Assembly (NCBI RefSeq): GCF_014145395.1
Contig: NZ_JACHTE010000002.1
Location: forward strand, 124,001 to 188,000
DNA length: 64,000 nt
Origin: Marilutibacter penaei
Lineage (GTDB): Bacteria > Pseudomonadota > Gammaproteobacteria > Xanthomonadales > Xanthomonadaceae
Direction: 5' to 3'
Shown in pieces: positions 1-64,000 of this stretch. Position 1 is the stretch's first letter. Each line of letters opens with the position of its first letter. The notes under the pieces are model-generated. The model saw only the letters and a list, made by a program, of their open reading frames with translations, was not told where the DNA came from and ran no database searches. The translations under genes were made by a program, and so were the position numbers.

Positions 1-1
1 G

Positions 2-1387
2 CATGCGGTACTGGCGCACTGGCCGGATGCCCGCCGTATCGTCGTGGCCTGCGGCCCCGGCAACAACGGCGGCGATGGCCATGAGTTGGCAATGCATGCG
101 CTGGCGTGTGGGCGCGACGTGAGCGTCGTGGGCCTCCCCGCCACATCGCCTGCAGGCGGGACGGCCGCGGAGGCCGTCCGGCGCTACACGGAAGCAGGCG
201 GACGTTCGCAGGTGTTCGACGGACGCTTGCCCCACGCAGACCTGGTGGTCGACGCGCTCTTCGGCATCGGCCTGCATCGCGCACCCGAAGGGGATGCGGC
301 GCGCCTGATCGAAGCGATCAACAGCCATGGCGCCCCGGTGCTGGCGCTGGACGTCCCCAGTGGCGTGGATGCCGGGACGGGCACGGTGCCGGGCATTGCG
401 GTCCAGGCCTCGCACACGCTGGAGTTCATGCGCCGCAAGGCCGGCCTCTGGACGGGCGCGGCGCTGAACCATCGGGGCACGGCCTCCCTGGACACCCTGG
501 AGCTCGAAACCACGGACTTCGACGGCGTGGAGGCCGTCGCCATGCGCTGGACCGTCGACGCGCTGGCGCATGCGTTGCCGGCACGCCGGCGCGACAGCCA
601 CAAGGGCCAGCACGGACGGGTGTTGTGCATCGGGGGCGACCATGGCCACGGGGGGGCGATCGTGATGGTCGCGGAGGCGGCGCTGCGCGTCGGTGCGGGC
701 CTGGTCGAAGTCGCCACCCGCCCGGCGCACGTGGCGCCGCTGCTGGCCCGGCGACCCGAAGCGATGGCGCGCGGTTGTGATGTGCTGGGTGGCGTCACGC
801 TTGAAGGCAGCCTCGCGGCTTGTGATGTCGTCGCGATCGGCCCGGGCCTCAGCCAGTCGGAGTGGGCACGCGAAGCGGTGCCCTGGGTGTCGCGCGCGGG
901 CAAGCCGCTGGTGCTGGATGCCGACGCGCTCAACCTGCTCGCCGAAAGCGCGTGGCCCGTCGTGCCCTCCGATACGATCCTGACGCCGCATCCGGGGGAG
1001 GCGGCGCGCCTGCTTGGCGTGACGACACCGGATATCCAGCGCGACCGGCTCGCCTCGGCCCGCCAGTTGGCCGAGCGACACGGCTGCACCGTCGTCCTCA
1101 AGGGCGCAGGCACCGTGGTGGCATCGCCCGGCCGGAGGCCGGTCGTGATCGCTGCGGGCAACCCCGGCATGGCCGTCGGCGGGATGGGCGATGTGCTGAC
1201 GGGTACCATCGCGGCCTTGCGGGCGCAGGGACTCGATGCGTTCGAAGCGGCCTGCACGGGTGCGCTTCTGCATGCCGCGGCCGGTGATCGCGCGGTCCTG
1301 GAAGGGGGCGCGCGCGGACTGCTGCCCACCGACCTTTCCCCTTGGTTGCGCCGGCTGGCGAACCCCGACTTCCCGGACCCGAGATGA
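2..1387 (+). CDS. nnr: Bifunctional NAD(P)H-hydrate epimerase / ADP-dependent dehydratase (5' end outside window)
   Basis: Repairs hydrated NADH and NADPH: the N-terminal YjeF domain epimerises the R form, and the C-terminal ribokinase-like domain dehydrates the S form using ADP. The frame is open to the left edge, so the first codons lie outside; about 461 residues are visible against roughly 500 in the family. The epimerase loop GPGNNGGDG lies at about bases 53-79. The dehydratase domain starts around base 590 (HKGQHGRVLCIGGDHGHGG), carries TPHPGEA, and ends with GNPGMAVGGMGDVLTG, which contains the catalytic Asp. The stop overlaps the next start in ATGA. The order nnr-tsaE-amidase-mutL is the common proteobacterial arrangement. 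Confidence 0.95.
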   Translation, partial: HAVLAHWPDARRIVVACGPGNNGGDGHELAMHALACGRDVSVVGLPATSPAGGTAAEAVRRYTEAGGRSQVFDGRLPHADLVVDALFGIGLHRAPEGDAARLIEAINSHGAPVLALDVPSGVDAGTGTVPGIAVQASHTLEFMRRKAGLWTGAALNHRGTASLDTLELETTDFDGVEAVAMRWTVDALAHALPARRRDSHKGQHGRVLCIGGDHGHGGAIVMVAEAALRVGAGLVEVATRPAHVAPLLARRPEAMARGCDVLGGVTLEGSLAACDVVAIGPGLSQSEWAREAVPWVSRAGKPLVLDADALNLLAESAWPVVPSDTILTPHPGEAARLLGVTTPDIQRDRLASARQLAERHGCTVVLKGAGTVVASPGRRPVVIAAGNPGMAVGGMGDVLTGTIAALRAQGLDAFEAACTGALLHAAAGDRAVLEGGARGLLPTDLSPWLRRLANPDFPDPR

Positions 1388-1881
1388 GCCACCACATCGT
1401 CCAGATCCCGCTGCCGGACCCCGACGCCACCGAGGCGCTGGGGGTGCGGCTGGCCCGGCATCGCCCGCCTGCGGCCGTGGCTTACCTGCGCGGCGACCTC
1501 GGGGCCGGCAAGTCCACGCTGGCACGAGCCCTGCTCCGTAGCCTCGGCGTGACCGGCACCATCCGCAGTCCGACCTACACGCTCGTCGAGCGCTACCCGC
1601 TCGCGGACGACGGCGAGGCCTGGCATCTGGACCTCTACCGGATCGCCGACGCGGGCGAGCTGGAATACCTGGGCCTCGATGCCGATGGCGTGACCTTGTG
1701 GCTGGTCGAGTGGGCCGAGCGGGGCGGCGGCGCGTTGCCGCCCGCCGACCTGGTGGTCGAACTGCGGGTCGAGGGGGCGGGACGGCAGGCGCGTCTGGTG
1801 CCGGCGAGCGAGGCGGGCGGTGCATGGGTAGACGCAGTGCGGACGGAAACGGTCGAACCGTCAGTTGCGCCGCCTTCCTGA
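1384..1881 (+). CDS. tsaE: tRNA threonylcarbamoyladenosine biosynthesis ATPase TsaE
   Basis: Cytoplasmic P-loop ATPase that, with TsaB and TsaD, makes t6A37 in ANN-decoding tRNAs. The protein is 165 residues, normal for the family. The Walker A motif GDLGAGKS is at residues 37-44, followed by the family signature SPTYTLVERY and the HLDLYRI strand. The ATG at 1384 is chosen because it overlaps the nnr stop (ATGA); an in-frame upstream start at 1342 would lie inside nnr. Function is from family knowledge; the motifs are read directly. Confidence 0.95.
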   Translation: MSHHIVQIPLPDPDATEALGVRLARHRPPAAVAYLRGDLGAGKSTLARALLRSLGVTGTIRSPTYTLVERYPLADDGEAWHLDLYRIADAGELEYLGLDADGVTLWLVEWAERGGGALPPADLVVELRVEGAGRQARLVPASEAGGAWVDAVRTETVEPSVAPPS

Positions 1882-1969
1882 CCGGTTCTTCAAGGAAGTT
1901 CTGGCAGGTGACGGATTAATAAGGGAAAAGGGCTTGCAAAAGCGTCGGTGTGGTGCTTGACTAGCCCTC

Positions 1970-3454
1970 ATGCGAGCGAGGGGAGCCACCGTCCAGAAGG
2001 TCCTGATGGCAGCAGCGCTGCTGGGCGCACTGGCGTGGAATCTCGCTCATGCCTCTCAAATCAATGAGTTGCGGCTGACCAGCGGCGCCACCGGCACCCG
2101 GGCCGAAATCCGCCTGGACATCGAGTCCGAGGTTCGAACGCTCAGCCTGAGCGGGCCGGACCGCCTGGTGGTCGACTTTCCCGGCGCGCAGCTTGCCAAG
2201 GGCATCCAGTTGCCGGGTCCGGCAGGCATCGTGAAGGCCGTACGCGCCGGCCAGCCGGAGCCGGGCACGACCCGCATCGTGTTCGACCTGGCCCAGCCGG
2301 TGGCCGCGCTGCGCCCCCATATGCAACCCGGAATGGGGGGCCCCAGCCTGGTGCTGGAATGGCCCGGCGACGGACAGCCGGCTGCCCAGGTCCCGGCTGC
2401 CCAAGGACGCGTCGCCAGTGCGCCCACCCCTGCAACGGGAGCGGCCCAGGTCCCGGCCGTCGTTGCCGTCGATCCGGAGCAGGCTCCGACAACCGCCGTT
2501 ACCGAGGTCGACCGCGCAGCCTCTGCTGCCGCGACGACCCGCTTGATCACCGAACTTGCGGCACGCGCCACCGAATCCCAGGCCGCGTCCGGTGCCACGG
2601 CCACGGTAACCACGACCGTCCCGAGTGCGGCTCCCACGGTGCAGGGCACGCCACCGGCGGCGGCGCCAGCGCCGGCGCAGGTCCAGCGACTGGTCGCGGA
2701 GCGTGCCATCCGTCCGCTCGTGGTCGCCATCGACGCCGGCCATGGGGGGCAGGACCCCGGCGCCATCGGTCCGAATGGCAAGCGCGAGAAGGACGTGACG
2801 CTCGCCGTCGCGCGTGAGCTCGCGCGGCAGGTCAACGCCACGCCGGGTCTGCGCGCCTACCTGACGCGCGATTCGGACGTGTTCATTCCGCTCAATCGCA
2901 GGGCCGTGCTTGCGCGCCAGGCCAAGGCCGACATCTTCGTTTCGATCCATGCCGATGCCGCCGAGAACCGAAGCGCGCACGGTGCCTCGGTCTACGTCCT
3001 GTCCCTGCGGGGCGCTACCTCCCAGCGCGCCCGCTGGCTGGCGGACAAGGAGAATGCGGCCGACCTCATCGGTGGCGTGCGCATCGAGTCCACCAACGAC
3101 ACGCTGGCCTCGGTGCTGATCGACCTGACCCAGAGCGGCCAGATGCGCGCTTCCGAGGACGCGGCCGGCCATGTGCTCACCAGCCTTGGCAGGGTCGGCC
3201 ATACGCGCCGCGTGGAGAAGGCCAACTTCGCCGTGCTGCGGACCTCGGACATGCCGGCGATGCTGGTGGAGACCGGCTTCATCTCCAACCACGACGAAGA
3301 GCGGCTGCTGGCCGATCCGGCCCATCAGCGCAAGGTCGCCGCCGCGGTGCTGGACGGCGTGAACACTTACTTCGAGCGCCAGCCGCCGCCGGGAACGATG
3401 TACGCGGCCCGTGCCAGCGCGGAGATGGCCGCGGCGGGTGGCGGCAGCCCCTGA
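1970..3454 (+). CDS. amiC: N-acetylmuramoyl-L-alanine amidase, AmiC type
   Basis: Periplasmic zinc amidase that cleaves septal peptidoglycan during daughter-cell separation. The 494 residues begin with a basic start and the hydrophobic run [18 protein letters not shown] (signal peptide). An AMIN domain (about 30-135) comes next, then an Ala/Thr/Pro-rich linker (about 140-245) and an Amidase_3 domain. Candidate zinc and catalytic residues sit in DAGHGG (about residue 257), SIHADA (about 326) and VETGFIS (about 434). No LysM is visible. The ATG at 1970 keeps the positively charged N-region; an ATG at 2006 has a better-placed AGAAGG but would lose it. It lies between tsaE and mutL as in relatives. 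Confidence 0.93.
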
Positions 3455-3481
3455 GACGCACACGCGCGCACCCCGCTCCGC

Positions 3482-3487
3482 TATCAT
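3482..3487 (+). promoter_or_regulatory. Candidate -10 box for mutL
   Basis: TATCAT in the context CTATCATCGAATG, about 60 bases before the mutL GTG. It matches the CTAnnaTCG-type box seen before many genes here. No good -35 is visible. Confidence 0.35.
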
Positions 3488-3548
3488 CGAATGCGACACC
3501 GGACGGCACCGCAAGGTGCCGTTTCCCTTCATCGCCCGATGGTATGCC

Positions 3549-5375
3549 GTGACGATCCGCCCGCTTCCCGACACCCTCGTCAACCAGATCGCCGCCGGAG
3601 AAGTGGTCGAACGACCGGCGTCCGTGGTCAAGGAACTGGTCGAGAATGCATTGGACGCCGGCGGCACCCGCATCGACATCGACCTGGAGGAGGGCGGTGT
3701 CCGGCTGATACGTATCCGTGACAACGGGGGCGGCATGCCGGGCGACGAACTGCCGCTCGCGGTGTCGCGGCATGCCACCAGCAAGATCGCGTCCCTGGAC
3801 GATCTCGAAGGTGTCGCGACGCTGGGGTTCCGGGGCGAGGCATTGCCCTCGATCGCCTCCGTCAGCCGGTTCTCGATCAGCAGCCGGCGGACGGACGACG
3901 ACCATGGCCACGTCCTCGAGATCGACGGAGGGCGCGTGGGCGACGTGGTGCCGACTGCGCATCCGGAAGGCACCACGGTGGAGGTACGCGACCTTTTCTT
4001 CAACGTGCCGGCGCGACGCAAGTTCCTGCGCGCCGAACGCACCGAGCTGGGCCACATCGAGGACTGGTTGCGGCAACTCGCGCTGGCGCGGCCGGACGTC
4101 GAACTGCGCGTGAGCCACAACGGCAAGGTGTCCAGGCGCTGGAAGGGCGAAAGTGACCTGCTGTCAGGCATGCGCCTGCACGAGGCGCTGGGGGAGGCGT
4201 TCCGCGACGCCGCGCTGCGGGTGGACCACGCAGCGGCCGGCCTGCGCCTGCACGGTTGGATCGCGCAGCCGGCCTACAACCGCGCCAGCACCGACCAGCA
4301 GTACCTGTTCGTGAACGGCAGGGCGGTGCGCGACCGCAGCGTGGCCCATGCCGTCCGGCAGGCATATGCCGACGTGCTGTTCCATGGCCGGCATCCGGCG
4401 TACGTGCTTTTCCTCGAGCTCGACCCGCGGCGGGTCGACGTAAACGTACACCCGGCGAAACACGAAGTGCGTTTCCGCGATGTGCGCCTGATCCACGACT
4501 TCGTATACCGGACACTGCACGAAGCACTGGCCGGCACCCGGGCCGGCACGCCTTCCGGCGCCGGGGTCATGCCGGCCGACAACGGTCCGGCGCCGAGCCC
4601 GGCTTCGCCCGGCATCGGTGGAATGACGTCTGCGTCGGGCTACATGCCGCAGGCCCCGCTGGGCCTCCAGGTCGCCGAAACGCGGGCCGGTTATGCGGCC
4701 CTTTACGGAGGGCTGCCTGCGCAGGCCACGCACGACGCGAGCACGGTTGCGGGGCCGCCACAGGCCTTGCCGGACAGTGGAGACGCCACCCTGCCGCCGC
4801 TGGGCTACGCACTGGCCCAGCTGCACGGCATCTACATCCTCGCGCAGACCGCAGAAGGGCTGGTGGTCGTGGACATGCACGCCGCGCACGAGCGCATCGG
4901 GTACGAGAAGCTCAAGTGCGCCCACGATGGCGAGGGCCTGCGGACCCAGCCGCTGCTGGTGCCGTCCAGCCTGGCGGTATCCGAGCGCGAGGCGGACGTT
5001 GCCGAACGCGAGGCCGCCACCCTGGCCGAACTCGGCTTCGAGGTCACCCGCAGCGGACCGCAATCGCTCGCCCTGCGCAGCGTGCCGGCATTGCTGGCCC
5101 ACGGCGACGTCGAGGCGTTGCTGCGCGACGTGCTCGCCGACCTGCGCGAACACGGCGAGTCACGACGCGTGGCCGCGGCGCGCGACGAACTGCTGGCGAC
5201 GATGGCCTGCCATGGCGCGGTACGCGCGAACCGGCGGCTGACCCTGCCGGAGATGAATGCCCTGTTGCGCGAAATGGAGGCGACCGAGCGCTCCGGCCAG
5301 TGCAATCATGGGCGACCGACCTGGGCACGCTTCAGCCTGCCCGAGATCGACCGTTGGTTCTTGAGGGGGCGTTGA
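3549..5375 (+). CDS. mutL: DNA mismatch repair protein MutL (endonuclease-type)
   Basis: GHKL ATPase linking MutS mismatch recognition to strand removal. ATPase motifs are in order: [21 protein letters not shown] and GFRGEAL in the first 110 residues. A Pro/Gly-rich linker (about 330-400) precedes the C-terminal dimerisation domain. That domain carries [12 protein letters not shown] from about residue 442, matching the metal-binding endonuclease motif D-x-H-A-x2-E-x4-E with Met for Gln. The GTG at 3549 gives [20 protein letters not shown], the usual N-terminus; longer in-frame versions overlap amiC and add non-homologous residues. Length is 608 residues. Confidence 0.95.
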
Positions 5376-5379
5376 GCGG

Positions 5380-6330
5380 ATGACACGGGGCATGATGTTG
5401 AGTGGCGTGCTGGCCATGGGGATGGCGGCCGCCGGCTGCGGTGGCGACGCGCCGCCGGACGATACGAGGACACAGGCGATGAGTGCGGAGCACGCGGCCT
5501 TCGAGGCCGAACAACAGCGCTGGCGCCGCCAGCGCGTCGAAACCCTGACCCTGCCCGATGGCTGGACCAGCCTGATCGGCCTGCACTGGCTCGATCCGGG
5601 CCCCCACTACCTGGGCAGCGACGCGGACAACGGCATCGTGCTGGGGGCCGGCCCCGCGCACCTCGGCATGATCGAGCTGCGCGCAGGCACCCTGCGTTTC
5701 GTTCCCGAGGCCGGCCAGGCGCTGACCCTGGACGGCGAGCCGCTGGCAGGAAGCGTGACGCTGCGTGCCGACGACGAGGCGGCCGGGCCGAGCGTCATCG
5801 GTTTCGACGAAGGCAAGGGCCTCATCACCGTGCTCAAGCGCGGGGATCGCCATGCGTTGCGGGTCAAGCATGCCGACGCCGCGACACGCACGCGCTTCAA
5901 GGGACTGGACTACTGGCCTGCCGATCCCGGCTGGCGCATCGAAGGGCGCTTCGTTGCGCACCCTCCCGGCACCACCCTGCCGATCGGCAACATCATCGGC
6001 ACGTTGGACGAGACACCGAACCCGGGCGTCGTCGAGTTCGAGAAGGACGGACAACCCTTTCGGCTGGAAGCGCTGGACGAAGGCGACGGGCGCCTGTTCC
6101 TGGTCTTCGCCGACCTGACCAGCGGCCATGAAAGCTATGGCGCGGGACGCTTCGTCTATGCCGACGCGCCCACGCCCGAGGGTCGCGTCGTGGTGGACTT
6201 CAACCGCGCCTACAATCCGCCCTGCGTGTTCACGCCCTTCGCGACCTGTCCGTTGCCCCCGCTCGAGAACCGGCTTGAACTCGCGGTCACGGCGGGCGAG
6301 AAGAAGTACGATCCCAACGTTTCCCGCTGA
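5380..6330 (+). CDS. DUF1684 domain lipoprotein
   Basis: The 316 residues start with a lipoprotein-like signal (hydrophobic stretch ending AAAGC, probable lipidated Cys near residue 20). The body matches the DUF1684 family: GWTSLIGLHWLDPG near the N-terminus, a central FKGLDYWPAD, and the C-terminal signature FNRAYNPPCVFTPFATCPLPP. I know of no established biochemical function. It starts 4 bases after mutL and is followed after 12 bases by a TraB/GumN gene, so it may be co-transcribed. Probably envelope-anchored. Confidence 0.82.
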   Translation: MTRGMMLSGVLAMGMAAAGCGGDAPPDDTRTQAMSAEHAAFEAEQQRWRRQRVETLTLPDGWTSLIGLHWLDPGPHYLGSDADNGIVLGAGPAHLGMIELRAGTLRFVPEAGQALTLDGEPLAGSVTLRADDEAAGPSVIGFDEGKGLITVLKRGDRHALRVKHADAATRTRFKGLDYWPADPGWRIEGRFVAHPPGTTLPIGNIIGTLDETPNPGVVEFEKDGQPFRLEALDEGDGRLFLVFADLTSGHESYGAGRFVYADAPTPEGRVVVDFNRAYNPPCVFTPFATCPLPPLENRLELAVTAGEKKYDPNVSR

Positions 6331-6342
6331 CTTTCCGGAAGG

Positions 6343-7284
6343 ATGCCCATGCGTCGCCTGCAAGCCCTTGCACTCGCCACCGCGGCGCTGATCGCGCTGC
6401 CCCTCGCTGCCCAGCCGGTCCCGGCGCCGGACGCCGGAGGGACGACGCCACCGGTGCCCCTGCTGTGGCAGGTGTCGGATGCGGACAATTCGCTGTACCT
6501 GCTGGGTTCGTTCCACCTCCTCAAGTCCACCGACTACCCGGTCTCCGCTGACGTCGAAGCCGCCTTCAGCGATGCCGAGCGCCTGGTGTTCGAGGTCGCG
6601 CCGGCCGAACTCACCGACCCCTCCACGGGGATGAAGATGCTGACCGCATCGGGTTTCGAGGACGGACGCACCCTCAGCGAGGTGCTGGATGCCAAGCAGC
6701 TCGCAGGCCTGGACGCGCTGCTCGAGCCCACCGGCCAGAGCGCCGCCATGCTCGAGGCGTTCGAGCCCTGGTTCGTCAACCTGAGCATCGTGATCGGCAT
6801 GTCCCAGCGGCTGGGCTTCAGCGGAGAGGAGGGCCTGGACCAGTACCTGATCAGGCGTTCGGCCGAGGCCGGCAAGCCGGCGTCGGGACTGGAGACGATC
6901 GACGAACAACTGGCGTCGCTCGACAACATGCCGATGGACGAGCAAGTCAGTGCCCTGGTCGAGCTCATCGACGATCCAAAGGGCCTGAAGACGGACCTGC
7001 TCCGCATGCACGACGCGTGGCGGGCGGGCGATGTCGATGCGATGCATGCACTCGCGGTCGATGAGATGCGTGCGAAGACCCCGGAGTCCTATCGCCTGGT
7101 GAACGTGGCCCGCAACGACGCCTGGGTGCCGCAGCTCCGCGCGATGCTCGACGCGCCGGGTGAGGACGATGTCCTGGTGGTGGTGGGCGCCATGCACCTG
7201 CTCGGCGAGGACGGTGTCGTCGAAAAGCTGCGCGCGGAAGGCCTGGACGTCGTACGTGTCTGTTCCGCCTGCGAGGCGCCCTAG
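6343..7284 (+). CDS. TraB/GumN family protein
   Basis: 313 residues with an N-terminal signal sequence (ALATAALIALPLAAQ). The family hallmark is two GxxH motifs: GSFHLL near residue 50 and GAMHLLGEDG near residue 285, separated by a helical region. TraB/GumN relatives are predicted metal-dependent hydrolases; in Xanthomonas a member sits beside the gum cluster, but here no exopolysaccharide genes are near. Likely periplasmic. Substrate cannot be inferred from the sequence. Confidence 0.85.
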   Translation: MPMRRLQALALATAALIALPLAAQPVPAPDAGGTTPPVPLLWQVSDADNSLYLLGSFHLLKSTDYPVSADVEAAFSDAERLVFEVAPAELTDPSTGMKMLTASGFEDGRTLSEVLDAKQLAGLDALLEPTGQSAAMLEAFEPWFVNLSIVIGMSQRLGFSGEEGLDQYLIRRSAEAGKPASGLETIDEQLASLDNMPMDEQVSALVELIDDPKGLKTDLLRMHDAWRAGDVDAMHALAVDEMRAKTPESYRLVNVARNDAWVPQLRAMLDAPGEDDVLVVVGAMHLLGEDGVVEKLRAEGLDVVRVCSACEAP

Positions 7285-7338
7285 TCGCAAGGGAGTCGGC
7301 GGGGCGCGTCCAGGGGCGGGGCCGCCCTGCATGGGGGC

Positions 7339-7752
7339 TCAGCCCGGCGGCACCATGACGATGCAGTCGACCGGACATGCCGGTACGCAGAGCTCGCAGC
7401 CGGTGCACAGGGGCTCGATGACGACGTGCATCAGCTTGCTGGCGCCGATGATCGCATCCACCGGGCAGGCCTGGATGCACTTGGTGCAGCCGATGCAGTC
7501 CGCCTCGACGACCCGGGCGAGCGGAGGCGTGGGATGGTGGAGGCCGCGTTCGCGGTCGTACGGCACCGCCGGGACGCCCAGGCAATGGGCCAGAGCACGC
7601 GCGCCTGCATCGCCGCCGGGTGGACAACGGTCCACGGCGGCTTCGCCACGCGCCATGGCTTCCGCGTAGGGCCGGCATCCGTCGAACCCGCATTGCCGGC
7701 ACTGGGTCTGCGGCAGCAGTCGGTCGAGGCGTTCGACGAGGGGCGTCTGCAT
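7339..7752 (-). CDS. rsxB: RsxB/RnfB-like 4Fe-4S ferredoxin, soluble orphan
   Basis: An iron-sulfur protein related to the B subunit of the Rnf/Rsx membrane electron-transfer complex. From the ATG at 7752 it is 137 residues. It has a four-Cys domain (C18, C21, C26, C43, in CRQCGFDGC...RCPP) and two ferredoxin clusters, [14 protein letters not shown] and [14 protein letters not shown]. The N-terminal membrane anchor of E. coli RsxB is absent, and no rnfACDGE gene is nearby, so it probably works as a free ferredoxin. A GTG at 7788, one base after the metG stop, would add 12 residues; which start is used is uncertain. Confidence 0.85.
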
Positions 7753-7789
7753 CGGCGCAGGCCGGGTCGTGCCCGGCCAGGGCTTCACG

Positions 7790-9835
7790 TCACCTGACCG
7801 GCATGCCCGGGGCGGCGGCGTCGTCGGCGCTCAGCAGGGCCAGCTGGCCGGCATCGAAGCCGGCCGAGAGGATCATGCCTTCGCTCAGGCCGAAGCGCAT
7901 CTTGCGCGGGGCGAGGTTGGCGATGAACACCACGCTGCGCCCGACCAGGGCGTCCGGCTGCGGATACGAAGCGCGGATCCCGGAGAAGATCTGCCGGGTG
8001 CCCAGTTCGCCCGCGTCGAGTTCGAACCGCAGCAGCTTGTCGGAGCCTTCGACGAACTCACAGGCGAGGACCTTGCCGATACGGAGATCGAGGCGGGCGA
8101 AATCGTCGATCCCGATCGTCGCGGGCGCCGTCGCCTGCGAAGGGGGAAGCGAGGCGGCGGGGGCCGCGGTCGGGGCCGCGGGCTTCAGGGATTCCTTGCT
8201 GGCGTCGGTCATGGCGTCGATCAGTTTCGGGTCGATACGGGTGAACAGTGGCGTGTAGGGTGCCAGGCGATGGTCGAGCAGGGGCGTCGCGACGTCGTCC
8301 CAGTGCGATACCGGCGAAGCGAGGAAGGCCTCGGCCTCGGCCGTGACGCGCGGCAGCACCGGCTTCAGTGCCGCGCTGAGCACCCTGAACAGGTTCAGTG
8401 CCTGGGTACAGACGGCATGCAACTCGGCGTCGGCGCCTTCCTGCTTTGCGATCACCCACGGCTTGTGGTCGTCGACGTACTTGTTGGCCTCGTCCGCCAG
8501 TGCCATGGTCAGGCGCAGGGCGGTCGCCGCTTCGTTGCGCGCGTATGCCGCGGCGATCGGCGCGAGCTGCGAGACGAAGCGCGCGTACATCGCCGGGTCG
8601 GGCAGGGCGGTGGCGAGCAGGCCATCGAAGCGCTTGCCGATGAAACCCGCGCAGCGGCTGGCGAGGTTGGCGAACTTGCCGACCAGGTCCGCGTTCACGC
8701 GCGCGACGAAGTCGGAGAGGTTGAGATCGATGTCGTCCACGCCGCCCGAGGTCTTGGCGGCGTAGTAGTAGCGCAGCGCCTCGGGGTCGAGCCCGGCGTC
8801 GAGGTAGGTCCGCGCCATCACGAAGGTCCCGCGCGACTTCGACATCTTGGCGCCGTCGACGGTCAGGTAGCCGTTCACGTGCAGGCGGGTCGGCGCGCGC
8901 ATGCCCGCGCCGTGCAGCACCGCCGGCCAGAACAGGCCGTGGAAGTTCACGATGTCCTTGCCGATGAAGTGGTGCAGCTCGACGTCGCTACCCGGTGCCA
9001 GGTAGCGGTCGAAGTCCAGGCCGCGTTGCTCGCACAGGGCCTGGAAGCTGGACAGGTAGCCGATCGGTGCATCCAGCCAGACATACAGGTACTTGCCGGG
9101 CTGGTCGGGGATCTCGAAACCGAAGTAGGGCGCATCGCGGGAGATGTCCCACGCACGCAGGCCCCCTTCGGCATCCAGCCATTCCATCAGCTTGGACTTC
9201 ACGCCCGGCAGGGCCACGTCGCCGGCGAGCCAATCGCGCAGGAACGCCTCGAAGCCGCCGACCTCGAAGAAGAAGTGCTCGGACTCGCGCAGCTCAGGGG
9301 TCGCGCCGCTCAGGACCGAGCGCGGCTCTTTCAGGTCGGTGGGCGCGTACGTCGCCCCGCAGTGCTCGCAGTTGTCGCCGTACTGGTCGGCCGTGCCGCA
9401 GTTCGGGCAGATGCCCTTGACGTAGCGGTCGGGCAGGAACATCCCCTTGTCGGGGTCGTACAGTTGGGCGACCGAACGCCGGCCGATGTGGCCGGCCGCA
9501 TCGAGCTTGCGGTAGATGGCGTGGACCAGCGTGCGGTTGCGCGCCGAGTTCGTCGAGTCGTAGTGGTCGAAATCCACGTTGAACGCGGCGAAATCGCGCT
9601 CATGGCTGGACTGGATGCCGGCGATGTAGGCTTCGGGCGTCATCCCGGCCTTCTCGGCAGCCAGCATGATGGGGGTGCCATGCGTGTCGTCGGCACAGAC
9701 GAAGTGCGCCGCATGCCCCGACAGCCGCTGGGCGCGCGACCAGATGTCGCCCTGGATGTAGCCGACCAGATGGCCCAGGTGCAGGTGGCCATTGGCGTAG
9801 GGCAGGGCACAGGTGACGACGAACTCGCGGGACAT
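7790..9835 (-). CDS. metG: Methionyl-tRNA synthetase
   Basis: Charges tRNA-Met and tRNA-fMet with methionine. The 681-residue class I synthetase begins [16 protein letters not shown]. It has the HIGH-type motif HLGH at 19-22, a zinc-knuckle Cys set ([18 protein letters not shown], about 146-163), the KMSKS loop in AKMSKSRG, the anticodon-binding helices, and a fused C-terminal tRNA-binding OB domain ([19 protein letters not shown]). The ATG at 9835 matches the family N-terminus. It is directly followed by the RsxB-like ferredoxin. Confidence 0.97.
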
Positions 9836-9862
9836 GGCAACCGGGCGTGTGGAAGGGCGCCG

Positions 9863-9868
9863 ATTATC
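9863..9868 (-). promoter_or_regulatory. Candidate -10 box for metG
   Basis: GATAAT (reverse strand) in GCGATAATCGGCGCC, about 27 bases before the metG ATG. Same style as the other TAnAAT-CG boxes in the window; -35 not evident. Confidence 0.35.
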
Positions 9869-9905
9869 GCATGGCCGCCCGGAGCGGGGCGGCAGCGTGG
9901 GACCC

Positions 9906-9931
9906 AAGCAAAGGCCCGGTTGCCCGGGCCT
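9906..9931 (-). terminator. Intrinsic terminator after the DUF2147 gene
   Basis: A perfect 8-bp stem, AGGCCCGG/CCGGGCCT with a 4-base loop (9912-9931), followed on the reverse strand by TTTGCTT. It lies 32 bases after the DUF2147 stop. The U-tract is short, so strength is uncertain. Confidence 0.6.
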
Positions 9932-9963
9932 CCATGTTCATCGTGACGCGGGCCGCGCGCAGC

Positions 9964-10407
9964 TCATTCGCGGCGCATCCAGACCTGGGTCCGGCCGAGC
10001 AGGGAGAAGCCCAGGAACCCGCGCACTTCGAGCTTGTCGCCCCCATCGGCGAGCCGCAGCTTCGCCGAATACAGCTTGCCGCTGGCGGGGTCGAGGATCT
10101 TGCCGTCCTCCCACGCATCACCGTCCTGCTTAAGACCCCACAGGATGACCATGCCCTTGACCGGCTTGCCCTTGCGTTCGCCGGGACACTCCTCGCAGAT
10201 CGGGTCCGGCCCGCGGTCGGATTGCAGGATGTCGTTGACCTTGCCGGCCAGGGAGCCGTCGGCGGCCTGGTAGATCTCGACCACCGACTTGGGCTGTCCG
10301 GTCTCGTCGTCGATGGTGGTCCACTCGCCGATCGGCGACTGGGCCATGGCGGCGCTCGATACCGCGAGCAGTGGCAGGGCGAGCAGGGCGAGCAATCGGT
10401 GGCGCAT
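9964..10407 (-). CDS. DUF2147 secreted protein
   Basis: 147 residues with a clear signal peptide (MRHRLLALLALPLLAVSSAAMAQ) and a single DUF2147 domain. That domain opens with SPIGEWTTIDDETGQPKSVVEIYQ and ends with RGFLGFSLLGRTQVWMR, the typical G-x-W...WxR pattern of this small periplasmic beta-barrel-like family. A Cys pair (ICEEC) could form a disulfide. The ATG at 10407 is preceded by GGAGGG. The gene is monocistronic between two terminators. No biochemical role is established. Confidence 0.85.
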   Translation of the reverse strand: MRHRLLALLALPLLAVSSAAMAQSPIGEWTTIDDETGQPKSVVEIYQAADGSLAGKVNDILQSDRGPDPICEECPGERKGKPVKGMVILWGLKQDGDAWEDGKILDPASGKLYSAKLRLADGGDKLEVRGFLGFSLLGRTQVWMRRE

Positions 10408-10452
10408 GTTCCCTCCGTTGGCAGGTAAGGCCGTCTGGCGCGGCGTCAGGCC

Positions 10453-10458
10453 TTTATA
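10453..10458 (-). promoter_or_regulatory. Candidate -10 box for the DUF2147 gene
   Basis: TATAAA on the reverse strand (GTTATAAAGG), 45 bases before the ATG at 10407 and just downstream of the receptor terminator. -35 weak. Confidence 0.35.
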
Positions 10459-10494
10459 ACGCATTCGTTGGCGTATGGACGAGGGGCATGGCGC

Positions 10495-10526
10495 AAAAAA
10501 AGGGGCGGCATCGCTGCCGCCCCTTT
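10495..10526 (-). terminator. Strong intrinsic terminator after the TonB-dependent receptor gene
   Basis: A 12-bp perfect stem AAAGGGGCGGCA/TGCCGCCCCTTT with loop TCGC (10499-10526), followed on the reverse strand by a run of T (bases 10501-10495). It begins 28 bases beyond the receptor stop codon. Textbook rho-independent structure. Confidence 0.92.
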
Positions 10527-10553
10527 CCGTACGCATTGCGATGTCCGGTTCTA

Positions 10554-13487
10554 TCAGAACTTGTAGTTGAACTGGACGAAGCCGGTACGACCGTACCAGT
10601 CGTACTGGGTGGCGAATGCCGGGACGTTGCCATAGCGCGTGGCAGCACCGCTGGAGACCTGCGGCGGATCCTGGTCGAGGATGTTGCGGACGCCCACCAG
10701 GACCGACCAGTCAGGCTGGTCGTAGCGAACCGACAGCGAGTGGTACACGGCGCGCTCGGCCACCACGTCACGCGTGGCGGTCGGGTAACCGAAGTACGTC
10801 GTGTTCGGCGAGAGCTCCAGCGCGCTGGTGCCGTGCACGTAGTTCATGCCCCAGGTGTAGGTCCAGTCGTTGCGCTCGAACGAGGTGATCACGTTCGCCA
10901 ACACCTTCGGACGGCTGATGTCGCCGTTGAAGTCGTCGGTATCGAAGCCGCTGGCCTGGCTGGAGTCGAACAGCTGCTGGAAGTCCTCGAAGACGTAGGT
11001 GGCTTCACCCTGGACGTCCAGGCTGCCGGCCGCGAAGTCCTTCTCGTAACGGACCAGCAGGTCGTAACCCCGGGTGCGCTGCTTGTTGATGTTGATGTAC
11101 GAATCGCGGACCTCGGTGATCGCGTTGGGCGCGGTCGGGTCGGTCGGCGAGTTGCGGTCGAACAGGTTGCAGAACGCGTTCGGGTAGTTCGGCGAGCCGT
11201 AGCAGCCGCCCAGGATCGCACCGGCGCCCAGCTGGCCGATCTGGTCGTTCACTTCGATCGAGAAGTAGTCCAGGGCCACGCTGAAGTCGGCGAATTCCGG
11301 GGTGAACACGATACCGATCGTATCGGCCTGCGAGGTCTCCGGGTTGAGCACGCCCGCACCACCGCCCGACACGATCGTCGCCGAGGAACCACCGCCGGCG
11401 TAGTTGCCCGGGATGCCCGCGGCCGCACAGTTGGCCTGGAGGTTGGTGTTGGTGCTGTTCTGCCAGTCGACGCAGGGGTCGATGGCCAGCTGGCTCAGGA
11501 ACGCGGTCTGGTTGCCGAGGTACAGCTCGTACAGGCCCGGGGCACGGTAGGAGGTGCCGGTGGTCGCACGCATGCGGAACGACGGGGTGACCTGCCAGCT
11601 CAGGCCGGTCTTCCAGACGTAGTCGGAACCGTCGACGGAGTCATAGTCGAACCAGCGGGCCGAGGCGTTGACGGTCAGCGACTCGATGCCCGGGATGCCG
11701 GCGAGCAGCGGGGCCTCGACTTCCATGAACAGTTCGGTCACCTGGTCGTCGCCCTTGGTGACCTGCGCCGAGGACTGGCCCCAGAGGTCGCCGTTCTGCG
11801 ACAGCTCGCTGGGCTGGTCGTCGATGCTGAAGTCGCGGTACTCGACACCGATCGCGCTGGCGACCGGGCCGGCCGGCAGCTCGAACAGGTCGCCGGTCAG
11901 GATGCCGGTGAACAGCACCTGGTCATAGACGGTGCTACCGGTGTTGTACTCACCGATCTGGGCTTCCAGCTCGTCCATGCGGTCGCCGTTCAGCACGGCC
12001 GGGTCGAAATAGTCGATGACCGGTGCGTCGTCGTCGTACTGCACGTCGCCCGAGCGCGAGGCCACGATGCCCAGGCCGGTGTACTCACCGTCGGAGCGGG
12101 TGTAGGACAGGTTGGTCTGCCAGGACCAGGTGTCCGTGAACCCGAAGATGCCGTTCAGGCCGGTGTTGACGTAGAAGTAGTCGACCTCTTCGCTGTTGTT
12201 CGAGCGGAAGGGCATGATCGGCTGGGCGATGCCCGACGGGACCGGTGCGGCATAGGTCGGGTCGTTGGCATAGCTGTAGACCGGGATCACGGCGGTTGCG
12301 CCGCCCACCAGCGGGAAGAACTGGCGGAAACGCTCGCTGCTGGTCTCGCGACGCGAGGCCATGATCTGGCTGTCCCAGTTGAAGCTGTCGAACGAGATGT
12401 TGGCGCCGCCGTAGAACTTGAAGCGCTCGGACTCGTTGAGGATGTACTGGTTCTTGTAGAAGTCGTAGTTCAGGACGTCTTCGTACCAGGCGGCGCCGTC
12501 GGTGTCGTAGCGGCCGCTGTAACGCGGGCGGTAACCCGGGATCAGGCCAACCGTGCTGCCGTCCGGCGACGGGATGTAGCGCGTGCCGGTGATGGCGTCG
12601 ATGACGGTGTTGGCGTAGAGGTTGTTGCAGCCGGCCAGGTCGGTGCCCGCCAGGATGGAGCGGTCTTCGCGGTCCAGGCGGTTGCCGTTCTCGTCCCAGA
12701 ACAGGTCTTCGGGGCAGCTGAAGAAGTCGCGGTCACCGACCTTCAGCGGCTCGTACTTCTGCCACTCGGCGCCGACCACGATGCTGCTGTTGTCGAAGTT
12801 CCAGCCGGTCGCGCCGGAGATGGAGAACGTCTCGCCGCCGCCGTCGAACGGCATGCGGCCGTTGATGGTGACTTCCGGACGGTCGATGTTGCGACGGGTG
12901 ATGTAGTTGGCCACGCCGGCCACGGCGTCGGAGCCGTAGATCGACGAGGCGCCGTCCTTCAGGATCTCGACGCGCTGGATCACGCTCGTCGGCAGGACGC
13001 TGAGGTCGAAGGCCTGGACCTGGCCGCGGGTGCCGGACGGGCCGGGACGCTTGCCGTCCAGCAGGACCAGGGTGCGGTTGGCGCCGAGGCCGCGCAGGCC
13101 GACGGTCTGCACGCCGAGGCCGCCTTCGATCACGAAGCCGCCGAACTGGTTGTTGATCTGGGTGGAGCCGGCAGCCACGCTGGACTGCTGCAGGAACTCA
13201 CCGGCATCGATCTGGCCGATTTCCACGGCGGTGTCGGCGGTGATGACCTGGACCGGCGAGATGGAGTCGTACTCCACGCGGCGCAGCAGCGAGCCGGTGA
13301 CCGTGATCTTCTCGAGCTCGGTCGGCTGGGCATTGGCCGGCTGGGCCGGCGCTTCCTCGGCCTGGGCCTCGGTCTCGGTTTCATTCGCGTCCTGCGCCAG
13401 GGCCGGCGCGCCGTACAGGCAGCCGAGCATGGCGACAAAGAGCGGGAGCCTGTTCATGGTCAGGCGCTTCTTACCAGCAACTTGCAT
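10554..13487 (-). CDS. TonB-dependent outer-membrane receptor
   Basis: A large (977-residue) outer-membrane transporter. The signal peptide is in the first ~32 residues (MNRLPLFVAML...ALAQ), then an acidic Gln/Glu/Ala stretch and a TonB-box-like segment LEKITVTGSLLRR. A plug domain follows (PVQVITADTA..., VGLRGLGANRTLVLLDGKRP, VEILKDGASSIYGSDAVAGVANYIT), then a long beta-barrel ending in a terminal Phe (GFVQFNYKF). The ATG at 13487 has AGGGGA upstream. The ligand is not evident. The S9 peptidase gene directly upstream on the same strand suggests peptides, but that is inference. Confidence 0.93.
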   Translation of the reverse strand: MQVAGKKRLTMNRLPLFVAMLGCLYGAPALAQDANETETEAQAEEAPAQPANAQPTELEKITVTGSLLRRVEYDSISPVQVITADTAVEIGQIDAGEFLQQSSVAAGSTQINNQFGGFVIEGGLGVQTVGLRGLGANRTLVLLDGKRPGPSGTRGQVQAFDLSVLPTSVIQRVEILKDGASSIYGSDAVAGVANYITRRNIDRPEVTINGRMPFDGGGETFSISGATGWNFDNSSIVVGAEWQKYEPLKVGDRDFFSCPEDLFWDENGNRLDREDRSILAGTDLAGCNNLYANTVIDAITGTRYIPSPDGSTVGLIPGYRPRYSGRYDTDGAAWYEDVLNYDFYKNQYILNESERFKFYGGANISFDSFNWDSQIMASRRETSSERFRQFFPLVGGATAVIPVYSYANDPTYAAPVPSGIAQPIMPFRSNNSEEVDYFYVNTGLNGIFGFTDTWSWQTNLSYTRSDGEYTGLGIVASRSGDVQYDDDAPVIDYFDPAVLNGDRMDELEAQIGEYNTGSTVYDQVLFTGILTGDLFELPAGPVASAIGVEYRDFSIDDQPSELSQNGDLWGQSSAQVTKGDDQVTELFMEVEAPLLAGIPGIESLTVNASARWFDYDSVDGSDYVWKTGLSWQVTPSFRMRATTGTSYRAPGLYELYLGNQTAFLSQLAIDPCVDWQNSTNTNLQANCAAAGIPGNYAGGGSSATIVSGGGAGVLNPETSQADTIGIVFTPEFADFSVALDYFSIEVNDQIGQLGAGAILGGCYGSPNYPNAFCNLFDRNSPTDPTAPNAITEVRDSYININKQRTRGYDLLVRYEKDFAAGSLDVQGEATYVFEDFQQLFDSSQASGFDTDDFNGDISRPKVLANVITSFERNDWTYTWGMNYVHGTSALELSPNTTYFGYPTATRDVVAERAVYHSLSVRYDQPDWSVLVGVRNILDQDPPQVSSGAATRYGNVPAFATQYDWYGRTGFVQFNYKF

Positions 13488-13552
13488 GGTGGTGCTTCCC
13501 CTAATGTGGTGGATCCCCGAAAACACAGACGACGGTTTGCCTGTGTTAAGGG

Positions 13553-13582
13553 AGTGTAAGCAGGTCCATTAACGAAAATCAA
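13553..13582 (-). promoter_or_regulatory. Candidate promoter of the TonB-dependent receptor
   Basis: Reverse strand: TTGATT (-35, 13577-13582), 18-base spacer, TACACT (-10, 13553-13558), giving a leader of about 60 bases to the ATG at 13487. The surrounding bases are unusually A/T-rich for this window. Confidence 0.4.
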
Positions 13583-13674
13583 ATGCCTGGCCCGGGATGT
13601 CTTGATCCCGTAACCGGGTTCTCGTAAAGGGGCCTGTTCATGGTCCGCGAGGCATCCCGCCCGCGGGAATGAAC

Positions 13675-13694
13675 GGCGGGCCCGGGGGCCCGCC
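13675..13694 (-). terminator. GC hairpin after the S9 peptidase gene
   Basis: Inverted repeat GGCGGGCCC/GGGCCCGCC with a 2-base spacer, 18 bases beyond the peptidase stop. No U-tract follows, so it may be only a 3'-end stabiliser or a pause site. Confidence 0.4.
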
Positions 13695-13712
13695 GCACGG
13701 CGTCCGGACGGG

Positions 13713-15746
13713 TCAGAGACCGCCCGGGCCGCAATCGTTGGCCAGGTAGTCCTCGATCAGATCGAGGGTCTGGACCTGGTGTCGGTAGTACCAGGGCATG
13801 CTGTGCGGCATGTCCGGGATGATCTCCAGCCTGGCGTCCACCCGGCCCTTCACCGCGGCATAGAAGTCCTCGGCATGGAACTTCGGCGTACGCACGTCGC
13901 GATCGCCCACGTACAGCAGGACCGGGATGTTGGCCTTGTCGGTGTTGCGCATCGGGTCCATGCCCTTGACCGTGTTGCCCTGCAGGATGCGCTGGAGGCG
14001 GTTGTCCGACCACGACATCCCAATCCGCCCCAGGTCCGTCACCGGCGCACCGGAGATTGCGCACTGGTACGGGCTGTTCGGGCGGACGACCGCGGCCGCG
14101 GCGGCGAAGCCACCGTAGGAATAGCCGAAGATCGCGATGCGGTCCTGGGCGGCAATGCCCTGCTGGACCAGCCAGGCGGCGGCATCGTCCTTGTCGTCCT
14201 GCATGGTCTGGCCCCACTGGCCGTCACCCGCCAGCCACAGGTCGCGGCCCAGGCCGGCGGAGCCACGGTACTGCGGACGCAGCACGGCGTAGCCGCGCGA
14301 CGTCAGGAACGGAACCCACCCGGAGCCGTCCCAGCCGGCGCCGTCGCGTGCCCAGGGGCCGCCATGCGGATGGATGATCGTCGGCAGGGGACCGTCGCCG
14401 CGCGACCACCCGGCCGGCAGGTCGAGGATCGCCGGGATCTGCATGCCGTCGCGGGCCGGGTAGGTGACCCACTCCTGGGTGCCGATCGAGGCGGTGTCCA
14501 TCCACGGACGCGAGTTGCCGAGCAGCTTGACCTGCTTGCGATCAAGCAGCAGGTGGTAGGACGGCGGGTTCTGCGCGCTGGAGGTGGCGAAGAGCACCCG
14601 CGACAGGTCGTCGTTGTAACCCTGGAGGGAAACGCTCTGCCCCGGGAATGCCGCCTTCAGGCCGTCGTGGATCGACTTCATCGTGGGGTCGGTATAGACC
14701 ACCTCGGTTTGCGGACCGCTGACGGTGAAGCCCAGCACCTTGTTGAAGTTGCTCGGCTGCGAACCCAGGATGATGCTGCCGATGGAGAACTGCGGATGGG
14801 CGACGAGCGCCTCGGCATCGAACTTCCGCGCCTTCGGGTCGTACATCCATGCCTGCACCTGGTCGGAGAACAGGTCGGTCAGCACATAGAACTTCCCGCT
14901 CTGCTCGTCCCGTCCCACGATGTCCAGCGAATGCCGCTCGCTGAGCTTCGTGGTCAGGTTGTCGTGGGTTTCGAATTCGCCGCTCTCCGGATTCTTGATC
15001 AGGATCTGCTGCTCGTACTCGGTGCCGGAGATCGCTTCCAGCTTCGTTTGCGTCAGCAGGTCGCCGGTACGCGGGTCGAACAGGCCCGGTTGTTCGCTGC
15101 GACCGCCCTTGAAGAGCAGTTTGGTCTGCTCGGTGCGCAGGTTGTAGAGCAGGAAGTTGGACCCCAGCGTCAGCATGTTCGTCTGGGAGATGATGACGTT
15201 CTCGGGATCCAGCGGCAGCGTGTTCACGAGGCTCGCCGACCCGGTCAGCTCGAAGCAGCGCTGCATCGCGTCGCTCACGCCTACGCCGGCACCGCCGCGC
15301 TTGTCGGCGAAGGCTTCGTCGAACTCTTCCAGGCCGGTGTCGGTGAGGTAGGTCTTGGTGACGAACGTGCGGGTCGAGCCGGTCGTGCGACCCTCGCCGC
15401 AACCGCCCAGCGCGCCGGTCCACTCCTGGCGGGCCACGGCCAGGACCCGGTCCGCCTTCATGGCGCCGGCGTAAACGAATTTCATCCGGTCGCCGGAGGG
15501 CGTGATGACGGGGCCACGATCCGGCGCGTCGAGGTTCCACGATGCGATCGCGGTTTCCCGGTAGTCGGTGTCCGGCGAGGCGATCAGGGCGACGAGGTTC
15601 TTGCCGTCGGTGCTCATGGTTACCGACTGGATTGCCGGTACCCGGGCGAACGAATCCGCCGGGATGGGCTCGCGGGCGAATGCGCAACCGGCTGCCAGCG
15701 ACAGGCACGCGGCTGCGATTCGCAGGCTGTGTGTGTTGATCTTCAT
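13713..15746 (-). CDS. S9 family peptidase (prolyl oligopeptidase-like), secreted
   Basis: A 677-residue serine peptidase with an N-terminal signal peptide (IAAACLSLAAGCAFA). Residues about 30-400 form a beta-propeller-like region. The C-terminal alpha/beta-hydrolase domain begins around IPAILDLPAGW and contains IIHPHGGPWAR (oxyanion region), nucleophile GYSYGG (S543), acid in VGDRDVRTP (D615/D617) and DMPHSMP (H648). S9 enzymes of this type cut short peptides, often after or near Pro. AAGGA precedes the ATG. It lies 225 bases upstream of the TonB-dependent receptor on the same strand. Confidence 0.92.
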   Translation of the reverse strand: MKINTHSLRIAAACLSLAAGCAFAREPIPADSFARVPAIQSVTMSTDGKNLVALIASPDTDYRETAIASWNLDAPDRGPVITPSGDRMKFVYAGAMKADRVLAVARQEWTGALGGCGEGRTTGSTRTFVTKTYLTDTGLEEFDEAFADKRGGAGVGVSDAMQRCFELTGSASLVNTLPLDPENVIISQTNMLTLGSNFLLYNLRTEQTKLLFKGGRSEQPGLFDPRTGDLLTQTKLEAISGTEYEQQILIKNPESGEFETHDNLTTKLSERHSLDIVGRDEQSGKFYVLTDLFSDQVQAWMYDPKARKFDAEALVAHPQFSIGSIILGSQPSNFNKVLGFTVSGPQTEVVYTDPTMKSIHDGLKAAFPGQSVSLQGYNDDLSRVLFATSSAQNPPSYHLLLDRKQVKLLGNSRPWMDTASIGTQEWVTYPARDGMQIPAILDLPAGWSRGDGPLPTIIHPHGGPWARDGAGWDGSGWVPFLTSRGYAVLRPQYRGSAGLGRDLWLAGDGQWGQTMQDDKDDAAAWLVQQGIAAQDRIAIFGYSYGGFAAAAAVVRPNSPYQCAISGAPVTDLGRIGMSWSDNRLQRILQGNTVKGMDPMRNTDKANIPVLLYVGDRDVRTPKFHAEDFYAAVKGRVDARLEIIPDMPHSMPWYYRHQVQTLDLIEDYLANDCGPGGL

Positions 15747-16085
15747 GAATCCTTGGCTCGTTCTGGGATGGGTCTGCTTTCCTGCATGTAGGAAGGAATG
15801 CGCATGGGCCCACGTCCCGGCATGCAGCCCGGGTCATCGACCGCGGTGGGCGGTCAATGCGTGTGGATGAGCCCCCTGGATGCCTGTCTGCCTGTCCGGC
15901 GCGGCCATGCCCGCATCGGAGTGGCCTACCTGCATCACGGCTGAACGGTTCCCCCTGAAACCGACCCTATCCCACGGGACAGGCTGGCGTCCACATGACG
16001 TGTGGACCTTCGGTGGGGTATGGAGTGCTGCGCGCGTAGAATGAGCGCTTGCCGCGACGCGCGGCGACTGCACTCAAGGATCGCA
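15747..16085. other. Intergenic region between the divergent peptidase and mrp genes
   Basis: I see no gene here. Visible signals are a short palindrome TTCCT-6-AGGAA at 15779-15794, 33 bases upstream of the peptidase start (possible operator or chance); a small inverted repeat CCACA/TGTGG at about 15991-16005; and a TAGAAT -10-like box at 16037-16042 serving mrp. The peptidase promoter should lie around 15770-15900 on the reverse strand, but I cannot point to it. Confidence 0.5.
16037..16042 (+). promoter_or_regulatory. Candidate -10 box for mrp
   Basis: TAGAAT in CGTAGAATGAGCGC, 43 bases before the mrp ATG. -35 unclear. Confidence 0.35.
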
Positions 16086-16940
16086 ATGCCCATTCCCGCC
16101 CACGCCGTCCAGCCCAACCTCACGCCGCGCCCCGGGATCCGCAACATCCTCGCGGTCGGGTCCGGCAAGGGAGGTGTCGGCAAATCCACGACGGCGGTCA
16201 ACCTGGCGTTGGCGCTCGCGGCCGATGGCGCGGCGGTGGGTGTGCTCGACGCCGACATCTATGGCCCCAGCATCCCGGCCATGCTGGGCCTCTCGGGGCG
16301 TCCGGACAGCCCCGATGGCAAGACCATCGAGCCGATGCGTGCCCATGGGGTGGAAGCCATGTCGATCGGCCTGCTGGTCGACCAGGACACCCCGATGATC
16401 TGGCGCGGCCCGATGGCGACCTCTGCGCTGACCCAGTTGCTGGAGCAGACGCGGTGGGGCGGTGACCGGGAACTGGACTACCTCGTGGTCGACCTTCCAC
16501 CGGGGACCGGGGACATCCAGTTGACCCTGTCCCAGAAGATTCCGGTCGCCGGGGCGCTGATCGTGACCACGCCCCAGGAAGTGGCAACGCTCGATGCCCG
16601 CAAGGCATTGAAGATGTTCGAAAAGGTGGAGGTGCCGGTGTTGGGCCTGCTCGAGAACATGGCCGTGCACGTCTGCTCCCACTGCGGCCATGCCGAGCAC
16701 GTCTTCGGCAGCGGGGGCGCGTGCGCGATGGCGGACCAGTACGGTGTGCCACTGCTGGGCAGCCTGCCGCTCGACGTCGCCATCCGGACGCAGGGCGATG
16801 CGGGCGTGCCGGTGGTGGCCGCGGCGCCTGACTCGGCCGTGGCCATGGCCTATCGGGAGGCGGCCCGGGCGGTGGCGGCGGCCCTTGCACGGCGGCCTCG
16901 CGCCGCGGCTTCGATCTCCGCCTCGCTCGTCCAGGATTGA
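16086..16940 (+). CDS. apbC: Iron-sulfur cluster carrier protein Mrp/ApbC
   Basis: A P-loop ATPase that binds and transfers 4Fe-4S clusters to apo-proteins in the cytoplasm. The deviant Walker A SGKGGVGKST is at residues 26-35, followed by the ADIYGPSIP signature and VDLPPGTGD. The cluster-binding CxxC is C197/C200 (VCSHC). At 284 residues it lacks the N-terminal DUF59 domain found in E. coli Mrp. The ATG at 16086 has AAGGA upstream; a longer frame from 16002 runs through the promoter and is rejected. Confidence 0.94.
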   Translation: MPIPAHAVQPNLTPRPGIRNILAVGSGKGGVGKSTTAVNLALALAADGAAVGVLDADIYGPSIPAMLGLSGRPDSPDGKTIEPMRAHGVEAMSIGLLVDQDTPMIWRGPMATSALTQLLEQTRWGGDRELDYLVVDLPPGTGDIQLTLSQKIPVAGALIVTTPQEVATLDARKALKMFEKVEVPVLGLLENMAVHVCSHCGHAEHVFGSGGACAMADQYGVPLLGSLPLDVAIRTQGDAGVPVVAAAPDSAVAMAYREAARAVAAALARRPRAAASISASLVQD

Positions 16941-16971
16941 GCCCGTCGTGCGCCCCGGTGCGCGCGGAGGC

Positions 16972-16977
16972 TAGAAT
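16972..16977 (+). promoter_or_regulatory. Candidate -10 box for dcd
   Basis: TAGAAT in GCTAGAATCGCGG, 47 bases before the dcd ATG and 31 bases after the mrp stop. No clear -35. Confidence 0.4.
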
Positions 16978-17024
16978 CGCGGTTTCCGCATCACCGGGTG
17001 AACCTCACAGATGGACCGCAAGGC

Positions 17025-17591
17025 ATGAGCATCAAGTCTGACCGCTGGATCCGCCGCATGGCCGGGGAGCAGGGCATGATCGAGCCCTTCGAGCCCGGCC
17101 AGGTCAAGCATGTCGCGGGCGAACGCATCGTCAGCTACGGCACCTCCAGCTACGGCTACGACGTGCGCTGCTCGCGCGAGTTCAAGGTGTTCACCAACAT
17201 CAACTCGACGATCGTCGATCCGAAGCATTTCGACCCGGGCAGCTTCGTCGACGTCGAGTCGGACGTCTGCATCATCCCGCCGAACTCCTTCGCCCTGGCG
17301 CGCACGGTGGAGTACTTCCGCATCCCGCGCGACACGCTGGTGGTCTGCCTCGGCAAGAGCACCTACGCGCGCTGCGGCATCATCGTCAACGTCACCCCGC
17401 TCGAGCCCGAGTGGGAAGGCCACGTGACGCTGGAGTTCAGCAACACCACGCCGCTTCCTGCGCGCATCTACGCCAACGAAGGCGTCGCGCAGATGCTGTT
17501 CTTCCAGTCGGACGAAGTCTGCGAAACCTCGTACAAGGACCGGGGCGGCAAGTACCAGGGGCAGACCGGAGTGACGTTGCCGCGGACCTGA
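17025..17591 (+). CDS. dcd: dCTP deaminase
   Basis: Converts dCTP to dUTP, the main source of dUMP for thymidylate synthesis. The 188 residues begin [13 protein letters not shown]. Conserved segments are [53 protein letters not shown] (read in two parts; contains the catalytic Glu region) and [14 protein letters not shown] at the C-terminus. The ATG at 17025 is the family start; a GTG at 16998 would add nine non-conserved residues. Own promoter box upstream; convergent with the following reverse-strand operon. Confidence 0.96.
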
Positions 17592-17648
17592 GCGGTGCGA
17601 TAGGGGTATCGATTGCCCGGCCGTACCCCCTGGCCCGGGTCTCCGGGA

Positions 17649-17942
17649 TCAGTCCCGTGCGTAGGTGACGAAGAACCCCTGCAGGTCGCCGTTTTCCGTG
17701 TAGCCGACCACGTCGACCACGCGGAAGCCCTGGCGATTGAAGGCCTGGTGGGACTGGTTGAGCTCGTCGGCCGCACCGGTCTTCCGGGCGCCGAAGTCGA
17801 CGTCGATGAAGATCGTGACGTTGCGCTGCTGCAGTTGGCGGGCTTCCTCTGCCTTGCGGTCGTAGTGGCCTTGCGTGGCGGCATGGGTGGCCGGCAGCGT
17901 GCAGGCGATCAGGAGGCAGGCGGTCAGGAGTGGGCGGTGCAT
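17649..17942 (-). CDS. Small secreted protein of unknown function at the end of the 5-oxoproline operon
   Basis: 97 residues with a signal peptide (PLLTACLLIACTLPATHA, cleavage probably after THA). The mature part is about 76 residues: a charged helix (YDRKAEEARQLQQRN) and a beta-rich part (VTIFIDVDFGARK, FRVVDVVGY, GDLQGFFVTYARD). I do not recognise a family. GGAG lies before the ATG, which is 13 bases after the pcp stop, so it looks like the last gene of that transcript. Its place suggests a periplasmic role, but nothing in the sequence proves one. Confidence 0.65.
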   Translation of the reverse strand: MHRPLLTACLLIACTLPATHAATQGHYDRKAEEARQLQQRNVTIFIDVDFGARKTGAADELNQSHQAFNRQGFRVVDVVGYTENGDLQGFFVTYARD

Positions 17943-17955
17943 GGGGGCTCCAGGG

Positions 17956-18615
17956 TCAGTGGGTGGCGCCGGCGGCGACGCGGATGTCGTGCGGCGTGGT
18001 CAGGGCGCAGCGCACGGCGATGCGAAGCCCGGCCACGAGGGTCTCAACGGGCAGGCTGGGGGCTCCCGGATGGCCGCTGGCCTGGGCCGGCGAGTACGGT
18101 ACGTGGACGAAGCCGCCGCGTACGCGCGTTTGGCGACGCAACGCATGCATCAGGCCATACAGCACGTGGTTGCAGACGTAGGTCCCCGCGGTCTGCGAGA
18201 TCTCGGCTGGAATCCCCGCCGCATTCAGGGCCTGGCGCATGGCCTTGATCGGCAGCGTGCTGAAGTAGGCGTCGGGGCCGCCTTCGACGACGGCGGTGTC
18301 GATCGGCCGGGCGCCGGCGTTGTCGGCAATGCGTGCATCGTCCACGTTGATGCCGATCCGTTCGAGTGACAGCTGCGCGCGGCCTCCGGCCTGGCCCACG
18401 CAGATCACCAGGGCCGGCTTCAGTTCGCGTAGCGCAGCGCGCAGGACCTTGAGCGAGGTGCCGAACTCGACCGGCAGGCACCGCGCCACGACGCGATGCC
18501 CGGCGATGCGTGCACCGTCGAGCGCGCGTACGGCGTCCCAACTGGGATTGCCGGCCTCGCCGCCGAACGGTTCGAAGCCGGTCAGCAGGACGGTGGCGAC
18601 GCGGACGGGGGGCAT
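17956..18615 (-). CDS. pcp: Pyroglutamyl-peptidase I
   Basis: A cytoplasmic cysteine peptidase (C15) that removes N-terminal pyroglutamate from peptides. It is 219 residues with TGFEPFGG near the start and the triad E85 (LSLERIGIN), C148 (GTYVCNH) and H171 (FVHVPYSP). It is encoded 17 bases after DUF979 in the same direction as the pxp genes. This fits neatly: Pcp releases 5-oxoproline, which PxpABC opens to glutamate. Confidence 0.95.
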
Positions 18616-18632
18616 GGACGCGATTCTCCGGC

Positions 18633-19601
18633 TCAGAACGTGAATGCCAGCCAGTACATCAGCAGCAGGTTGACCAGCAGCAGCGGCAGCGCGGTGGGCA
18701 CCTGTGCGCGGATCACGCCGTTGGGATCGTCGAGCTCCAGCAGCGCCGCCGGGACCAGGTTGAAGTTCGCCGCCATGGGCGTCAGCAGGGTGCCGCAGTA
18801 TCCGGTCAGCATGCCGAGCGCACCGAGGATCGCCGGATTGGCGTCATGCTGGAGGATCAGCAGGGGCAGGCCGATGCCCGCGGTCATGACCGGGAACGCC
18901 GCGAAGGCGTTGCCCATGATGATGGTGAAGAGCGCCATGCCCAGCCCGTACGCCACGATGCAGGCGAACCGGCTGTCGGTGGGGATCACGCCGGACACCA
19001 GATGGGCGACGGCCTCGCCGACGCCGCTGGCACCGAACACGCCGCCCAGCGTCGCGAGCACGAGTGGCAGCAACGCGGCCCAGCCCATCGTGTCGAGGAG
19101 GCGGCGGCCTTCGACGAGTGCCATGCGAGGCGTCTCCCCGGTCACCCGGATCGCGGCGAGGGCCGCCAGGATGCTGGCCAGGGCCAGGCCGATCAGGGTG
19201 ATGCTGCCCGCGCCGAACAGCCGATATCCGCCCCAGCCCACGCGCTCGCCGAACAGCACCACCAGGACGGTGACCACCGGGATCAGCAGGGCCGGCCCGA
19301 ACAACCGGTGACCCAGGCGCGCGGCGGAAGCGCGTCGCTGGGCCTCGGGCGCCTCTTCGAGGTGTTCGCGGCGCATGCGCGGCGCCAACACGGCCAGTGC
19401 GAGGACGGTGGCGCCCGCGACCCGGGAGGGCAGGGGATCGCCTGCGGCATTGGCCTCGAGAACGTACCGCCCGCCGGCGAACAGCGCGGCGACCAGCGAC
19501 CAGAACGCGGCATGCGCATAGCGTCGCTCGCGCGCGTTTCGCAGGCCGGCGTACAGCAGGATGCCGCCGAGGATCCAGTAGAAGAGCTCAAGACCCAGCA
19601 T
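18633..19601 (-). CDS. DUF979 membrane protein, candidate 5-oxoproline transporter subunit
   Basis: 322 residues, very hydrophobic, with about nine or ten membrane segments (for example [16 protein letters not shown] and [16 protein letters not shown]). The conserved central block is [20 protein letters not shown], then [27 protein letters not shown]979 proteins are almost always paired with DUF969. I recall this pair being reported near pyroglutamate genes, so it is a plausible permease, but the function is inferred. The ATG at 19601 overlaps the DUF969 end by 14 bases. Confidence 0.85.
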
Positions 19602-20292
19602 CGTCCGCCTCCGCGGAGGCGGCGAGCCGGCGCCGCAATCCGCGCTCGAATACCTGGATGCGCACGGCGTGGATGACGAAGGCGGCGATGGCGGTGGGCA
19701 GGGCCCACAGGGCGATCTGCAGCGGCTCGAGGCTGATCCCGTGTTCGGCATAGAAGCCCTGGATCAGCAGCACCGCGCCGAACGCGAGGAACACGTCCTC
19801 GCCGAAGAACCGGCCGACATTGTCCGTCGCCGCGCCGAGCGCATGCACCCGCTGCAGTTCCTGGCTGTCCAGCGGCCTGCCGTGATCCTTCGTCGCCGCG
19901 GACGTCGACATCGGGGCGAGCAGCGGCCGGACGGTCTGCGCGTGGCCCGCGACGTCGATGAGCCCGAGCATGCTCAGCACCTGGCGGACGCCGAGATAGG
20001 CCACCAGCAACCGGGTCAGCGTCAGACGGGTCCAGGTGGAGATCCACTGGATCGCATGCTCGCGCAGCCCGGCGCGTTCCAGCAGGCCGATCGTCGGCAG
20101 GGTGAACACGAACAGCAGCAGGGCACGGTTCGAGACGAAGCTGGTGCCGAGCAGCGACAGCAGGTCCGGCAGGGACATGCCGGCGAGCAAACCGCTGACC
20201 AGTCCGGCCGAGACCACCACCACCACCGGATTGAAACGAAGGACGAAGCCGAGCACCACCACCAGCACGCCCAGCAGGGGCCAGTAGTTCAC
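19588..20292 (-). CDS. DUF969 membrane protein, candidate 5-oxoproline transporter subunit
   Basis: 234 residues with about five or six membrane helices (for example LLGVLVVVLGFVLRFNPV and ALLLFVFTLPTIGLLERAGL). A conserved soluble loop reads LGAATDNVGRFFGEDVFLAFGAVLLIQ. The start is a GTG at 20292, which overlaps the pxpA stop as GTGA; this fits the family N-terminus (VNYWPLLGVLVVV). Paired with DUF979 downstream. The two together resemble a split transporter; direction and substrate are inferred only from context. Confidence 0.85.
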   Translation of the reverse strand: MNYWPLLGVLVVVLGFVLRFNPVVVVVSAGLVSGLLAGMSLPDLLSLLGTSFVSNRALLLFVFTLPTIGLLERAGLREHAIQWISTWTRLTLTRLLVAYLGVRQVLSMLGLIDVAGHAQTVRPLLAPMSTSAATKDHGRPLDSQELQRVHALGAATDNVGRFFGEDVFLAFGAVLLIQGFYAEHGISLEPLQIALWALPTAIAAFVIHAVRIQVFERGLRRRLAASAEADDAGS

Positions 20293-21041
20293 GCGGGCGC
20301 CCCGGGGGACCGGATGTCCAGACCCTCGGCCTCCAGTGCCGCGCGCAACGCACGGGCGAAGCCGGCGGCGTCCGCCCGGTCCCCATGCAGGCAGAGCGTG
20401 TCGGCCTGCAACTCCAGGACTTCTCCGTCGGGCAAGGTAAGCGTCCCGTTGCGTGCCAGCGCGCAGGCCTGGGCCACGGCGGCCTCGATGCTGTCCAGCA
20501 CCGCGCCCGGGGCGGTTCGCGGCAGCAGCCGGCCATCGGGCCCATAGCCCCGTTCGGCAAACACCTCGTGGGCGACGCGCAGGCCATTCGCGCCCGCCGC
20601 ATCGGTCAGCGCCGATCCCGACAGGCCGTAGATAATCAGGTCGGGATCGAATCCGGCGACCGCTTCGACGATCGCATCCGCGATGGCGCGGTCGCGGGCG
20701 GCCATGTTGTAGAGCGCGCCGTGCGGCTTGACGTGCGCCAACCGCATGCCTTCCTCGTCCGCGATGCGCGTGAGGCGGCGCAGCTGCGCGGTGACCAGGA
20801 GCATCACCTGGCCGGGGCCGGCGTCGAGTTCGCGACGGCCGAAGTGCTCCCGGTCGACGAAGCCCGGGTGCGCACCCGCGGCCACGCCATGGTCCCGGCA
20901 CAGGCGCAGCGTGGCTCGCATGGTGGCGTCGTCCCCGGCGTGGCCGCCGCAGGCGATGCTGGCGGAGCTGAGCAGCGGGATGATCGCGGCGTCGTCGCCG
21001 CAGCCCTCGCCCAGGTCGCAATTGAAGTCGATATGCCGCAT
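20289..21041 (-). CDS. pxpA: 5-oxoprolinase subunit A (LamB/YcsF family)
   Basis: One of three subunits of the ATP-dependent prokaryotic 5-oxoprolinase that hydrolyses 5-oxo-L-proline to glutamate. It is 250 residues, opening with MRHIDFNCDLGEGCGDD and continuing with SIACGGHAGD, AAGAHPGFVDREHFGRRE and VKPHGALYN, all LamB/YcsF signatures. The His and Asp residues in these blocks probably form the active site. The ATG at 21041 has AAGGGAAGG upstream; a start at 21083 would overlap pxpC. It sits after pxpC and is coupled to DUF969. Confidence 0.95.
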   Translation of the reverse strand: MRHIDFNCDLGEGCGDDAAIIPLLSSASIACGGHAGDDATMRATLRLCRDHGVAAGAHPGFVDREHFGRRELDAGPGQVMLLVTAQLRRLTRIADEEGMRLAHVKPHGALYNMAARDRAIADAIVEAVAGFDPDLIIYGLSGSALTDAAGANGLRVAHEVFAERGYGPDGRLLPRTAPGAVLDSIEAAVAQACALARNGTLTLPDGEVLELQADTLCLHGDRADAAGFARALRAALEAEGLDIRSPGAPA

Positions 21042-21070
21042 GTCGTCGGGCCTTCCCTTGATCCGACAGG

Positions 21071-22042
21071 TTAGCCCATCCATGGATCGAGCCGGGTATC
21101 GAGCAGGTGCGCGAGCCGCTTCCAGCGCGCCTGCCGCTGCCGCCGGAGCACGCGCGATCCCTCGAGGTCGACCGGCGTCCAGCGAATGCGCTGCCCAGGC
21201 GCGACCTGCGCCAAGCGCGGGAGGTCGGCGGCACACACATGCCCGAGGCGTGGATAACCCCCGGTGGTCTGGGCATCGGCCAGCAGCACGATGGGATGCC
21301 CGTCCGGCGGCAGTTGCAGGGTGCCGGGTGCGACCGGCCCGGAGACGATGTCCATGCGCGGCGATTCCAGCGCCGGCCCCTGCAGGCGCAGGCCCTGGCG
21401 GTTGCTGCGAGGGTCGACGGTCCACGCGCCGGCTGCGAGTCCGGCCGCGGCGGGATGCGCGGAAGGGACGTAGTGCAGGTCGACGCCGTGGTCGATGGGG
21501 TCGTCGAACTCCACCCACCAGGACGGACCTGACGGCGTATCGACGTCCAGTGCCGGGACCCGCATCGAGACGCGGTCGCCGCGGGCGAGTGCACGCCCTC
21601 CCAGGCCTCCGAAGCCGCCGCGAAGATCGGTGCTGCGGCTGCCCATCACTTGGGGCAGCGAAACGGTCCCCGCGATCGCCAGCCACGCGCGCACGCCCAG
21701 GCGCAGGCGGCCGACGCGCAGCCGCCCGGGCGGCAGGCGGAGCGGGCGGCCATGGCCGAGACTCGTGCAGGTGCCGTCGCGGGCGATATGGGCCATGTCG
21801 GCGAGCGCGCCGCACAAGGCGACCCTGAGGGGAACATCGAAGGCCAGCGTGACGCCGGCCAGCGTCATTTCCAGCACCGCGGCGTCATCGGCGTTTCCGA
21901 CCAGCCGGTTCGCAAGCGCGGCCGCATCAGGGTCCAATGCGCCGGCGCGGGCCACGCCGACATGGCGGAAGCCGGTGCGGCCGCGGTCCTGCACGGTGGT
22001 CAGCGGACCGGGCACGATGACTTCGAGGGTCGCCTGCCTCAT
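21071..22042 (-). CDS. pxpC: 5-oxoprolinase subunit C (biotin-dependent carboxyltransferase-like)
   Basis: Works with PxpB (an allophanate-hydrolase-subunit-like pair) to activate 5-oxoproline with ATP. The 323 residues start MRQATLEVIVPGPLTTVQDRGR, followed by VGVARAGALDPDAAALANRLVGN. The C-terminal part contains GYPRLGHVCAADLPRLAQV. The ATG at 22042 overlaps the pxpB stop (ATGA). Older names are KipA or YbgK; the full pxpABC set here supports the 5-oxoprolinase reading over urea amidolyase. Confidence 0.95.
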   Translation of the reverse strand: MRQATLEVIVPGPLTTVQDRGRTGFRHVGVARAGALDPDAAALANRLVGNADDAAVLEMTLAGVTLAFDVPLRVALCGALADMAHIARDGTCTSLGHGRPLRLPPGRLRVGRLRLGVRAWLAIAGTVSLPQVMGSRSTDLRGGFGGLGGRALARGDRVSMRVPALDVDTPSGPSWWVEFDDPIDHGVDLHYVPSAHPAAAGLAAGAWTVDPRSNRQGLRLQGPALESPRMDIVSGPVAPGTLQLPPDGHPIVLLADAQTTGGYPRLGHVCAADLPRLAQVAPGQRIRWTPVDLEGSRVLRRQRQARWKRLAHLLDTRLDPWMG

Positions 22043-22743
22043 CGCTCGGCTCCGGCGATGGCCCGGAACGTGTCCTCATCGACCGGCCTGAAGCGTACCC
22101 GGTCACCGGGCTGGAGCAGGGCCGGTTGCGGTCGCGACGGGTCGAACAGGCGCAGGGGCGTGCGCCCGAGGATCTGCCAGCCCCCCGGGCTGTCGCGGGG
22201 GTAGATGCCGGTCTGTGCGCCCCCGATTGCCACCGATCCCGCGGGGATGCAGGTGCGCGGGGTCGCAAGGCGGGGGAGCGCCAGCGCAGGGTCGAGGCCG
22301 GACAGGTACGGGAAACCCGGCGCGAAACCGATCATCGCCACCGCGTAATCGCCGGCGGCGTGCCGTTCAATCAGGGTGCCCGGCGACATTCCGAGCGCCC
22401 GGGAGGCGTCGTCGAGATCGGGGCCAAGCGTGCCGCCGTAGCAGACTGGCACGTCGACCACGCGCGCATCGGCGGGGGCGGACACGGGTGCGTCGCGCTC
22501 CAGTTCGGACCGGAGCCAGGCGCATACCCGGTCGGGCCCGATGCCGTCGGCATCGAAGAACACGCCAACGCTTGCATACGCGGGCACCAGGTCCAGCACC
22601 CCGGCCGGCCGCGTGGCGGCGAGTTGCGTCGCCAGGGCGTGTACCCGGGCGATCGTGGCATCGTCGATGCCATCGCCGAGCGTCACGCAAAGCGCGTCGT
22701 CGGACAGCCAGCTGACGCGGGGGCGTCCGGGACGCTCACCCAT
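22039..22743 (-). CDS. pxpB: 5-oxoprolinase subunit B (KipI-like)
   Basis: Partner of PxpC. It is 234 residues from the ATG at 22743. It contains VPVCYGGTLGPDLDDASRALGMS, then YAVAMIGFAPGFPYLSGLDP and the very conserved tail IPAGSVAIGGAQTGIYPRDSPGGW. This start overlaps the HIT gene by 8 bases; a GTG at 22755 would add four residues and overlap further. The gene heads the pxpB-pxpC-pxpA run. Confidence 0.94.
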   Translation of the reverse strand: MGERPGRPRVSWLSDDALCVTLGDGIDDATIARVHALATQLAATRPAGVLDLVPAYASVGVFFDADGIGPDRVCAWLRSELERDAPVSAPADARVVDVPVCYGGTLGPDLDDASRALGMSPGTLIERHAAGDYAVAMIGFAPGFPYLSGLDPALALPRLATPRTCIPAGSVAIGGAQTGIYPRDSPGGWQILGRTPLRLFDPSRPQPALLQPGDRVRFRPVDEDTFRAIAGAER

Positions 22744-23158
22744 CCAGTGCACCACGCAACGCGGTGATGCGTACCACCAGGGCCTCAGGTGAGTAGGGGG
22801 CCGCGGTGGCCGTGCCCCAGACCGGCCTGGGCCAGGCGATATCGTTGCGGAAGCGTGCGATCACGTGCACGTGCAGTTGTTCGACCATGTTGCCGAGCGC
22901 CGCCACGTTGAGCTTGTCGGGCTTGAATTGCGCCAGCAGCACGCGGCTGGCGGCGTCGATCTCCCGTGTCAGCGCGGCGCGTTCCGAGGCGCGCAGGTCC
23001 GTAAGCTCGCGCGCGTCGGGGACCCGCGGCACGAGGATCAACCACGGATGGTGGGCGTCATCCATGAGGCGGAGCTCGCTGAGGGGCAGCTGCGCGACCG
23101 GGTGCGTGTCCTCGGCCAGTTGCGGGTGCAGGTGCCATTCGTGGGCCGGAATCTTCAT
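22736..23158 (-). CDS. HIT domain protein
   Basis: A histidine-triad nucleotide hydrolase/transferase-type protein of 140 residues. The signature is QLHVHVIARFRND: the catalytic middle His and the last His are present, but the first His of H-x-H-x-H is Gln. LVPRVPDARELTDL is a typical HIT strand-turn. Its ATG overlaps the stop of the short upstream frame (ATGA), and its own stop overlaps pxpB, so it is co-transcribed with the 5-oxoproline genes. The functional link is unknown. Confidence 0.88.
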   Translation of the reverse strand: MKIPAHEWHLHPQLAEDTHPVAQLPLSELRLMDDAHHPWLILVPRVPDARELTDLRASERAALTREIDAASRVLLAQFKPDKLNVAALGNMVEQLHVHVIARFRNDIAWPRPVWGTATAAPYSPEALVVRITALRGALDG

Positions 23159-23313
23159 CGCAGGGTCTCCTCCAGGAACGCCCGCGCGCGTGGCCAGGCG
23201 CCCTCAGCGGCCCGGGTCGCGGGATCGCCGTGGCGATCGCGTTTGAAGCCATGGCGGGCGTCGTGCGGGTGTCCTTGGGCGTGGCGGGCCGTGTCGGGGT
23301 GGGCCATCGGCAT
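23155..23313 (-). CDS. Small frame resembling the C-terminus of a dienelactone hydrolase (remnant or small protein)
   Basis: 52 codons from the ATG at 23313, preceded by CGGAGG at good spacing, ending in a TGA that overlaps the HIT start (ATGA). The product is His- and Arg-rich. Its second half, DARHGFKRDRHGD...AEGAWPRARAFLEETL, looks like the last 35 residues of dienelactone-hydrolase proteins, where the His is catalytic. No nucleophile elbow exists upstream; the frame is closed at a TAG at 23367. It may be a decayed gene whose end was kept to couple HIT translation, or a genuine micro-protein. Confidence 0.45.
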   Translation of the reverse strand: MPMAHPDTARHAQGHPHDARHGFKRDRHGDPATRAAEGAWPRARAFLEETLR

Positions 23314-23361
23314 GCCTCCGTTCAGGTGGGGGTAGGGCTGGACGCGGCGTGTTCGGGGTCG

Positions 23362-23383
23362 ATTCTAGCGCCGGCGCTATAAT
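23362..23383. promoter_or_regulatory. Divergent -10 boxes between the HIT/pxp operon and rimO
   Basis: Reverse-strand TAGAAT (23362-23367) faces the small frame, HIT and pxp operon; forward-strand TATAAT (23378-23383) faces rimO. They are separated by the GC palindrome GCGCCGGCGC. Both follow the local pattern CTAnAATtCG. -35 hexamers are poor. Confidence 0.5.
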
Positions 23384-23447
23384 TCGCGCCCTGCTTCGTC
23401 ATCCGAGCCAGACGACGCATTCGCCTGCCCGCCTACTCCATCGACGT

Positions 23448-23545
23448 GGGAGGGCCTGGCCTTTCAGGACCGTACGCGGCATGGATGCCGCGTCCGAGCC
23501 CCCATGGATGGGTTCACGGCGTGTCCTGAAAGGCCAGGCCCTTCC
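23448..23545. repeat. Long inverted repeat (23-bp arms) in the rimO leader
   Basis: The left arm 23448-23470 pairs with the right arm 23523-23545: 19 bp perfect (23452-23470 with 23523-23541) plus four more pairs outside, one of them G-T. The 52-base loop holds a second hairpin, GCGGCAT/ATGCCGC at 23476-23491. Bases 23469-23479 can instead pair with 23554-23564 (11 bp perfect), a fold that excludes the first. It resembles a dispersed palindromic element more than a terminator, since no U-run follows. Confidence 0.8.
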
Positions 23546-23659
23546 GCGGCGCCCCGCGTACGGTTCTCCAACGCCACGTCCGTCCGCGTCCTTGTGGATG
23601 GTCCAGGCCTTCCGGCCACGCGTTGGCCGTAACGTCCCAATTCCTGATTCGTGGTCCGT

Positions 23660-24991
23660 ATGTCCATCGCCAATCCCAAAGTCGGTTTCGTCAGCCTCGG
23701 TTGTCCCAAGGCGCTCGTTGATTCAGAACGCATCCTGACCCAGTTGAAGGTCGAGGGGTACGACCTCGTGCCGAGCTACGACGATGCCGACGTGGTCGTG
23801 GTCAACACCTGCGGCTTCATCGATTCCGCCGTGGCCGAGTCGCTCGACGCGATCGGTGAGGCGATGGCCGAGAACGGCAAGGTGATCGTCACCGGCTGCC
23901 TGGGCAAGCGTGAAGAGGTGATCCGCGAGGCGCACCCGGGCGTACTGTCGATCAGCGGCCCGCAGGACTACGCCAGCGTGATGCGCGCGGTGCACACCGC
24001 GTTGCCGCCGAGGCACGACCCCTTCGTCGACCTGGTGCCCGACCACGGCCTGAAGCTGACGCCGAAGCACTACGCGTACCTGAAGATTTCCGAGGGCTGC
24101 AACCACCGGTGCAGCTTCTGCATCATCCCGTCGATGCGTGGCGACCTCGCGAGCCGGCCGGTCGACCAGGTGCTGCGCGAGGCCGAGAAGCTGGCGATGG
24201 GCGGCGTCAAGGAACTGCTGGTGATCTCGCAGGACACCTCCGCCTACGGCGTGGATCTCAGGTACGCCGAGCGCGAATGGCGCGGCAAGGCGTACCAGAC
24301 GCGCATGAAGGCCTTGTGCGAGGGCCTGTCGGAGCTGGGCTTGTGGACGCGCCTGCATTACGTGTATCCGTATCCGCATGTCGACGATGTCATTCCGCTG
24401 ATGGCCGAGGGCAAGCTGTTGCCCTACCTGGACATCCCGTTCCAGCACGCCAGCCCGCGCATCCTCAAGCTGATGAAGCGCCCTGGTGCCGTCGACAAGA
24501 CGCTCGAGCGCATCCAGCGCTGGCGCGACATCTGCCCGGACATCACCATCCGCAGCACGTTCATTGTGGGTTTCCCCGGCGAGACGGACGCGGAGTTCGA
24601 GGCGCTGCTGGATTTCCTGGAAGAGGCCCAGCTCGACCGCGTCGGCGCCTTCGCGTATTCGCCGGTCGAGGGCGCTGCGGCCAACGACCTGCCCGACGCG
24701 GTGCCGGAAGAGGTGAAGCAGGAGCGCCTGGCCCGCTTCATGGAGCTGCAGGCCGACATTTCCACGGCGAAGCTCGAGGCCAAGGTGGGTACGACGCAGC
24801 GTTGCCTCGTCGATGCGATTGACGGCGACCTGGCGATCGCCCGTTCGATGGCGGATGCGCCGGAGATCGACGGCCTCGTGCAGATCCAGAACGGCTTCGA
24901 GGCCGGCCTCAAGCCCGGTGAGTTCGTGGATGTCGAGATCATGGGCAGCGACGAGCACGACCTGTACGGCGAGGTCGCCTTCGGCGATTGA
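23660..24991 (+). CDS. rimO: Ribosomal protein S12 methylthiotransferase RimO
   Basis: A radical-SAM enzyme that adds a methylthio group to an Asp of ribosomal protein S12. It is 443 residues. The N-terminal UPF0004 domain carries its three cluster Cys in [19 protein letters not shown] and TGCLGK. The radical-SAM motif is CNHRCSFC (in [18 protein letters not shown]), and a TRAM domain occupies about 375-443. The ATG at 23660 gives [17 protein letters not shown] as in relatives; a GTG nine bases upstream is possible. Confidence 0.97.
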
Positions 24992-25130
24992 GGCGTCGCC
25001 GGGAGGTTGCGGGTCTGGTTGAAGGCGGGTTCGAGGCGTCCCGCATTCCGCTGACGCGGTCCGAAGCCTCAACCTGAACAACCGGTGTCATCGGGAGCGC
25101 ATTTCGGGAGAAATCGGGCGTCTGGGGGCG

Positions 25131-25270
25131 TATCATGGCTCCACGGCGCGCGGAGTGGCTCCACGCCGCGGGTATCCCGAAGAGCCCGCAGGCGCCTGCA
25201 TGGCCCCTCGTTGGTGGGAATGCTGCTTCTGGCGCGCTCAAAAGGCGGGGTTTTCCCCGCCTTTTTCTTT
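25131..25270 (+). ncRNA. Candidate intergenic small RNA with intrinsic terminator
   Basis: TATCAT at 25131-25136 fits the local -10 style. Transcription from about 25143 would give roughly 125 bases with hairpins in series: GGCG-3-GGAG/CTCC-1-CGCC (about 25145-25171), CGGG/CCCG (25172-25182), the palindrome GCAGGCGCCTGC (about 25189-25200), then the terminator stem and U-run. No known RNA family was recognised by eye (it is not 6S, 4.5S, tmRNA or RNase P). The alternative is that this is only the shared rimO/greB 3' region. Confidence 0.4.
25238..25270. terminator. Strong, probably bidirectional terminator between rimO and greB
   Basis: Stem AAAGGCGGGG/CCCCGCCTTT with loop TTTT (25241-25264), then TTTTTCTTT on the forward strand. 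On the reverse strand the stem is followed by TTTTGAG. It can end rimO or the candidate sRNA rightward and greB leftward. Confidence 0.9.
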
Positions 25271-25313
25271 GCCGGGTCGCCCAGCGCACGTTGGCGCGGC
25301 TGTCTCCCGGTGG

Positions 25314-25817
25314 TCAGCCCGGGTAGTCCACGTCGACGATCACGAAGCGGGCCGGCCCGCTTGGCAGCAGTGCCTCGAACTCGTCGTCCAGCCGCCGCTT
25401 GAGCATGGCCCGGGCCAGCGGCGAATCGATGCTGATCCAGCCCCGCGACGCGTCGGTCTCGTCCGGCCCGACGATGCGGTAGCGGCGACACTCGCCGTCC
25501 TCGATCCGCTCCACTTCCACCCAGGCGCCGAAGAACACCGCCCCGGGGTCGCCGGGCGCGGCGTCCACCACCTTCAGCGCCGGCACCCGCTTGCTCAGGT
25601 AGCGTACCCGCCGGTCGATGTCGCCCAGTTGCTTCTTGCGATAGGTGTATTCGGCGTTCTCGGAGCGGTCGCCCTCCGCGGCGGCCGCGGCGAGCGCGGC
25701 CACCACTTCGGGGCGTCGCACCCGCCACAGCTCGTCCAGCTCGGCTTTCAGCCGGTCATGGCCGTGGCGGGTGATCAGCGCCGTGCTGCGCTCGGGCGGC
25801 GGTCTCCAGCGCCCCAT
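25314..25817 (-). CDS. greB: Transcription elongation factor GreB
   Basis: Rescues backtracked RNA polymerase by stimulating transcript cleavage. It is 167 residues, with an N-terminal coiled-coil hairpin carrying acidic residues ([22 protein letters not shown]) and a C-terminal FKBP-like domain ([13 protein letters not shown]...[24 protein letters not shown]). The GreB identity rests on the [17 protein letters not shown] region and the C-terminal pattern. It starts only 3 bases after the transporter stop, so it shares that transcript, and it ends at the terminator near 25250. Confidence 0.93.
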
Positions 25818-25820
25818 CCG

Positions 25821-27359
25821 TCAACCTGCCGGCAGGTACTCGAGGGGCGCTTCCGGCCCGATCGGCCAGCCCGCCATGATCCAGATCGTGAACAGCACCG
25901 TCCAGCCGATCAGGAATGCGATCGAGTAGGGCAACATGGTGGCGACCACCGTGCCGATGCCAGCCTTGGGCTCGTAACGCTGCAGGAACGCGATGATCAG
26001 TGCGAAGTAACTCATCATCGGCGAGATGATGTTGGTGACCGAATCGCCGATGCGATAGGCGATCTGGGTCATTTCCGGCGAGTAGCCCAGGAGCATGAAC
26101 ATCGGGATGAACACCGGCGCCATCAGCGCCCACTTGGCCGACGCCGACCCCATGAACAGGTTGGCGGTGGCCGTGAGCACGATGAACGCGATGAACAGCG
26201 GGGCGGCCGGCAGGTCGATGGCCTTCAGGAACCCCGCGCCTTCGATGGCGAAGATCAGGCCGAGCTGGGTCCAGTTGAAGAAGGCCACGAACTGCGCCGC
26301 GAAGAAGATCAGCACAAGGTAGGTGCCCAGGGTCTCCATGGACTTGCTCATGCCCTGGATGACGTCGGCGTCGTTGCGGATCGTGCCCGCGCCGATCCCG
26401 TACGCGATGCCGGCCACGACGCCGTAGGCGAAGATGATCGCGACGATCCCGCGCAGGAACGGCGAGCGCAGCAGGTCGCCGTCCGGTGCGCGCAGGAAGC
26501 CATCGGCGGGCACCGTGCCCCACAGCACCAGCAGGGTCAGGGCCAGCGATGCCAGCAGGGCGAACCACAGGCCACGCTTCTCCTCGGGCCGCATGGCTTC
26601 GATTTCCTGCGTTTCGCCCTGCACCTGTGGCGCGTCCGGGAACCGCTTCGCGACCACCTTTTCCGTCACCACCGTGCCCAGCAGCGCAATCACCGGCGTG
26701 GAGGCGATCATGAAGTACCAGTTGGCGGCGGCGTTCACCTCGTACGCGGGGTCGATGATGCGCGCGGCCTCCTGCGAGAGGCCGGCCAGGAGGGGATCGA
26801 TGGTGCCCAGCAGCAGGTTGGCCGAGTAACCGCCCGACACGCCGGCGAAGGCGGCGGCCATGCCGAGGATCGGGTGGCGTCCGGCGGCGATGAAGATCAG
26901 GCCGGCCAGGGGGACCAGCAGCACGTAGCCGATCTCCGAGGCCATGTTGGACATGATGCCGGCGAACACGACCACGAAGGTCAACAGGCGCCGGGGTGCC
27001 GAAAGCACCAGCAGGCGCAGCGCGGCGCCGATCAGGCCGCTGTGCTCCGCCACGCCGATGCCGATCAGCGCCACCAGCACCGTGCCCAGTGGCGCGAACC
27101 CGGTGAAGTTGGTGATCAGGCCGTCGAGGATGCGGTGCAGGCCATCGACGCTCAGCAGGTTGACGGGCCGGATCGCCTCGCCGGTCACCGGGTGCGCGAC
27201 CGACAGGTCGAGCTGCGAGCAGACCCAGGAGAGCACTACCACCGCCACCGCCATCAGGGCGAACAGGGTGACCGGATGAGGCAGCGCATTGCCCCCCTTC
27301 TCGATGACGTTGAGGAAACGGTCGATAGCGGAGCGTCGAATGGCGGGGGGCTGGTTCAT
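25821..27359 (-). CDS. AbgT family transporter
   Basis: A 512-residue inner-membrane protein of the AbgT family (p-aminobenzoyl-glutamate transport in E. coli; some members export sulfonamides). About 11-13 hydrophobic helices and re-entrant hairpins are visible, with the conserved segments [38 protein letters not shown] and [19 protein letters not shown] cytoplasmic charged loop ([24 protein letters not shown]) splits the protein. Substrate cannot be assigned; no abgAB hydrolase genes are adjacent. Confidence 0.92.
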
Positions 27360-27415
27360 GGACGGTGTCTGCCTGCGTTGGATCGGTCCGGCGCTGGGCC
27401 GCCGGCAAGCGCGGG

Positions 27416-27421
27416 ACTATA
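27416..27421 (-). promoter_or_regulatory. Candidate -10 box for the AbgT-type transporter and greB
   Basis: TATAGT on the reverse strand, 56 bases before the ATG at 27359, in the gap after the DUF853 gene. -35 not clear. Confidence 0.3.
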
Positions 27422-27465
27422 CCCCAGCGGCGCCGCTCGCCATTTGCGTCCGCAGCATCGGCAGG

Positions 27466-28992
27466 TCAGCGTTTGCTGCCGAGTATCCCGCCCAACAGGC
27501 CGCGCACGATCTGGTTGCCGATGCGGCTGCCGACCGTGCGGGCCGTCTGCTTCGCCATGGACTCCAGCATGCCCTGCCGGCGCCGGGTGCCGAAAACCGC
27601 ATCCTTGATGGCCTGCCCGAACCCCCCGTCCTCGGCATCGTCCGCCTCGCGGGTGCGGGCGGCGGGGGTGCCAGCGTCCTCGGTGGCCTTTCCAGCTTTC
27701 GCCGCCAGGATCTCGGCCGCGGATTCGCGGTCCACGGCCGCGTCGTAGCGCGTGCCCACCGGGCTCCCCGCACGCACGGCCGCGCGTTCCGGTCCGGTGA
27801 TCGCTCCCATCCGGCAGCGAGGCGGTGCCACGAGCGTGTGCTGGACCGGCAGGGGTATGCCCTTGTCCTGCAGCGTCGATACCAGCGCCTCGCCGGTGCC
27901 GAGCCGGGAAATGGTGTCCACCACGTCCAGCGCAGGGTTGGCGACGAAGGTCTCGGCTGCCGTCCTCACGGCTTTCTGGTCGCGTGGGGTGTAGGCGCGC
28001 AGGGCGTGTTGGACGCGGTGGCCGAGTTGGCCAAGGATCTCGTCCGGGATGTCGTCCGGGAACTGCGAGCAGAAATACACGCCCACGCCCTTCGAACGGA
28101 TGATGCGAACGACCTGTTCGACCCGTTGGCGGAGCGCCGGGGGGGCGTCGTCGAACAGCAGGTGGGCTTCGTCGAACACGAACACCAGCTTCGGCTTGTC
28201 GAGGTCGCCCACCTCGGGCAGCTGCTCGAACAGTTCGGACATCAGCCACAGCAGGAAGCTCGAGTACAGCCGCGGTTTGAGCACCAGTGCATCCGCGGCC
28301 AGCAGATTGATCACCCCGCGCCCATCGGCGGTCGTGCGCATCAGGTCGGCCAGGTCGAGTGCCGGTTCACCGAAGAACAGCCCGGCGCCTTCGCCCTCGA
28401 GCCGTAGCAGGGCGCGCTGGATCGCGCCAATGGACGCCGTGGAGACGAGGCCGTACTTCGTCGAAATGTCCTTGCGCTCACCGGCGACCAGGGTGAGCAG
28501 TGCCCGGAGGTCCTCCAGGTCGAGCAGCAGCAAGCCCCGGTCGTCGGCCAGGCGGAACACGATCTCGAGGACCCCGGTCTGCGTGTCGTTCAGCTCCAGG
28601 ATGCGGGACAGCAGGGTGGGGCCCATCTCGCTGATCGTGGTGCGGACCGGATGGCCGAGCTTGCCGAACAGGTCCCAGAACACGACCGGACTGCCCTCAT
28701 TGGCATAGTCCTCGATCCCGATCGTATCCAGCCGGGATGCGATCCCATCGTTCATCGTCCCCGGCATCGCCAGGCCGGCGATGTCGCCCTTCACGTCGGC
28801 CATGAACACCGGCACGCCAATCCGGGAGAATCCTTCGGCCAGCACCATCAGGCTCACCGACTTGCCGGTCCCGGTGGCGCCCGCCACCAGTCCGTGTCGA
28901 TTGCCCAGCGCCGCCGGCAGCAGCACGTGCCCGTGCGTGGCAGGCAGGGCATCCGGCGGGGTGAGGGACTTGCCAATGAGGATCGGTTCCAT
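27466..28992 (-). CDS. DUF853 family HerA/VirD4-like ATPase
   Basis: 508 residues. Walker A GATGTGKS is at 38-45, Walker B is in KLVFVFDEAHLLFDDAP (about 270), and a downstream arginine-finger region contains RSKGVGVYFCSQFPDD. The C-terminal third is charged and ends in a helix (SRIGNQIVRGLLGGILGSKR). Such helicase-HerA-like proteins are common in proteobacteria but have no settled role; DNA translocation is only a guess from the fold. The ATG at 28992 follows CGGAG; starts further upstream would lie in or before the promoter box. Confidence 0.87.
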   Translation of the reverse strand: MEPILIGKSLTPPDALPATHGHVLLPAALGNRHGLVAGATGTGKSVSLMVLAEGFSRIGVPVFMADVKGDIAGLAMPGTMNDGIASRLDTIGIEDYANEGSPVVFWDLFGKLGHPVRTTISEMGPTLLSRILELNDTQTGVLEIVFRLADDRGLLLLDLEDLRALLTLVAGERKDISTKYGLVSTASIGAIQRALLRLEGEGAGLFFGEPALDLADLMRTTADGRGVINLLAADALVLKPRLYSSFLLWLMSELFEQLPEVGDLDKPKLVFVFDEAHLLFDDAPPALRQRVEQVVRIIRSKGVGVYFCSQFPDDIPDEILGQLGHRVQHALRAYTPRDQKAVRTAAETFVANPALDVVDTISRLGTGEALVSTLQDKGIPLPVQHTLVAPPRCRMGAITGPERAAVRAGSPVGTRYDAAVDRESAAEILAAKAGKATEDAGTPAARTREADDAEDGGFGQAIKDAVFGTRRRQGMLESMAKQTARTVGSRIGNQIVRGLLGGILGSKR

Positions 28993-29017
28993 GCGTGGCT
29001 CCGTATGGGGTGATTCG

Positions 29018-29023
29018 ATTCTA
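29018..29023 (-). promoter_or_regulatory. Candidate -10 box for the DUF853 gene
   Basis: TAGAAT (reverse strand, ACTAGAATCGAATC), 25 bases before the ATG at 28992. Divergent from mltD. Confidence 0.45.
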
Positions 29024-29150
29024 GTGGCAGCCGGCATGCGATCGTCATCCTGACCGGATGCTGTTTCCGTGATCACGGTCCGCGTGGTTGTGGGGCGGGT
29101 GGCGCAGGCGCTAACCTGCACGATCACGCAGTCTTCATCTTTTGCAGTCC

Positions 29151-30689
29151 ATGTCCGACGTTGCTTTTCTTCCGGCGCCGCGCCTGGCGACCGTGCTCTC
29201 GCTGGTGCTCGCCGCCCTTGTTTCCATTCCCACCGATGCCGAGGCGCTGTCTCGACGCGACCAGCAGGCGGTCGATGCCCTCGCCGAACGCATGGACGCG
29301 GCCGAGGCCCGTTACCTGGAGGCGCGGGTGATGACGGCGAACGCCGATCCGGCTGGCATCACCGAGGGCGATTCCGCGCTGGAGGACATGGAGGACGTGC
29401 TGGCGGACTGCACGGAGCAGCGGGGCTGCTCGCCGATGACCCTGCTGGCGACCTACAAGCGGCTGCTGAAGCAGGACATGGACGCCCGCGACCCCTTCGC
29501 CGGCCAGCCCGACCCGGGCGTGGCCGAACCCGACCACGTGGCGCTCGCCGAAGGCGAGTCCGACCCGCTTGCCGCCGACGTGCCGGAGACCGCGCATGCG
29601 GCCGCCCTGCTGGCCGACCAGCGCCATGCCTTCGACGAGATGGTCAAGTACAACCCGGCCGTGCAGGCCGGCATCCGCAGGTGGCTGACCGACATGCGGC
29701 CGTCGCTGATGAACAGCTACGAGAACTACCAGTACATGCGCCACCTGATGTGGCCCCACTACGAGCGCGCTGGCCTGCCAGAGGCATTGCTCTTCGGGAT
29801 CATGGCCAAGGAGTCGAACGGCAAGGTACACGCGCAGTCGCGGGCCGGAGCCGCCGGCCCCATGCAGTTCATGCCGGCCACGGGGCAGCGCTTTGGCCTG
29901 GGCCGCGATTCCACGGGTTTCGACACCCGCTTCGATCCCTATGCCGCATCCGAGGCCAGCGTCGCCTACCTCGACGAGCGCATGCGCGAGTTGAACCGCA
30001 ACATCGAGATGGCGCTCGCCGCATACAACGGCGGCGAAGGACGTGCCCGGCGGGTCGCGCGCGAACATCCCGGCCAGGATTTCTGGGACGAGGCGGTCTA
30101 CAACGAGTTCCCGGCGGAAACCCGTGATTACGTGCCGATGGTCATTGCCGCCGCCTGGCTGTTCCTGCATCCCAGGCAGTACGGCATCGAGTTCCCGAAA
30201 GTCGACGCACGTCCCGTCCAACTGGTGCTGGAACATCCCAGTTCCATCTATGAGCTGACCATCTGCCTGGGCAACGATGGCAGCCGCGACGGCTACATGC
30301 GCGCGCTGCGCAACCTCAACCCGCGCTACCAGGCCGACACGATGCTGCCGACCGGTACGCGGCTGGCCGCCACCCAGCGCATCGACCGCCTTTATCGTCG
30401 CTGGTGCGCGCAGGGGGCGCGCGCCCAACTCGCCCAGGAGCTCATCCGGTCCAACGTCGACCAGGCGATCGTGCGCCGTGGTCCGGGGTCGCCTTCGCCT
30501 GCCGCACCCGTTCCCGCGTCCTCCAGCGCGCCCCGGACCCACCGCGTGGAACGCGGGGAGACGCTCTCTTCGATCGCGCGCAAGTTTTCGTGCGGGACCC
30601 GCCAGCTCGCGCAGGCCAACGGTATCCGGGCTCCGCGCTACACCATCCAGCCGGGCCAGCGCCTCAAGCTCGAAGGCTGCGCGAACTGA
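29151..30689 (+). CDS. mltD: Membrane-bound lytic murein transglycosylase D-like (SLT + LysM)
   Basis: Cleaves peptidoglycan glycan strands in the periplasm to anhydro-muropeptides. It is 512 residues with an N-terminal signal (RLATVLSLVLAALVSIPTDA). The SLT domain is at about 205-340 with catalytic Glu in IMAKESNGKVHAQSRAGAAGPMQF and the AAYNGGEGRARR block. One LysM lies at the C-terminus (HRVERGETLSSIARKFSCG...IQPGQRLKL). E. coli MltD has two LysMs and a lipobox; here one LysM and no lipobox are visible. The ATG at 29151 is preferred over a TTG at 29142. Confidence 0.9.
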   Translation: MSDVAFLPAPRLATVLSLVLAALVSIPTDAEALSRRDQQAVDALAERMDAAEARYLEARVMTANADPAGITEGDSALEDMEDVLADCTEQRGCSPMTLLATYKRLLKQDMDARDPFAGQPDPGVAEPDHVALAEGESDPLAADVPETAHAAALLADQRHAFDEMVKYNPAVQAGIRRWLTDMRPSLMNSYENYQYMRHLMWPHYERAGLPEALLFGIMAKESNGKVHAQSRAGAAGPMQFMPATGQRFGLGRDSTGFDTRFDPYAASEASVAYLDERMRELNRNIEMALAAYNGGEGRARRVAREHPGQDFWDEAVYNEFPAETRDYVPMVIAAAWLFLHPRQYGIEFPKVDARPVQLVLEHPSSIYELTICLGNDGSRDGYMRALRNLNPRYQADTMLPTGTRLAATQRIDRLYRRWCAQGARAQLAQELIRSNVDQAIVRRGPGSPSPAAPVPASSSAPRTHRVERGETLSSIARKFSCGTRQLAQANGIRAPRYTIQPGQRLKLEGCAN

Positions 30690-30699
30690 GCCGCTCAGG

Positions 30700-30718
30700 C
30701 CCGGCGCTCAGCGCCGGG
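30700..30718. terminator. GC hairpin between convergent mltD and psd
   Basis: Perfect 8-bp inverted repeat CCCGGCGC/GCGCCGGG whose 3-base loop TCA is the psd stop codon on the reverse strand. There is no U-run, so it is a weak or rho-assisted 3' end for mltD at best. Confidence 0.35.
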
Positions 30719-31553
30719 TCGCCAGCCGCTGGCCGAGGCGCACCGGTGTTTCGGCGCCGAGGCCGGGGGCGAGGTCGAAGCATCCGGGCGGCAAGAGCAC
30801 GATCACGGTCGAGCCGTAGTTGAAGCGCGCCATTTCCTCGAAGCGGTCCAGGCGGACGTGCTCGGCGCGCCAGTCCTTGCGGGTGATCGCATCCCCATAG
30901 GCCGGGATCTCCTCGCCGCTCCACACGGTCTCCACCCCGGATACGAGCAGCGCGCCGACCATCACCGAGGCCATCGGCCCGAAGTCGGTGTCGAACAGGC
31001 AGACCAGCCGTTCGTTGCGGGCGAACAGGCGGGGCACCGATCGCACGGCATCCGGGCCCACGCTGAAGAGCCGGCCCGGGACGTGCAGGGTTTCGCGCAG
31101 GGTCCCGGTCCAGGGCATGTGCACGCGGTGGTAGTCGCGCGGCGACAGGTACACCGTCGCGAACACGCCGCCCTTGAAGGCCTCGGCCAGGGCCTCGTCA
31201 CCGAGCAGTTCGCCGGCGGTGAACGATTGGCCCTTGGCCTGGAAGATGCGCCCGTCGCCATCGATCGCACCGCACTGGCTGATGCGCCCATCCGCGGGCA
31301 TCAACAGCGCATCGGCGTCGGCGTCGGCGACGCGCGCGCCGGGCTTGAGCGCGCGGGTGAAAAAGCTGTTGAAGGTCGGGTAGGCGGTGGGATCCGGCTG
31401 CGCGGCCTCGGCGAGGTCGACGCCGAACCGGCTCGTCACCGTGTCGATCAGCCACTGCTTGGTGCGCGGGTTGTCGGAGTACGCCAGTGCACGCGCCATC
31501 GAGGACAGCATGCGGTGCGGCAGTGCGTAGGTGAGGGCGGTCACGAGGCTCAT
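30708..31553 (-). CDS. psd: Phosphatidylserine decarboxylase proenzyme
   Basis: Makes phosphatidylethanolamine at the inner membrane. The 281-residue proenzyme self-cleaves at the GST site [10 protein letters not shown] (S248) to create the pyruvoyl group. Conserved blocks are [27 protein letters not shown] and [17 protein letters not shown] (catalytic Asp/His region). The ATG at 31553 overlaps the stop of the SCO1-like gene (ATGA), so the two are co-translated. Confidence 0.96.
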
Positions 31554-32200
31554 TCGGCCGGCACTCCCGTCAGTGCCTTCAGGTCGGCAGCGATCTTCAC
31601 AGGCTCGAAGGGCGGGCGCAGCAGGCCGGCCATGCGCCCTTCGGTGTCCAGCACCGCGATCGTCGCGCTGTGGTCGATGGTGTAGGCGGCCGGGTCGTCG
31701 ACCCCGGCGATCGGGGCCTTGGCGAACACCATGCTCAGGGAGGTGGTGAACGCCTCCAGGTCGGGCAGGGTGCCGGTCGCGGCCAGCGTGTCGGCGTGGA
31801 AGGCGTGGGCATACTTGCCGACGAGCTCGGTGCTGTCGCGCTCCGGGTCGACCGACACGAACAGGACGCGGGGCCGGGTCGGTTGCGGAATCGACGCCCA
31901 CTGCTTCTGGGCGTGCGACAGCTGGGCCAGCGTGGTCGGGCAGACGTCCGGGCAGTGGGTGAAACCCAGGAAGACCAGCGTCCAGTGGCCCTGCAGCTCG
32001 GCGCGTTCCAGCGGCGTGCCGTCGGACTGCGCGAGCTTGAAGTCGGGCAGGGTGCGCGGCGGATCGAACAGGCGCACGGCCTGCAGGTCGGGTTGCGCGG
32101 GTGCCGGCGTCAACGGCCCGAAATGGCCGATCGCGGCCCACAGGCCCAGGCCGGCGGCCAGCGCCGCGATGAGGATATAAGCAGTGGTGCGGTTGAACAT
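31550..32200 (-). CDS. SCO1/SenC-type copper chaperone
   Basis: A thioredoxin-fold copper/redox protein that helps assemble the CuA site of cytochrome c oxidase. It is 216 residues with one N-terminal membrane anchor ([18 protein letters not shown]). The copper ligands are C83 and C87 ([11 protein letters not shown]) and H177 (TIDHSATI). Other family blocks are [11 protein letters not shown] and [16 protein letters not shown]. The ATG at 32200 is chosen because the next upstream ATG (32233) lies inside the likely -10 box. No cox genes are in the window. Confidence 0.93.
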
Positions 32201-32228
32201 GAGCAATCCGACTATGGTTGCGGACGCA

Positions 32229-32265
32229 ATCATAGCCGTGCGGCCTGCGTCACGGCGGCTATAAT
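32229..32265. promoter_or_regulatory. Divergent -10 boxes for the SCO1-like/psd pair and prmB
   Basis: Reverse-strand TATGAT (32229-32234) lies 28 bases before the SCO1-like ATG. Forward-strand TATAAT (32260-32265, GCTATAATCGCCGG) lies 33 bases before the prmB ATG. Both -35 regions are poor. Confidence 0.55.
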
Positions 32266-32298
32266 CGCCGGCTACCCCATGTCCTTCGTGAACACCCC

Positions 32299-33237
32299 AT
32301 GAGCGCCGGCCCCCTCATCGCCGACTTCGAACAGGTCACCCTCGTCGACCTGATCCGCCATGGCGGCAGCCTGTTCGCCGAGGCAGGGCTGACGTTCGGC
32401 CATAGCTACGACAACGCCCTCGACGAAGCAACCCAGCTGGTCCTGCATGCCCTGCACATGCCGCACGACCTCAGCCCGGTCTACGGCCAGTCGCGGGTGA
32501 CGACGGCGGAAAAGGCGAAGGTGCTGGCGCTGTTCGAGCGCCGCATCCGCGAGCGCATCCCGGCCGCCTACCTGACCGGCGAGGCCTGGTTCGCCGGCCT
32601 GAGCTTCAAGTCCGATCCGCGCGCGCTGGTGCCGCGTTCGCCGATCGCCGAGCTGATCGAGTCCGGGTTCGAACCCTGGTTGGGCGGGCGCGAGGTCCAT
32701 CGCGCGCTCGACCTGTGCACCGGGTCGGGCTGCATCGCGATCGCCACCGGCCATTACCACCCGGACTGGGACGTCACCGGCATCGACATCAGTGATGACG
32801 CATTGTCGCTGGCGGCTGAGAACAAGACGCGCCTGCATGCCGACAACGTGCATTTCGTGAAGTCGGACCTGTTCGCCGCGCTGGACGGCGAGGTCTACGA
32901 CCTGATCGTGACCAATCCGCCCTACGTCACCAACGACGAGACCGACGCGCTCCCCGGGGAGTACGCGCACGAGCCCGAGCTGGGCCTGCGTGCCGGCGAC
33001 GACGGCCTCGACCTGGCCCTGCGCATCATGCGCGACGCTCCGGACCACCTCAGCGAGCAGGGCCTGCTGATCTGCGAGGTCGGCGAGGCCGAACGCGCGC
33101 TGGTCGAGCTGCTGCCCGAGGTCCCGATGGCCTGGGTCGAGTTCAAGGTCGGGCAAATGGGCATCTTCGTCGTCGAACGCCACGATCTCGTCGAGCACCA
33201 CGACCGGATCCGCGCGCTGGCCGCCGCGCGCGGCTGA
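32299..33237 (+). CDS. prmB: Ribosomal protein L3 glutamine methyltransferase PrmB
   Basis: SAM-dependent N5-methylation of a Gln in ribosomal protein L3. It is 312 residues: an N-terminal helical domain, the SAM-binding motif [14 protein letters not shown], then GIDISDDAL and the catalytic NPPYVTNDE. The PrmB rather than PrmC or HemK assignment rests on the N-terminus ([32 protein letters not shown]) and the position before aroC, as in E. coli and Pseudomonas. Confidence 0.94.
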
Positions 33238-33250
33238 GGGCGAAGGCGCG

Positions 33251-34351
33251 ATGTCCGACAACAGCTTCGGCCGCCTGCTCCGTGTCACGACCTTTGGCGA
33301 GAGCCACGGGCCGGCGATCGGGTGCGTGGTCGATGGGTGCCCGCCCGGCATCGCGCTCGCGCCGGAAGACTTCAGGCGCGACCTCGACCGCCGCGCCACC
33401 GGCAAGACCCGGCATACCTCGGCGCGCCGCGAGGCCGACGACATCGAGATCCTGTCCGGGGTCTACGAGGGCGTCACCACGGGAACGCCGATCGGCCTGC
33501 TGATCCGCAACACGGATGCGCGCAGCCAGGACTACAGCCGCATCGCCGAACAGTTCCGGCCCGGCCACGCCGACTACACCTACTGGCAGAAGTACGGCAT
33601 CCGCGACCCGCGCGGCGGCGGGCGTTCGTCCGCGCGCGAGACCACGATGCGTGTCGCGGCCGGCGTGATCGCGAAGAAATGGCTGGCCGAGCGCCACGGC
33701 GTCCGCATCCAGGGCTGGCTGTCGCAACTGGGCACGGTAACGCCCGCCGCGACCGACCTCGGCGTCGTCGAAGGCAACCCGTTCTTCTGGCCGGACGCCG
33801 CGCAGGTGCCCGAACTGGAGGCCTACATGGACGCGCTGCGCAAGTCCGGTGATTCGGTCGGAGCGCGCGTGGACGTGGTCGCCGAGGGCGTCCCGCCCGG
33901 TTGGGGCGCGCCCATCTACGGCAAGCTCGATGCGGAGCTGGCCGCGGCGCTGATGAGCATCAATGCGGTGAAGGGCGTCGAGATCGGCGACGGCTTCGCC
34001 TCGGTGGCCCAGACCGGCAGCGAACATCGCGACGTCGCCAGTCCCGCCGGATTCGAGAGCAATCACGCCGGCGGCGTCCTCGGCGGCATTAGCAGCGGCC
34101 AGGACCTGCGCTGCTCGGTGGCGTTCAAGCCGACCTCCAGCCTTCGCCTGCCGACGGACGGCGTCGACATCCACGGCAACGTGGTCGAGATCGTCACGAC
34201 CGGGCGCCACGATCCCTGCGTCGGCATCCGCGCGATCCCGATCTGCGAAGCCATGGTCGCACTGGTGCTGATGGACCAGGCGATGCGCCACCGCGCCCAG
34301 TGCGGCGACGTTGGCGACGTCGCGCCGCGGATCCCGGCGAAAAAACGATAG
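33251..34351 (+). CDS. aroC: Chorismate synthase
   Basis: Last step of the shikimate pathway, converting EPSP to chorismate with reduced FMN. The 366 residues carry all family signatures: [41 protein letters not shown] and [19 protein letters not shown]. It starts 13 bases after prmB and is likely co-transcribed. Chorismate feeds the trp genes downstream. Confidence 0.97.
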
Positions 34352-34490
34352 CGGCCAGTCGTGCAAGGCGCATGATGCGCCAGACTGCGCCGCCCGGACC
34401 CGCCCCATTCCCGAGCCACGGGCTCGAGCGGGATACCCGATGGGACCCCGCCGCCACGTGGCCCAACACGATTCCAAGGACATCACAGCC

Positions 34491-35507
34491 ATGAGCAAGA
34501 GATTCAATGTCGCGGTCGTCGGCGCCACCGGAGCGGTGGGCGAGACCATGCTGGCCATCCTCGCCGAGCGCCGGTTCCCGGTCAGCCAGCTGCATGTCCT
34601 CGCCAGCGAGCGGTCCGCCGGCGGCACCATCGAATACCGCGGCGACGAGTACATCGTCCAGGACCTGGCGGGCTTCGACCCGGCCGGCGTCGATATCGCG
34701 CTGTTCTCCGCAGGTGGCAGCGTTTCGAAGGAGTACGCACCGAAGTTCGCGGCGGCGGGCGCGGTCGTCATCGACAACTCCTCGGCCTTCCGCTACGACG
34801 ACGACGTGCCGCTGGTGGTGAGCGAGGTGAATCCGGAGCAGGTCGCGAACCGCCCGCGCGGCATCATCGCCAACCCCAACTGCTCGACCATGCAGATGCT
34901 GGTCGCGCTGGCGCCGCTGCACCGCGAATCGCGCATCGAGCGCATCAATGTCGCCACCTACCAGTCGGTGTCGGGCGGCGGGCGGTCGGCGATGGAGGAA
35001 CTGGGCCGCCAGACCGGCGCGCTGCTGAATTTCCAGGACCCGCAGCCTGAGCGCTTCCCGGTCCAGATCGCCTTCAACCTGATCCCGCATATCGACGACT
35101 TCCAGGACAACGGCTTCACCAAGGAGGAGATGAAGCTGGTGTGGGAGACCCGCAAGATCCTCGGCGACGACACCATCCAGGTGAACCCGACTGCGGTCCG
35201 CGTGCCGGTGTTCTACGGCCATTCCGAGGCGGTCAACATCGAGACCGAGGCCAAGATCAGCGTCGAGCGCGCGCGCGCGCTGCTGGGCGCCGCCCCCGGC
35301 GTCGAGGTGGTGGACGAGCGCAAGCCCGGCGGCTACCCGACGCCGGTGACCCATGCCTCCGGCAACGATGCGGTCTATGTCGGCCGGATCCGCGACGACC
35401 TGTCGCACCCGCGCGGCCTGAACCTGTGGATCGTGTCCGACAACATACGCAAGGGTGCGGCACTGAACGCGGTGCAGGTCGCCGAGCTGGTGGCCGCCGA
35501 AGGGTGA
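34491..35507 (+). CDS. asd: Aspartate-semialdehyde dehydrogenase
   Basis: Reduces aspartyl phosphate to aspartate semialdehyde, the branch point to lysine, DAP, threonine and methionine. It is 338 residues with an N-terminal Rossmann motif VAVVGATGAVGETML, active-site Cys in ANPNCSTMQM, and the catalytic His block RVPVFYGHSEAVNIET. The ATG at 34491 follows AAGGA. The 139-base gap after aroC shows no clear promoter box. asd-fimV-truA order is conserved in gammaproteobacteria. Confidence 0.97.
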   Translation: MSKRFNVAVVGATGAVGETMLAILAERRFPVSQLHVLASERSAGGTIEYRGDEYIVQDLAGFDPAGVDIALFSAGGSVSKEYAPKFAAAGAVVIDNSSAFRYDDDVPLVVSEVNPEQVANRPRGIIANPNCSTMQMLVALAPLHRESRIERINVATYQSVSGGGRSAMEELGRQTGALLNFQDPQPERFPVQIAFNLIPHIDDFQDNGFTKEEMKLVWETRKILGDDTIQVNPTAVRVPVFYGHSEAVNIETEAKISVERARALLGAAPGVEVVDERKPGGYPTPVTHASGNDAVYVGRIRDDLSHPRGLNLWIVSDNIRKGAALNAVQVAELVAAEG

Positions 35508-35549
35508 CCGTGGTCGCCGCCGTCATTGCATGGCAAGGGCGGCGGCGGC

Positions 35550-35555
35550 TAGAGT
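35550..35555 (+). promoter_or_regulatory. Candidate -10 box for fimV
   Basis: TAGAGT in GCTAGAGTCGCCGG, 16 bases before the fimV ATG. Weak -35. Confidence 0.35.
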
Positions 35556-35571
35556 CGCCGGCAGGGGAACG

Positions 35572-37554
35572 ATGGAAACGGGATCGCTCGTGAGAAAACT
35601 CGTGCGCTTCGCACTGGTGCTGGCCTTGCTGGTCGCCCACGGCACGGCCTTCGCGCTGGGGCTGGGCGAGATCGTCGTGCGCTCGCGCATCGACCAGCCG
35701 CTGCTGGCGGAGATCCCGATCATCTCCAGCGACCCCGCCGAGCTCGAGCAGTTGCAGGCGAGGCTCGCCTCGCCCGACACCTTCCGCCGCGTCGGGCTGG
35801 AGCCGCCGGCGGGCCTGGTCTCCGACCTGCGCTTCATGGTTGCGCTCGACGACGCTGGCAATCCCGTCATCCGGGTGACCAGCGCTCAACCCGTTGACAC
35901 GGCGATGCTGACCTTCCTGGTCGAAGTGGACTGGGGGCAGGGACGGTTGGTGCGTGAGTATTCGGCCCTGCTCGATGCTCCCCGCACGGTCTCGTCGCCC
36001 GTGCAGCCCGCGATCGACGCGCCGGTCGTGTCGCAGCCCAACCTGATCGAACGCGAGGTGCTCCCGTCCGAGCCGTCGCCCGAGACGGCATTGACCACGG
36101 GCGCGGAGCAGGTGCCGGACGACCTCGCCTCGGAGGACGCGCCTGCGGACGCCGGACTGCCCGCGGAGCCGACAGCGGAGGAGGGCCAGGTGCCGGCAGC
36201 GCCCGCACCCGCACCGGCTCGCCCCGCGCGGCCCGTTGCGGTGATCGCCGGGGACGAGTACCGGGTCGAGCGCGGCGACACCTTGTCCGACGTGGCCACG
36301 CGAGTCCGCGGCGTCCGCGGGCTCAGCATGAACCAGACCATGGTCGCGCTGCTGCAGGCCAATCCGGATGCCTTCATCGACGGCAACGTGCATCGCTTGA
36401 AAGCCGGCGCCGTCCTGCGCGTGCCCGGCGTCGATGAAGTCTTCACCATCGAAGCGGCCGAGGCGAATGCGATCGTCCGGGAACAGACGCGGCAATGGCG
36501 CCAGGGACGGATGGCGGTGCCGCAGCCCGCGGCGGTAGACGGGGGCGAACGTGCTCCGTTGGCCGAAGGCGGCGGACAGACGGCCGGCGGCGCGGTCGCC
36601 GATGCGCGTCTTGAGATCGTCCCGCCGGGTGCGAATGAAACCGCCCAGGCGGGCAACCAGTCCGGCGCCAGTGCCGGCGGCGAGGGCGACATGCTTCGAC
36701 AGGAAATGCAGACACGCGAAGAACTCGCGGCACGCGATGCCGAGATCACCGAGATGAAGGCCCGCTTGTCCGAACTCGAGGACCTTCAGCAGAAGCAGGC
36801 CCAGCTGATCGAGCTGAAGGACAGCGAGCTCGCCGCGGCGCAGCAGCAGTTGGCGGCGAATGCGGCGACCGGGCAGGCGGAGGCGCCGGTGATGCCCTGG
36901 ATCCTCGGTGGCGTCCTGATGCTGGCCCTGGGCCTGGTGGCCGGCTTGCTGATGCGTCGCCGCCCCGCCCGCGCCGTTTTCCGCGCGCCGTCCGACGCCG
37001 TGTCCTCGCGGTCCCCGTTGGCTGACGCGTTCCCCGCCGGCAGTGCGGTTCCAGCGGCTGCAGTGGGTGTCGACCCGGCGGAGCGGAGCGACGACCTCGC
37101 GGAGGAGCACGACGTCGCCCGGGAGGACGACGATCGGGTCGATGACGTTGCCGACAACGCAGGCGACGACGCTGTCGACCGTGACGACGCCGCGGAGGCT
37201 GATGCCGGGACGGACGCTGAGATCCAGCCGTTGCGCGCGGTCCCCGACATGAATGGGCTGCCGGCGGGCGGCGCGGGTGGAGCTGAAGCCCAAGCCCGGC
37301 ATGACGCCGCTGAGGAGGACGAGACCGCCGCCACCCCGGCCTGGCATACCGGCACCTCCGGGGTGGGTGACGACGATGCGGCAAGCGCGGTCGCCGGTGC
37401 AACGGGCGGGGGCAGCGAGCGCCTTGAGCTGGCGCGCGCGTACATCGCCCTGGGCGACCATGACAGTGCCCGCCAGTTGCTCGGCGAGGTGCGGGTGCAC
37501 GGAGACCTCGCGGCGCGGCAGCAGGCCATGCAGATGCTGCGCGGGCTCGATTGA
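35572..37554 (+). CDS. fimV: FimV-like pilus assembly/polar hub protein
   Basis: An inner-membrane peptidoglycan-binding hub that supports type IV pilus assembly and polarity. It is 660 residues. The N-terminal signal precedes the FimV core ([22 protein letters not shown]), and an acidic Pro-rich linker follows. A LysM-like domain sits at about 225-285 ([18 protein letters not shown]), a coiled coil at about 380-430, and one membrane helix at about 441-463 ([19 protein letters not shown]). A very acidic cytoplasmic stretch ends in the FimV C-terminal motif ([20 protein letters not shown]). The ATG at 35572 follows AGGGG; a GTG at 35590 is possible. Confidence 0.9.
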
Positions 37555-37570
37555 GCCTCGGTACGACGCA

Positions 37571-38416
37571 GTGAACGAGGCCCTGGCCGGCGGCCCTGCA
37601 AGCCAGCGACTGGCGATGGCGGTCGAGTACGACGGCAGCGCGTTCTCCGGCTGGCAGCGGCTGACCCGACCGGGCGAAGAGGACCGTCGGGAGGAAGCCA
37701 CCGTGCAGGCGTCCGTGGAGGCGGCCCTGTCTTTCGTCGCCGGGCAACCGATCGGCACGGTATGTGCCGGCCGTACCGATGCCGGCGTGCATGCGCGCGC
37801 GCAGGTCATCCATTTCGATACGCCAGTCCACCGGGATCCGCGTGGCTGGATGCTCGGCACCACCACCCGTCTGCCCCCGTCCGTGTGCATCCGCTGGTGC
37901 GTGCCCGTGGCCGATGACTTCCACGCACGGTTTTCCGCGCGCGCGCGCCGGTACCGGTACCGCCTCCTGAACCGTCCCGTGCGTCCGGCGCTGATGCGCG
38001 ACTACCTCGGTTGGGAGCGCCTGCCGCTGGACGCCGCGGCGATGCATCATGCCGCCCAGGCGCTGATCGGCGAGAACGATTTCTCGGCATTCCGGACGGT
38101 GCACTGCCAGGCCCCCCATGCCCGCCGCGACATGCAGGAAATCACCGTTCGCCGCGATGGCGAGGTCGTCGAGTTCGAATTGCAGGCGAACGCGTTCCTG
38201 CACCACCAGGTACGCAACATCGTCGGCAGCCTGTTGCTGGTGGGGCGGGGCGAGAAACCCGAAGGCTGGATCGCCGCGCTGCTGGAAGGGCGCGATCGCA
38301 CGCGGGCGGGTCCCACCGCGCCCCCCGGGGGATTGATGTTCCTCCATCCGCTGTACCCTGCAAGCTGGGGTTTGCCTGCCGAGGTGAGCCTGCCGCCCAC
38401 CCCGGATGAGCGTTGA
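37571..38416 (+). CDS. truA: tRNA pseudouridine synthase A
   Basis: Makes pseudouridine at positions 38-40 of tRNA anticodon stems. It is 281 residues with [13 protein letters not shown] at the N-terminus and catalytic Asp in [14 protein letters not shown]. The usual [18 protein letters not shown] and [19 protein letters not shown] blocks are present. The GTG at 37571, 16 bases after fimV, is chosen to give a normal N-terminus; an ATG at 37616 is the alternative. A longer in-frame start inside fimV is rejected. Confidence 0.95.
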
Positions 38417-39089
38417 CGCGATGGACCGAGCCCATTTCCGGACCCGTATCAAATTCTGTGGCCTGACGCGCCCCGGGGACGTCAGGCTGGCCTGCGAACT
38501 GGGCGTGGATGCGGTCGGCCTTGTGTTTGCCGAGCGCAGCCGCCGCAGGATCAGCATCGAACAGGCGGCACTGCTGCGTCATGCCGTGCCGCCGATGGTC
38601 AGCGTGGTGGCGTTGTTCATGGATGCGCCCGTGGCGCGCGTCGCCAAGGTCATCGAAGCCGCGAAACCGGACCTGCTGCAGTTCCACGGAAACGAGCCCG
38701 ACGCGTGGTGCCGGCAGTTCGGACTGCCCTACCTGAAGGCGGTGCCGATGGGCGACCGCGCGGAGGCGGGCGATGCACCGGCTGACGAGGCGCGCCTGTT
38801 CGGTCCCTATCCGGGTGCGGCGGGCTTCCTGCTGGACAGCCACGCGGCGGGCGAGGCGGGTGGAAGCGGCAGGTCCTTCGACTGGTCGCGCATTCCCACC
38901 GGCCTGTCGCGGCCGATGCTGCTGGCGGGGGGGTTGTCGCCCGAAACGGTAGGCGCGGCGATCGCGCAGGCCGCGCCCTGGGGGGTCGACGTGTCCTCCG
39001 GAATCGAAGCATCACCCGGCTTGAAGGACGGTGAGCGGATGCGGGCGTTCGTCCGGGCCGTGCGCGAGGCCGACACCCGCGCCGGTTAG
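38406..39089 (+). CDS. trpF: Phosphoribosylanthranilate isomerase
   Basis: Third step of tryptophan synthesis after anthranilate, isomerising PRA to CdRP. The 227-residue TIM barrel has catalytic Cys in [12 protein letters not shown], the [10 protein letters not shown] strand, [11 protein letters not shown] (phosphate site) and [16 protein letters not shown] with the catalytic Asp. Its ATG overlaps truA by 11 bases; an ATG at 38421 is possible. trpE, trpG, trpD and trpC are not in the window, so the trp pathway is split. Confidence 0.95.
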
Positions 39090-39111
39090 CGTTCGGGCGG
39101 CCTTCCTTCGC

Positions 39112-39117
39112 TACACT
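39112..39117 (+). promoter_or_regulatory. Candidate -10 box for trpB
   Basis: TACACT in GCTACACTGTCG, 56 bases before the trpB ATG in the trpF-trpB gap. Suggests trpBA can be made from its own promoter. -35 not clear. Confidence 0.35.
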
Positions 39118-39173
39118 GTCGTATTCCCCCGGCCGGAACGCGCGGCGATCCGGCATGCAAGGACATTGGACCC

Positions 39174-40387
<1,214 letters not shown>

Positions 40388-40391
<4 letters not shown>

Positions 40392-41197
40392 GCCGCATCG
40401 ACCGCAGGTTCGCCGCCCTCAAGGCGGCCGGCCGCAAGGCCCTGGTGCCCTTCGTCACGGCCGGCGACCCCTCGCTGGAGGCCACGGTGCCGGTCATGCG
40501 CGCCCTGGTCGAGGCCGGGGCCGACGTGATCGAGCTCGGCGTGCCGTTCTCCGACCCGATGGCCGACGGCCCCACCATCCAGCGCAGTTCCGAGCGCGCG
40601 ATCGCCCGTGGCGCGGGTCTGTCCTGGGTGCTCGACGCGGTGCGCGGCTTCCGCGAACGCGACGCCGACACACCCGTCGTGCTGATGGGCTACCTGAACC
40701 CCGTCGAGATCCGGGGCGCGGAGGCTTTCGCCCGTGCCGCGACCGCCGCGGGCGTCGATGGGGTCCTGTTGGTCGACCTGCCCCCGGAGGAGGCCGCCGA
40801 TTTCCGCGCCGGGTTCCGGGCGCACGGGCTCCAGCTCGTCCTGCTGGCCTCGCCGACCACGTCGCCCAGCCGCGTCGAGCAGCTCTGCGCCGAGGGCGAG
40901 GGCTATCTGTACTACGTCAGCTACGCCGGCGTGACCGGCGCCGATCGCCTGGACACCGGGGCGGCCAACGACCGCCTGCACGGCATCATGGCGGGCAGCC
41001 GGGTGCCGGTGGTGGCCGGATTCGGCATCAAGGACGCCGCCAGTGCCGCCGCCATGGCCCGCGAGGCCGACGGCGTGGTGGTCGGCAGCGCCCTGGTCTC
41101 CGCCCTGGCGGATGCGCCGACGCCCGCCGAGGCCGCCGCGCGTGCGCGTGCGTTCCTGGCGCCCTTGCGGGCGGCGCTCGACGCGGTTCCGGCCTGA
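40388..41197 (+). CDS. trpA: Tryptophan synthase alpha subunit
   Basis: Cleaves indole-3-glycerol phosphate and channels indole to TrpB. It is a 269-residue TIM barrel with catalytic E49 and D60 ([14 protein letters not shown]). [11 protein letters not shown] and [13 protein letters not shown] form the phosphate site. The GTG at 40388 overlaps the trpB stop; the protein then begins [21 protein letters not shown], the usual N-terminus. Confidence 0.97.
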
Positions 41198-41211
41198 GCA
41201 AGCGGCTGCGC

Positions 41212-41217
41212 TAAACT
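41212..41217 (+). promoter_or_regulatory. Candidate -10 box for accD
   Basis: TAAACT in GCTAAACTGCCGG, 69 bases before the accD ATG. Matches the local box style; weak -35. Confidence 0.3.
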
Positions 41218-41286
41218 GCCGGTCCGATCCCGGGCCGGCTCCGATGCCAGGGTCGGCCCAACCGTTACACAGGAATTCCACAACGC

Positions 41287-42174
41287 ATGTCGTGGCTCAA
41301 GAAACTCATGCCGTCCGGCATCCGCACCGACGCCGCAAGCGCCAAGCGCCGGAGCGTTCCCGAAGGCCTCTGGGAAAAGTGCGACCAGTGCGGTGCGGTG
41401 CTGTACCGCCCGGAGCTGGAGGAGAACGTCGAGGTCTGCCCGAAATGCGCGCATCACATGCCGATCCGTGCCAGGGCCCGCCTCGCCGCCTTGTTCGATG
41501 CCGGCAGCACCGTGGAGATCGGCGCCGACCTGGCTCCGGTCGACGTCCTCCAGTTCAAGGACCAGAAGCGCTACGCCGATCGCATCAAGGCCGCCCAGCG
41601 CTCGACCGGCGAGCGCGACGCGATGGTGGCGATGTCGGGCACCCTCAAGCACCGGCCCCTGGTCGCCTGCGCGATGGACTTCGCCTACATGGGCGGATCG
41701 ATGGGCTCCGTGGTCGGGGAGCGATTCGCACGTGCGGCGGAAGCCGCGCTGGAGCAGGGCTGTCCATTCGTCTGCTTCTCCGCCACCGGCGGCGCGCGCA
41801 TGCAGGAAAGCCTGTTCTCGCTGATGCAGATGGCCAAGACCTCGGCGGCGCTCGGGCGCCTGCGTGCGAAAGGGCTGCCTTTCATCTCGGTGCTGACCCA
41901 CCCCACTTTCGGCGGGGTGTCGGCCTCCTTCGCCATGCTCGGCGACCTCAACATCGCCGAGCCGAAGGCCCTGATCGGTTTCGCCGGACCCCGCGTGATC
42001 GAGCAGACGGTCCGCGAGACCCTGCCGGAAGGCTTCCAGCGGTCCGAATTCCTGCTCGAGCATGGCGCGATCGACCAGATCTGCGATCGCCGCGAGTTGC
42101 GCGACCAGCTTGCGCGCCTGCTGGCGCTGATGATGAAGCAGCCGGCGCCCGAGGTGGACTTCGACGCCGCCTGA
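41287..42174 (+). CDS. accD: Acetyl-CoA carboxylase carboxyltransferase beta subunit
   Basis: With AccA, transfers the carboxyl group from biotin to acetyl-CoA, the first committed step of fatty-acid synthesis. It is 295 residues with an N-terminal four-Cys zinc ribbon (CDQCG...CPKCAHH) and the crotonase-like core with [29 protein letters not shown] and [18 protein letters not shown]. The position after trpA is shared by related bacteria. Confidence 0.97.
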
Positions 42175-42241
42175 GCGGGTGGCCGCTCCCCGTCGTCATT
42201 GCCGTGACGTGGTGCAACCCAGCTGAAGGAACCGCTTTAAC

Positions 42242-43591
42242 ATGAGTCGAAAGTATTTCGGTACGGATGGAATCCGCGGTCGGGTCGGTCAGGGACCGAT
42301 CTCGGCCGACTTCGTGCTCAGGCTGGGTAATGCTTACGGCCATGCTCTCAAACTGGCCTGTCGCGACCACAAGCCGCAGGTGGTGATCGGCAAGGACACG
42401 CGCATTTCGAACTACATGTTCGAGGCCGCGCTGGAGGCCGGCCTGGTCGCCGCAGGGGTGGACGTCCAGCTGATGGGGCCGATGCCGACGCCCGCGGTCG
42501 CCCACCTGACCCGGTCGCTCCGTGCCGACGGTGGGATCGTGATCTCCGCCTCGCACAATCCGCATTACGACAACGGCATCAAGTTCTTTTCCGCCGATGG
42601 CGAGAAGCTCGACGACGCCACCGAGCAGGCCATCGAAGCCGCGCTCGACCTGCCGTTCCGGACCGTCGAATCGGAGCGGCTCGGCAAGGCGGTGCGGACC
42701 CGGGGAGCGGTGGCCCGCTATGTCGAGGCCTGCAAGAACTCGGTGCCGCGCGGCTTCGACCTGAAGGGGATGCACCTCGTCATGGACTGCGCCCACGGGG
42801 CCACCTACGAGATCGGCCCGCTGGTGTTCCGCGAGCTCGGTGCGCGGGTCGATGTGATCGGGGCCGAGCCCAACGGCGTCAACATCAACGACGCGGTCGG
42901 CTCCACCCACCCCGAGGCCCTGGCGGAGGCGGTCAAGGCGCGGGGCGCCGACCTCGGAATCGCGTTCGATGGCGATGGCGACCGCGTGCTGCTGGTCGAC
43001 GAGCACGGCCAGGTCCGCGACGGCGACGACCTGCTGTTCCTGCTCGCGACCGACTGGCGGGCCAGCGGCCGGCTGCAGGGCCCCGTGGTCGGCACGCTGA
43101 TGACCAACTATGGGCTCGAACAGGCGTTCGAGCGCCGTGGCATCGGCTTCGTGAGGGCGAAGGTCGGCGATCGCTACGTGCACCAGCAGCTGATTTCCCA
43201 TGGAGGCATCCTCGGGGGCGAGACGTCGGGCCACCTGTTGTGCCTGGACCGTGTGAGCACCGGAGACGGCATCGTCAGCGCACTGCAGGCGCTGGAAGTG
43301 CTGAAGCGGCGTGGTGTCCGTCTTGGCGAGGCATTGCAGGGCCTGTCCAAGGTCCCCCAGCAGACCGTGAACGTGCGTTATGACGCATCCAAGGGCCAGC
43401 CCGTGGAAGCGGCGTCCGTGAAGGCGGCGCTGGCGCACGCGCAGGCCGCTGTGGCGGGGCATGGCAGGGCGTTCCTGCGGGCTTCGGGCACCGAGCCGGT
43501 GGTGCGGGTGACGGTCGAAGCGGACGATGCCACCCTGATGCAGCAAACGCTCGACGCCCTTTCAACAGCGGTGGGAGACGCCTCGGCTTGA
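42242..43591 (+). CDS. glmM: Phosphoglucosamine mutase
   Basis: Converts glucosamine-6-P to glucosamine-1-P for UDP-GlcNAc, peptidoglycan and LPS. It is 449 residues: [12 protein letters not shown] at the N-terminus, phosphoserine S104 in [11 protein letters not shown], the metal loop FDGDGDRVL, the sugar loop GGETSGH and the phosphate loop [11 protein letters not shown]. In Pseudomonas and E. coli glmM lies directly before tpiA or secG; here two extra genes separate them. Confidence 0.97.
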
Positions 43592-43655
43592 GCGCCCACG
43601 GGCGTTGCTTCGCCGACTGGTGCATCCTGTACCGCCCGATCCTCCCGTCCTCGCC

Positions 43656-44606
43656 ATGAGCCAGATTCCGACCCTCGACATTCGCCGCTTCATCCAGCCG
43701 GTGTCCGCCGCCGACCGTGCCGCCTTCGTGGCCGAACTGGGCGCGGCCTATCGCGAGTGGGGCTTCGCCGGTATCCGTGGACACGGCATCGGCGGGACGC
43801 TCACCGAAGCGGCCTACGGCGTGTTCCAGGCGTTCTTCGCGCTGCCGGAGGCGGTGAAACTCCGTTACCACGTGCCGGGGAGTGGGGGCGCGCGGGGCTA
43901 CACGCCGTTCGGTGTCGAGACGGCCAAGGACTCCCGGCACCACGACCTCAAGGAATTCTGGCATATCGGGCGGGAGATTCCCGATGACTCCCGCTATCGC
44001 CCGGTGATGCCGCCCAACCTGTGGCCGGACGAGGTGGACGGCTTCCGCGAGCATGGGTACGGGCTGTACCAGGCGCTGGATGCGCTCGGCGGGTCGGTCC
44101 TCTCGGCGCTGGCGCTGGACATCGGCCTGCCGGAGGACTGGTTCCGGGACAAGACCGACAGCGGCAATTCGATCCTGCGGCCCATCCATTACCCGCCCAT
44201 CACCGTCGAGGACATTCCCAACGTGCGCGCTGGCGCGCACGAGGACATCAACCTCATCACGCTGCTGGTCGGCGCCAGCGCCGAGGGCCTGGAGGTCCGG
44301 TCTCGCAAGGGGGAATGGGTGCCGTTCACCGCCGATGCCGACACCATCGTCGTCAACATCGGCGACATGCTGCAGCGCCTCACCAACCACGTGTATCCGT
44401 CCACGACCCATCGCGTGGTCAACCCGAAGGGCGGGGCTGCCCGCCAGCCACGGTATTCCACGCCGTTCTTCCTGCACCCGAACCCGGATTTCCTGATCGA
44501 CGTGCTGCCGGGATGCGTGGATGCGGACAACCCCAGTCGCTATCCGGAACCCATCACCGCACACGGCTACCTGGAAGAGCGCCTGCGGGAGATCAAGCTG
44601 GCCTAG
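43656..44606 (+). CDS. Isopenicillin N synthase-like 2-oxoglutarate/Fe(II) oxygenase
   Basis: A 316-residue non-heme iron oxygenase with an N-terminal DIOX_N region (IPTLDIRRFIQPV...YREWGFAGIRGHGI) and the C-terminal jelly-roll core. The iron ligands are H and D in AHEDINLITLL and H in STTHRVVNP; the co-substrate Arg is in QPRYSTPFFLHP (R-x-S). The substrate is unknown; such solitary enzymes are widespread in proteobacteria and are not evidence of antibiotic synthesis. The ATG at 43656 begins MSQIPTLDIRRF; an ATG further upstream would lie in the short gap after glmM. Confidence 0.9.
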   Translation: MSQIPTLDIRRFIQPVSAADRAAFVAELGAAYREWGFAGIRGHGIGGTLTEAAYGVFQAFFALPEAVKLRYHVPGSGGARGYTPFGVETAKDSRHHDLKEFWHIGREIPDDSRYRPVMPPNLWPDEVDGFREHGYGLYQALDALGGSVLSALALDIGLPEDWFRDKTDSGNSILRPIHYPPITVEDIPNVRAGAHEDINLITLLVGASAEGLEVRSRKGEWVPFTADADTIVVNIGDMLQRLTNHVYPSTTHRVVNPKGGAARQPRYSTPFFLHPNPDFLIDVLPGCVDADNPSRYPEPITAHGYLEERLREIKLA

Positions 44607-44635
44607 CGCCACTCGCGGGCCGAACGTGTGGCCGG

Positions 44636-45169
44636 TCAGCGCAGCGAAATACCGGCGTCCGAGAACGCGTCCCGCCATTGCGCGAGCTTGTCCTCCGCCG
44701 TGCGCGCGGCATGTGCGGGACTGGTCGATGGCAGGCGTCGCCGATCGGGTACCGGCCCCGGTAGCGTGGGCAGCACCAGCCGCTGGAAACTCGACTCGGC
44801 CTTGGCGCCGTTGAACAGCACCGTGCCGATCCCGCGGTGCGCCGCGAAGAATCCCCGGAAGTCGTTGGCGCGTGCATCGCGGATCGCGCTGTCCAGGCTG
44901 CCGTCGCGCTCGCAGCGCGAAAGCACGTCCCACAACGCGACCCCGGCGTCGGCCAGCTGCGCCAGGCGCCGTCCGTAGGGGAGATCGGGTCCTGCGCCGA
45001 GCAGGGCGCCCATGAAGGGCCAGAAGAGGTTGCGTGGGTGGGCGTAGTACGCCCCGGCCTGCAATGAGGCCCGCCCGGGCATGCTGCCCAGTACCAGTAC
45101 GCGCGCGTCGCCCCGGGCTTCCGGCGGGAAACCTTGCAGCATCGGGGGTGATGGATGCCGGGGTGACAT
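44636..45169 (-). CDS. Hypoxanthine-DNA glycosylase (DNA-deoxyinosine glycosylase, UDG family 6)
   Basis: A 177-residue member of the uracil-DNA glycosylase superfamily. It shows the family-6 motif VLVLGSMPG at about 25-33, followed by QAGAYYAHPRNLFWPF and ALWDVLSRCERDGSLDSAIR. The C-terminal motif LFNGAKAESSFQRLVLP and the terminal LPSTSPAHA (DNA-intercalating loop) also fit. It removes deaminated adenine from DNA according to family knowledge. The gene is divergent from tpiA and convergent with the oxygenase. The ATG at 45169 may be leaderless; an ATG at 45142 is an alternative. Confidence 0.85.
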   Translation of the reverse strand: MSPRHPSPPMLQGFPPEARGDARVLVLGSMPGRASLQAGAYYAHPRNLFWPFMGALLGAGPDLPYGRRLAQLADAGVALWDVLSRCERDGSLDSAIRDARANDFRGFFAAHRGIGTVLFNGAKAESSFQRLVLPTLPGPVPDRRRLPSTSPAHAARTAEDKLAQWRDAFSDAGISLR

Positions 45170-45176
45170 GGACCGG

Positions 45177-45213
45177 ATTCTAGCCGTGCTTTTGCACCCT
45201 GCTGCGTTAGAAT
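45177..45213. promoter_or_regulatory. Divergent -10 boxes for the glycosylase gene and tpiA
   Basis: Reverse-strand TAGAAT (45177-45182) ends only 7 bases before the glycosylase ATG at 45169. Forward-strand TAGAAT (45208-45213) lies 45 bases before the tpiA ATG. Both share the GCTAGAATnC or GTTAGAATGC style. Confidence 0.5.
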
Positions 45214-45258
45214 GCCGCGCGCGGTCGACTTGGCGACCGTGACCCGACAGGAGACCCC

Positions 45259-46029
45259 ATGCGCCGCAGGATCGTTGCCGGAAACTGGAAGCTGCACGGC
45301 GATCGTCGCTTCGCCGCCGCGCTGCTGGATGCGGTCGCCGCGGTCCCGGCGCCCGGTGGGGTGGAGCGCGTCATCCTGCCGCCGCTGACCTACCTGGGCG
45401 AACTCGTCCACGCGTACGGCCGCCAGGGCCTGGACTTCGGCTCCCAGGACGTCAGTGCCTACAACCAAGGGGCCTACACCGGCGAGGTGTCGGCCGACAT
45501 GCTGCTCGACGTCGGTGCGAAGTACGGACTGGTGGGGCATTCGGAGCGCCGCCAGTACCACGGCGAAGATAGCCAGTGGGTCGCCAGGAAGTTCATGGCC
45601 GCGCGTGCGGCCGGGCTGGTGCCGATCCTGTGCGTCGGCGAAAGCCTCGGAGAGCGTGAGCGCGGCCAGACCGAATGGCGGATCGAGGAGCAGCTTGCAC
45701 CGGTCCTCGAGCTGGGGGGTGTCGATGCCTTCGACGGCGCCGTCATCGCCTATGAACCGGTCTGGGCGATCGGCACCGGCAAGACCGCGAGCCCGGAGCA
45801 GGCCCAGCAGGTCCATGCATTCATCCGTAGCGAAATCGCTGCGCGCGATGCTAGAATTGCGGGCTCGCTTCCGATCCTTTACGGCGGAAGCGTGAAGGCC
45901 GGCAACGCGGCCGAGCTGTTCTCGCAGCCGGACGTGGATGGCGGCCTGATCGGAGGGGCCTCGCTGGTGGCCGCCGATTTCAATGCCATCGTCTCGGCGG
46001 CGGCACCCGGAACCCATCAAGAGTCCTAG
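45259..46029 (+). CDS. tpiA: Triosephosphate isomerase
   Basis: Interconverts DHAP and G3P in glycolysis. The 256-residue TIM barrel has K11 in AGNWKLHG, H94 in GLVGHSERRQYHGE, the catalytic E166 in AYEPVWAIGTGKTA and the phosphate loop ILYGGSVKAGNA. AGGAG precedes the ATG at ideal distance. It is followed by secG after 2 bases, the conserved tpiA-secG pair. Confidence 0.98.
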   Translation: MRRRIVAGNWKLHGDRRFAAALLDAVAAVPAPGGVERVILPPLTYLGELVHAYGRQGLDFGSQDVSAYNQGAYTGEVSADMLLDVGAKYGLVGHSERRQYHGEDSQWVARKFMAARAAGLVPILCVGESLGERERGQTEWRIEEQLAPVLELGGVDAFDGAVIAYEPVWAIGTGKTASPEQAQQVHAFIRSEIAARDARIAGSLPILYGGSVKAGNAAELFSQPDVDGGLIGGASLVAADFNAIVSAAAPGTHQES

Positions 46030-46031
46030 CG

Positions 46032-46445
46032 ATGCTGTTGCTCCTCAACGTCATCTTCGTGCTGGTCGCGATCGCCATGATCGCGCTGATCCTGATGCAG
46101 CGCGGCGCAGGCGCGGCGGCCGGCTCGGGCTTCGGCGCCGGCGCGTCCGCCACGGTGTTCGGCGCGCGCGGGTCGTCGAACTTCCTGAGCAAGGCCACCA
46201 AGTGGCTGGCGATCGCCTTCTTCGCGATCACGTTCTACATGGCCTGGCAGGCCACCCATGGCGCGCGTCCCGCGGCCGACGCAGGCACGGACCTGGGCGT
46301 CATGGGCGAGGTGCCACAGGCGTCGGGCGCCACCATGCAAGGCGCGCCGGAGGTTCCGCCGGCGGCGAGCGAGCCGGTGGTGCCGCAGGCGCAGCCGGCC
46401 GAAGTGCCGGTGGCTCCCCCGGAACCCCCCGCCGAGGGCGGGTGA
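46032..46445 (+). CDS. secG: Protein-export membrane protein SecG
   Basis: Auxiliary subunit of the SecYEG translocon. It has 137 residues: two membrane helices (LLLLNVIFVLVAIAMIALIL and WLAIAFFAITFYMAW) flanking the typical glycine-rich loop GAGAAAGSGFGAGASATVFGARGSSNFLSKAT. A Pro/Ala/Glu-rich cytoplasmic tail follows that is longer than in E. coli. The start at 46032 fits the 2-base spacing after tpiA. Confidence 0.93.
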   Translation: MLLLLNVIFVLVAIAMIALILMQRGAGAAAGSGFGAGASATVFGARGSSNFLSKATKWLAIAFFAITFYMAWQATHGARPAADAGTDLGVMGEVPQASGATMQGAPEVPPAASEPVVPQAQPAEVPVAPPEPPAEGG

Positions 46446-46501
46446 CGGTCAAGTCGCGTTCAGTTTCAAACGCCCGGCATGGATGGCGGGTGGCGATCAG
46501 T

Positions 46502-46507
46502 CATAAT
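46502..46507 (+). promoter_or_regulatory. Candidate -10 box for tRNA-Leu
   Basis: CATAAT in GTCATAATCGCACC, 50 bases before the mature tRNA 5' end and 56 bases after secG. No good -35. Confidence 0.35.
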
Positions 46508-46557
46508 CGCACCGGGACCGGCGTTCGCGCGGGTTCCAACAGGTCAACGAAGACATT

Positions 46558-46642
46558 GCCCAGGTGGCGGAATTGGTAGACGCACTACCTTGAGGTGGTA
46601 GCGACTTAGGTCGTGGGGGTTCGAGTCCCCCCTTGGGCACCA
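46558..46642 (+). tRNA. tRNA-Leu (anticodon GAG)
   Basis: 85 bases with encoded CCA. Acceptor GCCCAGG/CTTGGGC, anticodon arm CTACC-TTGAGGT-GGTAG with GAG at 46592-46594, long variable arm CGACTTAGGTCG and T-arm GGGGG-TTCGAGT-CCCCC. Its place after secG equals leuU in E. coli. The nuo operon starts 117 bases downstream, so the tRNA may lie on its leader. Confidence 0.97.
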
Positions 46643-46759
46643 TCCATTCGGGATCTTCGGCGGTATCCGCGCTTGGCGGGGCAGGCAGGAGGTCCCGGCG
46701 GCGCTTTGCGCCGAGCCGAGCCAAGCCGCGCTTGCGTGGCCATAGCCGAGAGAACACAC

Positions 46760-47116
46760 GTGCTGGCCGAATACCTGCCGACCCTGCTGTTCCTGATCGT
46801 CGCCGGCGGTATCGGCGTCGCCCTGCTCATCGTAGGCAACGTGTTGGGCCCCAAGCGGCCCTCCGCCGAAAAACTCTCGCCCTACGAGTGCGGTTTCGAG
46901 GCCTTCGAGGACGCGCGCGGCCAGTTCGACGTGCGCTATTACCTGATCGCCATCCAGTTCATCATCTTCGACCTCGAGATCATCTTCATCGTGCCGTGGG
47001 CGACGGTGTTCCGTGACCTCGGCATCATCGGTCTGGTCGAGATGGGCCTGTTCGCCGGCATGCTGCTGCTCGGCTTCGTCTACGTGTGGAAGAGGGGAGC
47101 CCTGGAATGGGAGTGA
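46760..47116 (+). CDS. nuoA: NADH-quinone oxidoreductase subunit A
   Basis: Small membrane subunit of complex I at the junction of the peripheral and membrane arms. It is 118 residues with three helices and the conserved [33 protein letters not shown] region (cited in pieces; contains the Q-site loop Cys). The GTG at 46760 yields [14 protein letters not shown], the usual start. The upstream 117 bases hold a GC hairpin (46699-46713) but no convincing promoter. First gene of the 14-gene nuo operon. Confidence 0.94.
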
Positions 47117-47700
47117 TCGAGACCATCCAGAAGGTTGCCGATTACGGCAACAACCCGCTTCCGGAAGGGCGGCTGGACGACATCCTGCGCCCCGAGGCCG
47201 ACAACCCGGTCATGCAGCAGGGCTACGTCACCACCAGCCTGGACGCGTTGTGGAACTGGGCGCGGACCGGTTCGATGTGGCCGATGACCTTCGGGCTGGC
47301 GTGTTGTGCGGTCGAGATGATGCACGCCGGCGCCGCGCGCCTGGACCTCGATCGTTACGGCGTGGTGTTCCGCCCGTCCCCGCGCCAGTCCGACGTGATG
47401 ATCGTCGCCGGCACGCTGGTCAACAAGATGGCCCCGGCGCTGCGCAAGGTCTACGACCAGATGCCCGACCCGAAGTGGGTGATCTCGATGGGCAGCTGTG
47501 CGAACGGCGGCGGCTACTACCACTACTCGTATGCGGTGGTGCGCGGGTGTGACCGCATCGTACCGGTCGACGTATACGTGCCGGGCTGCCCGCCCACGGC
47601 CGAAGCACTGGTGTACGGCATCCTGCAGCTGCAGCGGAAGATCCGTCGCAGCGGCCAGAATCCGTTGCTGGGTGCAGGACGCGAGGGCGCGGAGGCATGA
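47107..47700 (+). CDS. nuoB: NADH-quinone oxidoreductase subunit B
   Basis: Carries the terminal 4Fe-4S cluster N2 next to the quinone site. It is 197 residues with cluster ligands in [11 protein letters not shown] (tandem Cys), SCANGGGYY and [11 protein letters not shown]. The C-terminus is slightly longer than in E. coli. The ATG at 47107 overlaps nuoA by 10 bases. Confidence 0.97.
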
Positions 47701-48422
47701 GCGCGATCCACGAGTTCGCGGAACGCCTGCGCGCGCGCTTCGCCGAGGGTGCCGTCGACGTCGCGGAACCGCGCGGAGAGGTGACCCTCGACGTCCCCGC
47801 CGAGGCATGGTTTGCGGCGGCGGTGGCGCTGCGCGACGAATTCGGCTTTGAACAGCTGGTCGACGTCAGCGGGGTGGACTACCTGAGCTACGGGAGCGAC
47901 GAGTGGGACACCGACGTGTCCTCGGAAGGTTTCTCCCGTGGCGTCGAAGGCAAGGGCGCGGGCCGTTTCACCTGGGGTGAAGCGCCCAACGGTGCCGCTG
48001 CGTCGCCTGACCGCCGCTTCGCCGCGGTTGCGCACCTGTTGTCGGTGCAGCACAACCGGCGCGTGCGCCTGCGGACGTTCGCCGAAGACGATGCCCTGCC
48101 TGTGGTCGCATCGCTGACGCCCGTCTGGGTGGGTGCCAACTGGTTCGAACGCGAGGCCTTCGACCTGTACGGCATCGTGTTCGAAGGCCACCCGGACCTG
48201 CGCCGCATCCTGACCGACTACGGGTTCGTCGGCCATCCGTTCCGCAAGGATTTCCCGCTCATCGGCAATGTCGAAGTGCGCTATGACGCCGAGCGCAGGC
48301 GCGTGGTCTACGAACCGGTCTCGATCGACCCGCGCGTGGGCGTGCCCCGGGTGATCCGCGACGATGCGCGCTACCAGACCGCCCAGGGTGAAGCCGTCCA
48401 GCGTGCCGAGGTGAAGCAGTGA
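47697..48422 (+). CDS. nuoC: NADH-quinone oxidoreductase subunit C
   Basis: Peripheral-arm subunit without a cofactor. It is 241 residues, separate from NuoD (fused to it in E. coli). The signature [42 protein letters not shown] is present (read in pieces). It starts in an ATGA overlap with nuoB and ends in a GTGA overlap with nuoD. The central loop ([16 protein letters not shown]) is longer than in many relatives. Confidence 0.96.
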
Positions 48423-49717
48423 GCGCCGTGTCCCTCCCCGCCACCGGCCAGTCGGGCGTACTGAACGCCGAAATCCGCAACTACACCTTCAATTTCGGTC
48501 CCCAGCACCCGGCTGCGCATGGCGTGCTGCGATTGATCCTGGAGATGGACGGCGAGGTCGTGCAGCGTGCCGATCCGCATATCGGCCTGCTGCATCGCGG
48601 CACCGAGAAGCTGGCCGAGTCCAAGCCGTTCAACCAGTCCATCGGCTACATGGACCGGCTCGACTACGTGTCGATGATGTGCAACGAGCACGCCTACGTG
48701 CGCGCCATCGAAACCCTGCTGGGCATCGAGGCGCCGGAGCGCGCCCAGTACATCCGCACGATGTTCGACGAGATCACCCGCATCCTGAACCACCTGATGT
48801 GGATCGGCTCGAATGCGCTCGACCTCGGCGCGATGGCGGTCTTCCTGTATGCGTTCCGCGAGCGCGAAGAGCTGATGGACTGCTACGAAGCGGTCTCGGG
48901 CGCACGCATGCACGCGGCCTACTACCGGCCGGGCGGTGTGTACCGCGACCTGCCGGCGCAGATGCCGCGCTACAAGGAGTCGCCGTGGCGCAAGGGCGGC
49001 AAGCTCAAGCACTTCAACGCGTGGCGCGAGGGCTCCCTGCTCGACTACCTGGAAGGTTTCACCGACGACTTCCCGAAGCGCATCGACGAGTACGAGACGC
49101 TGCTCACCGACAACCGCATCTGGAAGCAGCGTACCGTCGGCGTGGGCGTGGTATCGCCGGAACAGGCCCTGGCCTGGGGCATGACCGGCCCGATGATCCG
49201 GGGCTCCGGCATCGCCTGGGACCTGCGCAAGAAGCAGCCTTACGCCAAGTACGCCGAGATGGACTTCGACATCCCGGTGGGCGTCAACGGCGACTGCTAC
49301 GACCGCTACCTGGTCCGTGTCGCCGAGATGCGTGAGTCCACCCGCATCGTCAAGCAGTGCGTTGCGTGGCTGAAGGCCAATCCGGGTCCGGTGATCGTCG
49401 AGAACTTCAAGGTCGCGCCGCCGACGCGCGAAGGCATGAAGGACGACATGGAAGCGTTGATCCACCACTTCAAGCTGTTCTCCGAGGGCTATTGCGTGCC
49501 CGCCGGCGAAACGTACGCCGCGGTCGAGGCGCCCAAGGGCGAATTCGGCTGCTACCTGGTGTCCGATGGCGCCAACAAACCCTTCCGCGTCAAGCTCCGC
49601 GCGCCGGGCTTCGCGCATCTCTCGTCGATGGACGAGATCGTGAAGGGGCACATGCTGGCCGATGTCGTGGCGATGATCGGCACCTACGACATCGTGTTCG
49701 GCGAGATCGACCGCTGA
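48419..49717 (+). CDS. nuoD: NADH-quinone oxidoreductase subunit D
   Basis: 49-kDa-type subunit forming the quinone-binding cavity with NuoB. It is 432 residues with [13 protein letters not shown] (quinone His), [26 protein letters not shown] and the C-terminal DIVFGEIDR. The GTG at 48419 overlaps the nuoC stop. Length and motifs are normal for an unfused NuoD. Confidence 0.97.
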
Positions 49718-49744
49718 CGGGCGGCCGTTGAGGAACTGTAACGA

Positions 49745-50272
49745 ATGAAGGCGACCGGAAATTTCGAGGCTTGCCGCAACGTCGACCCGATGGTCGCGTT
49801 GTCCGACAAGACCCGCGCCCACATCGACCACTGGCTGGCCAAGTTCCCGCCGGATCGCAAGCGCTCGGCCGTGCTGCAGGGCCTGCATGCGGCGCAGGAG
49901 CAGAACGAAGGCTGGCTGAGCGATGAACTGATCGCCGCGGTTGCGAAGTACCTCGGCCTGCCTCCCGTATGGGCTTATGAAGTGGCCAGCTTCTACTCGA
50001 TGTTCGAGACCGAGGAGGTCGGCCGCAACAACGTCGCGTTCTGCACCAACATCAGCTGCTGGCTCAATGGCGGCGAAGACCTGGTCAAGCACGCCGAGAA
50101 GAAGCTCGGTTGCAAGCTGGGCGAGTCGACAGCCGATGGCCGCGTTTTCCTCAAGCGCGAGGAAGAATGCCTGGCCGCCTGCTGCGGCGCACCGGTCGTC
50201 GTGATCAATGGCCATTACCACGAGAAGCTCGACGCCGCGAAGGTCGACGAGCTGCTGGACGGACTGGAGTAA
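49745..50272 (+). CDS. nuoE: NADH-quinone oxidoreductase subunit E
   Basis: 24-kDa-type subunit with a thioredoxin-like 2Fe-2S domain (N1a). It is 175 residues; ligands are in CTNISC and CLAACCGAP, and the N-terminal helical part includes RSAVLQGLHAAQEQNEGWL. It starts 27 bases after nuoD, the largest gap within the operon. Confidence 0.96.
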   Translation: MKATGNFEACRNVDPMVALSDKTRAHIDHWLAKFPPDRKRSAVLQGLHAAQEQNEGWLSDELIAAVAKYLGLPPVWAYEVASFYSMFETEEVGRNNVAFCTNISCWLNGGEDLVKHAEKKLGCKLGESTADGRVFLKREEECLAACCGAPVVVINGHYHEKLDAAKVDELLDGLE

Positions 50273-50282
50273 GGCGGACGCG

Positions 50283-51638
50283 ATGGCGCACCACGATTAT
50301 TCCAAGGGCCATGGCCCGGTCGGACCGGCCCCGCAGGAGCACAGCGTCGTCTACACGACGCTGCACTACGACACCCCGTGGTCGTACGAGAACTACCTCA
50401 AGACCGGTGGCTACGCGGCGCTGCGCAAGATCCTCACCGAGAAGGTCCCGCAGGCCGACGTGATCGAGATGGTCAAGCAGTCGGGCCTGCGTGGCCGCGG
50501 CGGCGCGGGCTTCCCGACTGGCCTGAAGTGGAGCTTCATGCCCAAGGGCAGCGAGACGCAGAAGTACATCCTCTGCAACTCCGACGAGTCGGAGCCGGGC
50601 ACCGCCAAGGACCGCGACATCCTGCGCTACAACCCGCATTCGGTGGTCGAGGGCATGGCGATCGCCTGCTACGCGACCGGCTCGACCGTCGCCTACAACT
50701 ACCTGCGCGGCGAGTTCCACCACGAGCCCTTCGAGCACTTCGAGCAGGCGCTCAAGGAAGCCTACGAACACGGCTGGCTGGGCAAGAACGTGCTGGGCAG
50801 CGGCGTCGACATCGACATATATGGCGCGCTGGGCGCCGGTGCGTACATCTGTGGCGAAGAAACCGCGCTGATGGAGTCGCTGGAGGGCAAGAAGGGCCAG
50901 CCGCGCTTCAAGCCGCCGTTCCCCGCGAACTTCGGCCTGTTCGGCAAGCCCACCACGATCAACAACACCGAGACCTACGCGTCGGTGCCGGCGATCGTCC
51001 GCAACGGCCCGGAGTGGTTCCTCAACCTCGGCAAGCCGAACAACGGCGGTGCCAAGGTCTTCTCGGTGTCGGGCCACGTGGCGCGGCCGGGCAACTATGA
51101 GATCCGGCTGGGCACGTCGTTCGCCGACCTGCTTGAACTCGCCGGCGGCATGCGCCCGGGCCGCACGCTCAAGGCGGTGATCCCGGGCGGCTCGTCGATG
51201 CCGGTCCTGCCAGGCGAGACGATGATGGGCCTGACGATGGACTACGACTCGATACAGAAGGCCGGTTCCGGCCTCGGGTCGGGCGCGGTCATCGTGATGG
51301 ACGACACCGCCTGCATGGTGCGGGCCTGCCAGCGCATCGCGCGGTTCTACTTCAAGGAGAGCTGCGGCCAGTGCACCCCGTGCCGCGAGGGCACCGGCTG
51401 GATGTACCGCATGCTGACCCGCATCGTCGACAAGCAGGCCACCCTGGCCGACCTCGAGATGCTGCGTGGCGCCGCCGGCCAGATCGAGGGACACACGATC
51501 TGCGCGTTCGGCGAAGCGGCCGCGTGGCCGGTGCAGGGCTTCCTGCGCCACTTCTGGCACGAATTCGAGTACGCGATCGTGAACAAGCGCTTCCTGGTCG
51601 ATGACCAGGCGGCCGGCACCGTGGAGGAGGCCGCATGA
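50283..51638 (+). CDS. nuoF: NADH-quinone oxidoreductase subunit F
   Basis: NADH- and FMN-binding subunit, also holding cluster N3. It is 451 residues with glycine-rich NADH/FMN loops GLRGRGGAGFPTGLKWSF and GAGAYICGEETALMESLEGK, and Fe-S ligands in ESCGQCTPCREG plus a later Cys (HTICAFG). The ATG at 50283 lies 10 bases after nuoE. Confidence 0.97.
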   Translation: MAHHDYSKGHGPVGPAPQEHSVVYTTLHYDTPWSYENYLKTGGYAALRKILTEKVPQADVIEMVKQSGLRGRGGAGFPTGLKWSFMPKGSETQKYILCNSDESEPGTAKDRDILRYNPHSVVEGMAIACYATGSTVAYNYLRGEFHHEPFEHFEQALKEAYEHGWLGKNVLGSGVDIDIYGALGAGAYICGEETALMESLEGKKGQPRFKPPFPANFGLFGKPTTINNTETYASVPAIVRNGPEWFLNLGKPNNGGAKVFSVSGHVARPGNYEIRLGTSFADLLELAGGMRPGRTLKAVIPGGSSMPVLPGETMMGLTMDYDSIQKAGSGLGSGAVIVMDDTACMVRACQRIARFYFKESCGQCTPCREGTGWMYRMLTRIVDKQATLADLEMLRGAAGQIEGHTICAFGEAAAWPVQGFLRHFWHEFEYAIVNKRFLVDDQAAGTVEEAA

Positions 51639-53878
51639 GCGCGCAGCCGCAGGACCCCAACGTGCCGCCGGACCACGTCACGATCGAGATCGACGGCGTC
51701 GAGATGTACGCGCCGAAGGGCTCGATGGTCATCCAGGCCGCGGACAAGGCCGGCATCCCAATCCCGCGTTTCTGCTACCACGACAAGCTGTCGATCGCGG
51801 CGAACTGCCGCATGTGCCTGGTCGACGCGGAGATGGGCGGTCGCGCCTCGCCGAAGCCACTGCCGGCCTGCGCGACCCCGGTTGCCGATGGCATGAAGGT
51901 CTTCACCCGCAACGAAAAGGCACTCAAGTCGCAGCGCAACGTGATGGAGTTCCTGCTGGTCAACCACCCGCTGGACTGCCCGATCTGCGACCAGGGCGGC
52001 GAGTGCGAGCTGCAGGACCTGTCGATGGGCTATGGCCGTTCGGTCAGCCGTTTCGTCGAGCGCAAGCGCGTGGTGCCGGACGAGGACATCGGGCCGCTGG
52101 TCGCGACCGAGATGACCCGCTGCATCCAGTGCACCCGCTGCGTGCGCTTCACCGCGGAGATCGCCGGTACGTATGAGCTGGGCGGCATGAGCCGTGGCGA
52201 GAACCTGCAGATCGGCACGTACGACGGCAAACCGCTGACCACCGAGCTGTCGGGCAACGTGATCGACGTCTGCCCCGTCGGTGCGCTGACCAACAAGGTG
52301 TTCCAGTTCAAGGCGCGTCCGTGGGAGCTGACCGCGCGCGAGTCGCTGGGCTACCACGACGCGCTCGGCAGCAACCTCTACCTGCACGTCCGCCGTGGCG
52401 ACGTGCTGCGCGCGGTGCCGCGCGACAACGACGCCGTCAACGAGTGCTGGCTGTCGGATCGCGACCGCTACTCCCACCAGGGCCTGTACGCCGAAGACCG
52501 CGCCACCGTGCCGATGGTCAAGGACGGCGACACCTGGCGCGAAACCGGCTGGGACGAGGCACTGGCTCGTGCCGCCGCCATCCTGCGCGACAACGCCGCG
52601 GACAACCTCGGCATCCTGGTGCACCCGGCGACCTCGAACGAGGAGGGCGCCCTGCTGGCACGCCTCGCCGACGCGCTGGGCACCGGGAACCTCGACCACC
52701 GCATCACCCAGAACGACCTGACGGACGCGGCGGTGCCGGAAGCCTTCGACATGCCGGTCGCGGAGATCGAGGAGGCGGACGTCATCCTCATCGTCGGCTC
52801 CAACCTGCGGCATGAAGTCCCTCTGCTCCACCAGCGCGTGCGCCAGGCGTGGCGGAAGGGCGCGCAGGTCCACGTGGTGAACCCCGTGGACTTCGAGTTC
52901 GCTTTCGATGCCGCCGGCACGCACATCGTGGCGCCGTCCGCGATCGCGGATACGCTCGGTGCCGACGGTCTGTCGAAGGTGCTGGCCGAGGCGAAACATG
53001 GCGCCGTCATCGTGGGCGGCATCGCCGAGAACAGCCTGCATGCGTCGGCGATCCGTCGTGCGGCCAAGGCGCTGTGCGAAGCGAGCGGCGCCAGGCTCTG
53101 TCGCATCCCGCAAGGCGCCAATGCGCTGGGCCTGGCTGACGCGGGGGTCCTGCCGACCTCGCGCGATGCCCGCACGATGCTGGCCGAGCCTCGCGCGGCG
53201 TACGTCATCTATGGCATCGAACCGGGCCTTGATTTCGCCGCGGCCGGCAATGCCAACAAGGCGCTGGCGTCCGCGCAGGTGGTGGCATTCAGCCAGTTCG
53301 CCTGTCAGTCGACGCGTGCCGTCGCGGACGTGATCCTGCCGATCGGAGCGCTGCCGGAAGTGGAGGCGACCCTGACCAACCTGCAAGGCCGCGAGCAGTC
53401 CACCCAGGCGGCCGGCAAGTTGCCGGGCGACGCCCGTGCCGGCTGGCGGGTGCTGCGCGCCCTCGGTGGTGCGTTGCAGGCCCCCGGCTTCGAGTTCACC
53501 GACCTGGCCGGGCTGCGAGCCGGCATGGTGGCCCGCGAGGTCGTGCCGGCGCCAGGACTGGCCCCGTACCTGGCCTCCGAGGGGCTTGAGGTCGTGCCGG
53601 TCCCCGGTATCTACAGGACCGATGCCGTGGTCCGTCGCGCGCCGGCGCTGCAGTCGCACCCGCTCAGCATCGCCCCCAGGGCCGTGCTCAACCCTGCCGA
53701 TGCCGACGCCCTCGGGCTCCAGGCGGGCGCGATGGGCAAGTTCAGCGCCACCGCGGGTACCGCTACGCTGCCCGTCGAAGTGGATGCGCGGGTCGCACCC
53801 GGCACGGTGTGGGTGGAGGCCGGCCACGGTGCAACCGCGCCGCTCGGCCACGGTCGCGTCAACGGGGGGAGGGCCTGA
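51635..53878 (+). CDS. nuoG: NADH-quinone oxidoreductase subunit G
   Basis: 75-kDa-type subunit carrying clusters N1b, N4 and N5. It is 747 residues: an N-terminal 2Fe-2S domain ([19 protein letters not shown]), the His/Cys region [16 protein letters not shown], a 4Fe-4S set [10 protein letters not shown]...CPVGAL, and a long molybdopterin-oxidoreductase-like C-terminal domain without cofactor. Starts in ATGA overlap with nuoF. Confidence 0.97.
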
Positions 53879-53879
53879 G

Positions 53880-54941
53880 ATGCTGGCGACGTTCGTTGAC
53901 CCGATCCACGACTGGTTCATGTCGCTGGGCATGTTCGGCGCGGTCGTGTGGATCGTCCTGAAGATCCTGCTGATCGCCATGCCGGTGATCATCTCGGTGG
54001 CGTTCTACGTCGTGTGGGAACGCAAGCTGATTGGCTGGATGCACGTGCGCCACGGGCCGATGTACGTCGGCAAGGGCATCCTCCAGGCCTTCGCCGACGT
54101 CTTCAAGCTGCTGTTCAAGGAAGTCATCCAGCCGACGCGCGCGGAGCCCTTCCTGTACAAGCTGGCGCCACTGCTGGCGCTTGCCCCGGCCTTTGCGGCC
54201 TGGGCGGTGGTGCCGTTCGACGCCAAGCTCGTCCTGTCGAACGCCAACGCGGGCCTGCTGTACCTGCTCGCGATGACCTCGCTGGGCGTCTACGGGATCA
54301 TCCTCGCCGGCTGGGCGTCGAACTCGAAGTACGCCTTCCTCGGATCGATGCGCGCCGCGGCGCAGGTCGTGTCCTATGAGATCGCGATGGGTTTCGCGAT
54401 GGTCGGCGTGATGGTGTCCGCCGGCAGCCTCAACCTCAGCGAGATCGTGATGGCCCAGTCCGGCAATGCCGGCCTGTTCGAGTGGTTCTGGTTGCCCCTG
54501 CTGCCGCTGTTCGCCGTCTATTTCATCTCCGGCGTGGCCGAGACCAATCGCGCGCCTTTCGACGTCGTCGAGGGCGAGTCGGAAATCGTCGCTGGCCACA
54601 TGGTCGAATACTCCGGCTCGGCGTTCGCGCTGTTCTTCCTGGCCGAGTACGCGAACATGATCCTGATCAGTTTCCTGGTCTCGATCTTCTTCCTCGGCGG
54701 CTGGCTGAGCCCCTTCCAGGGCTGGGGCATCCCGTTCCTCTCGGCCGATGGCTGGTGGTGGCTGCTGGCCAAGGTGTTCTTCTTCGCGAGCTGCTTCGTC
54801 TGGTTCCGTGCCTCCTTCCCGCGCTACCGCTACGACCAGATCATGCGGCTGGGCTGGAAGGTGTTCATCCCGATCACGATCGCGTGGATCGTGGTGACCG
54901 CGCTGATGGCCTACTACGACGTGTTCCTGCCGGGGCAGTGA
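53880..54941 (+). CDS. nuoH: NADH-quinone oxidoreductase subunit H
   Basis: ND1-type membrane subunit forming the entry to the quinone channel. It is 353 residues with about eight to nine helices, the [18 protein letters not shown] loop, the acidic loop [20 protein letters not shown] and C-terminal [14 protein letters not shown]. The ATG at 53880 lies one base after the nuoG stop. Confidence 0.97.
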
Positions 54942-54948
54942 GACTGAC

Positions 54949-55437
54949 ATGAACCGCATCGCTTCCTACTTCAAGAGCCTGCTCCTGCTCGAACTCGCGC
55001 AAGGGCTGTGGCTGACCTTCAAGTACCTCTGGCGCCCGAAGTACACGCTGATGTACCCGATGGAGAAGACGCCGCAGTCGCCGCGTTTCCGGGGCATCCA
55101 TGCGTTGCGCCGCTACCCGAACGGCGAAGAGCGCTGCATTGCCTGCAAGCTGTGCGAGGCGGTGTGCCCGGCGCTTGCGATCACGATCGATTCCGACAAG
55201 CGCGAGGACGGCACGCGTCGCACCACGCGCTACGACATCGACCTGTTCAAGTGCATCTTCTGCGGGTTCTGCGAAGAATCCTGCCCGGTCGACTCGATCG
55301 TCGAGACGCACGTCCACGAATACCACTTCGACCAGCGCGGACAGAACATCGTCACCAAGCCGCAGCTGCTGGCCATCGGTGATCGGCTCGAGGCCGAGAT
55401 CGCCGAGCGCCGCGCTGCCGACGCGCCTTTCCGCTGA
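54949..55437 (+). CDS. nuoI: NADH-quinone oxidoreductase subunit I
   Basis: Holds the two 4Fe-4S clusters N6a and N6b, in [16 protein letters not shown] and [16 protein letters not shown]. It is 162 residues with an amphipathic N-terminal helix and the basic [11 protein letters not shown] segment that meets the membrane. Spacing after nuoH is 7 bases. Confidence 0.97.
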
Positions 55438-55446
55438 GTGCATGGC

Positions 55447-56094
55447 ATGGATCTCGTAACGCTCGCCTTCTGCTTCTTCGCCGCCGCGGCCATCCTGTCC
55501 GGCCTGGCCGTCATCACCCTGAAGAACCCGGTGCACGCGGTGCTTTCGCTGGTGCTGACCTTCTTCTCGGTGGCCTGCGTATGGCTGATCGCAGGTGCCG
55601 AGTTCCTCGGGGTGGCATTGATCCTGGTTTACGTCGGCGCAGTGATGGTGCTGTTCCTGTTCGTCGTCATGATGCTGGACATCGACGTGGCGCCCCTGCG
55701 CGAAGGGTTCATCAGGCACCTGCCGGTCGGCCTCGTCGTGGCGGTGGTGATGCTGCTGGAGATGCTGGTGTTGATCGGCGTCAAGGCACGCCTGGCCATG
55801 CCCTTGCCGGCGGATGCGGCGGAGGCGGCCGGGCTCAGCAACACCGAGTGGCTCGCGGGGGCGCTGTTCACCCGCTTCCTGCTGCCTTTCGAGATCGCGG
55901 CGGTGATCCTGACCGTGGCCGTCATCGCGGCGGTGATGCTGACGCTGCGTCGTCGTGAAGGCGCCAAGCACCAGAATCCCGGGGAACAGTCCCGCGTGCG
56001 TGCCGCCGACCGGATACGCATGGTGAAGATGGAGGCCGTCCGCGCGGAGGCGAGCGGTGTCGACGCCAAGCCGACGGGGGAGGGCCAGGCATGA
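55447..56094 (+). CDS. nuoJ: NADH-quinone oxidoreductase subunit J
   Basis: ND6-type membrane subunit with five helices; the conserved helix with the pi-bulge is [22 protein letters not shown]. It is 215 residues with a basic cytoplasmic tail. The ATG at 55447 ([11 protein letters not shown]) is preferred to a GTG three codons earlier. The stop overlaps the nuoK start. Confidence 0.95.
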
Positions 56095-56408
56095 TGTTCG
56101 AGACGCTTTCGCTGGGTCACTTCCTCGCGCTCGGTGCCGCGCTGTTCTGCATCAGCGTGGCCGGCATCTTCATCAACCGCAAGAACGTGATCGTGCTGCT
56201 GATGTGCATCGAGCTGATGCTGCTGGCGGTCAACATCAACTTCATCGCGTTCTCGCGCCAACTCGGGGATCCGGCCGGCCAGGTGTTCGTGTTCTTCATC
56301 CTGACCGTGGCCGCGGCCGAGGCCGCCATCGGCCTGGCGATCCTCGTCACGCTGTTCCGCAACCGGCGCACGATCAACGTGGCCGAAATCGATTCGATGA
56401 AGGGCTGA
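56091..56408 (+). CDS. nuoK: NADH-quinone oxidoreductase subunit K
   Basis: ND4L-type proton-channel subunit, 105 residues, three helices. The two membrane glutamates needed for proton transfer are present in [11 protein letters not shown] and [10 protein letters not shown]. It starts in an ATGATG doublet overlapping nuoJ; the second ATG (56094) is equally possible. Confidence 0.96.
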
Positions 56409-56412
56409 TCCG

Positions 56413-58491
56413 ATGACCGGTATGGAACACGCCATCTCCAGGCCGATCCTGCTGGCGATCGTGCTGGCACCGCTGCTGGGCGCGATCATCGCAGGCCTGT
56501 TCGGCCGCAAGGTGGGTCGCACCGGTGCGCACCTGGTCACGATCCTGGGCGTCGCCATCAGCTGCGTGCTGTCGGGCCACGTGCTGTGGCAACTGGTCGG
56601 TCAGCATGCCATTCCGTTCAACGAGAACCTCTACACGTTCTTCGAGGTGGGCGGTTATTCCGCGCACGTCGGCTTCATGGTCGACAAGCTCACCGCGATG
56701 ATGATGGTCGTGGTGACCTTCGTGTCGCTGCTGGTGCACGTCTACACCATCGGCTACATGCACGAGGATCCCGGTTACCAGCGGTTCTTCAGCTACATCT
56801 CGCTGTTCACCTTCTCGATGCTCATGCTGGTCATGAGCAACAATTTCCTGCAGCTGTTCTTCGGCTGGGAAGCGGTGGGCCTGGTGTCCTACCTGCTGAT
56901 CGGCTTCTGGTTCAAGAAGCCCACTGCCGTGTTCGCCAACATGAAGGCCTTCCTGGTCAACCGCGTCGGCGACTTCGGCTTCCTGCTGGGCATCGCGGCC
57001 GTGCTGTTGATGTTCGGTTCGCTCGACTACGGCACGGTGTTCGCGAACGCGCCCGACGTGCTCAACGGCGCCACGATCGCCATCCTCGACGGGCACGAAT
57101 GGTCCGTGGCGACGCTGATCTGCATCTGTCTCTTCATCGGCGCGATGGGCAAGTCGGCCCAGGTGCCGCTGCACGTGTGGCTGCCCGACTCGATGGAAGG
57201 CCCCACGCCGATCTCGGCGCTGATCCACGCCGCGACCATGGTGACGGCCGGCATCTTCATGGTGGCGCGCATGTCGCCGCTGTTCGAGATGAGCCAGACC
57301 GCGTTGGCGTTCGTGCTGTTCATCGGTGCGACCACGGCCTTCTTCACCGGCCTGATCGGCATCGTGCAGAACGACATCAAGCGCGTTGTTGCGTATTCAA
57401 CACTGTCGCAGCTGGGCTACATGACCGTCGCGCTGGGCGTGTCGGCGTACAGCGCCGCCGTGTTCCACCTGATGACCCATGCCTTCTTCAAGGCGCTGCT
57501 GTTCCTGGCGGCCGGTTCGGTGATCATCGGCATGCACCACGAGCAGGACATGCGAAAGATGGGTGGCCTGCGCAAGTACATGCCGATCACCTACTGGACG
57601 TCGCTGATCGGCACGCTGGCCCTGGTCGGCACCCCGTTCTTCAGTGGCTTCTATTCGAAGGACACGATCATCGAGGCTGCCCACCACGCCGCGGCCCACG
57701 GTGGCGGTTGGGTCCAGCAGTACGCCTACTGGGCGGTGCTGCTCGGCGCCTTCGTGACGGCGTTCTACAGCTTCCGCCTGCTGTACATGACCTTCCACGG
57801 CAAGGAGCGGTTCCGCGACGCCCACGCCCACGACGATCACCACGCGCACGACGACCACGGCCATGGCCATCATGGCGCACATGAGCCACACGAGTCGCCG
57901 TGGGTCGTGACGCTGCCGCTGGTCCTGCTGGCGATCCCGTCGATCCTGATCGGCTTCTTCACCGTCGGCCCGATGCTGTTCGGCACGGACTGGACGGGGC
58001 ACCACGAGAAGCTGCCGTTCTTCCTCGGCGCCATCGACCTGGCAGCCGGGCGCGACACGGTCGCGCTGCTGGGCAAGGAGCTGTGGCACGGCCCGGTTGC
58101 GTTCGCGCTGCACGGATTCAAAGCACCGGCGTTCTGGCTGGCCTTCGCCGGCTTCGCGTTGGCGACCTTCCTCTACCTGTTCCGCACGGACCTGCCCGGC
58201 AAGGCGCGCCATGCCCTGGCCTGGCCGGTCCGCGTGCTGGAGAACAAGTACGGATTCGACAACCTGTGGATCGACGGCTTCGCTGGCGGTGGCGTGCTCA
58301 TCGGGCGTGTCTCGCGCCTGTTCGACAGCCGCGTCATCGACGGCGTGATCGTCAATGGCAGCGCCCGGGTCGTCGACCTGGTGGCACAGCTGTCGCGCCG
58401 TGTCCAGTCCGGCTACCTCTACCACTATGCGTTCGCGATGATCGTCGGCCTGATCGTGCTGTTGGCCGTCCTCATCCGCCACCTGACCTGA
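56413..58491 (+). CDS. nuoL: NADH-quinone oxidoreductase subunit L
   Basis: Distal antiporter-like proton pump of complex I with the long lateral helix. It is 692 residues; key pieces are FFGWEAVGLVSYLLIGFW (antiporter Glu), MGKSAQVPLHVWLPDSMEGPTPISALIHAATMV (read in pieces) and ALLFLAAGSVIIGMHHEQDM. The C-terminal lateral-helix region is present. Unusual: a His/Asp-rich loop at about residues 471-495 with eleven His. Starts 4 bases after nuoK. Confidence 0.97.
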   Translation: MTGMEHAISRPILLAIVLAPLLGAIIAGLFGRKVGRTGAHLVTILGVAISCVLSGHVLWQLVGQHAIPFNENLYTFFEVGGYSAHVGFMVDKLTAMMMVVVTFVSLLVHVYTIGYMHEDPGYQRFFSYISLFTFSMLMLVMSNNFLQLFFGWEAVGLVSYLLIGFWFKKPTAVFANMKAFLVNRVGDFGFLLGIAAVLLMFGSLDYGTVFANAPDVLNGATIAILDGHEWSVATLICICLFIGAMGKSAQVPLHVWLPDSMEGPTPISALIHAATMVTAGIFMVARMSPLFEMSQTALAFVLFIGATTAFFTGLIGIVQNDIKRVVAYSTLSQLGYMTVALGVSAYSAAVFHLMTHAFFKALLFLAAGSVIIGMHHEQDMRKMGGLRKYMPITYWTSLIGTLALVGTPFFSGFYSKDTIIEAAHHAAAHGGGWVQQYAYWAVLLGAFVTAFYSFRLLYMTFHGKERFRDAHAHDDHHAHDDHGHGHHGAHEPHESPWVVTLPLVLLAIPSILIGFFTVGPMLFGTDWTGHHEKLPFFLGAIDLAAGRDTVALLGKELWHGPVAFALHGFKAPAFWLAFAGFALATFLYLFRTDLPGKARHALAWPVRVLENKYGFDNLWIDGFAGGGVLIGRVSRLFDSRVIDGVIVNGSARVVDLVAQLSRRVQSGYLYHYAFAMIVGLIVLLAVLIRHLT

Positions 58492-58504
58492 CAAGGACCG
58501 CGAC

Positions 58505-60034
58505 GTGACCCCCGAGCCCTTGACCGGCACCTCCCACCTGCTCAGCCTCCTGATCTGGCTGCCCATCCTGGGCGGCTTCGCGACACTGGCATTCGGCGAT
58601 GCGCGTGCGCAGGCGGCGCGCGTGTTCGCGACGGGCGTGGCCGTGCTGACCTTCGCCGCGAGCCTGCTGCTCTTCACCGGCTTCGACATGGCCAGCCCGG
58701 CCATGCAGTTCGTCGAGAGCCACGCCTGGGTACCGTCCTACGACATCCGGTACAGCCTGGGGGCGGACGGGATCTCCGTGGCGCTGATCGCCTTGACGAC
58801 GCTGACATCGGTCCTCGTGCTGATTGGCGCGTGGGGCTCGGTCGACAAGCGGGTCAACCAGTACTACGCCGCGTTCCTCGTGCTCGAGGGGCTGATGGTC
58901 GGCGTGTTCAGCGCGCTCGATGCCATGCTTTTCTATGTCTTCTTCGAAGGCATGCTGATCCCGATGTTCATCATCATCGGCGTCTGGGGTGGGCCACGCC
59001 GCGTGTATGCGTCGGTGAAGTTCTTCCTCTACACGTTCCTCGGCTCGGTCTTCATGCTGGTCGGCCTGATCTACCTGTACCTCAAGGGCGGTAGCTGGCA
59101 GCTGGCGGACATGTACCAGTTGCAGCTGAACGCGACCGAGCAGATGTGGCTGTTCTTCGCGTTCCTCGCGGCGTTCGCGGTCAAGGTGCCGATGTTCCCG
59201 GTGCACACCTGGCTGCCTGACGCGCACGTGGAGGCGCCGACCGCGGGTTCGGTCGTCCTGGCGGCGATCATGCTGAAGATCGGCGGCTACGGTTTCCTGC
59301 GCTTCACCCTGCCGATCGTGCCCGACGCAGGCCACGAATGGGCGTGGCTGGTCATCGCGCTGAGCCTGGTCGCGGTGATCTACGTCGGCCTCGTCGCGCT
59401 GGTGCAGGACGACATGAAGAAGCTGATCGCGTATTCGTCGATCTCGCACATGGGGTTCGTCACCATCGGTACGTTCATCGTGTTCGGGCTCGTCCGTGAC
59501 TTCGGCAATTACGATGCCGCGCGCCTGGGCCTGCAGGGCGCGATGGTGCAGATGATCAGCCACGGGTTCGTGTCGGGCGCCATGTTCACCTGCGTGGGCG
59601 TGCTGTACGACCGCATGCACAGCCGCATGATCAAGGATTACGGCGGCGTCGCGAACGTCATGCCCTGGTTCGCCGCGTTCGTCGTGCTGTTCGCGATGGC
59701 CAACTCGGGCCTGCCCGGTACGTCGGGCTTCGTCGGCGAGTTCATGGTCATCCTGGCCGCGTTCCAGAAGCACCCGCTGATCGCGTTCGGTGCCGCGACC
59801 ACGCTGGTGATCGGCGCGGCCTACACCCTGTGGCTGGTCAAGCGGACCATCTGGGGGGAGGTGGGCAACGCCCACGTGGCCGGACTGAAGGACATCAATG
59901 CGCGCGAGGCTTTCGTCCTCGGCGTGTTCGCCGTCGGCGTGCTGGTGCTGGGTGTGTGGCCGAAGCCGCTCACCGACCTGATGGAACCTTCCATCGCCCA
60001 CCTGGCGATGCAGATCGCCACGTCCAAGCTCTGA
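58505..60034 (+). CDS. nuoM: NADH-quinone oxidoreductase subunit M
   Basis: Antiporter-like proton pump, 509 residues, about 14 helices. The GTG start at 58505 is 13 bases after nuoL. Conserved parts are FYVFFEGMLIPMFIIIGVWGG, KVPMFPVHTWLPDAHVEAPT (proton-channel Lys and loop) and LIAYSSISHMGFVTIG. Confidence 0.97.
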   Translation: MTPEPLTGTSHLLSLLIWLPILGGFATLAFGDARAQAARVFATGVAVLTFAASLLLFTGFDMASPAMQFVESHAWVPSYDIRYSLGADGISVALIALTTLTSVLVLIGAWGSVDKRVNQYYAAFLVLEGLMVGVFSALDAMLFYVFFEGMLIPMFIIIGVWGGPRRVYASVKFFLYTFLGSVFMLVGLIYLYLKGGSWQLADMYQLQLNATEQMWLFFAFLAAFAVKVPMFPVHTWLPDAHVEAPTAGSVVLAAIMLKIGGYGFLRFTLPIVPDAGHEWAWLVIALSLVAVIYVGLVALVQDDMKKLIAYSSISHMGFVTIGTFIVFGLVRDFGNYDAARLGLQGAMVQMISHGFVSGAMFTCVGVLYDRMHSRMIKDYGGVANVMPWFAAFVVLFAMANSGLPGTSGFVGEFMVILAAFQKHPLIAFGAATTLVIGAAYTLWLVKRTIWGEVGNAHVAGLKDINAREAFVLGVFAVGVLVLGVWPKPLTDLMEPSIAHLAMQIATSKL

Positions 60035-60045
60035 GGTTGTAGCGC

Positions 60046-61491
60046 ATGATCATGCCTGTACGTTCCGCTGCCGACCTGCTGCCGTTGCTGCCCGAACTGG
60101 TCGTGGTGGCGGGTGCGTTCACCTTGTTGATGCTGGACCTCTTCATCAGCGAGCGCCAGCGGGCGCTGACGCACGGCCTGGGCATCGCGCTGCTGCTCGT
60201 CGCCATGCTGATGGTCGCCCTGGGCGTCGGAGGGCAGGGCGTGGTGCTGGGCGAGATGTTCGTCCGGGACACCTTCGCCGACGTGCTGAAGGTGGCCATC
60301 TGTGCGGTGTCCGCGATGGCGATGGCCTATGCCTGGAGCTACCTGCGCGTGCGCGACCTGTACAAGGGCGAGATCACCGTGCTGATGCTGTTCGCGACCC
60401 TGGGCATGATGCTCATGGTGTCCTCGAACTCCCTGGTCATGCTCTACGTGGGGTTGGAGATGCTGGCGCTGTGTTCGTATGCCCTCGTGGTGTGCGATCG
60501 CGACAACCCCATCGCTTCAGAGGCTGGCATCAAGTACTTCGTGCTGGGCTCGGTGGCGTCCGGCCTGCTGCTCTATGGCCTGTCGCTGGTGTACGGGGCG
60601 ACCGGCAGCCTCGACCTGCACGGCGTCGCCGCGGCCGTCGAGGACGGAAGCAATCGCACGCTGCTGCTGACCGGCGTCGCGTTCGTCGTGGCCGGCGTCG
60701 CGTTCAAGCTGGGTGCCGCGCCGTTCCACATGTGGCTTCCCGATGTCTACCAGGGTGCCCCGACCCCGATCACGCTGTTCATCGGCGCGGCCCCGAAGAT
60801 CGCCGCGTTTGCCCTGGCATACCGCCTGCTCGACGTGGCCCTGGGTCCGGCGGATGCCCATTGGCGCATGATGCTGGCCGGCCTCGCCGTGCTGTCGCTG
60901 GCTTTCGGCAACCTTGGGGCGTTGGTACAGACCAACTTCAAGCGCCTGCTCGCCTATTCGACGATCTCGCACGTGGGCTTTCTCCTGGTCGGCCTGGCGG
61001 GCGGCGGCGCGCAGGGTTTCGCAGCCTCAATGTTCTATGCGATCAGCTATGCCCTGATGTCAGCCGCGGGTTTCGGCGTCATCGTGATGCTGTCCGGTCG
61101 CGGCTTCGAGGCCGACCGCATCGCCGATTTCAAGGGGCTCAATGTCCGCAATCCCTGGATGGCAGGACTGGTCCTGTGCGTGATGGCGTCGCTGGCGGGC
61201 GTGCCTCCGTTCCTTGGCTTCTGGGCCAAGCTCGCCGTGCTTCGCGCGGCCCTCGATGGCGGCATGATGTGGCTCGCGGTCATCGGCGTGGTGTTTGCGG
61301 TGGTGGGGGCCTTCTATTACCTCCGCGTCATCAAGGCCATGTACTTCGACGCACCGGAGGGCGAGTTGCCTGCACCGAGTGCGGGGCGTCCGCTGGGGAT
61401 CCTGTTCGGCGTGAATGCCCTCGGCCTGCTGGTCCTTGGCCTGGCGTGGAACCCGATCATGGCGTGGTGCATGCGGGCGCTGGGCGCCTGA
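60046..61491 (+). CDS. nuoN: NADH-quinone oxidoreductase subunit N
   Basis: Antiporter-like proton pump, 481 residues, about 14 helices, last gene of the operon. Motifs are LYVGLEMLALCSYALV (membrane Glu), KLGAAPFHMWLPDVYQGAPTP and LLAYSTISHVGFLLVGL. It is followed by a promoter for tRNA-fMet rather than an obvious terminator. Confidence 0.97.
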   Translation: MIMPVRSAADLLPLLPELVVVAGAFTLLMLDLFISERQRALTHGLGIALLLVAMLMVALGVGGQGVVLGEMFVRDTFADVLKVAICAVSAMAMAYAWSYLRVRDLYKGEITVLMLFATLGMMLMVSSNSLVMLYVGLEMLALCSYALVVCDRDNPIASEAGIKYFVLGSVASGLLLYGLSLVYGATGSLDLHGVAAAVEDGSNRTLLLTGVAFVVAGVAFKLGAAPFHMWLPDVYQGAPTPITLFIGAAPKIAAFALAYRLLDVALGPADAHWRMMLAGLAVLSLAFGNLGALVQTNFKRLLAYSTISHVGFLLVGLAGGGAQGFAASMFYAISYALMSAAGFGVIVMLSGRGFEADRIADFKGLNVRNPWMAGLVLCVMASLAGVPPFLGFWAKLAVLRAALDGGMMWLAVIGVVFAVVGAFYYLRVIKAMYFDAPEGELPAPSAGRPLGILFGVNALGLLVLGLAWNPIMAWCMRALGA

Positions 61492-61535
61492 GGCGCGGCA
61501 CTCGCCCGTCCTGCAAACCGGATGTAACGCGAGGG

Positions 61536-61563
61536 TTGCCAAGTCTTTTCCAGCCGCTATAAT
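61536..61563 (+). promoter_or_regulatory. Promoter of tRNA-fMet
   Basis: TTGCCA (61536-61541), 16-base spacer, perfect TATAAT (61558-61563), 11 bases before the tRNA. This is the best sigma-70 match in the window. Confidence 0.75.
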
Positions 61564-61574
61564 GAGCGGCCTGA

Positions 61575-61651
61575 TGCGGGGTGGAGCAGTCTGGCAGCTC
61601 GTCGGGCTCATAACCCGAAGGTCGCAGGTTCAAATCCTGCCCCCGCTACCA
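61575..61651 (+). tRNA. metY: Initiator tRNA-fMet (anticodon CAT)
   Basis: 77 bases with encoded CCA. Anticodon CAT is at 61609-61611 with the three G-C pairs (TCGGG/CCCGA) typical of initiators. Acceptor TGCGGGG/CCCCGCT gives a T1-T72 mismatch, so no pair at 1-72, as initiators require, though E. coli uses C1-A72. Its place before rimP equals metY in E. coli. Confidence 0.96.
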
Positions 61652-61691
61652 GCTTCGATCACGAGTCGCCTGAGGTTCTGGCGGTTCGGAG

Positions 61692-61718
61692 GAGGGCCTC
61701 GAAGGAGGCTCTCTTTTT
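61692..61718 (+). terminator. Intrinsic terminator after tRNA-fMet
   Basis: 9-bp stem GAGGGCCTC/GAGGCTCTC (one G-T pair) with loop GAAG, then five T. Located 40 bases after the tRNA. Confidence 0.8.
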
Positions 61719-61736
61719 GGATCAAGGCCTGGGCTT

Positions 61737-61808
61737 GTGATCGCGCTCTGCTCGCGCGGTCACGCCGAAATCCAGCAGTGCCGGACAAGGGGCCCATCGG
61801 GCCCTTTG
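61737..61808 (+). promoter_or_regulatory. rimP leader: two hairpins, second is terminator-like (candidate attenuator)
   Basis: Hairpin 1: 10-bp stem GTGATCGCGC/GCGCGGTCAC (61737-61763). Hairpin 2: 10-bp stem CAAGGGGCCC/GGGCCCTTTG with loop ATC (61786-61808), followed by TTGTTT. It sits 72 bases before the rimP start. A terminator-like element in this position is known for the rimP-nusA-infB leader of other gammaproteobacteria; its use here is inferred. Confidence 0.6.
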
Positions 61809-61880
61809 TTGTTTCCCGGGTCGCCTCTGGCGGCCCGTCGTGGATCATGGCAAGGCGTAATCGCAGGAGACGGTGATCGC

Positions 61881-62477
61881 GTGACGGACAAGGCAAGCCA
61901 AATCTCGGATCTGTTGGCCCCGACGGTGGCGTCGCTGGGCCTCGAGCTGCTGGGTGTCGAATACCTGCCGTCGCCCGGCGGCGCCATCGTGCGCCTGTAC
62001 ATCGACATACCGGAAGCCGAGACGTCTCGCGAGGGCGAGGCCCCGAGGTCGGTCGGCATCGACGAGTGCGAGGCGGTCAGCCGCGAGGTTTCGGCCCAGC
62101 TTGACGTCGAGGACCCGATCAGCGGCAATTACACCCTGGAAGTGTCCTCCCCCGGCATCGATCGCCCGCTGTTCACCGCGGCGCATTTCCGGCGCTTCCT
62201 CGGGGCATCGGCGAAGGTCGTGCTGCGGTTGCCGCAGGACGGGCGCCGCCGCCTGCAGGCCCGCATCTCCGGCATCGAGGACGACGCGGTCGTCTTCGAC
62301 CTGGACGGGACCGCCTTCACGGTGGCCATTGACAATATCGAGAAGGCCCGGCTGGTGCCCGACTGGGCGGCCTTGGGCATGGCCCCTTCGCGTCCCGGCA
62401 AGGGCGGCAAGGGCGAAAAGAACACCAGGAAACCAACCAACAAGCCGGCGGCCGATGGGTCGAGCACGGCGGAGTAA
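61881..62477 (+). CDS. rimP: Ribosome maturation factor RimP
   Basis: Assists 30S subunit assembly. It is 198 residues: an N-terminal alpha/beta domain (LGLELLGVEYLPSPGGAIVRLYID, then VSREVSAQLD), the signature YTLEVSSPGIDRPLF and a C-terminal SH3-like domain. A basic tail (KGGKGEKNTRKPTNK) is longer than in E. coli. The GTG at 61881 follows AGGAGA; earlier in-frame starts lie in the structured leader. nusA begins 6 bases later. Confidence 0.94.
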   Translation: MTDKASQISDLLAPTVASLGLELLGVEYLPSPGGAIVRLYIDIPEAETSREGEAPRSVGIDECEAVSREVSAQLDVEDPISGNYTLEVSSPGIDRPLFTAAHFRRFLGASAKVVLRLPQDGRRRLQARISGIEDDAVVFDLDGTAFTVAIDNIEKARLVPDWAALGMAPSRPGKGGKGEKNTRKPTNKPAADGSSTAE

Positions 62478-62483
62478 CCACGA

Positions 62484-63971
62484 ATGAGCAAGGATCTGTT
62501 GCTGGTCGTCGACGCGGTCGCCAACGAGAAGGGCGTGCCGCGGGACGTGATCTTCGAAGCCATCGAGGCTGCGCTGGCGTCCGCCGCGAAGAAGCGCTAC
62601 CACGAAGAGGACGTGCTGGTGCGCGTCGCCATCGACCAGGAGGACGGCAGCTACGAGACCTTCCGTCGCTGGGAAGTGGTCGAGGACGACGTGGTCATGG
62701 AGTCCCCTGACCGCCAGTTGCGCATGATGGATGCGATCGACGAGGCGGAAGGCGTGGAGGTCGGCGACTTCATCGAAGAGCAGATCGAGAACCCGGACTT
62801 CGGCCGCATCGCCGCGCAGGCCGCGAAGCAGGTCATCGTGCAGCGCGTTCGCGAGGCCGAGCGCCAGCAGGTCGTCGACGCCTGGAAGGACCGCGTCGGC
62901 GAGTTGGTGACCGGTATCGTCAAGCGCGTCGAGCGGGGCAACATCTTCGTCGACCTGGGCGGCAATGCCGAGGCGATCATCCAGAAGGACAAGGGGATCC
63001 CGCGCGACGTGCTGCGCACCGGCGACCGCGTGCGCGGCTACCTCTTCGACGTGCGCACCGAACCGCGTGGCCCGCAGCTGTTCATCAGCCGCGCCGCGCC
63101 CGAGTTCATGATGGAGCTGTTCAAGCTCGAGGTGCCGGAAGTCGGCCAGGGCCTGGTGTCGATCAAGGCCTGCGCGCGCGACCCGGGCGACCGCGCCAAG
63201 ATCGCCGTCGAGGCGCATGACAACCGTACCGACCCGATCGGCGCCTGCATCGGCATGCGCGGTTCGCGCGTCCAGGCGGTCAGCAACGAGCTCAACGGCG
63301 AGCGCGTGGACATCGTGCTGTGGTCGGACAACCCGGCGCAGTTCGTCATCAATGCGATGGCGCCCGCCGAGGTGCAGTCGATCATCGTCGACGAAGAGAA
63401 GCACTCCATGGACCTGGCCGTCGCCGAGGACCGCCTCGCTCAGGCGATCGGCAAGGGCGGGCAGAACGTCCGCCTGGCGAGCCGCCTGACCGGGTGGCAG
63501 CTCAACGTGATGACCCAGGACCAGGTCACCGCGAAGTCCGAAGCCGAGCAGGCCGAGGCACGCGCGTTGTTCCAGGAGAAGCTGGAGGTCGACGAGGAGA
63601 TCGCCGGCATCCTGGTTTCCGAGGGTTTCACCACGGTCGAAGAAATCGCCTACGTGCCGGTGGGCGAGCTGCTGGCGGTGGAAGGTTTCGACGAAGACAT
63701 CGTGGAGGAGCTGCGCGCACGCGCTCGCGACGCGCTGCTGAACGATGCGCTTGCGGCCGAGGAAGAGCTCGACGAGCACCAGCCCGCCGAGGACCTGCTC
63801 TCGCTGGAGGGCATGGACGAAGCCACGGCGTACGCGCTCGCGGCCAAGGGCATCGTCACCCGGGAGGACCTGGCCGAGGCGGCCACGGACGAGATCACCG
63901 ACGTCGAGGAGATCGACGAGGCCCGTGCGGCCGCGCTCATCATGGAAGCGCGCAAGCACTGGTTCGAGTAA
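62484..63971 (+). CDS. nusA: Transcription termination/antitermination factor NusA
   Basis: Binds RNA polymerase and nascent RNA, controlling pausing, termination and antitermination. It is 495 residues: an N-terminal polymerase-binding domain, S1 domain about 135-200 (GIVKRVERGNIFVDLGGNAEA), and KH domains with GACIGMRGSRVQAV and AQAIGKGGQNVRLASRL. Two acidic C-terminal repeats (about 365-495) are of the type that bind RNAP alpha. The start codon lies in CGAATGAGCAAGG. infB probably follows beyond the window. Confidence 0.97.
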   Translation: MSKDLLLVVDAVANEKGVPRDVIFEAIEAALASAAKKRYHEEDVLVRVAIDQEDGSYETFRRWEVVEDDVVMESPDRQLRMMDAIDEAEGVEVGDFIEEQIENPDFGRIAAQAAKQVIVQRVREAERQQVVDAWKDRVGELVTGIVKRVERGNIFVDLGGNAEAIIQKDKGIPRDVLRTGDRVRGYLFDVRTEPRGPQLFISRAAPEFMMELFKLEVPEVGQGLVSIKACARDPGDRAKIAVEAHDNRTDPIGACIGMRGSRVQAVSNELNGERVDIVLWSDNPAQFVINAMAPAEVQSIIVDEEKHSMDLAVAEDRLAQAIGKGGQNVRLASRLTGWQLNVMTQDQVTAKSEAEQAEARALFQEKLEVDEEIAGILVSEGFTTVEEIAYVPVGELLAVEGFDEDIVEELRARARDALLNDALAAEEELDEHQPAEDLLSLEGMDEATAYALAAKGIVTREDLAEAATDEITDVEEIDEARAAALIMEARKHWFE

Positions 63972-64000
63972 GACATGCACCGCCGGGGCGTCCCTTGGAT

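Follow-up and report, generated by a model that had tools for sequence, protein, structure and literature searches.

The window analysed here, a stretch of 64,000 nucleotides from Marilutibacter penaei, contains what looks from its reading frames like one compact gene set, apparently for the uptake of 5-oxoproline (glutamate in ring form) and its conversion to glutamate. We regard it as likely that the set is a 5-oxoproline-use operon in which 5-oxoproline is imported by a single secondary transporter with the ion-transporter (IT) fold, built from the membrane proteins DUF969 and DUF979. Each of the two proteins would supply one of the two repeats of single-chain relatives such as VcINDY, and uptake would probably be coupled to Na+ or H+. 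A cytoplasmic pyroglutamyl-peptidase (Pcp) would free 5-oxoproline from pyroglutamyl peptides, and PxpABC would open the ring to glutamate at the expense of ATP. In this scheme the substrate, the direction, the coupling ion and the DUF969-DUF979 heteromer are what we infer. If proven, it would give a substrate to two Pfam families of unknown function and make them a split-repeat case within a well-studied transporter superfamily.

The genes HIT, pxpB, pxpC, pxpA, DUF969, DUF979 and pcp lie on the minus strand in a single run from 23158 to 17956, preceded in transcription order by a 52-aa ORF and followed by a gene for a 97-aa protein; the gene order is conserved in Lysobacter-type relatives. 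The HIT-domain protein (22736..23158, minus strand, 140 aa; Pfam HIT, E 1e-14), whose gene recurs in 29 of a set of 80 related loci chosen by DUF979 similarity, is joined to the 52-aa ORF by an ATGA overlap and overlaps pxpB by 8 nt, given an ATG start for pxpB (22039..22743, minus strand); an alternative GTG start of pxpB is possible at 22755. A second ATGA overlap links pxpB to pxpC (21071..22042, minus strand, 323 aa), which is separated by 29 nt from pxpA (20289..21041, minus strand, 250 aa). A GTGA overlap joins pxpA to DUF969 (19588..20292, minus strand, 234 aa, GTG start; Pfam DUF969, E 4e-80), which in turn overlaps DUF979 (18633..19601, minus strand, 322 aa; Pfam DUF979, E 7e-105) by 14 nt. 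Gaps of 17 nt and 13 nt separate DUF979 from pcp (17956..18615, minus strand, 219 aa) and pcp from the 97-aa gene, respectively. The tight reverse-strand run of pcp, two membrane proteins and pxpA/pxpB/pxpC with ATGA and GTGA overlaps, described in the first-pass annotation, was thus confirmed for all genes and junctions. The HIT gene, which the reasoning of that annotation did not name, is part of the run, and the DUF979 ORF as mechanically called (from 19751) begins too early.

The three 5-oxoprolinase subunit genes are all present and adjacent in this run, with Pfam matches of PxpA to LamB_YcsF (E 5e-84, query 20301-21074), PxpB to CT_C_D (E 1e-70) and PxpC to CT_A_B (E 2e-70). Matches above the NCBIfam cut-offs were obtained for PxpA (subfamily model NF003814), PxpB (TIGR00370) and PxpC (TIGR00724), and the PxpC equivalog model was matched below its cut-off (218 bits versus 500). 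Regarding Pcp, both the family profiles (Pfam Peptidase_C15, E 5e-75; TIGR00504, 272 bits, above the cut-off) and the likeness to solved enzymes (pyrrolidone-carboxylate peptidase 3lac, E 3e-72, with GTYVCNH aligned to GTFVCNH) identify a pyroglutamyl-peptidase I (Peptidase C15). The view that the set encodes a complete PxpABC together with Pcp, proposed earlier, is supported by these Pfam and NCBIfam matches.

The predicted model of DUF979 (ma48c7edbe4e4, pLDDT 90.1) points to an IT-superfamily, DASS/TRAP-like fold. It was matched to VcINDY (4f35; Z 11.2, 175 residues, rmsd 5.5), TRAP SiaQM (Z 10.7, 253 residues, rmsd 7.7), ArsB (Z 9.4) and NaS1 (Z 9.1), all below the Z of about 13 under which matches of helical models may be due to chance. 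The top 20 rows were all ion-transporter-type proteins, each of which we take to belong to the IT superfamily, and the best other row had a Z of 6.6. DUF979 residues of about 93-319 fit residues 41-240 of VcINDY (4f35, 6ol0), i.e., about one repeat; VcINDY carries both repeats on one chain (PMC11467057, as far as its available text goes), whereas DUF979 spans one. The match of the DUF969 model (m077e22b0d221, pLDDT 86.3) to NaCT was weak, with Z 8.7 over 183 residues, against values of up to 9.2 for unrelated helical chains (a chain of a BCL-xL/designed-inhibitor entry). Foldseek gave no match at E 0.001 for either model; the best E for DUF979 was 0.013, and the AbgT pumps MtrF and YdaH were among its three best matches. 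By sequence, no solved relatives of DUF969 were found, and for DUF979 only weak potassium-channel rows (E 0.14 or worse). A shared origin of DUF969 and DUF979 at the sequence level was rejected (the profile comparison covered 28 columns, with 0.6% probability). No natural DUF969-DUF979 fusion was found among the open frames of 99 loci, in which the sole frames with two families were fused pxpB-pxpC genes (6 loci). Asn231, Asn279 and Asn281 of DUF979 are invariant, and DUF969 is conserved around Asn158.

The idea of an importer is not new. The first-pass annotation knew of no assigned substrate for DUF969/DUF979; PMC12795558, in its available text, credits the proposal of the pair as a 5-oxoproline transporter to Niehaus et al. 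(2017). As described in citing papers (PMC12795558, PMC11467057), the clusters of Niehaus et al. (2017) share with the window the families, their proposed roles and the clustering of PxpABC with DUF969/DUF979; the window has pcp after the pair, HIT before pxpB and the order B-C-A. In Campylobacter jejuni, deletion of cj0552-4 abolished growth on 5-oxoproline in a test that its authors call preliminary, and this deletion took out DUF2891 along with the pair (PMC12795558, available text). The C. jejuni locus resembles the window in its DUF969-DUF979 pair and differs in the DUF2891 gene that follows the pair there; the genome of the window (G000) gave no DUF2891 match. According to the available part of PMC11467057, DUF979 was placed in the ion-transporter superfamily and a complex with DUF969 was predicted, with an ipTM of around 0.9 for the Clostridioides difficile proteins. 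PxpT/YcsG is likewise a membrane protein encoded with pxpABC and required for growth on 5-oxoproline, but it is a single protein of the APC superfamily (NRAMP-like) and thus of another family than DUF969/DUF979 (PMC13274462, available part); no APC/NRAMP-type gene of this kind was found among the genes of the window's pxp operon. The view of the pair as the likely uptake system is accordingly supported by operon position, co-occurrence, adjacency, the DUF979 fold and the published preliminary phenotype, as far as the latter is described.

Co-occurrence, which the first-pass annotation had put forward as a check, was determined in 199 Pseudomonadota genomes (15 DUF979 carriers, 184 others) and in 150 genomes from the family of genome G178 (17 carriers, 133 others). 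DUF979 and DUF969 exceeded the cut-off in the identical 15 of the 199 genomes and were side by side in all 15; both were also present in 80/80 of the related loci. PxpA was found in 10/15 carriers versus 61/184 others in the phylum sample (p 0.011) and in 16/17 carriers versus 29/133 others in the family sample (p 6e-9), by Fisher tests that take no account of relatedness. It was located within 2 kb of the pair in nine of the ten and in 16/16 of these carriers, respectively. Pcp was present in 10/15 phylum-sample carriers, every time within about 2 kb of DUF979, and absent from the other five. In this sample the ties of DUF979 to Pcp (p 2e-6) and DUF2891 (p 4e-6) were closer than that to PxpA, relatedness again being disregarded. 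A pair mostly found without pxp or pcp genes, the outcome named beforehand as speaking against the uptake role, was not what the 199 and 150 genomes showed.

Where PxpA is missing, another presumed oxoprolinase is commonly encoded. Five of the six PxpA-less carriers of both samples have a fused HyuA-HyuB gene, the architecture of OPLAH-type 5-oxoprolinases, and in four it is clustered with the pair. In the phylum sample four of five such carriers have the fused gene, in three of them immediately upstream of DUF969 in the order OPLAH-DUF969-DUF979-DUF2891 without Pcp; in the PxpA-less carrier of the family sample it shares the strand of DUF969-DUF979-pcp and lies about 2.2 kb past these genes. 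Both domains were verified on a single chain for four proteins. PxpA or an OPLAH-type gene occurred in 14/15 carriers versus 89/184 others (phylum sample, p 5e-4), and the OPLAH-type gene alone was not enriched (5/15 carriers, p 0.16), both by the same Fisher test blind to relatedness. Hydantoinase_B genes are widespread (84/199 in the phylum sample, 103/150 in the family sample); the genome of the window has no match. The control Caulobacter vibrioides gave matches for DUF979, DUF969, DUF2891 and Hydantoinase_B and none for PxpA; the control E. coli matched PxpA and not DUF979. Gene content, order and conservation were read directly from the genomes, as was the linkage of the pair to two unrelated presumed oxoprolinases. 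Since the pair joins either of the two, the swap points to 5-oxoproline itself and provides an independent argument on the substrate, the OPLAH-type proteins beside the pair being presumed to act as oxoprolinases. On balance we lean towards a split IT-fold transporter dedicated to 5-oxoproline, a module freely combined with PxpABC or fused HyuA-HyuB and joined in many lineages by Pcp or DUF2891. No statement of this swap was found in the available text of the literature searched, which did not cover Niehaus et al. (2017); in PMC10040529, such genes are listed with neighbouring cluster numbers.

The main rival, which we consider unlikely, is that the pair imports small pyroglutamyl peptides (e.g., pGlu dipeptides), from which cytoplasmic Pcp then releases 5-oxoproline for the oxoprolinase. 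The proximity of Pcp in 10/15 carriers and its tie to DUF979, closer than that of PxpA in the phylum sample, fit this reading, as do the related loci, where pcp occurs in the flanks of 68/80 and many consist of DUF969-DUF979-pcp without pxpA nearby; for free 5-oxoproline, Pcp would moreover be superfluous. It is opposed by the five carriers without Pcp, including the three OPLAH-DUF969-DUF979-DUF2891 loci, by the C. jejuni phenotype, which concerned free 5-oxoproline (PMC12795558, available text), and by the IT-fold relatives found for DUF979, which are mostly named for small anions. That the pair instead exports 5-oxoproline arising inside the cell by cyclisation or from Pcp, as overflow relief, appears very improbable: 5-oxoproline does form spontaneously within cells (PMC13274462, available part) and AbgT pumps rank among the top three Foldseek matches of DUF979, but the deletion including the pair abolished growth on external 5-oxoproline (PMC12795558), and the pair is co-located with enzymes that consume it.

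Just as improbable is the transport of another small carboxylate or amino acid, with the position of the pair here due to chance in operon growth. One carrier, G011, has the pair and Pcp with neither PxpA nor HyuB detected, and the notion of an oxoprolinase in every carrier was rejected on its account. Furthermore, of the 32 genomes searched that have no pxpA at the locus, 27 had no PxpA above the cut-off (genome completeness unstated) and no OPLAH-type gene within the locus flanks examined. In all 27, an open frame of at least 1203 aa nevertheless matches Hydantoinase_B. This evidence loses force through the wide occurrence of Hydantoinase_B, the unstated completeness of the genomes, the share of Duganella or Massilia among the loci (22 of 27) and the lack of any such gene in the flanks examined. 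The clustering of the pair with two unrelated presumed oxoprolinases also argues against another substrate.

A consensus scan of 17300-23700 found no sigma-70 promoters or terminators. Alignment of five hand-picked upstream regions (window, L001, L002, L011 and L013) suggests a candidate -10 box of the operon (TAGAAT, 23362..23367, minus strand), with TAGAATC identical in 5/5; only L011 and L013 clearly resemble the window in the flanks of this motif. The 52-aa ORF (23155..23313, minus strand), without a family match of its own at E 0.001, was rejected as an independent gene, as it corresponds to the tail of a dienelactone hydrolase gene, which relatives carry in full and the window only as this 3' remnant. 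By tblastn, the remnant is 49% identical to the C-terminus of a 220-aa L002 protein and 45% identical to that of its L001 counterpart (Pfam DLH, E 4e-36), and its DNA similarity ends after about 110 bp. The 97-aa protein (17649..17942, minus strand) matches no family at E 0.001 in Pfam or NCBIfam; its start is signal-peptide-like, as judged by eye, and tblastn relatives were found in 10 of the loci compared.

The minus-strand run at 23313-17649 comprises, in order of transcription, a 52-aa remnant, HIT, pxpB, pxpC, pxpA, DUF969, DUF979, pcp and the gene of a 97-aa protein. Stop and start codons overlap as ATGA between the remnant and HIT and between pxpB and pxpC, and as GTGA between pxpA and DUF969; DUF979 starts 14 nt within DUF969, and the other intergenic gaps are 29 nt or less. 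The tight reverse-strand arrangement of pcp, two membrane proteins and pxpA/pxpB/pxpC described in the first-pass annotation was confirmed from the sequence, and its interpretation of DUF969/DUF979 as a 5-oxoproline uptake system is probably right. The operon nevertheless illustrates a hypothesis that others have published and that has preliminary experimental support.

The pair was suggested as a 5-oxoproline transporter in the relevant passage of PMC12795558 (citing Niehaus 2017 and PMC6904757), which also reports that a C. jejuni cj0552-4 mutant lost 5-oxoproline use in a preliminary test; the deleted operon includes DUF2891. PMC6904757, where it treats the subject, states that the pair has been reported to transport 5-oxoproline in B. 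subtilis, and gives a B. megaterium model a reaction of this kind; contrary to the B. subtilis statement, no DUF969 match was found in the B. subtilis control genome. Passages of PMC13274462 describe a different transporter, PxpT, which adjoins pxpABC in C. glutamicum and has the homologue YcsG in B. subtilis, and mention that B. pertussis has 5-oxoproline receptors of the TRAP type.

What is contributed here is a sampled co-occurrence test and the pairing of DUF969/DUF979 with a second, unrelated presumed oxoprolinase. Among 199 Pseudomonadota genomes, DUF979 and DUF969 were over the cut-off in the same 15 (a 16th DUF979 match, in G117, was below it and left out), PxpA in 71, Pcp in 29 (part of them partial), DUF2891 in 13 and Hydantoinase_B in 84; an OPLAH-type (fused HyuA-HyuB) gene, called when a genome had its best Hydantoinase_B match in an open frame 1150 aa or longer, was found in 40. 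The 15 carriers of the pair had PxpA (10), Pcp (10), DUF2891 (7) and OPLAH-type genes (5). Fisher p values with DUF979, which ignore relatedness, were 2e-6 for Pcp, 4e-6 for DUF2891, 0.011 for PxpA, 0.16 for OPLAH-type genes and 5e-4 for PxpA or OPLAH-type genes. PxpA lay within 2 kb of the pair in nine of the ten PxpA-bearing carriers (on a separate contig in the tenth, G173), and Pcp, by coordinates, about 2 kb or less from DUF979 in 10/10. Regarding a second sample of 150 genomes from the family of G178, a genome of both samples (presumably Burkholderiaceae, from gene order), DUF979 was found in 17, with PxpA in 16 of these vs 29 of the 133 others, always within 2 kb of the pair in the carriers (16/16); this comparison, too, takes no account of relatedness. 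The proposal thereby survives the sampled test of genome-wide co-occurrence with pxp/pcp (PxpA 10/15 and 16/17; Pcp 10/15). As a caution, the closest partner of the pair is Pcp, and import of pyroglutamyl peptides by DUF969/DUF979 stays a live rival to 5-oxoproline uptake for that reason.

DUF979 was run against a genome collection, and of 281 relatives the best 80 were taken, the closest being from Lysobacter-titled records. In this set, chosen by likeness to the DUF979 of the window, with some ends lost at contig borders, and hence no fair sample, DUF969 and DUF979 occurred in 80/80 loci, pcp in 68, pxpA and pxpB in 47 each, pxpC in 40, HIT in 29 and the 97-aa protein in 10. The pxpC figure is an undercount, six loci (L043, L056, L062, L066, L071 and L075) having pxpB and pxpC matches in one open frame, labelled once; these are likely natural PxpB-PxpC fusions, judging from the frames.

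Five of the 15 carriers in the phylum sample lacked PxpA (G011, G114, G119, G140 and G183), and four of them had a fused HyuA-HyuB type gene; genome searches of G011 found neither. In G119, G140 and G183 the OPLAH-type gene immediately precedes DUF969, which is followed by DUF979 and DUF2891; in G114 it lies on a different contig from the pair. The only PxpA-less carrier of the family sample, G365, has DUF969, DUF979 and pcp, with an OPLAH-type gene about 2.2 kb past them on the same strand. Four proteins (G199, G119, G183 and G114) combine Hydant_A_N, Hydantoinase_A and Hydantoinase_B in a single chain, which we take to be the architecture of eukaryotic 5-oxoprolinase. Among solved structures, the G199 protein matched best to 7hk5, named N-methylhydantoinase (E 1e-139), and the NCBIfam caprolactamase and acetophenone carboxylase models matched OPLAH-type proteins below cut-off only; the fused proteins are accordingly treated here as presumed oxoprolinases. 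The Caulobacter vibrioides genome, one of 14 named controls, matched DUF979, DUF969, DUF2891 and Hydantoinase_B and gave no PxpA match, and DUF2891 immediately follows DUF979 in loci L107, L108, L109, L110 and L112, with an oxoprolinase gene close by in some of them only. Close-numbered clusters (113, 115-117) in PMC10040529 hold Hydantoinase B/oxoprolinase, DUF969, DUF979 and DUF2891; the passage on them discusses Hydantoinase B/oxoprolinase only. For the 33 loci without nearby pxpA among the best 80 of 281, 32 genomes were searched: PxpA was over the cut-off elsewhere in five and not in 27 (among them G223, with a fragment-like match below it), and all 27 had Hydantoinase_B in a frame of at least 1203 aa. 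This fits a swap between the two oxoprolinases; the support is not strong, because Hydantoinase_B is widespread (103/150 in the family sample), most of the 27 loci (22) come from records titled Duganella or Massilia, and the flanks examined contained no OPLAH-type gene.

The DUF979 model (pLDDT 90.1) matched about one repeat of ion-transporter (IT) superfamily proteins, namely VcINDY (Z 11.2, 175 residues, rmsd 5.5), SiaQM (Z 10.7, 253 residues, rmsd 7.7), ArsB (Z 9.4, 197 residues, rmsd 4.3) and NaS1 (Z 9.1, 198 residues, rmsd 4.4), the best row outside this type reaching Z 6.6; according to the tool's warning, Z of this size in helical models can be chance. Residues 209-322 align with 129-243 of 5ul7 (rmsd 2.5), and Gly230-Asn231, invariant in 50/50 sequences, would lie near Ser-Asn-Thr, the sodium/substrate motif of VcINDY, as placed by range only. 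The match is trusted because the first 20 rows are all IT-type transporters. It is also trusted because PMC11467057, in the part concerned, found the same clan by another method; there, a complex prediction for the C. difficile DUF969 and DUF979 proteins gave an ipTM of about 0.9, and a DUF979 homodimer was not supported. The DUF969 model (pLDDT 86.3) matched NaCT with Z 8.7, unrelated helical chains scoring equally. DUF969 and DUF979 would together form a split two-repeat transporter, the coupling ion and transport direction of which we infer.

The 97-aa protein (17649-17942, minus strand) at the end of the run has a signal-peptide-like start and no Pfam match at E 0.001; seven of its ten relatives in the compared loci are from Lysobacter-titled records. 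The remnant (23155-23313, minus strand), overlapping the HIT start, is the tail of a dienelactone hydrolase gene which heads the run in the related loci L001 and L002; its DNA similarity to relatives stops after about 110 bp. Between it and the divergent upstream gene, presumably rimO, lies an imperfect inverted repeat (23442-23551; 29-nt arms, 90% complementary, 52 nt apart), whose 18-base core has no other copy in the window at up to three mismatches and which may be a REP-like element associated with hydrolase gene loss. TAGAATC, unchanged in 5/5 aligned upstream regions, may be the site of the -10 box of the run. An AbgT-family transporter (TIGR00819, E 2e-169, below the cut-off of the model) is encoded at 25821-27359, less than 3 kb from the run; Foldseek also matched DUF979 to two AbgT proteins, YdaH and MtrF.
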